Shown piece after piece: positions 1-64,000 of a stretch of DNA of 64,000 nucleotides (position 1 is the stretch's first letter; every line of letters begins with the position of its first letter). The DNA lies in the NCBI GenBank assembly GCA_933228895.1, contig OW121849.1, positions 36,612,354 to 36,676,353 on the forward strand, read 5' to 3'. Under the pieces are notes generated by a model. That model was not told where the DNA came from. It worked only from the letters and a program-made list of their open reading frames with translations, and did not search any database. The stretch comes from Platycnemis pennipes (Eukaryota; Arthropoda; Insecta; Odonata; Platycnemididae). The position numbers and the translations under genes are program-made.

Positions 1-1408
1 GTTAAAACTTTGATGTAACCTTTTAGGTTAATTTCATGACGTGTTCCAATGACTTCAGAAATATTTAAAGAACAACCGCATATTACGCTCGTTTTCTTCA
101 CACAAACAAGACTAAAGAAATGGACGCCCATGCGAATTGGTGTATTCCGAGCGAGATCATATTAGCCTGATAAGTAGGTGTAGCGTATGTAGCTGTAACG
201 CACCTGAAAACAGCTTTTGATTCATATTTACCGTACATTTGTATGATGTGCACCTTAATGGCTGCAAACAAATGCCTAACTCATTGATAAAAATTATATT
301 CCTTCGTAGTTACCACTTTTTTTGCACGAGGCTGGTGCATACGTAACACATTTTTTATAACCTAATAATACCTATATATCTATCGTTTTCCTTCAGGTAG
401 AGCATAATTGGTGATATTTGTCTCCTGCCACACACCCTCGTAGATGGCTCGCAGGGTCCACACACAGGATACCGGAATTTTTCTTTCTTTTCGTCATATA
501 CGCTTATTCATTATGAATGTGACGTATGTTTCCTTGACATCGAAATACTGCAGCATCTGTTAGCGTGATTCTCTTCGCGGAAAACCAAGCGGGACGCGGA
601 ATGGAAGGGGAACTACAAATGTATGGGTTTCACAGAGAATTTACATACACGAGAGCAGGCGAGAAAAAGATAAGTGGGCGGCGAAAAAGATAGAGCGACG
701 CTAGGAAAAGCGCTTCCGTAGCGATCAATCTTTTCTTTCGGGTCCACGAAGTGCCTTTCTGATATCCCCTTCCGTGAATCCAATATTTCGGCTTCCTGCG
801 CTTGGAGCGATTTGCCCTGAGGGGAACCGAGAGCTAAGAAAAGGAAGACAAAAGGAATTCGTTGAAGGTGCAAGCATAAACTCACATTGAAAACAAACAT
901 TTCAGATGTTGGCAGACAAATTTTGAATGCACATCGCAAAACTGGGGCATGACTCGGTACTTCATCTTCAAGAAGCATTGAATAGTATAGGCTAAGACAA
1001 TGCACAAGATGGTTGCCATATTAGTTTACTTTCAAGAGTCTGCGAGCATGCGAATTTCATAATATGGTAAATCACTTCAAAATTAAGGAGAATACATTTT
1101 CTTTTTACGAGCTGAAGTAATGCCCATGCCCACTCACTTTTCCTTCCGACTTATTTCGGAATGCTGAGCGTTTAGAATAACTCACGTCTTATAGAAAATA
1201 TTTTCCTGAGAGAAAAATCATTCACCTTCACCTAACCCTTCTGCCATTGTGCAATTTCAGCGGGTGACACCGTTTAAGTTTTTGCGGCGAGTTCGCGATC
1301 CTTCAATTAAATTGACAAATTACCAGGCATATTATAGCAGCGTAGTAATAATTATGACCTATGAGTTAACATGCAATATTCATGCTCTGTACTTCCAAAC
1401 ATCCACAG
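1..1408. other. Non-coding sequence upstream of the first visible KChIP exon
   Basis: I see no supported gene here. The stretch ends in an acceptor (cacag, 1404-1408) in front of the first visible exon, so it is most simply intron of the KChIP gene, whose 5' exons lie outside the window. The open frame at 613-1005 on the minus strand has no recognisable motif and looks like chance. Confidence 0.5.
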
Positions 1409-1609
1409 ATGAGCTGGACCCAGAGGAGTTGGATATGCTGCAGCCGGCTAGGTGTCGTCCGGAGAGACTGGAGGCCATTAGGAGAGCGACGCGCTTCTCC
1501 AGAAAAGAGATTCAATTCGTCTACCGCGCATTCAAACAAGAATGTCCAACCGGAATGGTCAACGAGGATACGTTCAAGGCCATTTACGCCAAGTTTTTCC
1601 CTCAAGGAG
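1409..1609 (+). CDS. KCNIP: KChIP-like calcium-binding protein, exon encoding N-terminal core and EF1
   Basis: Kv channel-interacting proteins are cytosolic EF-hand proteins that bind the N terminus of Kv4 (Shal) potassium channels and tune their trafficking and gating. This exon encodes the conserved start of the core: a PERLEAI segment, then FSRKEIQFVYRAFKQECPTG and NEDTFKAIYAKFFPQG, the degenerate first EF-hand. This is the pattern of animal KChIPs. The acceptor is cacag at 1408 and the donor is GTAAGT at 1610. The exon ends one base into a codon, and the next exon at 4095 completes it. The exon begins at the second base of a codon, so at least one upstream exon with the start codon is missing. 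Family assignment is strong; a closer relative such as frequenin is less likely because of the FKQECPTG pattern. Confidence 0.9.
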
Positions 1610-4094
1610 GTAAGTTCTGATGGAGAAAAGGCTCAAACGATAATCCTGTGATAGGTAGTTCTCTCCAAATCGTTTGGCTAGTTTCACTTTGACCCTAGGT
1701 GGCATCTCGACCAGTCCTTAATCTGCTCAATTAATTGAAGTAAGTTGGAGAAATAATTAAATTATACCTACTACTTGTCTTTACGTTTGTACTCATCCGG
1801 GGTACTCAACATTTCAATAGTGAAACGAAATCTATTATATCGAGTGCCATTCATCGTAGGTGAAGATTTTCATATTGTCCATGAGCTGGAATCGAGTTTG
1901 GTCCGGTGAATAGAGTATTCACCTCCTATTCCGAGACTATGGGTTCGATCTCCAACAGTGGCAAATTTTTCATTGGTATATCGGTCCCTGATTGAGCATT
2001 GCATGGAGGGAAGTTTAAATTCAATTCTCAGTCCGTCAGATGGGACGCTAAACGGTGAACACCTAGGAACCTTTAGTAAAGAACAGGCTAATGTCGACCG
2101 TTCTCAATTCCCTATTAAGTCATACCTCTTCCCAAAACTATACTTACATTAGTGGTGAAAATTACCTCCACTGTCCTTCCCTTAGCAACACAAAAGTAAT
2201 ATTATACGTAAGTATACCAAGAATTCCTAAATCTTTTTTACAAATAATTTGAAATATTGTGGAGAAGAAACATGAGGAATTTATATTTCAATTCGTTTCT
2301 TGCAATAATTTGATTTTCTTTGTTTCACTTAAATACAATTTACCGAGAATTTATGATTAGTACCTATAGATATTATTATACTTGTAAAAGTGTAAAAATC
2401 ATTTTTGCAATGCAATGCTGTTAACATCCTGTTTTTTACTGTATATTTTTCACTTTCTACAATCCGCGCAATATGGAATTACTACATGTAAATGTAAGCT
2501 AAAAATGAATTATTTGTAAATAACCTTTTACAGTAACGTATTTTTGTATAATGGCAATCCCCGTGAATAAATATTATCAATATCATGTAATCTACCTAAA
2601 ATTCACCATTTGAGGTTCCGAAAGAAATTGTTGTTCCATTCGACTGTGATTTCTGTCGTAGCTCGGCAAACTATTTATATAAAGAAAATATGCTACGCGA
2701 AGAAGAATGAACTGTTATTGATGTCCCACGCGAAGATAAGTTAATGGCTCATACATCCTCTTGTGGTCTTTTCCCGTGATGTCGGAAAACTAATGTATAA
2801 TTAAATAGGAGCTAAAGGCACTCCCATAACATTTACTTTCAAAGAAAGACGAGTCAACTGCTCTTAATGCACAGCATCGTCTCATCCATCAAGGAAATTT
2901 TTTTCCCGAAGCTCCACACCCCTATCAAATTTTTTTCACTGCCAGAGAAACTTCTACAAACTAGCTATTTCCATTAAAACGGTTTAAATCCTTACTTATT
3001 AAGGAAGGTAGGAAGGAAGTTTCCAAGGCCACTTGAAAAGCTTATTAAGGCATTAAAAATTACTCAGCAAAAATGCCCTAAATTCCTGTCTCCATGCAGG
3101 CGAAGAGGGAGGGATGGCGAGATAAGGGATCAAATCGCAGTATTTGTCTTCATTTTTGGATCTGCGAGAACGGAAAGGTCTGGAATTTTTTATGCAAACT
3201 TCGAAATTGTGAGATACATTCCTTGAATACTCGTTTTAATTATATTTTTATATTGTAACAAAACTGGTCTCCAGATTTAAGAGCTTCAATGAAAAAGCAC
3301 CTTTGAGAGAAAATATGTATTGAATATACCTCATGTCAATGACAATAACACTTGGCGCGAAGGATGTATCAAGTTAAACGCAAGTAGCGAAAGTTCCAAA
3401 GCACAGAGCTATTTTTCAGGTAAAAATCCAGTTTTTTTAAATGAAGTGTGAGAGGCTGCAAAAAGTTAAGTCAGAGACACGAACGGAGATAATTGTAATT
3501 CTCTCCATAAGGTGAATTGCGACGAAAATCAACGTGAAAACCGTGATTCATACGTTTAATAATTGGTGAAAGCGAAATAGTTCCATCAAGCCTTCCATAC
3601 GAAAAGTATCCTGTCTACTCTACTGCCCTCCGTGCTCAGCAATAAGTGAGGCAGAGCCATGGAGGAATTAGCATAGATTTAGACTCAAGGGACTGTGGCA
3701 AAGAAAGCATCCAGTGGCATCAACCTTAATGATTTTTCCTGTAGAGGGAGATAATGTAGTGTTTAAAAAGCATGCTGAGAATAAAATGTCCTGGGTGTAA
3801 AAAACTGACAAGTAAATGAAAGCAATAGCTTTTAAATTTCTTTCCTTTCCCAGGAAACATACACCTAGCTAGTCCATCTTGCTAATAATTTGAAAAATCT
3901 CTTCCATTTTTAAAGGAGTCAGATAAAAGCACTCATAATATTTTATATTTTGAACTCTATCTAATTTCCTGATGGAAAAAATGTGAAGCAGAGAATATTG
4001 TGCCGTTGCTCCTGAATATATTGTTAATGTTTTTTGCTAATGCTGTGTCAAAAAATTCTGCAAAATATTTATAGTACTTTTACATCTTTCACAG
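1610..4094 (+). other. KChIP intron (2.5 kb)
   Basis: The intron is bounded by GTAAGT at 1610 and a pyrimidine-rich acceptor ending ttcacag at 4094. Its only recognisable content is a degenerate tRNA-derived SINE at about 1893-2165. The rest is AT-rich, with no supported gene. Confidence 0.8.
1893..2165 (+). repeat. Degenerate tRNA-derived SINE
   Basis: This is an old copy of the SINE at 25472-25807 and 40377-40713. It retains the tRNA-like head (a B-box resembling GGTTCGATCTCC near 1944), then a diverged run matching the same body: 'cagtggcaaatttttca', a GGTCCC block, GTCCGTCAGATGGGACG (cf. GTCCGTTGGATGGGACG in the 25 kb copy), a CACCTAGGAACCTTT block and the pyrimidine-rich tail. It lies in the first visible intron, in the same orientation as the gene. 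Confidence 0.75.
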
Positions 4095-4233
4095 ACTCCA
4101 GCCAATATGCTCATTATGTGTTCAACACCCTGGACCGAAATAAGACTGGCACTATCACATTCACCGACATAATGCTTAGTTTATCCGTCTTGCTGAAGGG
4201 TTCCCTGCATGAAAGAATCCGATGGGCCTTCAG
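4095..4233 (+). CDS. KCNIP: KChIP-like protein, exon encoding EF-hand 2
   Basis: The exon encodes SSQYAHYVFNTLDRNKTG followed by TITFTDIMLSLSVLLKGSLHERIRWAF, the second EF-hand and linker. The KChIP counterpart has the same YAHYLFN and LLRGTVHEKLRW blocks. The loop D-x-N-x-T-x-T-x-T-x-x-D lacks the usual glutamate at position 12 and has Asp there, so calcium affinity may be weaker; that is an inference. Acceptor ttcacag ends at 4094 and the donor is GTGAGC at 4234. It continues the 1-base phase from 1609 and leaves two bases for the next exon. Confidence 0.92.
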
Positions 4234-4617
4234 GTGAGCTCATTTTCAGATAATTATCTTTCTGATTCCTAACTTTAAACACATTAGTATTGATTATTTC
4301 AAATGTTCACGTGCACCTCAGGAGGAAATGGATTCCCATGAGAACTCTTATAAAATCTGTCCTGTTAGCACATAATTCCATTTGGTGAAAACCATTATCT
4401 TCTGCTCTATATTTGTTAAGCATTGAAATTTTTTTGTGAACGTTTAATCAAACTTAATTCATCTTACCATATGACCTACCAAATCTTAAGAGTGGCCATT
4501 GCCACTGTAGATTTAGAGTCGGCCTGCAATAAAAAAGTAATTGATTTGTTAAGTAGAAAACTAGTGATACATTAGAATCACACATTTTTAATGGTGAGCT
4601 CTGACACTGCATTACAG

Positions 4618-4795
4618 CCTTTATGACGTAAATGATGATGGTTATGTCACGCGGGAAGAACTGTCTGAGGTGATTACGGCTATCTATGATCTCATTGGTG
4701 ACCACCAATGTCATCATCACAGAGGAAGCAATGCCTTGGAGGGTGAAGCCTCAGTACCTGAAACCCCAAATGACCATGTAGACAGAATGTTCAAG
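4618..4795 (+). CDS. KCNIP: KChIP-like protein, exon encoding EF-hand 3
   Basis: The exon encodes LYDVNDDGYVTREELSEVI, a canonical calcium-binding loop (D-N-D-G-Y-E pattern), then an exit helix (TAIYDLIGD). A linker follows that is unusually rich in histidine (HHQCHHHRG), then an acidic stretch and DHVDRMFK. Vertebrate KChIPs have a shorter, non-His linker at this point. Acceptor attacag ends at 4617 and the donor GTAGGT is at 4796. The exon closes in phase 0, matching the next coding exon 19.1 kb downstream. Confidence 0.92.
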
Positions 4796-5049
4796 GTAGG
4801 TTTAATAATGCTAGAACTGTGCTAACTGAAATAAGGAACTAAGATACGAGATGTGGTAATTAATAACCCGACTAGTGCTGCTACTAGCAAACAGTAAGCA
4901 CGCCCGTATGGTTAACTTAATGTGATAAAAACCAAGTGTTCGTCCGTTAATAAAATGTGGGATTAAATGGATGGGTACTGGCTTTCATATCAATGTGTGG
5001 TTATGCTGCTTCCCAAAGAACTGTCTTCATGACATGATTTAAGCGATCA

Positions 5050-6571
5050 CTAGTGACCGGAAAAAATCGCATGTTGCGATAAACGCGAATTTTCCGCGAA
5101 AATTTGGGATAAAAGCGAAATATCTGCGAATTTAGTAAATGTGCGAAAAAGTGCTAAATGAGGTTATGAACACAAAAAAACTAGTAGGAAATAGCAATAT
5201 CTTTATCTTAATCTATACATGTTTTCTTTATGAAATATCCCATTTTTATCCATTAAAACTATGATTATTATCATATGAGCATCAAATTAGCATATTTTGA
5301 ACAGCATTGTTGCGCATTTTGTTTCACCTTTGTCAGTACACAAAAGTTTTATTACAGGCTACTACAAAACAAAACTTATTGAAACTTGTTTTATACTGTG
5401 AAAACAGAATTGAATAAATAAAATTATTTTGTTGAGAAGTGTTTGAAGTTGGATAACTGCTCAAGCTGGTCGGCCAGTGACGCAGCTCAATATTATCATG
5501 TTGTTTATGTTATCTTAATCACTCCGGAATATAAATTTTGTTTTACTGGGAAATGGATGCAAATTACAATATTTCAGATGGCTAGAGGATTTTCGGGTTT
5601 CTTCCGCGTTGATTCATCTATCTGGACGATATTTTCGTCGGCATTCCAGACGCCATCTTCAGGTTCGAAGATCAGGTCCCATCAAATTACCGTTGTCTTC
5701 TTTCTACTCAGGGAGTGTGTAAGATTAAGATTGTATTAATATAGTATCCTTGTTCTATATATTTACTATATCTTCGTGCTATATATTTCCTATATCCAAT
5801 TTCCTATACTTCGGAACTGAAGATGCCGTGTGGAATGTCGACGAAACTCATCCAGTGTGATGAACCAACGCGGCAAAAAAATGGGAAACCCTCGAGACTT
5901 CTAATAACCGAGGAAGCCTTCCTAGCAACTAGAATACTTTCAATTTAGGCGTACATAAAATTTGTGGATTCTCATGATGCAACTCGCACTGATGTGGGGC
6001 AACATCGGATTACCCTTTCTACGATAGATACAATGATGAAAAATCGCGATGTGATTCAGAAACATGCTAGACATACACCTACTAATAATGTGGACAGTGA
6101 GAGATTTTTTCGCAATACACGACAGTTATGAATGACAGTGCAGGCATCTGCCGAAAAAAGAAAATGTCAAGAAATCTTGGTATTAAGGAATGCCAACTTG
6201 ACAAGTGGTTTTTAAGTTCTAGATCGTCAAATACCGCCGTGAATGGCTTCGTCATAAGAGAAAAGACAATTTATAAGTTTGGGAATTATGGACTTGCCAT
6301 GTCCAATATTTAAAATCCAACCAAAACCCAACCAACTATATGTTTGGTTGGGTTCGTTAAAACATTGGTAGAAATATATTGTAAAAATATGAATCAGGAC
6401 AGCTCTATACTTTAAGAAATAATTAATAATATTGCTCTAATTCAGTTTAGCAGTGTTTATTATTTATATATTTACTCTATATTGTTAGTGTAAGCATGCA
6501 AAACTGAAAATTGTCCTTCTCCAACTATTTGCATTTTCCAGCAATTTACACTTTTTTCTAGCGGTCCCTAG
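5050..6571 (+). mobile_element. Putative degenerate hAT-like element
   Basis: The left edge CTAGTGACCGGAAAAAATCG and the reverse complement of the right edge (CTAGGGACCGC...) share a short terminal match. Inside, at about 6040-6110 on the + strand, a frame reads TPTNNVDSERFF, which also occurs at about 9270-9305 with small changes. That motif resembles the C-terminal dimerisation segment of hAT-type, CGGBP1-like transposases. No target-site duplication is clear and the rest of the coding is lost. The call is tentative. Confidence 0.4.
5585..5905. repeat. Imperfect inverted repeat carrying CTGAAGA...GAAAC motifs
   Basis: About 85 bp at 5585-5672 reads, in reverse complement, like 5813-5905: both contain a CTGAAGATG...GGAATG...CGACGAAA run followed by a GGGTTTCC/GGGAAACCC block. 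The two arms flank about 140 bp of AT-rich DNA. The CTGAAGA...GAAAC spacing is reminiscent of the hammerhead-ribozyme core in Penelope-like elements, but I cannot confirm base pairing by eye. Confidence 0.5.
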
Positions 6572-7529
6572 AAAAATGTATATAATTGGTTTTACTGTAT
6601 ACGTATTTAGGAGTTTCGCTTGGGGAAGATGGGACGCAATCCTATTACTTTTTTAATAAGCTCAAATATACAGTGGTAATGGACTTTATACTTTCGATAT
6701 TGCGATGCTTATTTGTAAGCATCGCAATGTACGGGTTGCGTGGGAGAAAAAAAACATCATTGTGAATCATATTGTCAGTGAAGAGCACATAATGGCTCTC
6801 AGGGCACAAATTCAGTTTTTCACAGAAAATGCCAAGACAACTGTTGATTTGTCAAAATTGCTGGAGGGTTCATGCTACCCCATGGAACATATCCTATACC
6901 CAAAGCTGAAATCAATTGTATTGAGCTTCAGGCCATTCTTAAATGGCATTTTGAAAAGAAGACCACAGCAGCTCTGAAAGATTTTTATGAAGTTGAGAGT
7001 GCACCGATGAAAGATAAATTCAGATGTGTATACACACACGGTATAGCATAGACGGTTGGGCCAACGTTGGGAAACGGTGCCACGGTTGGGGAACGGTTCG
7101 GTTACATTACGACCGTTGAGCCATCGTTGGGAAACGGTGCCATTCGCACGGTTATTAATGATCCGCTGGGCCAACGTTGGGAGATGGTGTAAGAGGACTG
7201 CCTGATTACAGCACAGCTAAGCTGGATATTATCTCACTGAGCACATTTTCAGCTACATGGCGTTTGTTATCCAAGAGTTTTAGCCAAGATGTAGTGAATC
7301 CACATGGAACAACTCTGAATAATGACCCTTTAAGAACTAATTTTGTCATGCACCTATTTGCACGTTTCTCTTCATATATCCTATATTACTGGATTTTACT
7401 TATCTATTGCATAGCTTTCCTTCCTCGTTGACCTAATATTCTACCATTTACTTGACCTCAGTTCCATTCAATGAACATACTGTGCTAATGTATATACATT
7501 ATGTGTTTATCACTATCATCATTAGTACC

Positions 7530-8506
7530 CACATAGCACCAAATATCTACTAGATATCAACAGCATATCTTCCTGAAGTTGCAACGTCTTAAATATCTTA
7601 TATGTTTACAAGATGTCTAGAAAATATCTTAGTCGTCTCCTAGATCTGAAAAATATATTTTTTATTCATCTCATATGGATTCAAATGTCACATTCATCTC
7701 ATGCCCATTCCAATGGATATCCATTCAAATGGATATCCATGAATGGATGATTTTTCGCAGTCCCTCGTAGACGGTATCGGGCTTAGAGAAAATGGGTGCG
7801 CTCGCCGGAAAAATCTAAGGTCAGGAGGATCGGTGAGAGTGAAAGTACGTCTGAAATGTGGTTTTAAACGCGATTTACGATCTTTAAGAGTGATTGAACA
7901 TTGGTCCACGGATCGGATGATTTCTCAGTCCCTCGTAGACGGTATCGGACTTAGAGAAAATACTGGTGCGCTCGCCGGGAAACAGGTTCTCAGCATTAAG
8001 GAGGATATTTTTCTCTCCTGGTGTTCAAAGAATATCAGATACGTATATTTATAATGGTCATGCGTACATATATTTAACCACCAAATGGTTATTAGGGAAA
8101 TGCTTTAACGGGGCAAATTATCCGTGTCAATCTTAGAGTAAAGTTAATAATCACAAACGACTTAATGCCAGCCAGCAGCTGTATATATATGGCCTCCCAA
8201 TCTCCTACCAATAATTGGAAAATGTGTCAGGCCGTATATCAAAGACTGACAGGATACACAGCAGTTAAGTGTATGTACATTGTAAAGTAGGCGTATCTGT
8301 AGTATGCGAGGTACAACTAGTCATCATTCAGTAAGTGAGAACCACGATCATTTCCCTTTTTATTTCAATTTCGTTCCGTTGGGGAACACTTGGGCCAATG
8401 GTTGGTGAACAGTTGGCAAAACGAACATGAATAACGGTTGGCCAACCGTTGAACCTAACCGTTCCCCAACGTTGACCCAACCGTCTGTGCTACATGGGTA
8501 CGCTCC
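7530..8506. mobile_element. Inner TA-flanked element with CCCATGTAGCAC-type termini
   Basis: The left end reads TA then CCCACATAGCAC; the right end reads GTGCTACATGGG then TA. The termini match each other and the outer element's right end, and the flanking TA fits a 2-bp target duplication. Subterminal DNA holds AGATATCT-type palindromes on the left and GTTGGG/CCCAAC units on the right. It sits between the two arms of the outer palindrome, so either it inserted there or the palindrome formed around it. Superfamily is unassigned. Confidence 0.55.
7743..7978 (+). repeat. Direct duplication, about 60 bp spaced about 170 bp
   Basis: The block at 7743-7802 (GTCCCTCGTAGACGGTATCG core, then CTTAGAGAAAAT and GTGCGCTCGCCGG) recurs at about 7915-7978 with a few substitutions. 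It lies inside the inner TA-flanked element. I recognise no coding capacity. Confidence 0.75.
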
Positions 8507-10036
8507 TTGAATGGAACTGAGGTCAGGTTAATAGTAGAATATTAGGTCAACGAGGGAGGAAAGCTATGTAACGGATGCGTAAAATCCAGTAATGTAGGAT
8601 GGATGAAGAGAAACGTGCAAATAGGTGCATGAAAAAATTAGTACTTAAAGGGTCATTATTCAGAGTTGTTTCATTAGGATTCACTGCATCTCGGCTAAAA
8701 CTCTTGGATAACAAACGCCATGTAGCTGAGAATGTGCTCAGTGAGATAATATCCAGCTTAGCTGTGCTGTAAATAGGCAGTCCTCTTACACCATCTCCCA
8801 ACGTTGGCCCAACGATTCATAAATAACCGTACGAATGGCACCGTTTCCCAACGTTAGCCCAACGGTCGTAAAGTAACCGAACCGTTCCCCAAACGTGGCA
8901 CCGTTTCCCAACGTTGGCCCAACCGTCTTGTGCTACATGGGTAGCTTTGAAATGTAAAGATAAACTTGCTGAATTAATGAAAAATTATCCAAATGGATAA
9001 GTTTTCATGAATATTAGGGAGGTCTTTTCAGTCAAAAGTATGATATCAAACCACCCTTCTGATGTCGCGGAGAAGACTTTGTACCCAAGCAGGTGAAAAT
9101 ACCTTACACGAGAAGAATTCTGCCGTGGCTACAGTGTACTGAAGAGCACGTTATGTGAGGAGGTAGAGAAACCTACTAACAGAGAAGCCAATTTAATTTC
9201 AATTGTTCTCTCAATGAAGGATGAACATCCGAAGTTCTCTACAGAAGCCATCCAAGCAGTGTATACACCTACTAATAACATGGACAGTGAGAGCTTTTTT
9301 TGCCCTATAAGACAGTTGTGAATGACAGAAGAGTTTAAAAGACGATGTTTTTGTAGCATGTCACTTGATTCGATGCCAAGCCCACATAAACTGTAAATAA
9401 ATAGACATTTAAACATTTCCCTTCTATTTACTTGCACAAGTTCCCCTTCCCGATAATTGGCTTGGTTTTTATGTAGGTACTTGAACCTGCAAACAATCTT
9501 CAATGTGATCAGTAGGTATTGGGATGAAGTCGCATTGAATTCTAAAATAATTCAGCCATAAACTATGGTTTAGATCTAGATAACGTATTATTGCGTACCA
9601 ATCCCCCATTTTAAGCACACAGTTAATATCAGAAATGCAAAGAAGAATTTAACTACTGCAAGTCCCTGATTCAACTGTAGCAACCAACGCCAACCCTCAT
9701 GGCCTCATGGGCAACACTTTCACAAACGAAATTAACAAATATCCAAATGACGATCGCGTAGCGTATGGTTAAAGGCTGTTACGGAGTTCAAAATTAGTGC
9801 CGACCTTGAACTCGCCCTAATTCTCATGGAAATGACTTGCAAGTACCTCGTTCAACAAGATACCGACGAAGAAAATATCTGGAGAAGAGAAGGGGACGGA
9901 AGGTATGAACATGTTTGAGTTACTAAAGTTTTGGGTTGAACTTCATTATAATTCAGTCACACGGAGTGGCAGAAAGGTTTTAGTTTGTTTTCTATCATTG
10001 TAATGACATAGGATTATAAACATTTTTGCATTACAG

Positions 10037-10177
10037 AGCGATTCATCTTCAACCAGCTACGAAAGTTCTGAATGTGATACAGTGGACATTGAAGATGATA
10101 ACCTTGCCCAGGATGATGGTAGGATGCGACGGTTTCCTCCAGACAACTTAAAACGACTAGATGACGTCTTCAATGAG
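10037..10177 (+). CDS. EnSpm-like transposase gene, acidic N-terminal exon
   Basis: This is a 141-nt open exon between acceptor ttacag (10036) and donor GTAATT (10178). It encodes a Ser/Asp/Glu-rich segment (SDSSSTSYESSECDTVDIED) followed by RRFPPDNLKRLDDVFNE. A second exon at about 10472-10583 (acceptor ttttcag, donor GTGAGG) continues in the same style but carries a frame break, and the main exon starts at 10715 (acceptor tttccag). Position and composition match the variable acidic leader of TNP2-type proteins. Confidence 0.6.
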
Positions 10178-10714
10178 GTAATTCCCCAACATACAATTTA
10201 GTTCAGTTTATACAACCGTTTGTACAAGAAATTGTACAAAACATTGTACCGTGTGAAGCGGCCTTTAGACTTTAATAATGGCTTTCAAATCTGGGGTTTT
10301 CCTAATTTTTTCCTCTAGCTGCACATGTACCCAAAATCTCCCTTTACTTAAAGAAATGTTTGGATCAATCCCTTCTACTGAATTAAATGCATTACAGTCA
10401 AATATATTTAAATTTATGTAGGCCATATGCTGTATAGGAATTAGGTTTGACTCAGTGAATTTTATTTTCAGCCTGATGCTCATTCAAATTGTGAGGTTCT
10501 GAGATCGCCCGAAGAAGACTTTTCTGGATTATAAGGACCATGCAAGTGGAAATTCTGATGAGGTGGAGTCTTTGGACCTTATGGTGAGGTTAACAAATTA
10601 ATCAAGCGTCATAACGTAGCAGTTGTTAATATTTCTCACTTGGGACCTGTGGTATTTAAACTAAATTGCGTAGTTGTCTCAAGGTTAGTAATAGGACCTT
10701 GTGGTTTTTTCCAG

Positions 10715-13104
10715 GTGCAACAAGGGCTAGCAGAATTTTCTGAGAGTGATACTTCTAATGACTCAATTTGCAACAGTGACGGTAAACCTACAAATTTCCC
10801 TCCTGGTCACCATGCACTGCTAGATCCTCCTCTCCCTTTGTCCCCAGTGGATCGAGAACCATCACCAATTGAAAACAACCTTGGGTTGTTTCTTAATGAG
10901 CGTCTAAATGCCGATAGAAGTCTTTCCAGGGGTGAAATATTAATATGGGTGCTGAATTACAGCACCACACATAAATTATCACACCTAGCAACAGTGCAAT
11001 TGCTAAATGGTTTCAATATGTTTTTCTCCCAGCCACCATTGCCTAGAACGGCCTATTCTTTTGAAAATTTAATTGATAGGCTGAATGACATGGACACGTC
11101 ATATTACTTTATGTGTACGGAATGTGATCATATCCTGGGTGATTTCAAAAAGGCAACTTTGCCAACAGCACCAATGCAGTGCACACAATGCCACCATGAA
11201 AATCATGTCAAGGACTTGACAAAGGCCAGCTTTTTCATGGTATTCAATTTAAGAAACATGATTGAAAAGATACTGACAAAGCCTGGAATCATTGAGCAGA
11301 TAAAAGAAAGCAACCGACTTTCTAGAGAAAAGTTGGTGGTCAATCCTGGGGATGACTGTATTATACAAGATATTCAGGATGGTTTGTTGTATAAAGCTAT
11401 GTGTAGGGAAGTGCTCATGAATGATACAAACATATTATTATCAAGTGTTTTTAATACAGATGGATCACCTGTATCGAATTCATCAAAGTTTTCAGTCTGG
11501 CCTATGCATCAGGTCATCAATGAACTTAAGCCCAACTTGAGGGAAAAATTTATGCTTTTGACTGGATTGTGGTTTGGCAGAAAAAAGCCCAATATGACAA
11601 CTTACCTAGATGCAATTATCAAACATTGGAATGAACTGTCGCAAGATGGATTTAGAATCTACATCCAAGGGATGACAGTGCATGTGAGATTATTTACTGT
11701 TTGTTGCTGTGTGGACTCAGCTGCTCGTGGGCCTGTGCAAGGAATGTCGCTGTTTAATGGATACAATTCTTGCAACTGGTGCATGCACCCTGGTGAATGG
11801 GTAATGAACTCTGTGAAATATCCTTTCAGTAGAGACCCAGCCCCGCAGCTGAGAAATCACCAGCAAGCAGAGGATGATATGCTTAATGCTGTAGAAAGAG
11901 GTGTACCTGTTAATGGTTTTGTTAAAATTTCACCCCTCATTTTTTTGGATAAAATGGACCCTATTGATGGATTTACCCCTGATTACCAACACTGTATGTC
12001 CTTGGGAGTGAAAAAACTTATGGATAAAATATTCTTTGACACCAGAACTTTGCCATCAGGGATACAAAATCCTGCATACCTTGGTTCCCCACAAACTTTG
12101 AATGCCATCGACTCATACCTGAAAGGTATTAAAATTCCCAGTGCATTGTTTCACTCCCCGAGGTCAATTAAAGAGATAGATGCCAGTGGAAGAGTCATGA
12201 AAATGACAACTGGTTACTGTTTTACTCTCCTGCCATCTTAAAAAACGTTTTACCTAGTCAGCACTACTCCCACTTTATGAAGTTGGTACAAGCATTCCAT
12301 ATTCTTTTAGGTGAAAATATCAATAAGAGAGGTATTGAGTCATCAGAAGTTCTTTTAAATGAATTCGTTCGAGATGTGGATAGACTATATGGGAAGACAT
12401 TCTGCACTTTCAATGTTCATCAGCTGTTACACCTTCCCAGAAGTGTTGTGATGTGGGGACCTCTGTGGGCACATTGTGGTTACCCATTTGAATCGGCTAA
12501 TGGGAGAATGAAACGTCTGGTGAAGGCTGTTCGAGGAGTGGCTAGTCAGGTTGAGCGGCAGTTCAACTTCTCATTCAGTTCATCCATAATAACAGATATG
12601 GTTCAAGTGAGTGACCATGTACAGAGGTCATTGGACACCATATCAAACACCACATCCTCCAAAAGGAGGCACAGAAGGGAGGGAATTTCCTTTTTGGGAA
12701 AGCCAAAGCCTCAGTTGGTGGATGCTCCTCCTACAATCCCTAATGGCTGTGTGTATCATCGAATGCATAAGGATGGACTGCTTTTCACCAGTGACCAGGT
12801 AAAGAATGAAAAAACAGACTGCTCTTTTGCTGTTCTTGATTCTGGTCAGTTTGTTAGAATACGATGGTTTGTTCTGACAGCTGACAATGAAGAAAAACTA
12901 GCAGTGGTATCCATTCTATCCTGCAGGTTGTTAGTTGGAGTGAATCGAAATGTAAGGACAATGAAAAGCATCTTAAAATTCAATAAGAGTGCTCTAACAG
13001 TGGTATCGGTTCACAGAATTCTTAAACAGTGTATTTTTATAAAAACAAATGATACCAATTATATACTATTTGCTATACCTCATTGTCATGCTTTATCCTC
13101 ATAA
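10715..13104 (+). pseudogene. EnSpm/CACTA-like (TNP2-type) transposase, one frameshift
   Basis: The main transposase exon catalyses nothing now, but it is nearly open: frame one runs to a stop at 12241, and the same protein continues in the next frame to 13104. Visible features are a Cys-rich pair (FMCTECDH...MQCTQCHH) near residues 155-185 of the exon; the core around GMSLFNGYNSCNWCMHPGEW; and FTPDYQHCMSLGVKKLM, where TNP2 proteins carry a conserved D-x-x-H. The second frame holds NVHQLLHLPRSVVMWGPLWA and FESANGRMKRLV, the DUF4218-type tail. The frame break lies near 12205-12213, just before WLLFYSPAIL. No other stop interrupts about 770 codons, so the lesion is recent or single. Confidence 0.8.
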
Positions 13105-13439
13105 GGGCATTTAACAAATGTTTATACACAGGCTTTATCTTTTATGTTCATTGTTTCTTTTTGGTTGGGAAGTGATATTTGATGTGCTGACTCTACTATG
13201 TGCATCTCTTGGCGAGTTGTGCATAACTTTTCAAGAGCATTGTATTTGCAATCACCTTAATACCAACTAAAAGGCTAAAATAAAGTGGATTTTTGATAAA
13301 AATTCAGACTATATCATTAAAACAGTAACCATAAATTGGTATGATTCATCTTTCTGTGGCACTTCCATTTCAGTGTAACAGCATGCTATACGTTGCCCTT
13401 TCCTCAGCATATATTACATTCCATATAGGTTCCTTAAGG

Positions 13440-13600
13440 AACTTGATGTGGAACGATGTGGACGATGGGGAACTGAGGAGCATGCTCACTTTGCTTTTCC
13501 ACATCGTCCACATCATTTTTCCACATCGTCCACATCATTTTTCCACATCGTCCACATTGCCCACATCATTTTTCCACATCGTCCACATGGACTTTTGATA
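13440..13600 (+). repeat. Subterminal tandem repeats of the EnSpm-like element
   Basis: Four to five copies of a unit TTTTTCCACATCGTCCACAT lie at about 13495-13590, preceded by an inverted copy (ATGTGGAACGATGTGGACGA) at 13446. This is the arrangement expected for transposase-binding subterminal repeats of CACTA elements. It sits between the transposase stop and the proposed terminus at 13619. Confidence 0.75.
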
Positions 13601-13621
13601 TGGAACGTTTTGACCAGGGTA

Positions 13622-16600
13622 GGAGACAATTTTTTTTAATAATCATATTTTTCTAAAGAATAAATTAGCAAAAATCTTCGTGACAGTTTTTTAAACTCAT
13701 TTTCTCAAGTTATAAAAAATTGTTATAGTGTCAGATTAATTTGTCAAACAGGGATTGCATGAGTTTAAACAAACTTATTAATTGAAGTAATGATATGTTT
13801 GCATATTGTGCAAACAAGCTTAAGAATTGATATATAATTCTAGGTTATTCGATGATAGAAAATAGATGCTAATTTTAGAAAATATAGATGCTATTTTTCC
13901 CAGTCCCAAGCAATCACTTACACTTTTCATGCTACATACTTTTAACTGCAGAAGCCTGCAACTTTTATAGTACTAGCACAGACACCGTTCCATAAAACAC
14001 TTATTTTTTGTGCCAGAATGAACTTCAATGTAGTAAACACAATACTTTACCCAAAAAAACTCCTTGATTACCAGCCTCATCAGTTCGAAGGTTCATCAAT
14101 TTAACATTCATTTCATTGTATAAAGTAGATTTCTTGATTTAAAGATAAAATTAGTTCCTAAAAATATAAATATAACGATTTCTTTTTTGAGAATAGTTTT
14201 TGGTTTTCTATGCATTAAAATCTGGGAAGATTGATAAAAAGAAAACTAATAAGCATAGCTGACAGTCAATTTTTCTTCTTTGATCTTAATCCAATTTTTT
14301 AATGTAATTATGTTATTTATTAACCATTAGACGGGTATAATACCCTCTACATCAATAAAAAACATTAAAATTTACATACAACATCATCACTTTACAATGC
14401 AAAGTTAAATGCACATAGCACATAAACAGGCTCAAAATAAATGAAATTGCAATAGTATAAGGCATCATATTACTCAACTATAAGTTATGTGCACTCCATT
14501 CAATTACACAGAAAGTAAATGACACTAAAAAATATAAAAGGGCAATTAAGAATTAATTTTAAATACTCATTCTGTTGAAGAGTATCACATTTGCTTGATT
14601 GCAAATCAACATGTCTATTTTATCATGATAGAATGTACCATTACAGTAAATGTAAATCTTTAATAATTTGTCTTTAATATGGTTATTTTTCTGTACATTA
14701 AAACAATACATGCGATGGAATAATTCAAAATTTATGTATTAAAATTTGATCTATTTACTTCACAACAAGTCCCTTAATGAGCTGCACTTAATGAGTTGCC
14801 TCCTTAATGTTTAAGGTATGGTAGCTATGTAGGTAATATTGGGCTTCTGACCATAAGCTCCAGTTTCAAAATTCAATGAGGCCTTTTGGGATATGTCCAG
14901 GCAAATCCAGAGATTTTTTGGGCACTTTGTTTTTCTCAGAAATCATAGATGATATAGGGAAAGATACTAGCCACCCTAGTCTGTGCAACTTTCACTTGTA
15001 ATTGGGCTTAGCACTTGGTGAGCTCAACCCTCACCAAATGTACCAAACCCCAGGTTGAACATAGTGGACGAATATGATGATATGAATTAGGTAATGGTAG
15101 CTAAAAGATCCACCATCTCAAAGATATAAAAAAGTATGAGTCCTTCACAGAACACACAGTAACTAGACTGAATAGTAATGTAAGGTATATACTATGTAAT
15201 ATGTAATGTAAGAAAGTCACGAAGTCACTTTCGGTTTTGATTTGAGTTAAAATCAAGATCCATAAGGACTTAACTGAAAATAGCCAATTATAAATAAATC
15301 TTAAAACTTTTTCATATTTTATTATTAATTATTTGAGTTTTCAAAATACTGTCTGACTGATAGTCCAGTGTGAGTTTCTAGACATAATACAAGACTATAA
15401 TAACTGTGGTTATTTTTAGTCTCTGGTAATTTAAAATCATAAGTTAATCATGATCTTGAGAATATCACAGAATGTCATACTTCTTGCTTTCCTTTATGAA
15501 TAGAAGATTGAAATTTAAATGTCCTTAGATTCATGAATTTTACACATAAAAAAAACAAAAGACTATGTGGCTCAAATGCATTGAGGATTTCATTCCAACA
15601 GCAGATGTGGCACTGGATAGCTTCATAAAATTCCTGAAGTGATTGTTTATACTATGTGAGGCATGATAATATGAAGAAGATTTCCACCTATTTTTGAATA
15701 AACGTGCTATTAAACATAAAGAAGGTACAAATTCTCAGGACTGACAATTTCCCCAGGTTTAATAGGCAGTCTGGGATTTTCCTCAGTTGCATGAAATATC
15801 TCAATCACAAGGACTTTGCAGAGTAAGTTATAAACATATATTGGTCACTAGTCTCCTTTACTGCCAAATAATTCCAGTGAAAACAGTAATTATACAGTAC
15901 TTTTAGGAGTAATTATAACATTAATATGTATAAATGAATTTTTTTCTATTTATGATGGCATATTAATCTATGAATCTATAAAAGTTGGTTTACTGGTGAC
16001 ACAGGATTTCAAGATTAAAGAAAGTAATAGTTTATGCAATCTAGATACAAAAATATCTACACTTTTGTCATGTATTACAAATAATAGGTTGGACACAACA
16101 TGGTGCTGTATTCTAGCCAACTATTGTATCTATGGAAATAAGCTAATAGTTATTCTTACTGCCCCGTTTCTGGCAGACTGAGTTCTCAGGTACCTTAAGG
16201 TGAACAAGATGTGAACAAGTGTTTAACCAGCTAAAGAAATAAATCTAGTAAACCAACACAATGGTTGTCACTGAACTCCCAAGATCCCTATAATAATAAT
16301 ACACAACAGTAAACATAATATGTATTACCCTTTAATGGGTACCTATCAAGATTTTATCCCCTACCTCATAATATTTCTTGCATTCACTATTCATTATCTT
16401 CCAATCCTGCAAACAACTAACATCCAGGACAACACATGCTCTCCAAATCCATCAGGAGTGGAATAATAAGGATCTAATTACAATATATGTAATCGAAGCA
16501 TCTAGTTACAATCAATTTTTTATGGCAGTGTCGTGAGTGGTTGCGGCTAATTCTATCATCCAAAAGTTTCACTTATTTGGTGGGAAAGAATCACCCAGCA

Positions 16601-16806
16601 GTTGAAAATAAGATTTTTAATTATCTTTGATGGTCAATTTTAAGTCCTGTTCTGAAAAAAGTACAATTGGTAAGACAAGGTGGTGGTAATTCAAAGGAGT
16701 CTTCAATCACATTTTGTGCATTGTTTACACTGAACCTTGCCGTGACCATTTTCTCAAATGTGCCTTTGTATGACTTGGATGAGTGCTTCGCCTGCAAAAA
16801 GGAACC
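13622..16806. other. AT-rich intronic DNA, nothing recognised
   Basis: The stretch is AT-rich intron sequence with short chance frames only (for example 15996-16181). I see no coding motif, no clear terminal repeats and no structured RNA. Confidence 0.6.
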
Positions 16807-16859
16807 TACCCTGTCGATTTCTGTAACAATAATGCCTGTTCACTGTCTGTTTCAAGCCT

Positions 16860-17590
16860 GTTGAGTGTCTGTTGGAGATTTAGTGAACAGAATATGAACA
16901 GCCTACGAACAATCTCGCACCACACACAAATGGAAACAACTTGGAAACAGCCTTCCAACAGTTTGTACTCTGTTCACAGCCTGCTCCTTAGCCAGCAGGC
17001 AACAAGCATTTCAGTGACAATAGTAAACAAGACTCTTAACAGGCAGGGGTCAGTTGGTTGTCTGTTTCAATGTTACAGGGAACGAACAGACAAGAGTGAA
17101 CAGACTCTTAACAGGCAGGGGCCGCTTGGTTGTCTGTTTCATGTTACAGGGAACGAACAGACAAGAGTGAACACTCTTAATGGACAGGGGTTGGTTTGGT
17201 TGTCTGTTTCACTGTACAGGGAACAAACAGTGAACGAACGGGAAACAGTGAATGAACAAACAGTGAACAGACTCTCAACAGGCAGGGGCTGGTTGGTTGT
17301 CTGCTTCTCCCAACTGAGAACGAACAGACAACAGTGAACAGACTCTCACCCGGCAGGGGCTGGTTGGTTGTCTGCTTCTCCCAACTGAGAACGAACAGAC
17401 AACAGTGAACAGACTCTCAACAGGCAGGGGCCCATTATTTGTGCGCTTTGCCAAACAAGGAATGCAGAGTCAACAATGAACAGACTCTCAACAGGCAGGG
17501 ACCGGTTGGTTGTGTGCTTCGCCGAACAAGGAACGAGCAGACAACAGAGAACAGACTCAACAGGCAGGGGCCTGTAAATGTGCAACAATT
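16860..17590 (+). repeat. Subterminal minisatellite (about 60-70 bp units)
   Basis: Degenerate tandem units each contain GACTCT(C/T)AACAGGCAGGGG, GGTTGGTTGTCTG and GAACGAACAGACAACAGTGA in order; the best-preserved copies are at 17270-17430. Related, more diverged units occur inverted at about 20980-21310. The array keeps a frame open on both strands by chance. I treat it as transposon subterminal DNA. Confidence 0.85.
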
Positions 17591-18777
17591 TACAATTTCA
17601 CTTGGTACTGTCTCTCTGATCAGCTTGGTACGCTGGTTGTAATACGAGAGTTTTAATGGTTTTAGCTGAGCAAACAATTTTAGAAGTCTAGTCGTAGTGA
17701 AGGACTTTCCGAAGTGCCGATACTATAAACTTTTCACCTCCTTGATAACCATTAAAAAAATTCGGTATGGGCTGACAGTTAATTAAAACAGACAAACTTA
17801 ATTAAAACCATTTCTTAGTTAACAATATTAATATAAGAAAATATGTCTTTAAACAATTGCGTTTTTATTTTCAATGATGAAATTCAGAGTCTGTTCAAAC
17901 TCACTAAAGTTTAGAAAATTTTTTTTTTATTAGAGGACTATCATCAATGATAAATCACAACGTTGGTACACACGACCAACTTTCCCGAACATTCATTTAA
18001 TAGTTCGTGGTTTTGGAAAGGTATCAACTGTATCGATATAAGTGATCTTAATCGACTTCTGCATTCAAAATAGCAGTTGTGAATAACATTGTGATCATGT
18101 AAAGCAAGGAGAATAGAGAACAACTCTCCTTGATGTAAAGTCAGCATGGATGCGAGCAACTGGAATGAAATTAATCTCGAAGTATAACGTTATTATGAAG
18201 CTCGTCACCATAGAAGCTTACTTTAAAATTAGAAGTGACGATTAAGGTACCTACGGCGAGTAAATTTTCGTCTTTACAAAGCGAGTCTGCTGAAGAAAAT
18301 TCACGAATTTGTCATTGTATTTGTTGTGATCTGCCTTCCGTATGTTCTCAATTGAATTCTTAACATAAAAAGTGACGGCATTTATTTATTTTTACAGGCA
18401 CATTATATCATAAACGTATTGGGACAGATGAGCACCATTGAACTGTGAAAATGTTTTGTGTATTCCTCAGTGCAGTGACCACCTTCGACGAGACTTGAAA
18501 AAACTCCCTCTTGAAAAATCTACCTTTAATTTTGAGTGGAACTTTTCTTTCAAAAGACCCGTGGTTACTGAATGCCAAGTAAACCTTTTAAAATTTAGTG
18601 TTGTGCCACAAGCAAGGTCAATTGCAACTTTTGATTCTCATGCCATGTGGTGTCACATTGGCCTATGTCACGTCATGGATTATGCCTGAAAAGTGAAATC
18701 GTATTTCTTATCTGCTACATAGGCAAGTGAATGCAATGATCGAAATTTGAAGTAGTGCCAATAAATATTTAAATATA

Positions 18778-20646
18778 CAGTAGAACCTCTTTTTTACGAA
18801 CCTCTAATTTACGAAATGACACCAATTTACGAACCATTCCGCCGGTCCCGATCTTTATATATGGGAAAACCATGTAAAATGACCTCTATTTTACGAAACC
18901 TCGATTTTATTGATTTACGAAGTGAGAGGCCGGTCCCGCGGAGTGATTGACCTCTGTTTTACGAAGTTTTTGAAATGATTTGGTAGCACTGAAGTCAGTA
19001 CAATGGAATGACGATCGCTGTATACCGCGGGAAAATGTAGAAAAATCGAATGTGAGCATAGTGCTTTTTGAAGTGCTTAAACTGTAGCAAAAATCCCAGT
19101 GACTGATCATCCAAATCACAATTCAATCCTAATTATATGATCCAAGGAAAAAATGTTCAAAGACGCATGGCACGACGCCTACTTCTCGAAAACAATGCCC
19201 CAGTTCATAAAATAATCGGATTAGTGCTTGGTAATTTCTATTCCTTTTCTATAATTTCGTGTATTGCGAATACCTAATTGGTCGTCACAAAGGATCCATA
19301 TTTTCTCTGGAATTATTTAAAATTAGCTTTAAGGTAGCTGCCGCAACTCTGATTCAGAACTTTGTTCAGCCTTTCACTCGAAAGTAGCATTCACGCAGGA
19401 AGTTCTTTGCTGCAGCTGTCGTGGACCTTAGTATCATTAAAAAATACTAATTTTGCAGTAATAAATTACTTAAATTCAAATCTTGATGCAGTTTGATTAT
19501 TTAATTTTTCATTAGAAGTGTTTTACGTCGTTATGTAAGAATTTGCGATCGCGTCTTTGAGATCGCGGTCGATTTCTATAGCCGCGAGTAAATAGTTCTC
19601 GTAAATCACCGCTAGGTGTCAGCACTGTAGACCGTATCTTAAAAAGGAGGGAATTTCAAATTAACGGAGTGAATTTCTAAGAATGATTTTCATCAGCTGT
19701 GAAATATTGTTAAATGTATTTCAAACGATACTCTTTCTTCAAAAAAGGCATTTTCTGGTCTTTTCACTGAAATATACTAGGTCAGTTGGAATTTGTTTTC
19801 ACATTTCCTAGTTAAAATGCATCCCTGGCTTTCCCATGTTAAAATGGCTTCTTTACACACAAATCGACTAGCACTAAATATACCCCTTTCGTTAATTAAT
19901 GCATAACTGCATATGCTTAAAATACTCCACGGGATGAGTTAATTCTCTTATGAGTTACTCCCCCTATTTTGAGATCTACCAACTGAACAGCTACAAGAAC
20001 TTAATTCAGTTGCAGCAGCCAAGTTCATACCATTATAAATTTGTAGAAAAATATTCACCTGTTTTTTTTTAAATTCATGGCTGTTTCATTCTCTTTTACT
20101 AAAGTGAGTCTCCTAGCCTTAGGAATAACACCTATGCTATACAGAAAATCAATACAATTGAGGTGTAATTTTTAAATCCTTTCAATTTGATGTAGATACA
20201 CTGCACATAGAGAATTTCATGTAATATCTGTTGTTTTTTCCCAGAATGAGCAGATGACTATTATTTGTTATATTAATTAGTTTGATTTCAACCCTAACAT
20301 AACTATTTGACAAGTTTCTGTACAGTATAGTGCTTAATTGCATTGAAAGTATACTCGCATTCTTGTCAGAAGAGTTTTGGTAGACGTACATTTGTCGCAG
20401 ATCAAGCCTCTTATGTGCATGATGTGCCTCCATGGACATTGTTCCATGCTGTGCGAGGTGTTGCCAGAGCATGGGAGTGTCACTGCAAAAACTATTTCCT
20501 ACTGTTGGAGATCAGCTGGTTTTGGTGACACATCAGTTCCGGAGACAGAGGAGTTAGAGGAACATAACCTCCAATTTACAAACCCTCTGATTTACAAAGC
20601 TCAAATTTTTGGGTCCCTTCAACTTCGTAAAATAGAGGTTCTACTG
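18778..20646 (+). mobile_element. Tigger/pogo-like element, TA-flanked
   Basis: The termini are CAGTAGAACCTCTTTTTTAC (left) and the matching inverted right end (ATAGAGGTTCTACTG), each bordered by TA at 18776-18777 and 20647-20648, the Tc1/mariner target. Subterminal DNA repeats TTTACGAA units. Near 20450-20560 two adjacent frames read ...VRGVARAWE and TAKTISYCWRSAGFGD, the pattern seen near the C terminus of Tigger transposases (L-x-x-AW-x-x-V-x-x-x-TI-x-x-CW-x-x-AGF). The remaining coding is gone. The length of 1869 bp suits a decayed full-length or internally deleted copy. Confidence 0.8.
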
Positions 20647-21319
20647 TACAACTGTTTTTTTTGTGCTTTCGAGTTGTTCCTGAACGTTATATGAGGACGA
20701 TTATTGGTAGTAGCAGTGTTAGTCAGGAAAATTCCTGTACCTATCTCATTCTCTTTCAGTTATATTCTTAAGGGATTTTATCTATCAGTTTTTAAGGCCT
20801 TCAGATTTGAAATGGAATTCCTATAGGTCTAGTAGCATTTTCTTTGGGGTTCCTATAGGAATCTTATAGGTCTGATAGAAATTTCCTGTAGGTCTTAAGG
20901 CCAAAATCCAATAGAAAAACTGTAGGAGAAGCAAATGGGAAATTCTTGATAGGGAAGTAACCCTCATCTCACAGACACAAAATAGACCAATTAAATTTTA
21001 CAAACCAACACCGAACTGTTGTCACTTGAGTAAGGAACAGGGAACTAACAGCCGAACAGACAGCTAACTGGCAGGGCACAGTTCCCAACCTGTTCACTGC
21101 CTGTGGTCCAACAAATAAGGAACAGAGAATGCCACTACCCACAACAGAGAGAGAACAGGCAAGTAACACTCTTCTCACAGGCATGAACAGACAAGGTGTT
21201 CCAATTTACATTCTACGAGCCGTCGCCTGCCAGTTGTCTCTCGGACAAGAAACAGGGAACCAACAGCATACGAACAGACCATGAACAGGCATTACTGTTA
21301 CAGAAATCGGCAGGGTAAT

Positions 21320-22735
21320 CCTGAAAAAGAACTGAAAAGTGAGAGATGTAACCTATTTATACTCAGTGAATGCATGAACCTCACAAAACACGAGAGAGCT
21401 AAAGTTAAAACCGTCGATCTACAAGTCTCTTTTATATGTGATCACTGTGTTAGGGGGCATAAATAAGTGAGAGAGCTCTGTAAAATCATAGATGACCTCA
21501 AGTTGCAAGTGGAGAAGCTACAAAAGCAGCAGCAGCATCAATTGGGAGCAGTTAATAAAGACTCGGAGGCTTCCTTAATCTTTGACGTAGCATCAGAATT
21601 AGAGGAAAGAAAGAAGAGAGAAGACAATGTTATTTTCTACGGAGTAGAAGAATCACCAGAGGAATTCCCCCAGAACAGACTCAAGGATGATGTCAAAGCT
21701 ATCACGGGAGATATGAAAATAGCACGGAAGTGGCAAGTACTGCGGATATTAGCATTGTAAAAGTCTACCAATAAGGTGAACAAATAATAGAGCTCGTCTT
21801 CTTAACATGATATGGAAAAGCCCCAGGAAAGATAAGGCAATACATTCTGTCAAAAAGCAAATCCGCTCCCTTTTTGAATAAGAAAATCAAGGTTGCTAAT
21901 GATCCAATGCATAATCAGATAGCTCACATGGAGGCATTAAGGAAAGCTTTGGAAGAAAAAAAGAAGCATGGTAGGACCAATATCAAAATAAAATACATAA
22001 GCGGTGTGCCAAAAATTGTTTCCACAACAAATAACTGACTAGGTAGTAACAGCAGTTGTAATAGTAACAGTGTTCAATAAAAATGAAATTAAATTTATGG
22101 TACAAATTTTATCATCAAAGAAAAACAGTTATATTCATTTGAAGATATAATATTTGACAACAACTCTGTCGTAAACATATTGTATCTGAATGCTAGAAGT
22201 ATATATGTACTTAGAACCATATGGTTAGCAATATTGGGGAAATAGAGCTAATCGCAAACCAAATTAGCAAACTAGACGTTCTGATAATTACTGAAACTCA
22301 GTTAAAACCCATGAGTGAAAGATTTTTTTCAAAATATGGGCTTCAAGAGCTTTCATGCAACAAACTGCAATGGGAGAGGTGAAGGAGTAGCAATTTTTGT
22401 TAATATTGAATTGGAATCTAGACATTTAAAAAGAATCATTAATGTATAAAAGTATCATTAAATGAGGCTATGAAAAATAATATTAAGACAAATTATTGTA
22501 TTTTAGCGCCATTTTAGAAAAGGTAGTAAAGACACAATGAGGAAAATTTTGAATATTAATAATTATTTTTTAAGGGATAGTATGATGGTTTAGAAAAAAG
22601 CAAGTACAGAGAATGCAGTGATTGATGCTGTCCTAAATTTGCAAGATTCACTAGACCATGGTTTGAAAGTAGCAACACTATTTTTAGACTTGAGAAAAGC
22701 ATTTGAAACTATTGACCGCAATATTCTGCTAATTG
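21320..22735 (+). pseudogene. Decayed CR1/L2-like LINE (ORF1, endonuclease and RT remnants)
   Basis: Segment 21470-21760 encodes a coiled coil (LKLQVEKLQKQQQHQ) followed by ERKKREDNVIFYGVEE, the start of the RRM-like domain of LINE ORF1 proteins. It is preceded by a Cys-containing stretch ending FICDHC (21430-21465). Near 22186-22320 LNARS...ANQISKLDVLIITET is the beginning of an APE-type endonuclease. Near 22612-22730 ATLFLDLRKAFETIDRNIL is the RT motif around the first catalytic Asp. Large parts between are missing and stops are common. Confidence 0.75.
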
Positions 22736-23894
22736 TCCACCATGTCGACCACCATTAAATGTGAAGGTTTTCTCAAGGTGAGATCATAAAAATAAAAACA
22801 GCAATTCCTCACTGTAATATCCTGAGGAAGAACCTGGTTCACCCAGTGTCAAATAGATGGTGTTTTATCTATGTATCTAAGATTGTGTTATGAACATCTG
22901 GTGATTGTTGCCAGTTCCACTCGAGCTTGGCTTCGAGTAGGCTCATTGTAATAGTGCAGCGTTCAAGTGACTGTACTCTTTAACCGAAGTTCATATTGTT
23001 ACACTAAATAAAGAATTATAGAGAAATTAATATAAATACAAGAGTGTATTTATTTATCACCGCCACCTTCACGATGTTACACTCACCAATGTTTCAGAAG
23101 TTAATCATTCCATCATAAGGGCTATAAATATATGCACACTGAAGGTCAACACCAGCAATACACTTCAGCACAACTAATTAAATCAAAAATTTTAAATGGT
23201 ATACCGAAGCAAATCCATGCCTAAATTACCTTAGAATAACATTAAAATCATTAACTCCACATAGCAATATTGGTACCATTTTTCAGATAACCCATTATTT
23301 TTAGCATAATGAGCACCATCAAGCACCATTATGTCAGTTTGGTTCATTGCACCGATATCCGTATGACCTAGCCTTCTATGTAAGGTACATGCATGGCTTC
23401 ACAAATATCCACACACTTTCGTCTAAATACAACTGAATGTCATAATGTATCACATCGGTATACAAAGATACCACAGTTACAATATGTAACAGTCTTTCAA
23501 TAAAATGGTAAATACAATATATTATACAATACAAACAATTATATGTAAATATGTAAAGAAGATTATATTGACAGTATGCAGGGGAATAAAGTTAATAAAC
23601 CATGTGGTTGTTCAGTAATGTAACAATATTTTTATGTATAATGATGCTATTATAGGCCTTGCTAAGTTCTGCAACATCGATTTTTTTGTTGCATGTATTG
23701 GCATTTCTGGAGATGGTTTGGTGATCACCCTACCCACAGGGGGTAAAGTAGGTTTATTATTTAACTGAAAGGCTTAATGACAGTGAGGTTTGAATAATAG
23801 GTGTAGAAGTAGGTAGTATGTATATTTTGTTGAAACCCTTAAAGTTTCAGCTAACCAAAGTTAGTTCTATACAATGTTTTTTTTTGTTTTTCAG
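22736..23894. other. Intronic DNA, nothing recognised
   Basis: AT-rich intron between the LINE remnant and the EF4 exon. There are short AATAAA-like strings around 23008 and several TATA runs, but no gene or terminal repeats that I can support. Confidence 0.55.
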
Positions 23895-23957
23895 AAATTG
23901 GACCTTAACCATGATGGTGTGATAACAGTGGATGAGTTCATTGATTACTGCTCAACG
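23895..23957 (+). CDS. KCNIP: KChIP-like protein, exon encoding EF-hand 4
   Basis: A 63-nt exon in phase 0 encodes KLDLNHDGVITVDEFIDYCS plus one residue, a canonical EF-hand loop (D-x-N-x-D-G-V-I-T-x-x-E) that matches the fourth EF-hand of KChIPs. The acceptor is a T-rich tract ending tttttcag at 23894 and the donor is GTAAGG at 23958. EF4 is one of the high-affinity calcium sites in the family. Confidence 0.93.
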
Positions 23958-24098
23958 GTAAGGATCTTAAGCATCACCTCACATCTGAGAACAACTGTAA
24001 CATAAAATTACCGCTAAAAATGGTGCCAGTAACTGGATTGAATTACTGCTGAAATGTCATAGTATCTTATTCTAATAATGTTATTCTTTATGTTTCAG

Positions 24099-24146
24099 AA
24101 TGATAATATAAGAAGTTCCTTTGCAGTATTTGATGATCTCTGGTGA
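24099..24146 (+). CDS. KCNIP: KChIP-like protein, final coding exon
   Basis: After acceptor tgtttcag (24098) the frame encodes NDNIRSSFAVFDDLW and a TGA stop at 24144-24146. KChIPs end with DDNIMRSLQLFQNVM or similar, so the C-terminal helix is conserved in position and length. This helix packs into the hydrophobic groove in apo-KChIPs. Exon size and phase 0 start agree with the previous exon. Confidence 0.92.
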   Translation, partial: NDNIRSSFAVFDDLW

Positions 24147-25471
24147 TTTGTGATCCAGTCCTTGTTATTTCATTGCGTTTCCCTAGGGAATCTAGTTATC
24201 TGTTGACTCAATGTTACTCCCTAGTAAAAACCTGACATTACCCTAATCTAATTGGATGGGATCTTTTGCTGTTGTCAAAACCCATATCTTGAAGTTTCGT
24301 CTTTCCAGTGAAAAATAAGAAAAGCAGAAGACAGTGTGTGAGTGAGTGTGTGTGGATTTGTGTAAATATTTGTATGAAAAAGGAAGCCACGAACATAAAA
24401 ATCTTTAAAGTTTTCAATAATTGCAAGAAAATAAGATATGTGTTAATAATACTTAAACTGTGAATTAAGTCATTCCTATAAGTACTGATCACTCAATAAT
24501 AATGGATATAGCAAATAAATCATAATGCTATGTTTCCATGTATGTATGTTATATACGGAATGGTGAATCTAAGAGATGTTCAACCTTGACATGAAGCTAC
24601 ATCAGCTAATGTGATGTTGTTAAACTTAAAATTCTGTTATTTTGAAAATTAATATTTACAAAAAGCATTGAATTTACACAATAAATTCATGTTACAAGTA
24701 CTACCTGTACTTATATTTACACCATTAATCAGTCTTTAGTCCAGCTATCAGGGAACTAATAATAAAAGATCCACAGTTAACTCGATCCATTAATGATCCA
24801 TCCAATAATGCCAAAGGTTATGGCGAAAAGGTCACTTTGAAATAAGAACACAAAAAGATAATGATTAATATCTATAAATTTGTTTGAATTTGTTCATTTG
24901 AATGAATTTGTTCATTTCATCAATTTTTTCAAAGACTCCTTTAATATCTCACCTCAAAAGAAATTGTGATGCAGACAAAAATTCATGATTCAGTGACAAA
25001 AAGGTGATGATGAAAGAGTGACAGGAATTGAAACTTAGTAATGGGTACACAGAATTGTAGGGATATAATATAACAGCATAATCTCTTAAATATCTAATCA
25101 ATTCATATGGAATAAAATAATATAAGGAGCTGAAGACATAAGTAAACAATCATCATGAGAATAAGAATAAGTAGCACTTGAAAGAAAATCTTAAGCATTT
25201 CACCAGATACAAAATTAATTGATGCAACATGGCACAGTAGCGTTTTCAGGTAATGTTTGAAACTTTTTTCCACAGCTATCTATACATCCAAATTTCAAAG
25301 GGGTGTGAGGGAAAGGGAAATAGCTGGGGAGGAAGGGGTCTAGGGAAAAGAAGGACAAGGAGGGAAGAAGGGTAAAAATTGAGGACTGGTCACCATTTTG
25401 GCTAGGGCTTGCCACCCAGTTATGTCAGAGTGTAACCATGGGATGTCTAGGAGGAGGAGGGATGGGAGAAA
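24147..25471 (+). other. KChIP 3' UTR and downstream flank
   Basis: The nearest candidate poly(A) signals are AATAAA at 24514-24519 and 24680-24685. I cannot tell which is used. No other gene is visible; 25240-25460 is purine-rich and ends in one copy of the SINE target-site duplication (25461-25471). Confidence 0.5.
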
Positions 25472-25807
25472 GGGGATCGGGTTGGTGTGGTGGCTAGAGT
25501 ACTGGCCTCCCATCCCAAGGGCTCAGGTTCGATTCCTGGCAGTGGCGGATTTTTCAGTGGAAAACCGGTCCCCACTTGAGTGCCTAGTGGAGGGCATTTC
25601 AAGTTCAGAACTCCGTCCGTTGGATGGGACGTTAAGCTGTGGTCCCCTTGGCACCTTTCGTTGAGAGTAGGCTAATACCAATGCCGGGTTTCTCTCCACC
25701 CTTTCTCCCTTCCCTTAAAACTCATACCATTACCCAATTATCCACCTATCCTATATGGCACAAATGACCTCAGCTGTCGGTCGCCTCCCCTAAATAACCA
25801 ACCAAGG
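25472..25807 (+). repeat. tRNA-derived SINE, full length with target duplication
   Basis: The head carries an A-box-like TGGTGTGGTGGCTAGAGTAC and a B-box GGTTCGATTCC, spaced as in a tRNA gene. The SINE body and a tail of CCAACCAA units follow. A 10-11 bp duplication (GATGGGAGAAA at 25461-25471; AATGGGAGAAA at 25808-25818) brackets it. Other copies in the window are 1893-2165 (old) and 40377-40713 (minus strand). This is an RNA polymerase III-type promoter repeat, not a functional tRNA gene, because the acceptor stem does not close. Confidence 0.88.
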
Positions 25808-25818
25808 AATGGGAGAAA

Positions 25819-26935
25819 ATGGTTATTGATGATACTTATGTTGTTCTATACTAAAGAAATTATATCTATGTGTTGTGAAATGTCCATCCACGCCCGTTTT
25901 TTTCTTAGTGAACCATCAATGGCTGGAAGTCTGAGTGGTGGCCCTGAATGCAACAAATTATGTATATGAGCCTTCAGACAACTTCAGATGCTGAATTTAT
26001 ATATTTACACTCGGATATTGAATGTAAAATTTAAAACTCTTGTACTAGTGTGTAATTCTGTAACATTGGTTATGATTGACCAATGTCTTCCAAATGTGCA
26101 CAGGTTATCCATAGCAATATTTAAAGAGTGGTATTTAAATTTAAGGTCACATTTCCTCCTCCCAACACAGGTTTATGACCAAGGATCCCTTGGAGGGGAG
26201 GCATAGGGTTGTCTGCCATTAAGAGGCTATGCACATCTAACTTTGATGCTTTTGACTCCCTTTGTTTTTTTTGAGCAAATTTTGTTTGAGCAATACTTGT
26301 TTTTGCAAATCTATAGGCTCATGTAATGCAACATAATTTGCTGCTAAAGCTTTTCTAGCCTTTTTAGCAATTTATTTTTGTTTAGTGTCACTATCCTGGG
26401 GAGGATTGACAGTCGACCATCATTATTAGGGTTGGAGCTCAGAAAAACTGGTAATACGAGGTCTCTGCTTGAGTCCCAACCTTGTAAATAACTGGGCCAA
26501 CACAAAGGGATGCCCACCTACAGATGTTGACAATTTGCAGTTAAATATGCATTTTAAAAGTTGTTAATTTCAACATAGAATTATCATGTTTCTCACATTG
26601 AGGGTGAAAAGACGATTAAGGTAGTTTTTTTGAACATCATTGAACAATAAAATTAACTGATTTTTGCATAAAGTAAGGAATTCGCTCTATTAATTTGGCA
26701 ACCCTACACATTATATGAGGAGTTTAATTTAGAAGTATTATTCGGTCACTTCATTATGTTGTTCTTTTTCTAAAATGTATTCATTCTCATCCTGTGTTGT
26801 GTTTAGTTGTGAGATGCATTCATTGCACCAAGGTTGAATGGCATCCAGTTTGTAAGTAAGAGATCTTAGATCTATGCCGGGCATGCATTTTAAATCAGGA
26901 GGTCGAATCCTATGTCATTTTATATATATTATAGC
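25819..26935. other. Intergenic DNA, nothing recognised
   Basis: I see no coding motif, terminal repeat or RNA gene in this stretch. The short open frame at 25988-26206 has no recognisable feature. Confidence 0.55.
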
Positions 26936-26939
26936 TGGG

Positions 26940-27620
26940 TGGTACGCGAATGAACAATTCAATCCTGCACAGGGGGAAGTGAATCATCTCTTCCCATGGG
27001 GAGTAGCGACCCCACTGATCCGTGCCCACCAAGGAGACAATCTCCCTTGTTAAAAAACCCACAATGCATCAGGGCAGTTTCCAGACAGAATGTGAGTCTA
27101 CTGTGCTGGGTGCAGCTATGACATCTAGCCAATTAACTTACCTGCGTGTTTGCCATTCTTGGAGACCTGTTAGGTGGGGAAAGAGGATCCTGGTGGTTGA
27201 GCTTCCCAGTCTATGTGGGGGTTGGATTCCCTGAAAGCCAGGTTGCAGCACAACACTTTGGCCTCGGACTCCACCGAAACAGGAAGTCAGAGAGTAGCCA
27301 CCTGTGATCAATCAGCTAGCTGTTTCGTATTGACATTCAGCAGGCAAGTGAGGACAGCATGGGGATCTGGTGGAAGGGCGTCGATGATGTGCAGGTTTGG
27401 AGGATCTGCGTCACCAGAGACCAACCCACTGATCAGATTGCTGGCCAGGTGGTGTGGTTGTACACAGACAGTTGACCCACAAGACTGCACTGTGGGAGAA
27501 TTCTCAATCCCCCTACCTGCAGGGGGTTCTAAGGAGGTGCAGAATAAATTTTACCTGAGGGATTGGCCATGGGGGATCATTCATGTGGCCCAGTGGGGTA
27601 CATGTCCGGCAGGATGAAAC
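26940..27620 (-). repeat. Solitary 5' end fragment of the I-like LINE family
   Basis: The block at 27428-27530 (GGCCAGGTGGTGTGG, ACAGACAGTTGACCCACAAG, TTCTCAATCCCCCTACC) matches 43140-43312, the 5' leader of the minus-strand LINE at 39.6-43.3 kb, with an internal deletion of about 80 bp. Orientation is therefore minus. The upstream part 26940-27420 is GC-richer than its surroundings and may belong to the same leader, but I cannot align it by eye. Confidence 0.55.
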
Positions 27621-27927
27621 CAAACCCGGCGAAAAATTGCTCATCCGTATGTTATCCCGTTTTCTTGCCCTAGTCTTCAGATTAAAAGCTTCTAAAAATC
27701 TGGATTTTTACATAAATTTAAAACACGGGTGGTTTCTCACCGATATAGGTAATCTTGGCTGTGTAGTTGCAGGTCAATAGCTCCCAAGGTGTCGACAGTG
27801 GTGGCTCTCCCGAGTCTGCATGTGTACTATGGACCAGTGATGTTCTGAAGGCAACAGTGGCTAGCTTTCATCCAGTGTGCTGGACTGTGGTCACCGGCTT
27901 TAGATAAGTATCGCGTGTGGAAGCGTA

Positions 27928-28475
27928 CGAGGTCTGTTAGAAAAGTATCCGACCTTATTTTTTTTTCGAAAACCTGAATCAAATGGGGTTGCATGAGCCG
28001 ACCTTGAACCTTCGTGCGCATGCGTGAATTTTTTCTCACCTTTCGATAGCGTCTGTTGCTGGAAAAGTGCATTTGAGTGAGGTAGTGTGTAGTGCTCTCG
28101 TAGGTTTTTCATTGCAAGGAAAATGACGGAACGACTGGAGCAGTGCTACTGCATCAAATTCTGCCCAAAACTGGGCGACAGCCAAGTGGAAACCATTAGG
28201 AAGATTCAGGCGGCTATCGGTGACGATGCTATTGGCATCACACAGATTAAGGAGAGGTACAACCGGTTTAAAGACAGCCGCACATCGGTGGAGAGTGAGC
28301 CACGCTCCGGTCGGCCATCATCATGCCGAAATGACGATGTCATTGCCAAAGTGAACGCTGTGGTGATCCGAGACCATCGTGTGACTCTCCGAGAAATTGC
28401 GGAAGAGGTGGGAACCAGTTTTTTTTCGGTACATTCCATTGTGACCGAAGATTTGGCCATGAAGAGAGTGGGGCG
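27928..28475 (+). pseudogene. mariner-like element, 5' half with N-terminal HTH coding
   Basis: A TA at 27926-27927 precedes the terminus CGAGGTCTGTTAGAAAAGTA, typical of mariner-family inverted repeats. The ATG at 28123 starts a frame with MTERLEQCYCIKFCPKLGDS, then ETIRKIQAAIGDDAIGITQI and VESEPRSGRPSS: the mos1-type helix-turn-helix half of a mariner transposase, ending at EDLAMKRV. After about 28475 the sequence becomes the adjoining LINE, so the catalytic DDD half and right terminus are missing. Only the DNA-binding half remains open. Confidence 0.85.
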
Positions 28476-28529
28476 AGGGTGGGGCACACCAGGGCCAAGA
28501 TAGGAGAGTCCTCTGTTGACGTATGTTGG

Positions 28530-29400
28530 GGATGGTATGTCAGGTATACCCTCCCTTTAACTGTGGAGATCTGTCTCGGAAGTACCTACTGGTGTCGGTG
28601 AAATCGCCGAGGGTGATGAAAGGAGTGTTCAAAGAGATTATATATGTTAGGAGCTTGGTGGGTGCCGGGGCCTGGGGTCTGCAGTAGAACACAGATGTAT
28701 ATCTTTTTGATTCGTGTTTGTATAGTGGCTGCGATGGCTTCGGAGCCCTCGTCGATATGATGATCTCTTCAGTTGCCCCGATGTCCCTGCGTACTAGGAG
28801 CGTGGTGCCTCCAGAGTGGGCTTTCTGCCTGGGCCTGACAAATTCTTGGAATAGAGGAATGTTAAATCGTGAGTTCGAACCTAGGAACGTCTCCACGCTA
28901 CCTAAAATGGCGACGTTCCTTGTCCTAATGCGTTCTTTCAGCAGGGGCCTTTTTTGGTCCACGGCCCCACGCATGTTGCAGAAGGAAGTGGGGGGCTTAT
29001 CCATGACGGCAGGGTTAAGGGGGACGCGGGATGGGAACGTGCTTATAGGATTGTCGTCAGAGGGGTAGGGGAATGTGCCTTGGGGCTATCGGTGGGGTGG
29101 GGGCCGAGCTTCTGCGCTTCCTGCCACCCCGTGGATTCCCCGAGCGCAGCCAGGTGCGCCAGTGTCTCGCCTCTGCGTCCGGGATATCACCGACCATGCA
29201 CAGGGCGTCTATGGCCGCCACAGCCCGTTTTGAAGCCATCTCCCGCTGCGCTCGCAAGGCCCCACTGAGCGCTTTCACCACGATCGCTACAAGGGGGACG
29301 GTGGAGTACGTAAAAGAGCCCTCCGGTATCTCCCACGGGCTCCTAGGGGGTCTGTGGGGCGGGCCAGAAAGCACTGGTGGCAGGGTGATGTTTTATATCA
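28530..29400 (-). pseudogene. Jockey-like LINE fragment: ORF1 C terminus and endonuclease
   Basis: On the minus strand 29374-29057 encodes a basic tail of a gag-like ORF1 (ends in an Arg/Pro-rich stretch). It overlaps 29004-28540, which encodes an APE-type endonuclease start: SFCNMRGAVDQKRPLLKERI, then a GGTTLLVRRDI block and ITLGDF, the G-D-F/N motif. It stops after about 150 residues, before the catalytic D-x-N...SDH motifs, at a junction with the mariner fragment. RT is absent. Confidence 0.75.
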
Positions 29401-29470
29401 CCTCTTGGGGGAGTCTCAATGGGGGGGGGTTGGTGATGCAGAAGGGTGGTACAGGGCCTGGGGCGTGTGG

Positions 29471-29592
29471 AGACGCCGTAAAGCGGCTACGAAGGCACAG
29501 CGTGGCCGTAAAGCGGCTACGGAGGCACTACGTGGCCGTAAAGCGGCTACGGAGGCACTACGTGGCCGTGAAGCGGCTACGAAGGCCGAATT
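29471..29592 (+). repeat. 30-bp minisatellite, four units
   Basis: Four tandem units of GGCCGTAAAGCGGCTACGRA plus GGCACTACGT occur at 29471-29592; units two and three are nearly identical. The unit length is a multiple of three, so one frame reads a 10-residue Arg/Lys/Ala repeat (GRKAATEALR) without stops. I see no start or context that would make it a gene. Confidence 0.85.
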
Positions 29593-29659
29593 GGCTTGGC
29601 GATTAATACAACTGATTAATTGATTAATTAATTAAATGTTTAATTAATACGTAAAATGT

Positions 29660-29884
29660 AAATTGGAGTAGTTGGCGGGAGCCTTCTGGTGCCCCTTGGC
29701 ACTTAGACCTCTTAAGATCCATTGTGCCAACCCACATTTAACCTGCCCGCCACTTGCAGATAGGGGACAAGAGCACCACGGTAGAGGTATATGGTGGGGT
29801 AACCATTCATCCTCCGTCCGGGCCCATCGTTGCTTAACTTCGGTGATCTGACGGGAACAGGTGTATCAACGTGGCTAGGCCCTT
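29660..29884 (-). repeat. 5S rRNA-derived repeat (SINE3-like or 5S pseudogene)
   Basis: The minus strand from about 29884 reads CCACGTTGATACACCTGTTC, then CCCGTCAGATCACCGAAG and TTAAGCAACGATGGGC. It aligns with arthropod 5S rRNA at roughly four of five bases across the first 60 nt, including the box A region (AGTTAAGC). The next 50 nt (GGATGAATGGTTACC) match the box C/intermediate region more loosely. Downstream, 29660-29770 could be a SINE body. Because of many substitutions it is not a functional 5S gene. A 5S-headed SINE is the best explanation. Confidence 0.7.
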
Positions 29885-29929
29885 CCCCAAATAGTAAGTA
29901 AGTAGGCCATAAAGCAGTTTGCTGCCACC

Positions 29930-30195
29930 CGCCTACAGCATTCGGGATGGGCCGCTTATAACAAACGGGAATTGGCCTCCCACGAAAAGCGGGGATGTGA
30001 CGCCTACGATAAGCGGGGATGTGACGCCTACGATAAGCGGGGATGTTACGCTTACGATAAGCGGGGATGGGACGCCTACGATAAGCGGGGATGGGACGTC
30101 TACGGTAAGCGGAGATGGGGAGTCTACGATAAGCGGGGATACGGCGCCTACGGTAAGTGGAGATGGGACACCTACGATAAAGGGGGATACAGGTT
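29930..30195 (+). repeat. 24-bp minisatellite, about ten units
   Basis: Tandem units of TACGATAAGCGGGGATGTGA plus CGCC run from about 29930 to 30195, getting more diverged at both ends. The unit is 24 bp, so an 8-residue repeat (AYDKRGCD / AYDKRGWD) stays open throughout on the + strand. It adjoins the 5S-derived repeat on the left and a Copia fragment on the right. No start codon or promoter ties it to a gene. Confidence 0.88.
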
Positions 30196-30229
30196 AGTCC
30201 GTTCCGCAATACTACGACACTGATGTGGG

Positions 30230-30908
30230 GGCAATCAAGGGGAACTTGGTTTGGATGGCGCAAAAGGCGAAAGATTTATTCGCTTGAAGAGAAACAAGGT
30301 TTAATGAACCCCGCCTCGCGAAGAAAGGCAAAGCGAAGTAGAACCAAGACCTGTAAGATCTTTTTTTTGCTGTATGTGGGAAGCCAGGTCATATGGCAAG
30401 GTACTGCAGTTATGGTACACGTTATCAATTAACACGTCAACATGGGAGTGAGAAACGTGGCGAAAGCCGTGATCATGCCAGAAGGGCAAGCATTGTAGTT
30501 GAGGAAAGTGTATCCTTGTGTGTGAGCAAGGAAGGTATGATCTATGAAATTGATATGTGGTACCTAGATTCCGGTGCATCGAGTCACATGACCCCATGTA
30601 GGGAAAAAATACTTAATTTTGTATCTTTGGAATGTAGTTTTGTGAATGTTGGCAATGGTAGACCTCTCAAGTGTTGAAGGCTATGGAGAGGTCGAAATTT
30701 TTCTAAAAGATGAATTTGGTGTCAGAAAAGTCAATTTATCAAAAGTATTATTTGTACCTGGTTTAGTATGTAACCTTATATCTTGTCGAGAAATTGAGAT
30801 AAAGGGTTTTGATGAAGTAAAAGTAATGGTTCCCTTTCTGTGATAAGTAAAAATTCTACTGTTATTAAAGCTTTATTTAAGAAAGGAATTAGGTTGTGCA
30901 AGAAAAGT
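30230..30908 (+). pseudogene. Copia retrotransposon fragment: gag zinc knuckle and protease
   Basis: At 30377-30408 a CCHC knuckle of the form C-G-K-P-G-H-M-A-R-Y-C can be read across a frame break. From 30393 the frame continues to MWYLDSGASSHMTPCREKIL (30556-30615), the aspartic protease active site D-S-G-A. A second frame (30646-30843) gives the rest of the domain through KVLFVPGLVCNLIS. The fragment ends at about 30908 where a (TAG)n microsatellite and LINE begin. GAG-pre-integrase, integrase and RT are absent here; a 3' Copia portion lies at 59.4-62.2 kb. Confidence 0.85.
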
Positions 30909-31945
30909 AGTAGTAGTAGTAGTAGTAATGTTTTATATGGGTGCGTCGACAGCGGAGTCATTAGCACCACACAGGGCCCCTATCTTATCACAGATACTTT
31001 TTCGTTGGATAAGGTGTAGTAAGCCAATTTCTTTGAGAAAGATTATCACACGGTCGAGACTATGAGTATTGTCGCCGAGGATAGAGTCAGTATCACATTT
31101 CATATTGAGTCTGCGGTGCCATTCCCGATATTTCTCACATTTGGCTACATGATGTGTCTGACACACAGTAGAGAGTCACAGACTTCACATTGTGGTGGGA
31201 TTTTATCATCATTGAATAAAAAGGAGTGATTGTGGCTGTGTGCCCTATTCTTAGTCTTGTTATCACAACTTCTTCCAATCGGTTCAGCCTGTTTGATGAC
31301 AGCCACGCCGGTACCGTTGGCTTTATAGCACTTAGCTTATTGTTGCTAGTCGTCTCCCACTCCGTTTCCACTCTCTCATCGCTATGTCTCTTAAAGCAGC
31401 TCTCAAGTCTACCCGTGACACTTTCATGCAGTCGACGTCTCGTTTCTGGAGAGCGTCTTTTGCTTCGGCATCAGTTTTCTCGTTTCCAGGGATTCGCATA
31501 TGCCCAGGGATTCACAGGAATGAGATTTCAATACCTTTAAGGTGTAGGTTGAGGAGAGCAGATTGGATTTCTTGGGCGATCGCATTCAGTGGGGAACATC
31601 TTTATATTGTGTCAATAGCACTCTTTGAATCGGTGCATATGAGAAACGAGCTATTTCGGGTTTTTATTTTAGGGAGGGCCATTTTTATTGCCAGAAGTTC
31701 AGCCGTGTAGATACCACGCAAGGGGCTGAGCTTTGCATTTATAGTGCCGTGGTATCTAGAGACTACGGCGCATGCGCACGCTGAATCAGTCTTTGAGCCG
31801 TCAGTGAACACAAGTACATAGCTTTGGTAACGGTCCAGAAATTCCCGGAACTGTAGTTGGCATTTAGCTGGAGTTACCGATGCCTTGGTGTTCTCTGTGA
31901 GAAGTATATTTACTTCCGGTTTTGGGATAGTCCTGGGGGCTTATT
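30909..31945 (-). pseudogene. I-like LINE 3' fragment with RNase H
   Basis: The minus strand from 31811 encodes MFTDGSKTDSACACAVVSRY (first catalytic Asp of RNase H), then YTAELLAIKMAL (Glu) and ICTDSKSAIDTI (Asp). From 31371 to 31135 comes the C-terminal tail with RLNRLEEVVITRLRIGHTA and remnants of a Cys/His cluster. The 3' end lies at low coordinates with a (TAG/CTA)n tail at 30910-30928, and its 3' UTR (GGTGCGTCGACAGCGGAGTC) matches that of the LINE ending at about 39640. It is truncated on the 5' side near 31945. Confidence 0.8.
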
Positions 31946-32248
31946 ACGGAACTCGGGTCGTTATATAACGTAGGCGTTATATACCGACGGTCCGGGTTGA
32001 AAAATATCTACCCCAGCGATTACAGTACTCTGGGTCGGTGTTTGGAATAAGGCCTTAAAATGGAATAACGACGGGAATGACGGTGTATGATAAATTTCGC
32101 ATACCTCACTCCCGAAATTTTCATCGACCAATGAGATGATAGACGTTCCTAGTGGTACAGTGGACCATCAGCAGACGACCAAAATTACGCCGGAGACTGA
32201 AGGTTTAGTATGTTTGGGTGTACATTAAAAATTACTTAAAGATTCACG
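31946..32248 (+). other. Upstream region of the Myb/SANT-like gene
   Basis: Non-coding stretch between the LINE fragment and the ATG at 32249. It contains no clear TATA box. The start GGGCTTATTACGGAACTCGG near 31938 looks like a possible transposon terminus, but I found no inverted partner downstream. Confidence 0.35.
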
Positions 32249-32813
32249 ATGGACGGAGAGTAAGTGTTTAATTATTATTCAATTTAAAAATAATTATGTT
32301 TTTTAATATTTTTTTATTGATGCTTTGGTAAGTCAAGCTGGCGGAGATATATTGTATGAAAAGCATATTACGAACATGCGTGAAGAGTGAGTTTTCTTTC
32401 GACTTCAGTGGAAAATGGGCAACACTTTCAGAGTTTGCGAAGAGTTTATGTGCAAATCATATGGCCCTAGTTAAATGTTGATTCGAATTCCATAGCAGTA
32501 TTTTCACTCAACGTACGGGATAAAAAATCAAAGACACTTTGCATGCATCCTAAGTGTTACATATACTATTCATTTTCTCCATAATTATTCCTTAGTAATA
32601 GCAATTGGTTACGAAAGTAACTCGTTACATTTTCATTAAAAAAAGGGATTTTAATCATACTTACTCAGGAACAGGAAAAGGCTCTGGAAAACCACTAGAC
32701 AACAAAGTATGGTCATGGTGAACTTTATGATGGACCACCGCGAATTTGCGAGTGGTAGATTTGTCGGGCCTCAGGGGAAAATAGGGAACGAGAGACTGTG
32801 GAAGGAGCTGACG

Positions 32814-35375
32814 CACAGTGGTCGGAAATCGAAAATACCTGGCCAAAATTCAAAAAGTGATTTTTTCAAGCCAGGAAGCTGAAACTTTGCATTAATATTC
32901 TCAAAAAACCTGGGCATGCGATGATGCAAAGCATTTTCCTTAGTACACAACACTTAACTATTAGCATGAGGTCAAAGTACCACAAATTTCGCAAAAATTG
33001 TCTACACTCGATTTTCTCACGCAATCTTCAAAATCAAGCCCTTACCTAAGCATTATGTGTAAAGAATTGGAATAAAAAGTCATTTAATTAGATGAAACAG
33101 TTTTTCGTCTTTGTTTTCATGTAGTCTGCTTACATTTTTGTAATTATTTACCAAAGATATTAAACAAAATGGCATACCTTAATTTTTGGTCATTTTTTTC
33201 ATATAGGTAGAGAAATAGTTAATTGCATCACCGAGCATCACGAAGTAACTTATATGGGGAAACTCTACAAAGCTTCCACAGTGCGAATCCGATGAGTGGT
33301 GCTGCGACCGTTTGCGACGCCGAATTTCACATTAGTTTTTCGATCGCGCGGTCGAGTCTGGTTGAACCCGCCTGCAGCGGGGAGTAACGTGGCGTGGTAA
33401 GTGTGTGGACTGGATTGTAGTCGCATCCACTCCGCTTTGGAGATTTTCGAGATACAAACATTGACAAGATCCTCCATGCATTATATTTTGCAGAAATCGC
33501 GGAAAAAATTACGCATTTTAACACATGGGGTAAAGGTCTAGGAGGTACTGAAAAACTTCTTTCTTCGGGTGCACCGCGGGAGTTTCTCTTCTTACCAACT
33601 TGACGTCGCCTACCAACCGAATACGTACACTTTTAACGGAGACAGCATGCATACCACACAGAATAATTGTCTCTTCGAGGCCACCAAGGCCACCTACCTG
33701 GCAGGTAGGTAAAAAAGTGAACGAAACATTACTTTCTCATTCAAAAATATTTTATTGCGAAACTCACCCTCAGAACCTTCCAAAAGGAACGTGGAGAATA
33801 CAGAAAAATGCTTAAAGACAGGAAGATTCACCTGCAAAAGTCATTCAAAGAGAAGATGGGGCGAAATGTGGATGTACCTAGACCCGGGTATGGTACAACG
33901 AATGACGGAAATACTGCCAGACGATTCTTTGATAATCCCTCACTATCTTCAGAAATAACAGGTGTGAAAGACATCTAATTTCATTCTGATGCTACATTGG
34001 AATTTCATTCTTTAGGTTATTTTTGATTTCTTCTAACAAATTTCTAATTTCATTACAGGAATCGACATAAACTTGATTAACAGATTCTCTGTAATATTAC
34101 AGGCAATATCGAGTGGCCTGATTTGCATTATCGAGTGAAAAAGAAAAATACCTGATTTGTTCAGAGTGTGATGGCAGTGAACATTCGGATAGCGAATAGT
34201 AGAAATACAAGCAAAAACTGAATTTTGTAGTGCATATTTTGTTACATTTTAAGAAAAAGAAAGTTACATAATCATGATGAAATAGGGTATTGCAAATTAT
34301 TTCTCTTCACAGTATTTCTCCCTGGTACTGAATAAAAAATGACACTGACATTTAACATAACAAAAATAATTAAGCATCGGGATCGTAACACCCCAGAATC
34401 CCCGACAACGTTCCGCGGTGTCATAAAACGGACCCTTCGCCGAACACCCAATCGCAGTGTAGGGGGCGGGGGAATTGCAGCCGTGCGACACCAGCTGTGG
34501 GTTGGTGGCCTCGAAGAGACAATTATTCTGTGTGGTATGCATGCTGTCTCCGTTAAAAGTGTACGTATTCGGTTGGTAGGCGACGTCAAGTTGGTAAGAA
34601 GAGAAACTCCCGCGGTGCACCCGAAGAAAGAAGTTTTTCAGTACCTCCTAGACCTTTACCCCATGTGTTAAAATGCGTAATTTTTTCCGCGATTTCTGCA
34701 AAATATAATGCATGGAGGATCTTGTCAATGTTTGTATCTCGAAAATCTCCAAAGCGGAGTGGATGCGACTACAATCCAGTCCACACACTTACCACGCCAC
34801 GTTACTCCCCGCTGCAGGCGGGTTCAACCAGACTCGACCGCGCGATCGAAAAACTAATGTGAAATTCGGCGTCGCAAACGGTCGCAGCACCACTCATCGG
34901 ATTCGCACTGTGGAAGCTTTGTAGAGTTTCCCCATATAAGTTACTTCGTGATGCTCGGTGATGCAATTAACTATTTCTCTACCTATATGAAAAAAATGAC
35001 CAAAAATTAAGGTATGCCATTTTGTTTAATATCTTTGGTAAATAATTACAAAAATGTAAGCAGACTACATGAAAACAAAGACGAAAAACTGTTTCATCTA
35101 ATTAAATGACTTTTTATTCCAATTCTTTACACATAATGCTTAGGTAAGGGCTTGATTTTGAAGATTTCGTGAGAAAATCGAGTGTAGACAATTTTTGCGA
35201 AATTTGTGGTACTTTGACCTCATGCTAATAGTTAAGTGTTGTGTACTAAGGAAAATGCTTTGCATCATCGCATGCCCAGGTTTTTTGAGAATATTAATGC
35301 AAAGTTTCAGCTTCCTGGCTTGAAAAAATCACTTTTTGAATTTTGGCCAGGTATTTTCGATTTCCGACCACTGTG
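32814..35375. mobile_element. Transib-type element with 874-bp near-perfect inverted repeats and RSS-like ends
   Basis: The arms 32814-33687 and 34502-35375 are reverse complements with equal length (874 bp); I spotted one mismatch in the parts compared by eye (near 33023). The loop is 33688-34501. Both termini begin CACAGTG. The next 23 bp are followed by CAAAATTCA at each end. Direct repeats TGACG flank the element (32809-32813 and 35376-35380). A 5-bp GC-rich duplication and CACWRTG heptamer termini are hallmarks of Transib, the DNA transposon superfamily related to RAG1 recombination. The loop carries Transib transposase-like coding. The near identity of the arms implies recent formation or gene conversion. 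Confidence 0.87.
33766..34138 (+). pseudogene. Transib transposase fragment (RAG1-core-related) in the palindrome loop
   Basis: One exon (about 33766-33961, donor GTGTGA at 33962) encodes KSFKEKMGRNVDVPRPGYG then TTNDGNTARRFFDNPSLSSE and ITG. A second exon starts at 34059 after cattacag, in matching phase, and encodes IDINLINRFSVILQAISSG before a TGA at 34136. From memory of Transib and RAG1 alignments, the GN-x-ARR segment corresponds to GNFARKL in the C-terminal part of the RAG1 core. The catalytic DDE residues are not present. The rest of the domain, including the final catalytic Glu region, is missing, so it is inactive. Confidence 0.72.
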
Positions 35376-35455
35376 TGACGGCCCTTTTGGCGGAGCATGG
35401 CCCTGAGAAGACCGTCGAGTGGAAAAGTGGAAAAAGTTATTCTTACCAATTTAAA

Positions 35456-36513
35456 TAGTGATTTCATCCAGTGAGAAGTATTGAGTATTTTTGTGCTGTA
35501 GGTATGGTATCGTTCTATTTAAAGAACATTTAAAATCGTCAGTGTGATCTAAGTAAGTAGGTTCAAGGGTTTTATTCTGGAAATGGACAATGGAAATTAT
35601 CATTTGTGGAAACTACAACTAGGAGAACTATTTCAAACGAATAAAAATCCTTTGACTGACTTAAGGCAACAAATTTTAACCATAATTGGCACAGCAATAA
35701 CCACGGCCATGCTGGAGACATTGGAGGAGATGGTATATTATAGAAATAGTCTTCTTTGGTAGCTTTTAAGTTTGGATCATGACTTGGAGTTTGGATCAGT
35801 CGATGGCAATGCTGTACATTTAAAAGAAAGTGTAACTTATGTTTAATTGATGAAATTAAGTTTTTCTTGATGAATTCAAAATCATTCTTTATTTGGTAAT
35901 CAAAAAAAGTAGAAATTGAGGCTTTGGTAACTGTTATTTTCCAGTAGTGAACCTATGCCCCCATGTGTATCAATTTGGCTGAACTTTTCCATTCCATATA
36001 TAAAATCCAGTAAATAACTTGAACGAAAGTACACGCGTTATCACGAAATTGCAAAAATATATAGTAACTTCCCGTATTCTTCAGACGTTGCTGGAAATTA
36101 TGTCTGGTCCCTCCGCTCTATGTTGTGATCCATGAGAAAACAGCAGGGAGGTCGTTTCCTTCTGCCTGAGGATGAATGAAGTCTCTTCTTCTTTTCCTAA
36201 CCGTGGGCATCACACGTAGTAAACTTGGCTCACGTAGAAACGGAGAAACTCTCGCAGAGAAGCGTAGGTCGGAACAAGTCACTTGTACTGTCACCACGAT
36301 TTTAGAACACAAGGCAGCAATAGCTTGCGTCGCCATTTTCATAGGAATCCCTGCGAAAAACTTACTTTTACTTCTGGGTGGGGCGAGCCAGGGTATGGCT
36401 CTGAGTGGCAGATATAAGGCCGTGGTTCGCACAGCCCCAACCACTTACGTCTCCAGACCAATCAAGTGTGGTAGTCTTGACTAGACTTAGGAACATTAAA
36501 ATCATTCGAAGAA
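35456..36513 (+). other. Region between Myb/SANT-like and acidic genes
   Basis: The frame at 35582-35750 contains NPLTDLRQQILTIIGTAI, reminiscent of the C-terminal segment of zeste-type Myb/SANT proteins, so it may be their next exon; that is weak. The GC-richer part 36110-36480 has long frames on both strands but no motif I recognise and may be promoter or 5' UTR for the gene starting at 36514. Confidence 0.35.
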
Positions 36514-37562
36514 ATGCACGGGAAGCATAATCTTCTCAGCGCCGTGGACCCAAAATTGAAGCCGGTAAGTCAGTTTGATAAGAATATATCATGTTCAAAA
36601 TATTAAAATATGGTAATTAATCCGTCATATGAATCGGTAGTTAATATAATGTAATTTACTTAAACGTATCTTTTTACTCCTGTTATCACATTCTCTCATT
36701 AATGTAATATTTTCACAGTGGAATTCGGACTATGATTCGGATTCTGATTTCGAGGAACAACCTCCATGGGTGAAGCGCATGAAACTAGAAACGCAAAAAT
36801 TTTCGGGAGACAGGAGTTTTCCTGAAGGCTTTTGGTCCCCGAAACGTACTATTTCAGAGAAGAGAATTGAAAATATCGATAACGACGGGATGAACCAATC
36901 CTCAGATCTGGAAGCAGTAGAGACTGTAAGTACCTGTGACACTGAGTACTATCATACCGCAAATTAGTGGGTGAAATCTAAAAACTTAAGTAGTTGTGGA
37001 ACCTCTTGTTCTCCATTTTAACGTGACAAATAGTTACATTCAAGAGTTCAATCGTGCAACTAAAATAATGCTTAAATCAAAAGATTCTGGTTGCATTTTT
37101 CGTCAAGGAATTAACAACACTCTCTTCCTCTACCTCTTCCTTTCCCCATAGGACGAACTGCGTGATGCCGATCGCGTGTCGGGAGACGTGTGCGGTGACA
37201 GCGCATCGCCGATATCTGTGGTGACTTCCACACCGGAGAAGAAATCTTCCCCCAAAGTTCCAATAAGCGAGGTGTTTCTCGAGGATCCCGAGCATGAACA
37301 TGACGGCGAAATGACCGATGTAAATGTGTTGAATGAATGTGAAATGAATGACGGACTATCAGTGAGCATTAACTCAAGTGCCGACACTATTATACGAGTG
37401 GGTGATGAAGGAGATGAAAGTCATCGGAACGAACAAGAAAACCACTATCACGAACGCGTAACAAACCCTTTTCACCTGCAGGTGTACGACAATAATTATT
37501 CTTTCATTAGTGATGTGAGTAGTGCAACGGGGATAGGGGATACGCAGTGGATGATGCTATAA
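36514..37562 (+). CDS. Three-exon acidic protein of unknown family, apparently intact
   Basis: Exons are 36514-36564, 36719-36925 and 37152-37562 (stop TAA). Both donors are GTAAGT, the acceptors are ttttcacag and ccccatag, and all three exons are phase 0, giving about 222 residues with no stop. Exon 1 encodes MHGKHNLLSAVDPKLKP. Exon 2 begins WNSDYDSDSDFEEQPPWVKR and holds FPEGFWSPKRTISEKR. Exon 3 is Asp/Glu/Ser-rich (SPISVVTSTPEKKSSPKVPI; EHEHDGEMTDVNVLNE). I recognise no domain; it looks disordered and could be a nuclear adaptor or an accessory protein of a transposon. The consistent splice sites make a real gene more likely than chance. The start is the first ATG before a good donor. Confidence 0.6.
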
Positions 37563-37997
37563 CATGCTCTTGTTTTTGTGACACCTGAGTTTTTAATGTA
37601 TGCACGGAATTAGAAAATATGGACTGGTGACGAGGAAAAAACGATTGTTATTAAAATTTAAAAGCATTTCAATTATTCGCAAATATATGTATGATTTTCT
37701 TTATCTTAACTTGTATTACATGTATTCTCAGCTTTATTCTTCTTTGTTCAAAGACTTTTAAAATGTCATTGGCTCAATACGTGATAATGTTTTAATAGTA
37801 TTTAAGGTTTATTTTTATATTTCTATGATATCTAAGAAAATAAATATGTGAAAAAAAATTTAATATTTTATTTTAAGAATGCATCATTAAGTACGGTTCC
37901 ATTTCAATTTCCACAATTCGACTCTCTACCACCCTCACATTTCTCACTGGATATATAGAGATCCCGCGTGAGGTCGACCGTCAGAAGAGCGGCGACA

Positions 37998-38801
37998 ATG
38001 GCTAGTGCCAGGTGTGAACATCAATCCTCGAGACATAGCGGAGGAATCACCGGTCACGATAATCGCAAAACGCGGTGTTATTCACCCGCCCTTCCCTCTG
38101 AATATCTGGGACTACTCGAGTGTGATTTTAAAATTAACTACAGCGATAGTAGGAAAGTGACCCTCGGTTTTAACATGAAGGATCATTGCGAACTATTTAT
38201 TGCTATTTCAAAGGTGGGTGGTCCTTGTGTGACTATGGATTACATGGACTAGGGGGAATTTATGGCCAATGAGAATTTAATTTCATCTTATTTTACCAAC
38301 GACATTTCACCACAGTGCATTAAAATCACTAGATTTTTGTTAAAATTTAAAGCCATCTTTGGAACGAAATCGTTGGTTACTGAACGAAAAAACCAAAACA
38401 GAGAACGCCGTAGTGTGTGCCTTACGAAATCTTCTTGGTTCGGACTGTTAAACTTTAAAAAGTGTATCAGTATGCGAGTAGAGGAAAGATGTAAGTGGTA
38501 CAACTACACGAGAAAATTGGTTAATGTTTATCTGGAATCTATGTTCCAAACTGTGTCAAAAGAAATTGAAAAAGGCGTATTTCCAAGCAGCGGTTGTTAT
38601 TTGACTACAGAGTTTATAAAAAGTATCGTGGTCAATGCGTCAGGGAACTTACCTCCTTCGCTGAATGTAAAAGCCCTTTATGAAGAAATAGGAGCTGTGT
38701 TAAGTACTCTAGACGGAAGGAAGTTTCTAAGGAAAAATTTTAATAATTTTGCTGTTTACGGTACTGACACAGAGGAGAATCGTTGTGTCCTAATAATCTA
38801 A
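37998..38801 (+). pseudogene. Single-exon protein of unknown family, one in-frame TAG
   Basis: One frame of 267 residues runs from ATG 37998 to TAA 38801, broken only by TAG at 38250-38252. The codon before and after continue the same pattern (MDYMD then GEFMANENLISSYF), and TAG is one step from TGG (Trp). Visible pieces are a basic His/Ser-rich start, LECDFKINYSDSRKVTLGF and KDHCELFIAISKVGG before the stop, then KSSWFGLLNFKKCISMRVEE and NLPPSLNVKALYEEIGAVLS. No domain is recognised. It follows the acidic gene by about 430 bp on the same strand. It could be a broken gene, a readthrough product or part of an undescribed element. Confidence 0.55.
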
Positions 38802-39330
38802 TTAACCTTCGCGATTCAAAGTCGAACCATAAAACACCCCCACGGCAACAACCAGAGGGGAACCCATTATCTCTCCCCTGACCTTGCACGAGGCTCCATG
38901 AACCCCCATTCTAGGAGCGTTTAACTGTCCCTAATACCGTCGCAGCTGCCGACACTTCCACGCATAGGCGTTTTCCATATTCATTTTTCCACATTAGGCG
39001 TGCCATTAGGCTCCGACCACCATTTGCCTACTCAAAAGAAATCTTCGAATTCATAAGCGGGCATTTTCAAACCCTCGCTAATTACACTTGGGTCCGTACA
39101 GCGAGGAACACTCACTATACCGAAGATGATGGAGGACTCAAGACCACTTAAATCATTAACGAGCCAGAGCATAAATATTTCCCATACTCATTTTTCTCAA
39201 CAGGCGAGCCATTAGGCATTGGCCACCGTTTGCCTACTGAAAAGAAATCTTCGAATTCAGAGACGGACATCATCAGACCCTCGCTAAGACGGAGGGTAAC
39301 AAGTGCCTAATTGGAATACAATATGCAAGA
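38802..39330. repeat. Tandem duplication of about 120 bp
   Basis: The segment 38963-39078 is repeated at 39168-39292 with about 80% identity by eye. Shared blocks are CATTTTTC, GCCATTAGGC, TTTGCCTACT, AAAGAAATCTTCGAATTCA and CCCTCGCTAA. The unit repeats every 205 bp or so. No coding is seen. Its relation to the unknown genes just upstream is open. Confidence 0.75.
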
Positions 39331-39846
39331 TTTAAAACAATAGGTAAAAAACGTAACCTGCGAATCTATCGTGTGGATCAGCAATTGTAAAATTCATCTC
39401 AATGACCGTAAGTATTCAGTAACGTCAATTCACGAGCACGTCATCTAATCACGTTTTACTCGCCGTATTAAAGTAAACGAATGGACAATCTGTTTAAAAA
39501 TGGCTTTTTAACGGAGTGGTTCGCAAATACAATTAGGTTATGCATAGACGCTAATCATACAGGAGTTATGACAGGAATGTAAATCACATAATGATAACTC
39601 GGGAGGTTGGTTTTTACTCAAGGGATAGGATAGGATTTTATGTTAAGGGTTCGTCGACGGCAGAGGTCATTTCGCACCACGATCTATAATTGAAATGAAA
39701 TCATAATGGCTGTATCAGCCCTAAAATACTAATGCGAATTTTCTTGTGTCTTGTCTTGTATCTAATGCTATAACTTTCCGGTGCATTAAATGTTATACAG
39801 AGTCGATCATATTTATATCTTTTAGAAACGATATAACTCGGTTGAG

Positions 39847-40365
39847 TCAGTCAGCGTTATCTCCCAGATCTAATTTTAGATTCCCACTCAGTTTAAAACG
39901 AATCCGTGCCTCTTGGTACTTAGCACACTCCGACAAAATGTGTTTAACAGTTAGAGACTTATCACATGCATCGCAGTGAGGAGGTATCTTATTTTCAGTG
40001 AATAAGAAAGAGTGTGTCAATGCGCATGGGCCTATCCGCAGCCGGGCAATGACAACCTCTTCCCTTCGATTACCTCGGACAGACGATGGCCATGCCGAGA
40101 TAACCGATTTTATCTCGCGTAGCTTATTACTTTGCGCGCTACCGCAAGATCTACTCCATTGCTCAATGGCAATCCTTCGAAGCATGGACTTGGTATCCGC
40201 TGGTAGAACCCAGTCAATGACCTGATCCGGGTCTTCCAAAGCGTCTTTTGCCGCTCTATCTGCTCTTTCGTTACCCGAAATGCCGACGTGGCCAGGGATC
40301 CAAACAAAAGTGATTTTTAAACCTTTTTTTGTAAGGGATGAGAGGACAGAATGTATTTCCTGTAT
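39847..40365 (-). pseudogene. I-like LINE ORF2, end of RNase H and C-terminal Cys/His cluster
   Basis: The minus strand encodes the last part of the RNase H domain across a frame change (40307-40110 then 40239-39847). It ends in SLTVKHILSECAKYQEARIR with a preceding C-D-A-C pair: the C-terminal Cys/His cluster usual for I-clade ORF2 proteins. The SINE at 40377-40713 separates it from the start of RNase H. Confidence 0.78.
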
Positions 40366-40376
40366 GATAGGATGGT

Positions 40377-40713
40377 TGGTTGGTTGGTTATTCAGGGGAG
40401 GCGACCGACAGCTGAGGTCATTTGCGCCATATAGGATAGGTGGGTAATTTGGTAATGATAGGAGTTTTCAGGGAACGGAGGAAGGGTGGAGAGAAACCCG
40501 GCGTCGGCATTAGCCTACTCTTAACGAAAGGCGCCAAAAGGACCACGGCTTAACGTCCCATCCGACGGACGGAGTACTGAACTAGAAATGCCCTCCACTA
40601 GGCACTCAAGTGGGGACCGGTTTTCCACTGAAAAATCCGCCACTGCCGGGAATCGAACCCGGGCCCTCGTGATGGAAGGCCAGTACTCTAGCCACCACAC
40701 CAACCCGATCCCC
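40377..40713 (-). repeat. tRNA-derived SINE with 11-bp duplication, inside a LINE
   Basis: The minus strand begins GGGGATCGGGTTGGTGTGGT, contains the B-box GGTTCGATTCCC (seen as GGGAATCGAACC on +), and ends in a (CCAA)n tail. The direct repeats GATAGGATGGT at 40366-40376 and 40714-40724 are exact, so insertion is relatively recent. It is the same family as 25472-25807. Confidence 0.92.
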
Positions 40714-40724
40714 GATAGGATGGT

Positions 40725-41064
40725 CTGAGTAGAGGCATGATAAGGCTTTCAGAGAGCTCAGAGAGTCAGAGCAGATTAGGAAAGATCCTTCATTGTCCTT
40801 GGTATTACACAAAGTCATTTGAATTGCGAAGAGCTTTGCGTTAAATACATTAAAGAGTGGATTTAACTTCGCCTTTAGGACGCCGTGATGTGAGGATGCC
40901 ACTGCAGCTCCACACGCAAAATCTGTCTTGGACCCATCTGTGTATACTGGCATGCAGTTTGGATGAGCTTCTAGAAGTTCCATGAACATCTGCCTGTATT
41001 CAATCGGTGACGTAGAATGCTTGTGGTATTTTTTTAAGCAGAGGTCTACATTGGGTAGGAGCAT
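40725..41064 (-). pseudogene. I-like LINE ORF2, RNase H domain start
   Basis: From 41064 down, the frame reads ...CMPVYTDGSKTDFACGAAV (first catalytic Asp), then FNAKLFAIQMTL (in place of the usual AEL-x-AI, Glu changed to Lys) and FLICSDSLSSLKALS (Asp). The loss of the second acidic residue suggests decay. The frame joins the endonuclease segment with no RT in between. Confidence 0.8.
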
Positions 41065-41519
41065 TAACCAAGGTGGATGATTACGGTCATTAACTTGACA
41101 CCCCGTTGCAGAAGGATGCCCGCTTCGTCAATAAAATCTCTTAAACGTATTCCGAGTGGGCGAGTGACCGGTTCCCTTCGATAAAAAATATTTAAAAACC
41201 TGCGTTTAAAAACTATACCAAAACAAGGGCGCGTCTTCATCGATAATATCTTTGCAACATAGTTGCACATTAAAATTTGTCTTCGCGTGGCCTCCCGAAT
41301 AGCAACAGCAACTCCTCCCTGGGCACGTTGGCCACTAGTGTCGTCAAATCTGTAAACATTCAAACCTCTTAAAATGCCTTTGTCAGACAATTTAAAATGG
41401 GTCTCCTGGTTGCATATACATGACGGGTTAAAATCACGGGTTAAAACCTCGAGTTCCTCCTTGCGGCGATAAAAACCGTCACAGTTCCATTGTAGTAAAA
41501 ATGTCATGATGTGTAACAT
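41064..41519 (-). pseudogene. I-like LINE ORF2, AP endonuclease N-terminal half
   Basis: The frame encodes FLLQWNCDGFYRRKEELEVL and SCICNQETHFKLSDKG, which contain the N and E residues of the APE-type active site, then GGVAVAIREATRRQ. It breaks off before the D-x-N and S-D-H motifs. Confidence 0.82.
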
Positions 41520-41541
41520 ACATCAATAAATAAAAAGGGGA

Positions 41542-42713
41542 TTACCGCTTTATACGGCTTTTCTTTACCGATTGTCTGGCTAGAAGGATTTCGGTCTCGG
41601 ATAGGGAGTCATCATCCTCCATCGGTTCTGGTAGTTTTGAAGAGCCAGGTAGGACTGGAGGTGACGTCTGTTCATTCTTTCCCTTCGTGCAGGTGGTGAT
41701 TTGAGGGTTCTTCTTTGGAGAACATGGAGTAGAAGCACTCACTTTGGGTGCCGGTTTTTTATATTATCTACGGCTACTCCATTCGTTTTCACTGTTTTGG
41801 ATAATCGCTCAGTAGTTTCGCTGATATTAGCGTCAGTTTGGATAGCAACGGACGCTTTTTTAACTGGATTAACAGTGACAGCAGCAAAGGATCTTGAGAA
41901 AGTAGGAGCAGTCTGAGCCCTATATTTCTTTCTCGCTTCACCATATGTTATTCTGTCAATCGTTTTAATCTCAATTACTTTACGCTCTTCCACTAATACG
42001 GGGCAGTTTCTTGAATACACCGGGTGACCGCCATCACAGTTCACGCAGCGCAGATCTGACGAGCACTCATCTTCCTCGTGTTTATCTTGGCCGCAACGTG
42101 GGCAGGTGGCCTTGCCCCTACATCGGCTGGCAATGGGACCAAAACGCTGGCACAAGAAACAACGCATTGGACTTGGAATATAAGGCCGCACAGGAACGGA
42201 CTCATACCCCACAAAAACCTTCTTCGGAAGAGTGTCAAGAGAAAAGGTGAGGACAACGGAGGTCGTGTTAATAACCTCCTCATTTCGTCTAGATGTTAGG
42301 CGACGACAGTCAATAACTCCATGGCTGGCCATCTCACGCTTGATTTCTTCTTCCTCAACATAGAGCAAGTCGTCACAGCTTACGACACCACGACAGGTAT
42401 TTAGAGTTCTGTGGATGTCGACTTTTACAGGAATATCATGAAGTTTATTCATGGCTAGATGCTCCTGACTCTGTTTCTCATTGGCGGATTCAATAAGCAA
42501 TGTGCCATCACGTAGCTTTTTTGCTGAAATCACGTCACCGTGAATGGCTGTCGACAAAACTCTTCTTATTAGAAAGGGTGACACCTTTTGAAGTGTTTCT
42601 CCCTCTACGGCACATTTCATGACTAAATACCGCTTACAAGCGGGAAAACTACTCTCTCCCCCGCCTTTATTTGGGCGGGATCTTTTTATTGGTGATAGGT
42701 CGATACCCTCCAT
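41542..42713 (-). CDS. I-like LINE ORF1 (gag-like RNA-binding protein), one frame change
   Basis: The protein probably starts at MEGIDLSPIKRSRP (42713) and runs about 325 residues to 41739. It contains three CCHC-type zinc knuckles in a row: C-F-L-C...GPIASRC; ATCPRCGQDKHEEDEC; RCVNCDGGHPVYSRNC. A stop at 41739 is followed at once, in another frame, by SASTPCSPKKNPQ to 41542, a tail rich in acidic and basic residues; I read this as a single-base frameshift near the end. Such proteins coat LINE RNA in the cytoplasm. Confidence 0.8.
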
Positions 42714-43320
42714 GCAAACATGATTTTCATCTCCCGGGCTCCCCACCAACCACGGAGCCACACATACGGGACGCCGCACCGCAAACCGGTGCGGTCGCCA
42801 GGGCTACCCAGGGAGATATAGCACCCTAGAGGTTGTTGTCTATTTCGGGTTGGGTCTTCGGTGCACGGGCCCGCCAAACCCGTACATCTCCGACCGCCCT
42901 ACGCAGACCCCCACCTCCCTGGCACTCGCCACCGTTAAGCGTAACGCCACGGAAGCCGATTGACCGGGAGTGGCTAGCTCCCGGCCGCCCGTTTACAGCG
43001 AATCCAGGGCCGAAGAGGGGTATTGGCCCGTAGTCCATACCGGGCATCCGAAACCCGGCTGGGAACCACGGACCTCACCCTCCAGGATCCCCTTCTCCTC
43101 CTTACGGGTCTCCGCACACGGCAAACATGCGGGTGGATCGCAGGCCAGGTGTTGTGGCCGCACACAGACAGTTGACCCACAAGACTGTCCGGGCTCAACC
43201 CTTGCTGGCACGGGGATTGTTTTCGGGGTTATCTCCCCGCCCTTTTAGTCGCCTCTTACGACAAGCAGGGATACTGCGGGAATATTCTCAATCCCCCTAC
43301 CCGCAGGGGAGTTGACATTT
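42714..43320 (-). other. I-like LINE 5' leader
   Basis: A GC-rich 5' UTR from the proposed 5' end (CCCCTGCGGGTAGGGGGATT, about 43300) to ORF1. A second copy of part of this leader occurs at 27428-27530. Such leaders may contain internal promoter activity, which I cannot show. Confidence 0.65.
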
Positions 43321-43339
43321 TCAAGGAGGAGATGATCGC

Positions 43340-45636
43340 CATTATCTCAAGCCTCTTTAATGTCCCATAAATCCTCACACCGAAACCAATTGAAAAGTAT
43401 TACCTGGAACGTCCAAACAGCCGCTACCAACTTCCCCGAAATACTTCATCTACTTTCCTCAGAATCCCCAGATACCCTGCTCCTACAAGACCTTCCTGAA
43501 ACCCAGAAAATCAATACTGGTCCCGGGATACCAAATCCACAGAGAAGACCGAACAACTCTAGGAGGTGGAGTAGCAATATTGATAACAAAAACATCAAAC
43601 ACAGATGGATAACGAAACCAGATACAAGCAAACAGGCACTGGCAGGAGTACAACTGGAAACATCCACAGGGAAGCTTAATGTATGATCGACATATCACAC
43701 CCCATCCAGGAGATACAGCAGCCAGGACTTGGAAAAACTTCTGGAAATGGCAAGCCAACCTGCAACACTCATAGCAGGGGATCTGAATGCCAAAAATATA
43801 TAGTGGGGGTGTGGCTCCACAAATATCAGAGGCAAACAGATAAGAGAGGCACTATCAGGCCGTCCCGTCAACCTACTCATCCCATCAACGGCCACCCACT
43901 TTGACAGAAAACCACCACACAGGCAAGATATTTTAGATACAGGCATACTCTCACCGGACATTCCTCTCCCCAACATCCCTACCCTAGAACCTTCAGCCTC
44001 AGAGCATGTTCCAGTCTCCTTCTCCCTCACAACAACTAAGCAATCAAATATCAACAGGGACCTTTTTCTACTTCATGCCGCTTTACATCTTCCTCACCTA
44101 CCAAAGTTAAAACTGGAAACTCCGGAGAACATAGATAATGCAATAGCACTCCTTACCAACACCATAACTTTCACCGTCTCTTCTTCCACAAAACAGATAC
44201 ACCATTATAACCCTACCACCCATTTCCCCATCTGACATCTTAGCCCTCATAAAGGAAAGGATCCGTGCCAGACGAACCTTCCAAAGGACACGAAATCTGT
44301 TATTCGCGAAGGACTACAAATACCAAAGGCTTCGAGTGAAAAATAAATTAAAAATTCATCATGCATCTTCCATCCTAGCAGTAATGAATCAGGAAAAAGA
44401 GAAAAAAACATCCAAATCCATGGAACATCATCAAAAACATTCGTAACAAACCCTCAACCATGGCAACACTGAAGACAAACGGAAGACCAGTAACCTCCGA
44501 TCAGGATAAGGCAGCATACTTTGCCCAGCAAGGTGCCTAAACCTTCACGAATGCCCGATCCTCTCCACAAGATAAATCCGCAATTGACTATCCAAACCCT
44601 AAAAATGACTCCCACATCCGAACACCTTCCTGTCACACCTCAAGAAATCCAAAACCTTATTAAAAACCTTCCACCGAACAAAGCTCCCGGCTATGACAAT
44701 ATTAATAACAAAATCCTCAAAAACCTTCCCACCGAATACCACAATCTTCTTCGCCAAATATTTAATTCCTGCCTTACCGTCCTATTTCTCAAAAACATGG
44801 AAAAACGCTCAGATATTTATGATACCCAAACCAGGCAAACCTTCCTCCAATCCAAATTCCTACCGTCCATTCAGCCTTTTACCATCCCTGGGCAAGTTGC
44901 TGGAAAAAGTAATTCTCTACCGACTGAACCTGACCATAACGGAATTCTCTCTCCTGCCTCCATTCCAAAAGGGATTCAGACAAAGGCACCGCACCACGCA
45001 CCAACTTGTACGGTTAACGGAAAACGTCACTTCTACCTTCAGCAGAAAGAAGACCACAATGACTGCATTTCTGGATCTTCACAAAGCTTTCGACTGCATC
45101 TGGCACGAGGGTCTAATACATAAATTATGTCAGATGAAAATTCCTAATTACATTACAAAAGTCATTACTTCCTTCCTTGAATCTCGCACCTTTCAAGTCA
45201 AAGATCAAGAATTTCTCACAGCCAAATATCCTCTTTTCCGGAGTTCCCCAAGGTTCCATCCTCTCTCCCACTCTGTTTAACCTGTTCACCTCAGATTTTC
45301 CATCTTCTAACCAATATCATACATCAATACGCAGACGACTTTGTAATGTCCGTGGAGTCATTTAGCCCAATTTATGCCTTAAGGAAAATGAAATTAATTT
45401 TGGAAGCATTGGAAAATTGGACCGAAATGTGGAAATTTCCATTAAATACCATGAAAACCAGCGTATTAATATTAAACAAACGGAAAAAAACTGAAAGCTG
45501 CCAAACCTTTAAGAATAAAAAGAGAAACCATCAAGTACTCACAATCAATAAGGCACCTGGGGATTGAGATTGATAACGACTTGAACTTCCGAAGAAACAC
45601 AGAGCTACTAATCCAAAAAGCTAACAACTGCTTTTA
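43340..45636 (+). pseudogene. Jockey-like LINE, 5'-truncated endonuclease to RT, several frameshifts
   Basis: From 43360 the frame opens with LKSITWNVQTAATNFPEI, an APE endonuclease start, followed in other frames by GDLNAK-like coding near 43775. RT follows: FRQRHRTTHQLVRLTENV and TAFLDLHKAFDCIWHEGLIH (44980-45130), GVPQGSILSPTLFNL (45240-45285), and an intact Y-A-D-D at 45328-45339, then a frame with LEALENWTEMWKFPLNTMKT (45397-45456). The 3' end near 45636 is abrupt. ORF1 is absent. The + strand element abuts the 5' end of the minus-strand I-like LINE head to head. Confidence 0.8.
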
Positions 45637-45690
45637 GCCCTGAAGACGATGGACGAGTCGGACATCGAAACGTCGGAAAACTTCAAGTTC
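45637..45690 (+). other. Hammerhead-like CTGAAGA...CATCGAAACGTC motif
   Basis: The segment CCTGAAGACGATGGACGAG then TCGGACATCGAAACGTCGG has the order CTGANGA - short hairpin (GATG/CATC) - GAAAC - GTC, which resembles the core of hammerhead ribozymes in Penelope-like elements. The C-G pair expected at the base of stem II is irregular. No Penelope coding is seen nearby. Confidence 0.35.
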
Positions 45691-46390
45691 CTCACCCGGT
45701 GGAGATCCCGAGAGCTCTCCATAGTGTATTCCCCGGGAAAGCACCAAATCCTTCTGTCTAAAATAGGTTTCTCCAATAATAATCGCGGAAGATATTTTTA
45801 TATAAAATAATCCATATCAATTAGAATTGAAAATTTTATAATGCATATGGTAATTCCATACAGTTGATTCAATTTTTTATTATGTGCAAACAAGAAGTAC
45901 TAATTGTCATGAGACATATATAAATGTTAATTTTTTTTCAAATTATTAGAAGATGAAGAGTACAGATTATGCTATTGAAAAAAACATTTTGTAACGTGTT
46001 TTAGTTTCTTGTTATTGTAAAAACTCTGAATTTATCAAAAATGACCGGTTTTTCTGGAAAGGTATCTAAATTAGTGGCCGGCACCCAAGTGTTAACTCCA
46101 CTTGAGTATCAACTTCATTCCCACATTAGTTTAGAGGCAGGAATATCAGGGTCATGGTAAATCCCTGTCACGTGTTAAAATTGATAAGAATACCCTGGCA
46201 AGCAAAGATGTAAGCATAGAAGAATCTGGTCCATTTAAGATCTATGAGTTTCACCGTTACACCGTCGGTAGATTAAGGTTGGTTCTTCTTAAAACCAGTG
46301 GTGGTGGCGTTTTTGTAGGTAGGTAGGATTGTGTTATGAGTGCTTCAACGCTTCAAGGTGATTTCCCACCGCCTATTTCTAATTTTTTTC
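45691..46390. other. Intergenic, nothing recognised
   Basis: AT-rich, with no motif or gene I can support. It may include the far end of whatever carries the CTGAAGA motif. Confidence 0.5.
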
Positions 46391-46815
46391 TTATTCTCTT
46401 CTTTCGCTAGCTATTTGTTTGATAGTTAGAACGGACGTAGCCGTCTTGTATATGATAAGAGTATACAAATTATTCCGCAGATTTATTTCTTTTGTAAAAT
46501 CAATTGCATGGTCAATTTCCTCATGATTATTCCCTAACATCTTCTGTACCTGCCGAGTTATACCATGTCTTTCACGCAATGTCTGAAACCACTCGCGCTC
46601 AGTTATTAGGTGCCACACTGTCAGAGTCACTAACATGGCAACGGGGTGGTATTTTTTCCTCCGTGAAGAGGGACAAGAGGGTTAGTGCTGTGTGCCCGAT
46701 CCTTAGCCGTGTAACGGCTACCTCTTCCCTACGACAACCCCTGAGAGATGTGGACCAGGGCAGGAAGTCGGGTTTGACAATGTTGTATATGAAATTATTA
46801 AGTGTATTCATCTAT
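46391..46815 (-). pseudogene. I-like LINE 3' fragment (third copy)
   Basis: The minus strand 46811-46599 encodes SLRGCRREEVAVTRLRIGHT and a following Cys-containing tail; 46636-46391 continues with HLITEREWFQTLRERHGI. The REEV-x-x-x-RLRIG block is shared with the copies at 31135-31371 and 39847-40239, where it lies after RNase H. It is truncated on both sides. Confidence 0.75.
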
Positions 46816-47271
46816 TTGTGTTGTCTGCTCAAGGCCCCTGTCACTTCCAATGTCTACCGTTCTGTTCCGGTGGCATGATTTTGAGGCTAAGGATTTCTAA
46901 CGAACTACGAGCGCCACTTGTACTCCGCGCACATTTTTGGTCCTTCGGGCCGGATCACACCAGTGATCGGCAAATCGTATCGAAATCTGCGCACACGAAG
47001 CGCAAGATTACTTCAGCGCGAGGCATTTTCGGTCGAACACTCACATCGAGATCTGTGAAGCAGCGGACCATCAGCAGTCTTCAGCAACCAGCATCTCCTG
47101 GAAGGAATCATCCAACCAACATCGACACACCAGCGGCATCGGCGAACCAGCAGCCACCAGCACAACGAGTTCATCACAGCTTAAGGTAGGCAGTGAGTGC
47201 AATTCACCTCCACATAACTCCCTTTTACCCATTGCAAATCATCCTACCCTTAAGGCACGTATCTCGTAAAT

Positions 47272-48360
47272 ATGGCAGAAAAAACCAAAGAATTGATTGC
47301 CAAACGCGGTCAAATCAAGGCCAGGGTCACGCGATTCAAGAATTTCGTGGAAAGCGTCAAGGTTCCCGGTGGAATACCACAACTGCGTCTCCGCCTGGAG
47401 AAGTTTAAGGATTGCTGGCAGGCATTCGAAGATATTCAATCCGAGATTGAATTATTGGGCGTGGAAGGCGACGATGAACGCGATGAATTTGAGGACACGT
47501 ACTTCAATATCGTTGCTAGGGCCGACGGAATAATTTAATCACTCCAGCCAACGGCCGATGTATCGCAGGAAAACGGCCATGATGTTGCTCCCGTGAAGCT
47601 CCTAGTCATTAATTTACCTATTTTTCACGGGGCCTATGATGAATGGGTAACCTTTTATGACACATTTAAGAGCCTCATTCATGATAACATGTCTTTATCG
47701 GGAATTCAGAAATTCCATTACTTAAGATCAACGCTGCGGGGAGAAGCGTTGCAAGTCATAGCCTCTCTTGCCACTTCAGAGCAAAATTACGGTATCGCTT
47801 GGGAACTGCTAATACAGCGCTTCGAGAACAAAGGTTTCATAATCAGCATGAACATCAAAGCCATGTTTGAATACAAGCAGTCAGAGAAGGAGTCGTCCTC
47901 AGGAATCAGACACCTCGTGGACCACTTCAATAAGCATTTGCGGGCGCTCCAAGCCATGGGGCAGCCTACTGGCTCCTGGGACGCGCTTCTCGTCCATCTT
48001 ATCACTAGCAAGATTGACCTGAGGCTTCATAAGGAATGGGAGGCGTCGTTACCGCGGGAAGAGCTGCCAAGTGCTGAAGGACTTCTTAACTTCCTTCAGC
48101 AAAGGTCGCAAGTGATGGAGACGGTAGACGCTCATCGCTCCATTCGTACCGCTACCGCATCCCACGATCAAGGGAAAAGACCACCCATAAAAACCAGCAG
48201 GCCTTTAATGGGGAATGTAACTGTCGCATCAAACTGCAAACTTTGCAGTGGGCATCACCAACTATATAAGTGCAGCATCTTTTTGAAAAAATCCATTCCC
48301 GAGAGGATTAACGATGTAAAAAATCTTGGATTATGTTTCAACTGCCTCAGGGCAGGCCAT
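47272..48360 (+). pseudogene. BEL/Pao gag, left part
   Basis: The frame from ATG 47272 encodes a helical, charged N terminus (KTKELIAKRGQIKARVTRFK). After a stop at 47538 the next frame (47593 on) carries the capsid-like domain: LPIFHGAYDEWVTFYDTFKS, then FHYLRSTLRGEALQVIASLA, both strongly conserved in Pao-family gag. Two zinc knuckles follow, the first at CKLCSGHHQLYKCSIFLKKS and the second starting LCFNCLRAGHL at 48330, where the MITE interrupts. Confidence 0.85.
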
Positions 48361-48364
48361 TTAA

Positions 48365-49158
48365 CCCTTTCGCGCCCGAGCTTCGTGGAGGGAAATTCTT
48401 CCTCGTTACGAGTCTCTTGAAAATTTTCTTCGCTCCCCTGCACGAAGCTTCCTCGCGTCCACGGAAGGCTGAGGTTCCCTTCCTAACCATTTTTGGACCC
48501 AACTCAGCGGGTCGCCGATCCCTTTCCTCGGCCGCTGTCCCAGACCCTCAAAGGATTAAAAGACTCCTTCACAGCGCGAGTCCACGGTCAACTGACGGAA
48601 ATTGCAATGTTTAATATAAACAAATATTTGTTGTTCGCATCGATTTTTTTACATTTAAAATGAATTTATTGTATTTTTCTGAGCGTGCAGAAATTTTAAA
48701 CGAAGTTGTAACGTTTATATTGACGGATTTAGTAATTTCTAATCCAAATCGACTGTTCCATAACTCCGTTGATATTAACGTTAGAATTTCGTTTGAAATT
48801 TCCATGCGGTAAGCAAAAAAAGATGAATTCATTTCTTAGATTGGATTTCTAAAGTAAGTAACAAATATTTTTTTGGAAAAAACACTGCAAATTACAGTTG
48901 TTGACCGCGTGGAGAGGATAGGAAGGGGTCGACTTGAGCGGTCGAGGAAGGGCCTGGGCTGGCGCTTAGCCGGATCTCGAGGGGCGACCGCGTACGTGGG
49001 TCTATTGTTTCCGCCACGGTCACTTTCTTCCGACCTGTGCCGCATAGGAGCGACATTCGTTGGTTAAGGTTAGGAAAATTCACGCCGCACATATGAGGCA
49101 TTCGTTGTTTAGGGAAGAATATCCTCGCCGCACAGGCGCGGCATTCGGCGCGAAAGGG
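48365..49158. mobile_element. piggyBac-type MITE with TTAA duplication
   Basis: The 794-bp element starts CCCTTTCGCGCC and ends GGCGCGAAAGGG, a perfect 12-bp terminal repeat. TTAA is present on both sides (48361-48364 and 49159-49162). TTAA target and CCC termini are diagnostic of piggyBac. It carries no transposase. It splits the second zinc knuckle of the BEL gag; loss of the element and one TTAA would put the two parts in one frame, so the insertion was simple and later than the BEL copy. Confidence 0.93.
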
Positions 49159-49162
49159 TTAA

Positions 49163-50343
49163 AGGATCACTGCACCTCAGGAAAATGTAAACATTGCGGT
49201 GAAGGGCACAACAGCTTGCTTCACATCACAGGTCACGCCCCAGCGGCAATTCATCTTCAAGGCAATTTATCAGCAAATTCAGCCTCATTCATTCCGTCAA
49301 CGCAGATACGGTCCACTACAGCACGTCTCTCTTGCCAGAGGGCGGAATCAAGTACAGTTCTTCTGTCTACAGCAGTCATCTGGGTGCATGATTCGCGAGG
49401 CTCCCCTCATCTCTGTCGAGCGTTGCTAGATTCAGTCTCTCAAGCCAACTTCATCACTGAAAGAATGGCGCAACTTCTAAGGCTCAAGAGGAAACCAGGC
49501 GTAACAGACATCGCTGGCATTGGAGGATCGGCCACTAGAAGTGCTCAGATGGTGCAAACCACAATTAAGTCCAGAACAACAGCATACAGGTCTCACATAA
49601 ATTGCTTGGTACTGTCAAGTATTACTTCCGAAATACCGGCGACTCCCGTTGACATATCAAATTGGAGTCCGCCATCTAATCTCCAACTTGCTGACCCTGG
49701 ATTTAATATCCCGCAAGTCGTTGACCTCCTCATAGGAGCAGAGTTATTCTTTGAAATGCTGTGTATTGGACAATTCAGGCCATCACCAACGCTTCCAATA
49801 TTGCAAAAGACCACATTAGGGTGGATATTTTCTGGAAGGGTCAAAACTAACACGAATTCAGGGTCGGCGCTCTGTCATCTCAGCACAGGAGAAACACTTG
49901 AGGAGTTGGTCCAAGGGTTTTGGAAGTTAGAAGAATGCAAGCCATCATCGAAATTCTCAGCTGAAGAATTGATGTGTGAAAAGCACTTCAATGAAAACAC
50001 CATAAGAGGGGCTGACGGGCGCTTCACCGTTCGACTACCGATCAAGGGTAACGTCTCTCATCTTGGCGAGTCTAAGCAAATTGCGACTCGCCGACTAATC
50101 GCAACTGAAAGGAGGCTACGCAGAGATGAAAATATGAGCTTAACATACACCTCGTTTATGAAGGAATACCAAGAATTTGGGCACATGGAACGGGTTACCG
50201 AAGAAGAACATCGACTCAGTGATGGAGCGTATTACATTCCCCATCATTCCGTCACAAAGGAAACCAGCTCCACAATAAAATTGAGAGTCGTCTTTGACGC
50301 ATCATGCAAGAGCTCAACAGATATTCAGGAAGAGTTACCATGA
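49163..50343 (+). pseudogene. BEL/Pao gag end, protease and start of RT
   Basis: The frame continues the zinc knuckle (CTSGKCKHCGEGHNSLLH) and then the protease: CRALLDSVSQANFITERMAQ, where the active site triplet is D-S-V instead of D-S-G/D-T-G. Further on are the conserved VDLLIGAELFFEMLCIG block and FSAEELMCEKHFNENT, then RT begins (IKLRVVFDASCKSST) but is cut at 50343 by the deletion. The DSV change would be expected to disable the protease; that is an inference. Confidence 0.82.
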
Positions 50344-51467
50344 CGACAGACTCCACCATGGTGCTTGCGTGGCTAAAGGCACCATCATCTAATTGGAAAA
50401 CGTTTGTCGCCAATAGAGTAGCCGAGATTCAGGAGCTGACGAGTGAATACAAATGGAGGCATATCAGCGGGCAAGAAAATCCCGCTGATCACATTTCAAG
50501 AGGGCTTTCGCCGCAACAATTATTGAATGCATTGTCATGGTGGCAAGGTCCATTATGGATGAGTGGTAGTGCAGAAGAATGGCCATCAGAATCATTCACT
50601 GAGATGCTAGAGCCCCCAGAAAAACGAACCATCGCCATCGCAATGATCACTATGGAGGCAAATCATTTACTCCAACGATATTCAGCGTTCTCTAAACTAC
50701 AAAGAGTAACGGCGTATTGTCTGCGATTCATTCACAATGCAGCAAAACAGAAGATGGAGAGGATGGGATGGGAGAACTTCGTGGGTGCCAACCGGGAATT
50801 GAAGGAACTGAATAAACTCTTCGCATCCCAGGCGCATAGAAAAAAGCTGTATCATTATCTGACAGCCGATGGAATCAATCGGCATTTCATCCCGCCTCGC
50901 TCGCTTCATTTCGGTGGACTTTGGGAAGCAGCAGTTCGCTCACTGAAATATCATTTAAAAAGAATTGCTGGGAACGCATCTTTAACATATGAAGAAACAT
51001 ACACGTATCTGACCATGATCGAGGCGTGCCTAAATTCCCGACCTATAACCCCAATGTCATCAGATCCTAATGACCTTAATTCCCTAACTCCCGGCCACTT
51101 CCTAATTGGTGATGCACTTACTGCCATCCCTGAACCAAGTCTGAATGAGATTCCCATCAATCGGCTATCCAGATGGCAGCACGTGACCAGAATGCAACAG
51201 CATTTTTGGTCCCGTTGGCACAAGGAGTACCTGTCCAGCCTCCAGGTGAGGCCCAAGTGGACCAGATGGGCACCCAGCTTGCAGCAAGGCGACCTGGTCC
51301 TTATTAAAGAGGACAATCTACCCCCTCAGAGGTGGAGCCTCGGTCGTATTGTGGATCTCCACCCAGGCCAAGATGGAGTTGCAAGAGTGGCCACAGTCAA
51401 AACGACTGCCGGGCTAATACGGCGGGCGGCCAACAAGCTCTGCCCGCTACCTAAGGAAGTCATTTAA
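50304..51467 (+). pseudogene. BEL/Pao RNase H tail and integrase, catalytic part deleted
   Basis: The frame starts with TDSTMVLAWLKAPSSNWKTF and WRHISGQENPADHISRGL, the end of RNase H. After AYCLRFIHNAAKQ it jumps directly to NFVGANRELKELNKLFASQA, so the HHCC zinc domain and the first two acidic residues of the integrase are missing. HFGGLWEAAVRSLKYHLKRI keeps the third (Glu). C-terminal coding (LTPGHFLIGDALTAIPEP; GDLVLIKEDNLPPQRW) is complete to 51467. Confidence 0.85.
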
Positions 51468-51894
51468 ACTCAAAAATTAATCTCGTCATTGTAAATGCCA
51501 TTCGTATTGTTTTGTTTGCAATCAGAAACGAAATTATTTGATAATTATTGTTCTTAATTTTTCTTTTCTTTAAACGATCAGTTGTCAGTGTGAAGAGTGC
51601 ATCTTTGTGTAAGTGAATCATTTGTGTGAATTCAGGAGCATTTCATCAAGTGTCGTTTTGTGTAAAATCTCTAGTGATTTTTTTGTTTCTCATTTGTTGA
51701 TGTTATTGTGAATATTATTACGTGTAATTGAAAGTGAGTCATCACTTGGACATAACAGACATTTTGTCATAAAATTTATAGCAATGTTTGGTATTCGTCT
51801 CTCTCCTGAGAGTTTCTTGTATTCCATGTATTCATTTGTTTTGTGCTTTTCCACACGCTCAATTGAAAACCACGGCTTTTCAAGGCGGGGGGAA

Positions 51895-52278
51895 TGTTGA
51901 GTCCTTGTCCCCGCCCCCCGTCGGTTCCAGGGGCGATTGGCGCCCCTCTTCTGGTTTTCCCCGGATTTGGGTGTCTTGGCAGTGTCGGCTGGTCACTTTC
52001 TCCCGCGGTCACCAACCGTAGGGATTCCCACATACCCTTTGTCTGTACCGCTATTCGAGGGTTCAGTAACCCTTTCCCATCCGGGCCTTCTGCCTTCGGC
52101 GTGGGTCTCGCTTGGGTTTTTCACTTTAGTGTTCGTCAAACTCCGGGAGCGTGTGGACGCGGACATGTGTCGCGCGCTTCGCCAGCAATCAAGCGGGAAA
52201 TAAACGGAGTAGCACTCGAAGGTGCCATCGCCTTTTTTTTATTCGTCATAACCTGGGGCACACGGCCCCGCGCGCACA
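51895..52278 (+). repeat. BEL/Pao 3' LTR
   Basis: It begins TGTTGAGTCCTTGTCC directly after the polypurine tract and ends GCGCGCACA at 52278, so TG...CA borders fit. The last bases resemble the truncated 5' LTR end at 46925-46933. I could not define a target duplication. Confidence 0.65.
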
Positions 52279-52399
52279 AAGTTACTTCGAGATAAAAACG
52301 GGAAAATCATTCAGGAAGTGAGTAAAGTTCTAAGAAGTGCTGTATTATATGATTATAAAAGAAAATATCCATTGCTAAGTATTTTTTATCTGTTTTAGA

Positions 52400-55125
52400 T
52401 ACCTTTTCGAGTGGCGAGACTGGTGGATGATGCAGTGCCCGTGTTGTTTCCGGGCTGCCTGGCATACTTGAGCAAGCCAAAAGTGAAGGCCAGGGAGTGC
52501 ATTGTGAGAAAGGATGTGGCGATAAAGTGGCCTAAGGTAACTGACGGTGTAAACGACGCAGATTCTGTGAGAACAATTGATGTACCAGAAAGTTCTCCCC
52601 CATCAGTATTTGAAGACTTGTGCAATGTGTCTAAATCACTGGACCTTCCAAACGGATGGAATAAATTTATCCTTATCTCTGGCCCTAAAGTCATCGTGTT
52701 TGGGCATCATATTTCAAAGTTGACGGAATGCGGAAAGGTGGACCTTGTTCTGTTTAAAGATGTTAGTATCAGTGAAGATAGTCATATAACCTGCTCTATT
52801 TTAAGAAAGACTGTGCCGAATGAAGATTTAGACATTCCTAATCAGCCTCTCACGAGTACTTCAGAGGTGAGGACTATTATTTTGAAACTCCATAGCCTTC
52901 AAATCTGCAAGGGTCATGTGATGAGAGAAGGATTCTCGGAAGTGAGCAGCAAAGTGTGCTCCATAGACGCTGCAGGTCAGTGGAGGCACAAAAACTGCAC
53001 CATGCAAATTAAGGATGGTGAATTGTGCAAACCGTGCCATCAAGTGAGGAGGACTATTCTTCAGAAATTCCTAAGAATGCAAAGAAAAACCTGTCTGTCT
53101 AAGGTGGTCTCCCCTCTGAGCCGGCACAGCCTCGATATTTTCAAGAGGAGATTAACAAATAATCGCCGCTCATTGTCAAGAGCTAAAGATCTTATTAATA
53201 AACTTCGCACAGAGGCCCATGAAGCCATGCAAAGGATGGAAGAAGAGTCGCTGATGGAAAAGCTCAGAGACAACCCAAATATTCCCTCCAACCAGCTGAT
53301 TGCATTGAATGAAATAGCAAGAGCTTGCAAGGTTAGAAGAGCTAGTGGACGAAGGTACTCAGAGGAGTGGATGATGTTATGCATACTGATGCACATAACG
53401 TCCCCTTCAGGATATAGATTCATTCGCAGGAATGAAATCCTGCCCCTTCCTAGTGTGAGGACTGTTAGGAGGTACCTTCAGCTCATTGATACCTCTTGTG
53501 GGTTTGATCCAAGGTTTTTTGAATTGTTGAAATTACAGTTATCACGCATGCCAGAGGCCCAAAAAAATGGTGTACTCCTGTGGGATGAAATGTGTGTTAG
53601 GGAAAGCATTTCAGTATGCTCCCGTAACCTCACTTATGTGGGCCTTATGGACTTTGGTGATGAGGAACCCAGAGCAACAGAAGCATCACAGAAAGCCAAT
53701 CATGCTTTGGTGCTGATGTTTCAGCCCCTAATTGACAAGTACACCCAACCTATAGCTGTATTTGCCTCATGAGGGGCGGTAAAAGGCGATACATTGGCAA
53801 AGTTAGCCCTAAAAGCTATCATCCTTCTGGAGAAAGCAGGAGCCAGAATTCATGGGTTTGTTTCCGTTGGGGCTGCTACTAACAGAAAAATGTGGACCTG
53901 CATGGGGATTAATGGCCAGTTGGGGAACATGAGAAATTTCTTTGTGCATCCACTGGATCCAAAGCGGAAAGTTTTTGCTTTTGCTGACACTCCACATTTG
54001 ATCAAAAACATTCGAAACAGACTTCATAACAACAAAGTACTGAAGGTGAGTACTGTGATTACTTATAGTGCTGATTTGTGTCTTTGAAATGATATTTACC
54101 TCATTTATCGTTCTTATCTGAGGAGATTATAATTTTCCATTTTGGCTTTCATTTTCAAGAATTATCTGGTTTCACTAATCCAGTTTTTCGTTTTGACCTA
54201 GGTGAATCCAAATCAACCATCAGTTAGGTGGGACCACTTTATTATTTTGCACCAGGTTGATCGGGAGATTCCTGGAGAGTTAAAAGAGTATGCCCTAAGA
54301 TCACAGAAAACCATGTGATTCTTAGTAATCTAATAAGATGAGAGTGAAACTGGCAACCCAGGTATGTTGAGCTGAAGGTGTCGTTGCAAACTTGTCAACA
54401 TTACAATGTAAACAGAATCTGTATCATCTCTGGGGACACTCATGTACTGTTAATATTATTTTTATTATTATTTCATGTTGTTTCTCAAGTATACATTATA
54501 ATGCCTCTGATGTTTATTTTGTCCATCTATTGGCAAGAGATTAGATGGATGAAGGAAATTTTAGTCTCAATATCAGTCAATTGAAGATTTTTATCGATAC
54601 ATCTATCTACATGATATTATTATTTTCAAAATACTTCAGAAATATTTTTAATATTGGCTTTATTTATTTTAAAAATACAGACTAAAGAAGTTTTCTGTTT
54701 CCATTCCAGATTTTTAGTAATTCTGTTGTCCAAGGTCTTAAATTTTATCAAAGGCATGGAGTTTCAGGGTTAAATGATATTGAAGGAACTCTATATTCTG
54801 CCAATGCATCAATGATATGTTTGACGCATTAAATACAAAAAGTGCTTCTGAGGCTGTGCAAGATTCTGCTGATTTCAAGGTGATTGTTTTACATTTTAAG
54901 TGCATTCGGTTGAAGTAAACATGTATTAAAAACTAGAGTAAGGCAAAAGACTCGTGAACCATATCTTCCTTTTAATTTCACCCCCAGGTTCTTCAAAATT
55001 GCAAATGCATCGTTATACGTTCATAGCTGAGTGGCTATTCCCATGGAAAAGAAGAAATACCCAAGAAATTGGCAATGAGGATGGGATCTCATGGGATAAT
55101 CAAGATTAGCATGCAGAATAAATAC
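52400..55125 (+). pseudogene. P-element/THAP9-like transposase gene, spliced, with an in-frame TGA
   Basis: After acceptor ctgttttag (52399) the frame reads VARLVDDAVPVLFPG, which carries the AVP-x-x-F tail of a THAP zinc domain whose start must lie upstream. A coiled coil (LINKLRTEAHEAMQRMEEES) follows, then the P-element RNase H-type core: NGVLLWDEMCVRESISVCSR (the D-E-M motif). A TGA at 53770-53772 breaks the frame, which continues with GARIHGFVSVGAATNRKMW and FAFADTPHLIKNIRNRL up to a donor GTGAGT at 54046. Later exons at 54202-54314, about 54717-54882 and about 54989 on give VNPNQPSVRWDHF, FSNSVVQGLKFYQRHGVSGL and MFDALNTKSASE. The last ones are decayed. Confidence 0.82.
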
Positions 55126-55139
55126 ATTTTATCGGTGAA

Positions 55140-55632
55140 TTGGAGATGTGAATTTCTTACGCCACGTGGCCCGTCTCGTGGCCGTGTAGTCGTACGTGTG
55201 CAATCCCTTGCGTTATCTAGTTACTTTTGTCTGTTTGGCGTTGCTTAATTACCGTAACTATCTGACTGATCGGCGTTGCTAATGTTTTTTTGCTGATTTC
55301 ACTTTTTGCCTGACTGGCGTGGTGAGTCTTTGCCAATTATATTGCTCTGCTTTTTGTATACCTATTGCTATTTTATTTGAGTTTTATGAATTACTTGTGT
55401 TTTTTTGCACGGTATGGGTTTGTTCTTTGCCAAGCGTGAATTGTTGATGTGAACTTACAATGATATTTTATCCGAGTGTCATCTGAGTGTGACGCTAACT
55501 TTCTAACTTGCCTGTTTCGTGTACTTTTTGGCTATCTTCAGGTGTGAAATTTAACTATATAGTGCTGTTTTGTATAGATCCACGATTTTGTGATTTTCCG
55601 CGCTAAAATCGTAATTGACTGTAATCTTCAAA
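55140..55632 (+). other. Probable Gypsy 5' leader, no gene
   Basis: T-rich stretch upstream of the Gypsy gag start. I could not identify an LTR border or primer-binding site here. Confidence 0.4.
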
Positions 55633-56410
55633 ATGGCTCCTCCTCAGGTTGATGGCGGCTTCGGGACCGCATGCACTCCTCTAACGATCATGTGCATGGT
55701 TCCTTTCGAGGACTTCACGGAGATTTCGAGGACTTCAAAAATCAATTAATGTTATTCTTAAAAGCGCACGTGGTTTCACCCAGCCAAAAACGAGCCGTTT
55801 TTTTCTGCACCGGAGCTCATACTTTTGCTATTGCTAACAAACGTTGTGATCCCGAACGTCCAGGCATGAAAAGCTTTGATGAACTTGTTTCTACTATGTC
55901 CAGTCATTTTATTCCGAATGCGTGTGTTTGGGTCGAGAGAGACAAATTTGACGCTCCTGTCCAGGGACCAGAGGAGCCATTTAAGGACTTTTTCGCAGAT
56001 CTCCGTCAACTGGCCGATAATTGCAAATTCGAGGACCTTGATCCAGTCTTATTCCGGCAAGTGCTAGGAGGGATGAGGAATTTGGGTCTCAAAGAACAGC
56101 TTTTTTCACTGAAATACGAGGACTTAACTCTCAAGGTTGCCGTTAACCGAGCGACCGCTTCAGAACAGGCTAGGCAGTATATTAGCCAATAATATAGTGT
56201 CTCCAGAGGCGAGTCGGGCATGCATTTCCTTTAAATCCTAGTGCGCGTATGAAGGCGAACTGTCTTCCTCTAACGGCTCGTCAATATTCCGAGACTCGGT
56301 CTCACGGGCCCAATAGTGATTAAACTAAGGGGCAGGGTTTTTATCGTTGTGGGGCCCCAGTGATACACGATTGTCCCTTAAAAACGAGGTGTGCCATTAT
56401 TGTAAGAAGA
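55633..56410 (+). pseudogene. Gypsy gag with zinc knuckles
   Basis: ATG 55633 (MAPPQVDGGF) is followed by a frameshift, and 55671-56192 encodes the capsid region: HGDFEDFKNQLMLFLKAHVV, VERDKFDAPVQGPEEPFKDF and FADLRQLADNCKF, conserved in Mag/Gypsy-type gag. Near 56345-56400 two Cys clusters (C-G-A...HDC; C-H-Y-C-K-K-K-C-H) form the nucleocapsid knuckles, across frame breaks. Confidence 0.8.
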
Positions 56411-56750
56411 AGTGCCACATTGCAAAAGTGTCTCCCAAAGCGACAGGCGCGATGGACCGACCCTGAGACGGCCAATCCTCCGCCATATAGAGCTGGGACG
56501 TCACTGCCACAGCGGAGCTCAGCATCCCATGGGGGTCATCGCGAACCATCCTTGCGGCCCGATGGTCGCTATGACTACCAGAGAAAAGGACGTGTTCTGG
56601 TGCCAACTCATGACCAACTCACCACTGCAGAATCCGGGCAAGAATCTCTTAATTCCTTGCTCTTTTAGACCCCTTCTTCTGTGGCACCTTTCCTTCTCAA
56701 GGTTTGGGTAGAATTAGACGATGTTCCTGTGTTAATGGAAGTAGACAGCG

Positions 56751-57722
56751 CACAATGTCATAAATGTCCCTTTTCGCAGGACCCATTTGGGACAGGGGCT
56801 TGGACCGTGACCTCTTCGGTGCATCTTTTAGCACGTGCGTGCGGGTAGGGGGGCAAAAGGAATAAAAAACAATCCCAGGCGGTGTCTTTCTAGAAGGATG
56901 CATGGTCCACACGAAGACTACCCACTTTTTTGGTAAAAGGACGTAAATACGAAGTATGTTTCCCGAACGTTCGCAACAAAAATAACTTGAACGCTACTAC
57001 ACGTACAATTATCCACTCGCTCGATACAATATTCTCACCATTTTCGACCATGGAGAGTCTGTGGAGGTTAGTGACAATGTGTACAGCATAAACGTGGCGA
57101 ATACGAAGCTTTAGGGTTCATTCCACGTGAGCAATGCAAGCGAGTCTCGGCATTTCCAGCCCCGGCGCCCGGAGTCGGACCCCGGACGCGCGGTCGGAAA
57201 ATCATATGTATTTTTCGGCGTCGCAAACTTATTTTTTATTTCTCTTCAGTTTCGTATTCAAAAGTCTTCAACAAACGCTCTGATATAAGTCACTTGACAG
57301 GTCTCTCCCTAAAATGCTAGATATTCTCTACTTTATGTGAAATTTTGTCCAAAAACAGCTTCCGCCATTTTGTAACGTAATAGCACACAAATGTTATAAA
57401 CAATCTTCGAAACTAAAGCATAGTAGAGACAAAGCATAGTGTTAATAGATTATACCATTTTCTATTCGATCAAATTCCTCCCACAACGACACCATCAACA
57501 TAACTTTGAAGATATTCGGAGAAAAAGGAAGTCGGGAGTTTTTTGGAAATTTGGTCATCTTTGAGCCCCTGTATCTATCTAACGGTTTAGAATCATGGCA
57601 AATGACGTACTATTCCTAAATCAGCAATCTTTTGTGAGTATATGTGCGAAGTTTCAAGACCATATCTCAGAAAAAGCGATTTTTGAATTTTGTCCAAAAA
57701 TTTCCGGTTTCCGACCACTGTG
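56751..57722. mobile_element. Transib-type non-autonomous element inside Gypsy protease
   Basis: The left terminus is CACAATG and the right, read inward, is CACAGTG. CAGCG occurs directly before 56751 and after 57722 (5-bp GC-rich duplication). Read inward from the right end, 23 bp separate the heptamer from CAAAATTCA, as in the 32.8-35.4 kb element, and 57130-57722 resembles its arms (GTCGGAAA...; GGCGTCGCAAAC near 57216). Internal DNA has no transposase. It splits the protease active site between D-S and G; removal with one CAGCG rejoins the frame, which supports the borders. Confidence 0.87.
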
Positions 57723-59405
57723 CAGCGGTGCTGGCCTTACCATCCGTGGCAGTTCACTCTATGAGGCGACGTTTTCACACAAGGAACTTTTTCCATGCTC
57801 CATGACATTTTCCACTTGGTCAGATTATAAATTGAATTTGTTGAGGCAGTGTAAAATTAAGGCATATTACCGTGGGAAATGCGAGAGACTAGCAGTATTG
57901 GTTGCCTCAAGGCCTGGACCACCTTTATTAGGTCGCTCTTGGTTCGTACCAATGGGGATCAACGTCGAAGGAGTGAAATGTAAAACGTATTTCAATTGCC
58001 TGCTGAGATACCTAATTTCACTGATGTGTTCTCCCCAGGGTTAGGTGAATATTTAGGCCCACCTGCTCATATTTACATCAAACCTAATGTTAAACCAGTT
58101 TTTAAAAAGGCTAGGCCAGTGCCACAGTGCTATCCTATCAAACGTCAGCGCGGAATTAGATTGTGGCGATACTCCGCCACAACTGCCACGTTGGCTCGAT
58201 GGATTCGCTCTCGTCTCCCGTGCTGGTGGCCCGTGTTCGGGTGTGCCGAAACATATTATTACGTTTTTTCTCGGACACTTCTAGATTGTTCCCTAGAGTT
58301 CTGGTGTGGCCTTATAGACGATTCCTTCGTCTTCTCCACCTGTATATAAGTCGCTTCTCCTGCCATTCACGCCAGTCTTGTACGAAGAGTACTCTAATAA
58401 ACATCTATTCTCAAGAAGAAAACGAGTATCATTCCACGCTGCCGACGCTACAAGATAAAATGGTAACTGATGGTATTGTGGTACCAGTGAATGTTTCTGA
58501 ATGGGCCACCCCAATCGTTTTGTTCCAAAAGAGGGACGGCTCTCTTAAAATATGTGGTAATTATTCATCCGCCGTCAATCTGAACTGTCTGAGGGACATA
58601 TATCCATTGCCTAAAATTGATGATGTACTCGCCAAACCGGCTGCTGGACGGTTCTTCGCCAGGCTGAACTTATCCTTGCTTTTCTTCAAATGTCTGTGGA
58701 TTCTGAGACCGCTGAGGTCTCTCAATGGACTCTGACTCTCAATACCCGCAAGAGGTTATTTCAGGTTCGCAGACTCAGTCAGAGTCTCATTGCTGCGCCC
58801 GGAATATTCCAGCGGACGATGGAATCCATTCTGAGCGGGCTCGATGGAGTCCTTGCCTACTTGATAACATCCTGGTCCAAGCCCCGACGATGGAAACGTT
58901 ATAGGATCGTGTGAGGAAGGCCCTCGCCAGAATTGCAGCTGCATGCCTGCGTCTTCCGCTGGAAAAATGTGAATTTGGTGTTCCCAGCCTCGAGTATGTT
59001 GGCTACCACGTAAGCGCCGAAGGGGTCACCCCAACGAAAGGTAAAGTTGAGGCCATCTTGAAGGCTCCCACACTGTCTGACATTGATACGTTGAGAATGT
59101 ACTTGGGATTCATAAACTACTATGATAGATTTTGCCCAAACAGCCACGCATTTTCATGCATTGTACGACCGCCTCAAGGAAGGTACTCCCTGGAAGTGGT
59201 CTAATGAACATGATAAGTTCATCGAATGTGTGAAGGATGTGGTAAACAATGCAGTACTTGTAAATTTCTCTCCCAAACTCCCTACTGTTCTCGCTTGTGA
59301 TGCTCCCATTGTGGTCTAGGAGCAGTGTTGTCGCCCATCATGCCTGATGGAAGTGAACGTCCTGTTGCTTTTGGGCCTCGTACTCTTACTCCAGCGAAAG
59401 AAACT
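57723..59405 (+). pseudogene. Gypsy protease end, RT and RNase H start, several frameshifts
   Basis: After the Transib insertion come the rest of the protease (GPPLLGRSWFVPMG at about 57910), then the RT entry (IYIKPNVKPVFKKARPVP), interrupted by the insert at about 58161-58434. RT continues with MVTDGIVVPVNVSEWATPIV, YPLPKIDDVLAKPAAGRFFA and IAAPGIFQRTMESILSGLDG. The catalytic Y-x-D-D at about 58858 is broken by a missing base. Next are LEKCEFGVPSLEYVGYHVSA and YLGFINYYDRFCPN. RNase H begins near 59320 (VLSPIMPDGSERPVAFGP). Multiple frame changes show it is dead. Confidence 0.82.
58161..58434 (+). repeat. Probable solo LTR inside the Gypsy RT
   Basis: About 275 bp starting TGTGGCGATACTCCGCCACA, with TATATAAG at about 58344 and AATAAA at 58396-58401, interrupts RT coding between AELD and the next RT helix. 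These are LTR features (promoter and poly(A) signal). The borders and a target duplication are not exact by eye, so the type is probable only. Confidence 0.5.
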
Positions 59406-59415
59406 ACTCTCACGT

Positions 59416-62187
59416 TGACAATACTAGGCTTGGTCACCCTAACATCCAAACAATGAACAAAATAGACGTGCTGTCAGAACTTTGCTCAAAGAGGGGCACA
59501 GGAGAAGAATGCTGCGAAGCGTGCATAGTGGGAAAAATGACGAGAAAGAAATTTCCCAGTAGTAGTGATGCAGAGGACCTAGGGGTCCTGCACAGGGTCC
59601 ATTCGGACATAATGGGTCCTATCAATCCAAGATCAACCTTCATTTACGAGTGCTCGAGATTTGTGGCTAGTGTAGCAATAGTGAAGAAAAGTGAAGCTCT
59701 AGACCACTTCATTCGCATTAAGAATAGATGGGAGAAAATCCATGGGAGAAGGATAAAGGAGTTCCAAACAGACAGGGGGACAGAATACATGTCAAGTAAC
59801 TTTCAGCGGCTCTTGGAAGAGAATGGCATTATGCACAGGAAGTCTGTTGAATATGCTCCTCAACCGAAAGAATGAATTAAATCCTGCGTGATACCATGAG
59901 ATGTCTACTGTTTCAATCTGGACTTCCCCTCCGATTTTCGGCCGAAGCTCTTCAAACATGCTGCTACCTTAGGAACCGATGCCCATCAAGAGCCATACAG
60001 TTCGCTGCACCCCTGGAGAAATGGTGTTGGAGTGAAACTTGGAAGAAGAGACCTGGAGCACATCCGCACGTTTGGCTGCCAGGTATGGGCTTGCCCTAAA
60101 GAGAAGCAAGGGGGAAAATTTGCAGCCAAGGCAGTGGAGAGCATACTCCTAGGTTACGACGAAGGCACAAAGGGCTACAGACTCTGGAGCGTGTCGGCGG
60201 GACGTGTCCTCAACAGCCGGGATGTCATCTTTCGTGAATACCGCTTCCCATTCAAGGAGAAGGAGACCCATGCTGCAGTCCGCCCAACCCACCAGGAGAT
60301 GGCATACTTCTTTGACGAGGCAGTGGATCATCCAAGAGAGGATGGTTTTCTCTGCCGTATGAGGACCAGGGTGACCGCCATCCAGGAGAGGATTGCCTTG
60401 GGCCAGTACAGCCACCACCACCCGGGAGCAAGGGTGGCCCAGGAGAGGATGACCTTGAGGCAGACTTGTATCCACCAGATGCAGCGCAGGAGATGCCTGC
60501 ACCAGGAGAGGCAGTTCCACGCAGGTCTATATCGTCTAAGGAAAGGTATTGAGTATTCATGTTGCAAACTAGTTCATTGCAAAAACCTTAGTGACGTTAC
60601 AAAGACAGCAGAGGAAGAATTCCAAGGGCCTGAAGCTGACCAGTGGAGACAAGCTATGGAAGCAGAATTTGATAACATGCAGCAGCAAGAAACGTGGGAG
60701 ATTGTGAAGCGACCTATAGATCGCAGTGTAATTGTAAGTGGGTTTTTGTAAAGAAAAGGGATCAGGAAGGGAATGTGGTGAAGTTTAAAGCAAGGTTAGT
60801 AGCCCAAGGCTTTAGCCAAATCCATGGCATTGATTACACTGAAACCTTTAGCCCAGTTGTACATAAGAAAACTATTAGAGTTCTCATGGTTATCGCTACT
60901 GAGAATGATTGGCAAATGAAACAATATGATGTAGTAGGAGCATATTTAAATAGCCCCCTAGAAGTTACTGTATTCATGGAGCAGGCACCATGCATGAGCA
61001 AATCAGGTATTGATCCTGATAAGTTTGTGTACAAATTATTAAAAAGTCTTTATGGTCTTAAACAAGCAGGTAGAAATTGGAAGTTTTTTGAAATATTGTT
61101 TATTGAAGACTGGACTGAATAAGTGTAAGACTGACTCTTGTGTGTATTTTTCAGAATCAGTTATTGTTGGAGTGTACGTCGATGACTTTCTTGTTATAAG
61201 CTTACTTAAGGAGATTGGACAATTTAAGGTAAAAATACAACAATACATGGAGATAAAGATCTAGGATTGTCTGACCTATCGTCTTTAAAATGTATTAAAA
61301 ATAATGAAAATGGATTGATTGTTAGTCAAGAAAGGTATATCACAGACATACTCCATGAGTTTGGTATGGATGCTTGTAAGGGAGTAAGCATGCCACTGGA
61401 AGTGGGAAGTATCATGAGAGGAAGATGTGCTGATGAGAATGTATTTGATAAGACATTGTATCGCAAGGCAATGGTATGCTTATTGTATCTTGCTGGAGGG
61501 ACAAGACCAGACATTCCCAATGCTATTTGTAGGTTGAGTCAATACTGTGAGTGCCCAACGAAACAAGATTGGAAAAATGTTCAGCATGTGGTTAGATATT
61601 TGTCAAAGACAAGTGATCATTCATTGCATTATCATAAGACTTGTGATCAGATCAAAGTGTACTCAGATGCAGATTGGGGAAATGATAAGAGATGATGGTA
61701 AAACTTTTACTGGCTATCATCATTTTCGCAGGAGGTCCCATTATTTGGAAGAGCAAGAAGCATAATTGTGTTGCCTCTTCATCTACGCAAGCTGAGTACG
61801 CGGCAATGTATCATACTGTTACTGAGGTTCAATGGTCCACTTCCTTTTTACAGGAAATAGGTCAAGCAAAATTTTGTCAATGCACTGTAGAAATTATGGT
61901 TCATTATTTCAGATTGCAGCAAACATTTTAGGATTAAGTTTTTCTATGTAAAGGAAACAGTTGAGAATGGTGAGGCTGTAATTAAATATGTTAACACAGA
62001 TGAAAATATTTCTGATCTATTAACTAAACCTCTTACAGGTATTAAAACCAAACGGTTTTGCATAGCTCTTAGTGTGTGTTTTTAATTTTTGCTAATTTGA
62101 ATAGCGTTTTTTTGTCATTTATGATTTTTGGAGGTTGTTTGACTTGTTAGTTTAGCATTGAAGTTGATTTGTTTTATTTTGAGGAGA
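59416..62187 (+). mobile_element. Copia retrotransposon 3' part: integrase, RT, RNase H
   Basis: Starts within the GAG-pre-integrase domain (LGHPNIQTMNKIDVLSEL, then C-C-E-A-C knuckle at 59509-59525). The integrase core follows: VHSDIMGPINPRSTF, FQTDRGTEYMSSNF and ENGIMHRKSVEYAPQ. Then HIRTFGCQVWACPKEKQGGK, RT (FSQIHGIDYTETFSPVVHKK; Y-V-D-D at 61175-61186) and RNase H (IWKSKKHNCVASSSTQAEYA). A purine run before TGTTAATGGG at about 62189 fits a polypurine tract and 3' LTR start. There are at least five frame changes. It is fused to a Gypsy RNase H on the left. Confidence 0.85.
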
Positions 62188-62572
62188 GGTGTTAATGGGA
62201 AAGTATCCTTTAATAACAAAATGTAAATAATGTTGGCGGCTTCAAATATCATGTCATTTGTTTTTATATCCTTTGTGTAGCAATAGGTGACGTGGTGGGT
62301 TGTTTCGCTAATAAAGGTGTAGTAGCGTGTTCACCGTTAATGGAGTCAGTTTTCTTTTAAATGACGCACTTTCTTCTTTCTTTCACTTTCTGAAAAACTT
62401 TCACTAATCTGAAAAATCGAACCCGACACTTTTACTGTCACAGGTCCTCCAGTGCGTCATTGGGAGCAGAGTGTGTTCCGGCGATGCAGAAGTCCAGAAG
62501 GTCCTCAGAGGACCAGTTGGCTCCCTATCAGTCATGGGTGGCTGTCTTCTCGTTGGTTCCAGAGTAGTGGTG
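62188..62572 (+). repeat. Probable Copia 3' LTR
   Basis: TGTTAATGGGAAAGTATCC follows GAGGAGAGG. The end is uncertain: CTGTCACA near 62443 has the expected CA. Beyond it, GTCATTGGGAGCAGAG resembles a Copia primer-binding region, which would be odd after a 3' LTR. I cannot verify against a 5' LTR because none is in the window. Confidence 0.4.
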
Positions 62573-62877
62573 TGTAGCGGTGTAGCATACGGCGCGTTGT
62601 AGCGGTGTAGTAGACGGTGCAGCTGCGCTTAACGCATACACCTGTTCCCCCAGCTCCCTGCCAGGGGGCGGCGTGCGGGCGCAGAGGGGGTGTCACGTGA
62701 TGGGCAGAGGGGAAGAGAGGAGAAAGCTGGCCAGCTGTAGACGTCGTCTCACGTGCAGACATCTTGTCGATATTATTACTCACGTTTCCTTAAGTTCTGT
62801 ACCTTGCGCTATTAATAAACCATAATTGTTCGTTCTTAATCTTGGCGGAAGTTATTTATCGTGTGCGCGATTACGCA
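62573..62877 (+). repeat. Gypsy-type 5' LTR and primer-binding site
   Basis: The segment ends in GCGCGATTACGCA and is followed by CCATATTGGTGACCCCGACG, a primer-binding region common in arthropod Gypsy elements. AATAAA occurs at 62814. The left border TGTAGCGGTGTAGCA at about 62573 is my best guess. It feeds the gag frame starting at 63255. Confidence 0.55.
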
Positions 62878-63254
62878 CCATATTGGTGACCCCGACGTGA
62901 TTTTGGTGTGATCATTCCTCTTCACCAAAACATTTCATTTCCGCCATGAGCGAAGTAGGAACCTCATGCTGAGCAAGTGTCGAGTTTTATACTTTTCGCC
63001 ATCCGCATTCCCAGGCCGAAAATTTACTTTCGGTGTGCGTTATTTGTACTATTTCTTATTGTGCATGCTCTATTTCTTATATATTAACGAATATATCACT
63101 CGCGACGTGTGATATATTCGTTATTTTTTGCCGGATTGACAAATTCCTTGGGCACAGCTTGCTCCAAGCCCTTGTGACAAGCTCTGCAAACTTTGCTTTC
63201 GTGTGGATAAACCATAGTACTTTTTCGTTTTGATAGATTTTAACTGTTAGCATC

Positions 63255-64000
63255 ATGTTTGGTGAAAATACAGGATCACGTTTGCCCATGCGACCTCAGC
63301 CATTTTGCTCGGAGAAGCCAGAGCTATGGTTTGCGCATCTCGAGGGACAATTCACAATAGCCCAAATTACGGACGATAGCATAAAGTTCTGGTTAGTAGC
63401 TATTAGTCTAGATACGCGATTCGCAAATGAAGTGGAAGATGTAATAACAAATCCACCGGTAAATGACAAGTATAAGCGCCTGAAAAAAGTTGATTCGGCG
63501 GCAGTCTGTGTTCGAGCACCAGCGAATCAAACACCTTTTGGAGCACGATGAGATCGGTGATAGGAAACCAACGGCATTTCTTCGGCATCTCCGTTTCCTG
63601 GCCGGTAATTCCGTCCCTGACGATCTTCTGCTGACCATTTGGTTGGACGGCTGCCGCGGAATGGCCAGGCCATCCTTGTAACGCAAACGAGTATGAATTT
63701 GGCTGACCTCGCCGCCCTCGCGGACAAGATTACCGAGGTAACCCTCGTTCCACGCAAATCCGTTTTCTGTCGCTAGTGATCCGTTTATTGCACTCTCATG
63801 CACAAAATTGAGAATTTATCGCGGCAGGTCGCGGAATTGACACTAGATCGTAATCCGATTTCGCGGTCCCACAGTCCTGCCAACCGGCACCGCCAACGAA
63901 GCCAGTCCATGCATCCTTCGCAGTAGCAGAACGGGGTCTGCTGGTACCACCGCCGCGGCGGTGCAGCGTTTCGGCGACAAGACTACGAAGTGTACGCGTC
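63255..64000 (+). pseudogene. Gypsy gag, truncated by the window edge
   Basis: ATG 63255 starts MFGENTGSRLPMRPQPFC, then SEKPELWFAHLEGQFTIAQI, the conserved start of a widespread arthropod Gypsy gag. A frameshift near 63540 moves coding to a second frame (DRKPTAFLRHLRFLAGNSV; DDLLLTIWLDGCRGMAR) and a third (LADLAALADKITEVT, about 63703). Near 63930 a knuckle-like C-W-Y-H...K-C begins just before the edge. At least two frameshifts and stops show decay, though the rest lies outside. Confidence 0.8.

Follow-up and report, generated by a model that had tools for sequence, protein, structure and literature searches.

The palindrome at 32814-35375 is, with high confidence, a non-autonomous member of the Transib superfamily of DNA transposons, putatively of the cut-and-paste type, and its fold-back-like arms measure about 1 kb. 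It lies in the window, which here means the whole stretch of 64,000 nucleotides of Platycnemis pennipes DNA that was analysed (contig OW121849.1, positions 36,612,354 to 36,676,353). The identification is based on its ends, its target-site duplications, the remnant of a transposase in its spacer, its many long-arm relatives in the host genome and the internal deletion by which it differs from them. A Transib transposase from another element would cut at the CACAGTG heptamers (trans-mobilisation), the cut ends would be joined, with a stagger of 5 bp, to a target resembling CGNCG, and the arms of each element would be kept alike by one being copied from the other, possibly around transposition.

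Borders, arms and end signals of the palindrome

The features of the element and its flanks are as follows.

32814..35375, + strand: non-autonomous long-arm Transib element of family A, internally deleted copy, 2562 bp
32814..33687, + strand: left arm, 874 bp, shortened from ~964 bp by deletion
34412..35375, - strand: right arm, 964 bp, the family length; its outer 874 bp (34502-35375) pairs with the left arm
32814..32820, + strand: heptamer CACAGTG, left terminus
35369..35375, - strand: heptamer CACAGTG, right terminus (the + strand reads CACTGTG)
32844..32852, + strand: CAAAATTCA, left end, 23 bp inside the heptamer
35337..35345, - strand: CAAAATTCA, right end, 23 bp inside the heptamer, mirrored
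32809..32813: target-site duplication TGACG, left
35376..35380: target-site duplication TGACG, right

The first-pass annotation of this DNA had described CACAGTG termini, TGACG flanks and near-identical arms of 874 bp, all of which were found again, and the alignment of 32814-33687 with 34502-35375 has a single mismatch over 874 bp (C/A at arm position 209; 99.9% identity). Chance is excluded for an inverted repeat of that length and identity. The spacer between the paired arms is 814 bp, and the element thus has the structure of the fold-back class, in which long inverted arms surround a middle domain. Both ends begin, like Transib termini, with CAC in an RSS-like heptamer; for the flanks, a lone 5-mer match is expected by chance in about 1 of 1024 cases. 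Each arm carries an extra internal CACAGTG (33277-33283 and 34906-34912), with no border role here.

The ends had also been likened to V(D)J recombination signal sequences (RSS), with a block 23 bp inside each heptamer. The heptamer and the equal spacing hold, with CAAAATTCA at that distance at both ends, but the likeness of this block to the RSS nonamer ACAAAAACC is weak: CAAAATTCA agrees at 4/9 positions at spacer 23 and CCAAAATTC at 6/9 at spacer 22, and 6/9 is reached by 8% of 9133 window positions when six spacers are allowed. Nor do the ends form a V(D)J-type 12/23 signal pair, being alike, with the best nonamer match the one at spacer 22.

The transposase remnant in the spacer

On the + strand of the spacer lie two exon-like pieces which, when joined, read LRTFQKERGEYRK...GTTNDGNTARRFF...AISSG.

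33769..33961, + strand: transposase remnant, predicted exon A, central part (...GTTNDGNTARRFF...)
33962..34058, + strand: 97-bp GT-AG intron, predicted from frame and homology
34059..34120, + strand: transposase remnant, predicted exon B, up to ...ISSG, where transposase homology stops

The remnant matches the HzTransib transposase structure 6pqn over 80 residues (6pqn 282-362, E=1e-19) as well as eight short predicted proteins (E 2e-20 to 1e-5); a Pfam-A scan of it returned no family. Two of the eight, P0006 and P0008, diverge directly after the intron position, and the intron may be common to these relatives. A long genomic relative of 680 residues, L069, matches 6pqn over 472 residues (E=1.8e-133). 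Remnant and relative are thus of the Transib/RAG1-core type, which bears out the earlier naming of the palindrome as a Transib-type element.

The idea that the inner arm had captured an exon of the host, in the form of a 116-aa open frame (34300-34647, minus strand) that spans the right arm boundary, was also considered and rejected; the frame has no Pfam family, a best PDB match of E 0.38, and 0/2 candidates in a large protein set.

A family of long-arm elements in the host genome

The host assembly (1.79 Gb in 88 contigs, the window sitting on contig 3) was searched for further copies. A search for CAAAATTCA 12-34 bp after CACAGTG gave 532+512 places, and its reversed control 13+8; the spacer is exactly 23 bp in 84 of the 100 places listed (a count by eye, with 12-34 allowed). 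The 29-bp end of family A was present at 462 sites and its control at 0. Relatives of the window element were absent from the viral contigs, prokaryote genome contigs and phages searched.

Two sets of end pairs were drawn from these places, all 52 pairs being on contigs 1-3. The first (28) takes in all convergent pairs no more than 13 kb apart from the 100 listed CACAGTG plus CAAAATTCA places; the other 44 of these places lack a convergent partner at that distance and stand outside the pair counts. The second comprises 24 further pairs among 100 listed places of the family-A 29-bp end, one end pair 24.7 kb apart having been left out. The same motif was required at both ends, so that copies with unlike ends would escape, and its presence in the pairs, being there by design, is no independent test; the duplications and the arm lengths are independent. 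Identical 5-bp duplications flank 52/52 pairs (28 + 24), 26 of the first set being tabulated and two (L017 and a 12.7-kb pair) read off the printed sequence. The genome search proposed with the first-pass annotation, for further copies bordered by CACAGTG with 5-bp repeats, was thus passed, and the GC-rich 5-bp duplications it had described proved to be a CGNCG-like feature of the family. In 28 duplications (26 genomic and the two of window elements) the consensus positions are C in 26, G in 23, C in 26 and G in 25, and in the second set (n=24) C in 23, G in 23, C in 19 and G in 23; those 28 have a GC content of 81%, and the window as a whole one of 41%.

Inverted arms of 337-2284 bp were found in 45 of the 50 elements read (L017, minus its last 24 bp, among them), 31 of the 45 having arms of 941-1001 bp, and within a copy the arms of long-arm elements are 96.9-100% identical. 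About 964 bp is usual in family A, and arms extend further inward in L010 (2284 bp), L037 (1528 bp), L045/L046 (~1285 bp) and L018 (1172 bp). The arms of L010 (G000:C1:16592720-16598363; 99.8% identical) and L037 (G000:C2:28086936-28094395; 99.7%) include inverted transposase-coding pieces, and L017 (G000:C1:164206000-164215999) is a Transib copy whose open frames, 507 and 1235 aa long, resemble by eye a LINE-type retroelement. Five elements (L032-L035, L038), whose ends start CACAGTGGGCT, have short terminal inverted repeats (TIRs) of 39-56 bp. The arms of families A and B can be aligned over ~665 bp (score 177, where 100 shuffles gave nothing above 56) and are a median 43% apart in their aligned tips. 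Palindromic symmetry is the family norm and no accident of the window copy.

Concerted evolution of the arms

The arms of a copy resemble each other more than they resemble the arms of other copies. The nearest neighbour was the arm's own partner for 24/24 family-A and 10/10 family-B arms in a first comparison and for 42/42 arms in a second; of the 70 family-A arms in the largest set, 60 had the partner as strictly nearest, 4 were ties and 6 were exceptions, these last all between closely related copies (L020/L057, L045/L046, L049/L050), and the partner was nearest for 16/16 B/C arms. A run over 874 bp that ignored shorter arms gave 55/68, with 8 of its 13 exceptions from copies with 752- or 337-bp arms. 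Rows whose arms were too short, or whose right end fell outside the sequence fetched for that copy, were left out: the A-type copies L012, L013 and L017 from the first comparison, L012 and L017 from the second, L012, L013, L017 and L044 from the 874-bp run, and L012, L017 and L062 from the largest set.

Divergence within a copy has a median of 0.14% (maximum 1.95%) in family A, against 3.34% between copies, and of 0.18% for B/C arm pairs. Between seven near-full-length copies it is 3.2% in the left arm, 3.5% in the interior and 2.9% in the right arm. Copy-specific changes present in both arms outnumber differences between the arms, by 113 to 73 in family A and by 44 to 10 in B/C. That the partner arm is nearest and shares copy-specific changes points to changes passing between the arms of one copy, and the arms appear to be homogenised within each copy.

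As to the timing, resident palindromes might convert in place over long times, with nothing tied to transposition, and conversion in resident palindromes is known; the low medians for arm pairs in both groups and the changes held by both arms are what such conversion would leave, and we regard this account as possible, if somewhat doubtful. The target-site duplications speak to the point, since they show 0 differences in 54 pairs where 2.2-5.9 would be expected if the shared changes all postdated insertion. With branches assumed at 0.4-1.1% from a rough reading of the trees, equal rates, and the two window elements having been noticed by their duplications, this is compatible with conversion in place at the shortest branch (0.4%, P 0.115) and tells against it at the longest (1.1%, P 0.003). 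The unchanged duplications therefore favour, at most mildly, homogenisation near the time of transposition over homogenisation long after the copy had inserted.

An internal deletion and the origin of the window copy

Aligned with L015 (3814 bp), the window copy corresponds to positions 1-874 (97.6%) and 2112-3814 (96.1%). It is an L015-like structure minus ~1.24 kb, with the left arm cut from 964 to 874 bp, and this deletion explains why the arm is 874 bp long and the spacer 814 bp.

33688..33698, + strand: deletion junction, ~10-11 bp of filler resembling nearby sequence

The filler is as would be expected of error-prone end joining, and the deletion would have arisen when a gap was wrongly repaired or ends were wrongly joined, leaving the short filler behind. 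The junction sequence has a single occurrence in the genome, and there is thus no sign of the deleted form having multiplied.

A different origin had been proposed in the first-pass annotation, which saw in the palindrome a recent fold-back made by inverse duplication of one end, giving a symmetrical 23/23-type pair. The symmetry stands, as the copies found usually have symmetric ends; the origin by duplication does not, with long arms in 45 of 50 relatives and the copy itself being an internal deletion. That a short-TIR Transib had one end recently duplicated in inverse here is very unlikely, even though short-TIR Transibs coexist in the genome (the five above) and the inward-extended arms of L010, L037, L045/L046 and L018 indicate that inverse duplication does happen: family-A arms usually measure ~964 bp, the window copy is shorter than its relatives in both arm and interior, and the alignment across the deletion junction refutes the idea for this copy. 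The long-arm lineage may instead have begun with an inverse end duplication that preceded the split of A and B. As for an artefact of assembly or sequencing, a false inverted duplication, the chance is negligible, for although near-perfect palindromes can arise from chimeric reads, the borders here coincide exactly with heptamers that lie within duplications, the spacer lacks symmetry, and long arms with duplications of their own are present at 45 other loci.

Autonomy and the supply of transposase

Measured against L069, residues ~469-555 are left in the window copy and ~247-556 in most family-A copies of ~3.8 kb. A match to L069 was found in 40 of the 45 long-arm copies (L013, L017, L044, L048 and L050 gave none) and none reaches past residue 556; the C-terminus is kept by no long-arm copy among the 45 sampled, and a C-terminal check with P0001 gave no convincing match. 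The window element therefore lacks a complete transposase of its own, which bears on its autonomy and not on its superfamily.

Elsewhere the genome holds at least 150 Transib transposase matches (150 of 1563 candidates were scored), and among the matches listed are several open frames of ~680-728 aa. Equal score and frame length recur at several of the listed loci. The long open frames are plausible suppliers of transposase for the long-arm copies. Within the 4.5-5 kb read around three of them there was no heptamer pair with matching 5-mers, and no intact source element with the ends of the window element was found. Also against trans-mobilisation, many family-A copies retain a piece from the middle of the transposase, for which an element mobilised purely in trans would have no need.

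A second element in the window: a solo arm

The window contains a second, smaller element of the same kind.

56751..57722, - strand: solo arm of family B, 972 bp; ~970 of the 1001 bp of an arm
56746..56750: target-site duplication CAGCG, left
57723..57727: target-site duplication CAGCG, right

About 970 of its 972 bp aligns to one family-B arm at 96-98%, and the homology stops at the heptamer. An asymmetric ancestral Transib was considered and dropped, as comparison with the genomic family-B copies identifies the element as a solo arm. At its inner end it reads CACAATG. Six B/C right arms were read at the equivalent site, of which five have CGCAATG or CGAAATG and one, that of L025, has CACAATG, the left arm of the same copy having CGCAATG. 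As a 25-base pattern the CACAATG version occurs three times in the genome, twice in a normal arm after GGTTC and once as the boundary at 56751-57722. A matching 5-mer plus CACWRTG upstream within 1 kb was met at 1 of 650 control positions; a cruder rate based on CAGCG, 0.016 per kb, counts the 56751-57722 site itself.

In the simplest reading, a heptamer apparently arose by a CpG transition (CGCAATG to CACAATG) and was then taken by the transposase for an end. Against this, a nonamer-like block is missing from the end, CGCAATG is what the closest copy (L023, 98.1%) has, and the case is single. It is tempting to join the two elements in one account, which we put forward tentatively: Transib here would be a fold-back lineage whose 1-kb arms are re-copied from one another around each round of movement, both ends being renewed from one, and in which one CpG transition in an arm released the 972-bp transposon at 56751-57722. 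If this is true, a RAG-type signal was born by one base change and caught within one window.

Other features of the window

An exon-like open frame at 1210-1620 matches Kv channel-interacting protein 1 (7w6n, E=9.8e-19), and two long overlapping frames lie at 10562-13104, the second with a sub-threshold match to DUF4218. A mariner-type transposase fragment (Mos1 HTH) is found at 28093-28503 and a P-element-like transposase frame at 52399-53772 (TNP-like RNase H N-terminal domain, E=3.1e-19). DUF1759 and DUF5641 are present in the retroelement frames at 47539-51467, which are probably BEL/Pao, and retroelement pieces at 59357-61122 (RVT_2 and an integrase core just below the cut-off) we take to be Copia-like.

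Comparison with known systems

The window element is ordinary in kind, a non-autonomous Transib, and notable in form, with its fold-back-like arms, their concerted evolution and a possible new end. Among the titles and abstract openings covered, a part of the matching literature, no fold-back or 1-kb-arm Transib was described and no report of concerted arm evolution in Transib was found. Mutator elements in general make duplications of ~8-10 bp. Those of the fold-back Tetris are 8-10 bp, and most fold-backs seem to be Mutator, according to excerpts of PMC4079207; with 5 bp, the elements here fall outside that range.

The window element resembles Hztransib of Helicoverpa zea (PDB 6pqn) in its transposase homology. 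Passages of the description of Hztransib give it a 5-bp GC-rich duplication, GCTCG, and already call its TIRs 'long' (PMC1852546), which tempers the earlier remark that so long a palindrome is unusual for the superfamily, though the five short-TIR relatives found here agree with it. Unlike Hztransib (3518 bp, with a deduced transposase of 489 aa), the long-arm copies sampled here lack the transposase C-terminus. Transib elements have a CAC heptamer and 5-bp duplications (PMC7204232, in part), and most families have symmetric TIRs (PMC8289069, in part). Short-TIR Transib elements thus share with the long-arm family the heptamer, the duplications and mostly symmetric ends; the difference is in length, the short-TIR relatives in this genome having TIRs of 39-56 bp (n=5) against arms that are usually ~1 kb. 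With many long open Transib transposase frames in the same genome, long-arm and short-arm substrates would be directly comparable.

Galileo offers a parallel in form. Its TIRs are ~0.3-1.2 kb, their length is variable, and its longest-arm copies have no transposase frame (from parts of PMC3573991); the arms of one copy are closest, at 0.0071 for 2L/2R against 0.0234-0.0591 for the other values in the 2L row, and its duplications are 7 bp (from parts of PMC2775673). The phenomenon of concerted arms is therefore not itself new. Galileo and other fold-backs, of the P and Mutator superfamilies, are like the present family in their long, length-variable arms and the likeness of arms within a copy, and unlike it in belonging to other transposase superfamilies and in the duplication, here 5 bp. 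The RAG1-related Transib thereby joins the superfamilies with fold-back-type arms, and many copies in one genome show such arms evolving in concert inside each copy.

CACAGTG is also the consensus heptamer of the RSS (PMC8289069, in part). Unlike V(D)J signals, the ends here have the same spacing at both sides, a nonamer agreement of 4-6/9 and no 12/23 pair. It is on the origin of RSS-like sites that the solo arm at 56751-57722 bears, as a testable natural case in which a one-base change may have made a new transposon end.
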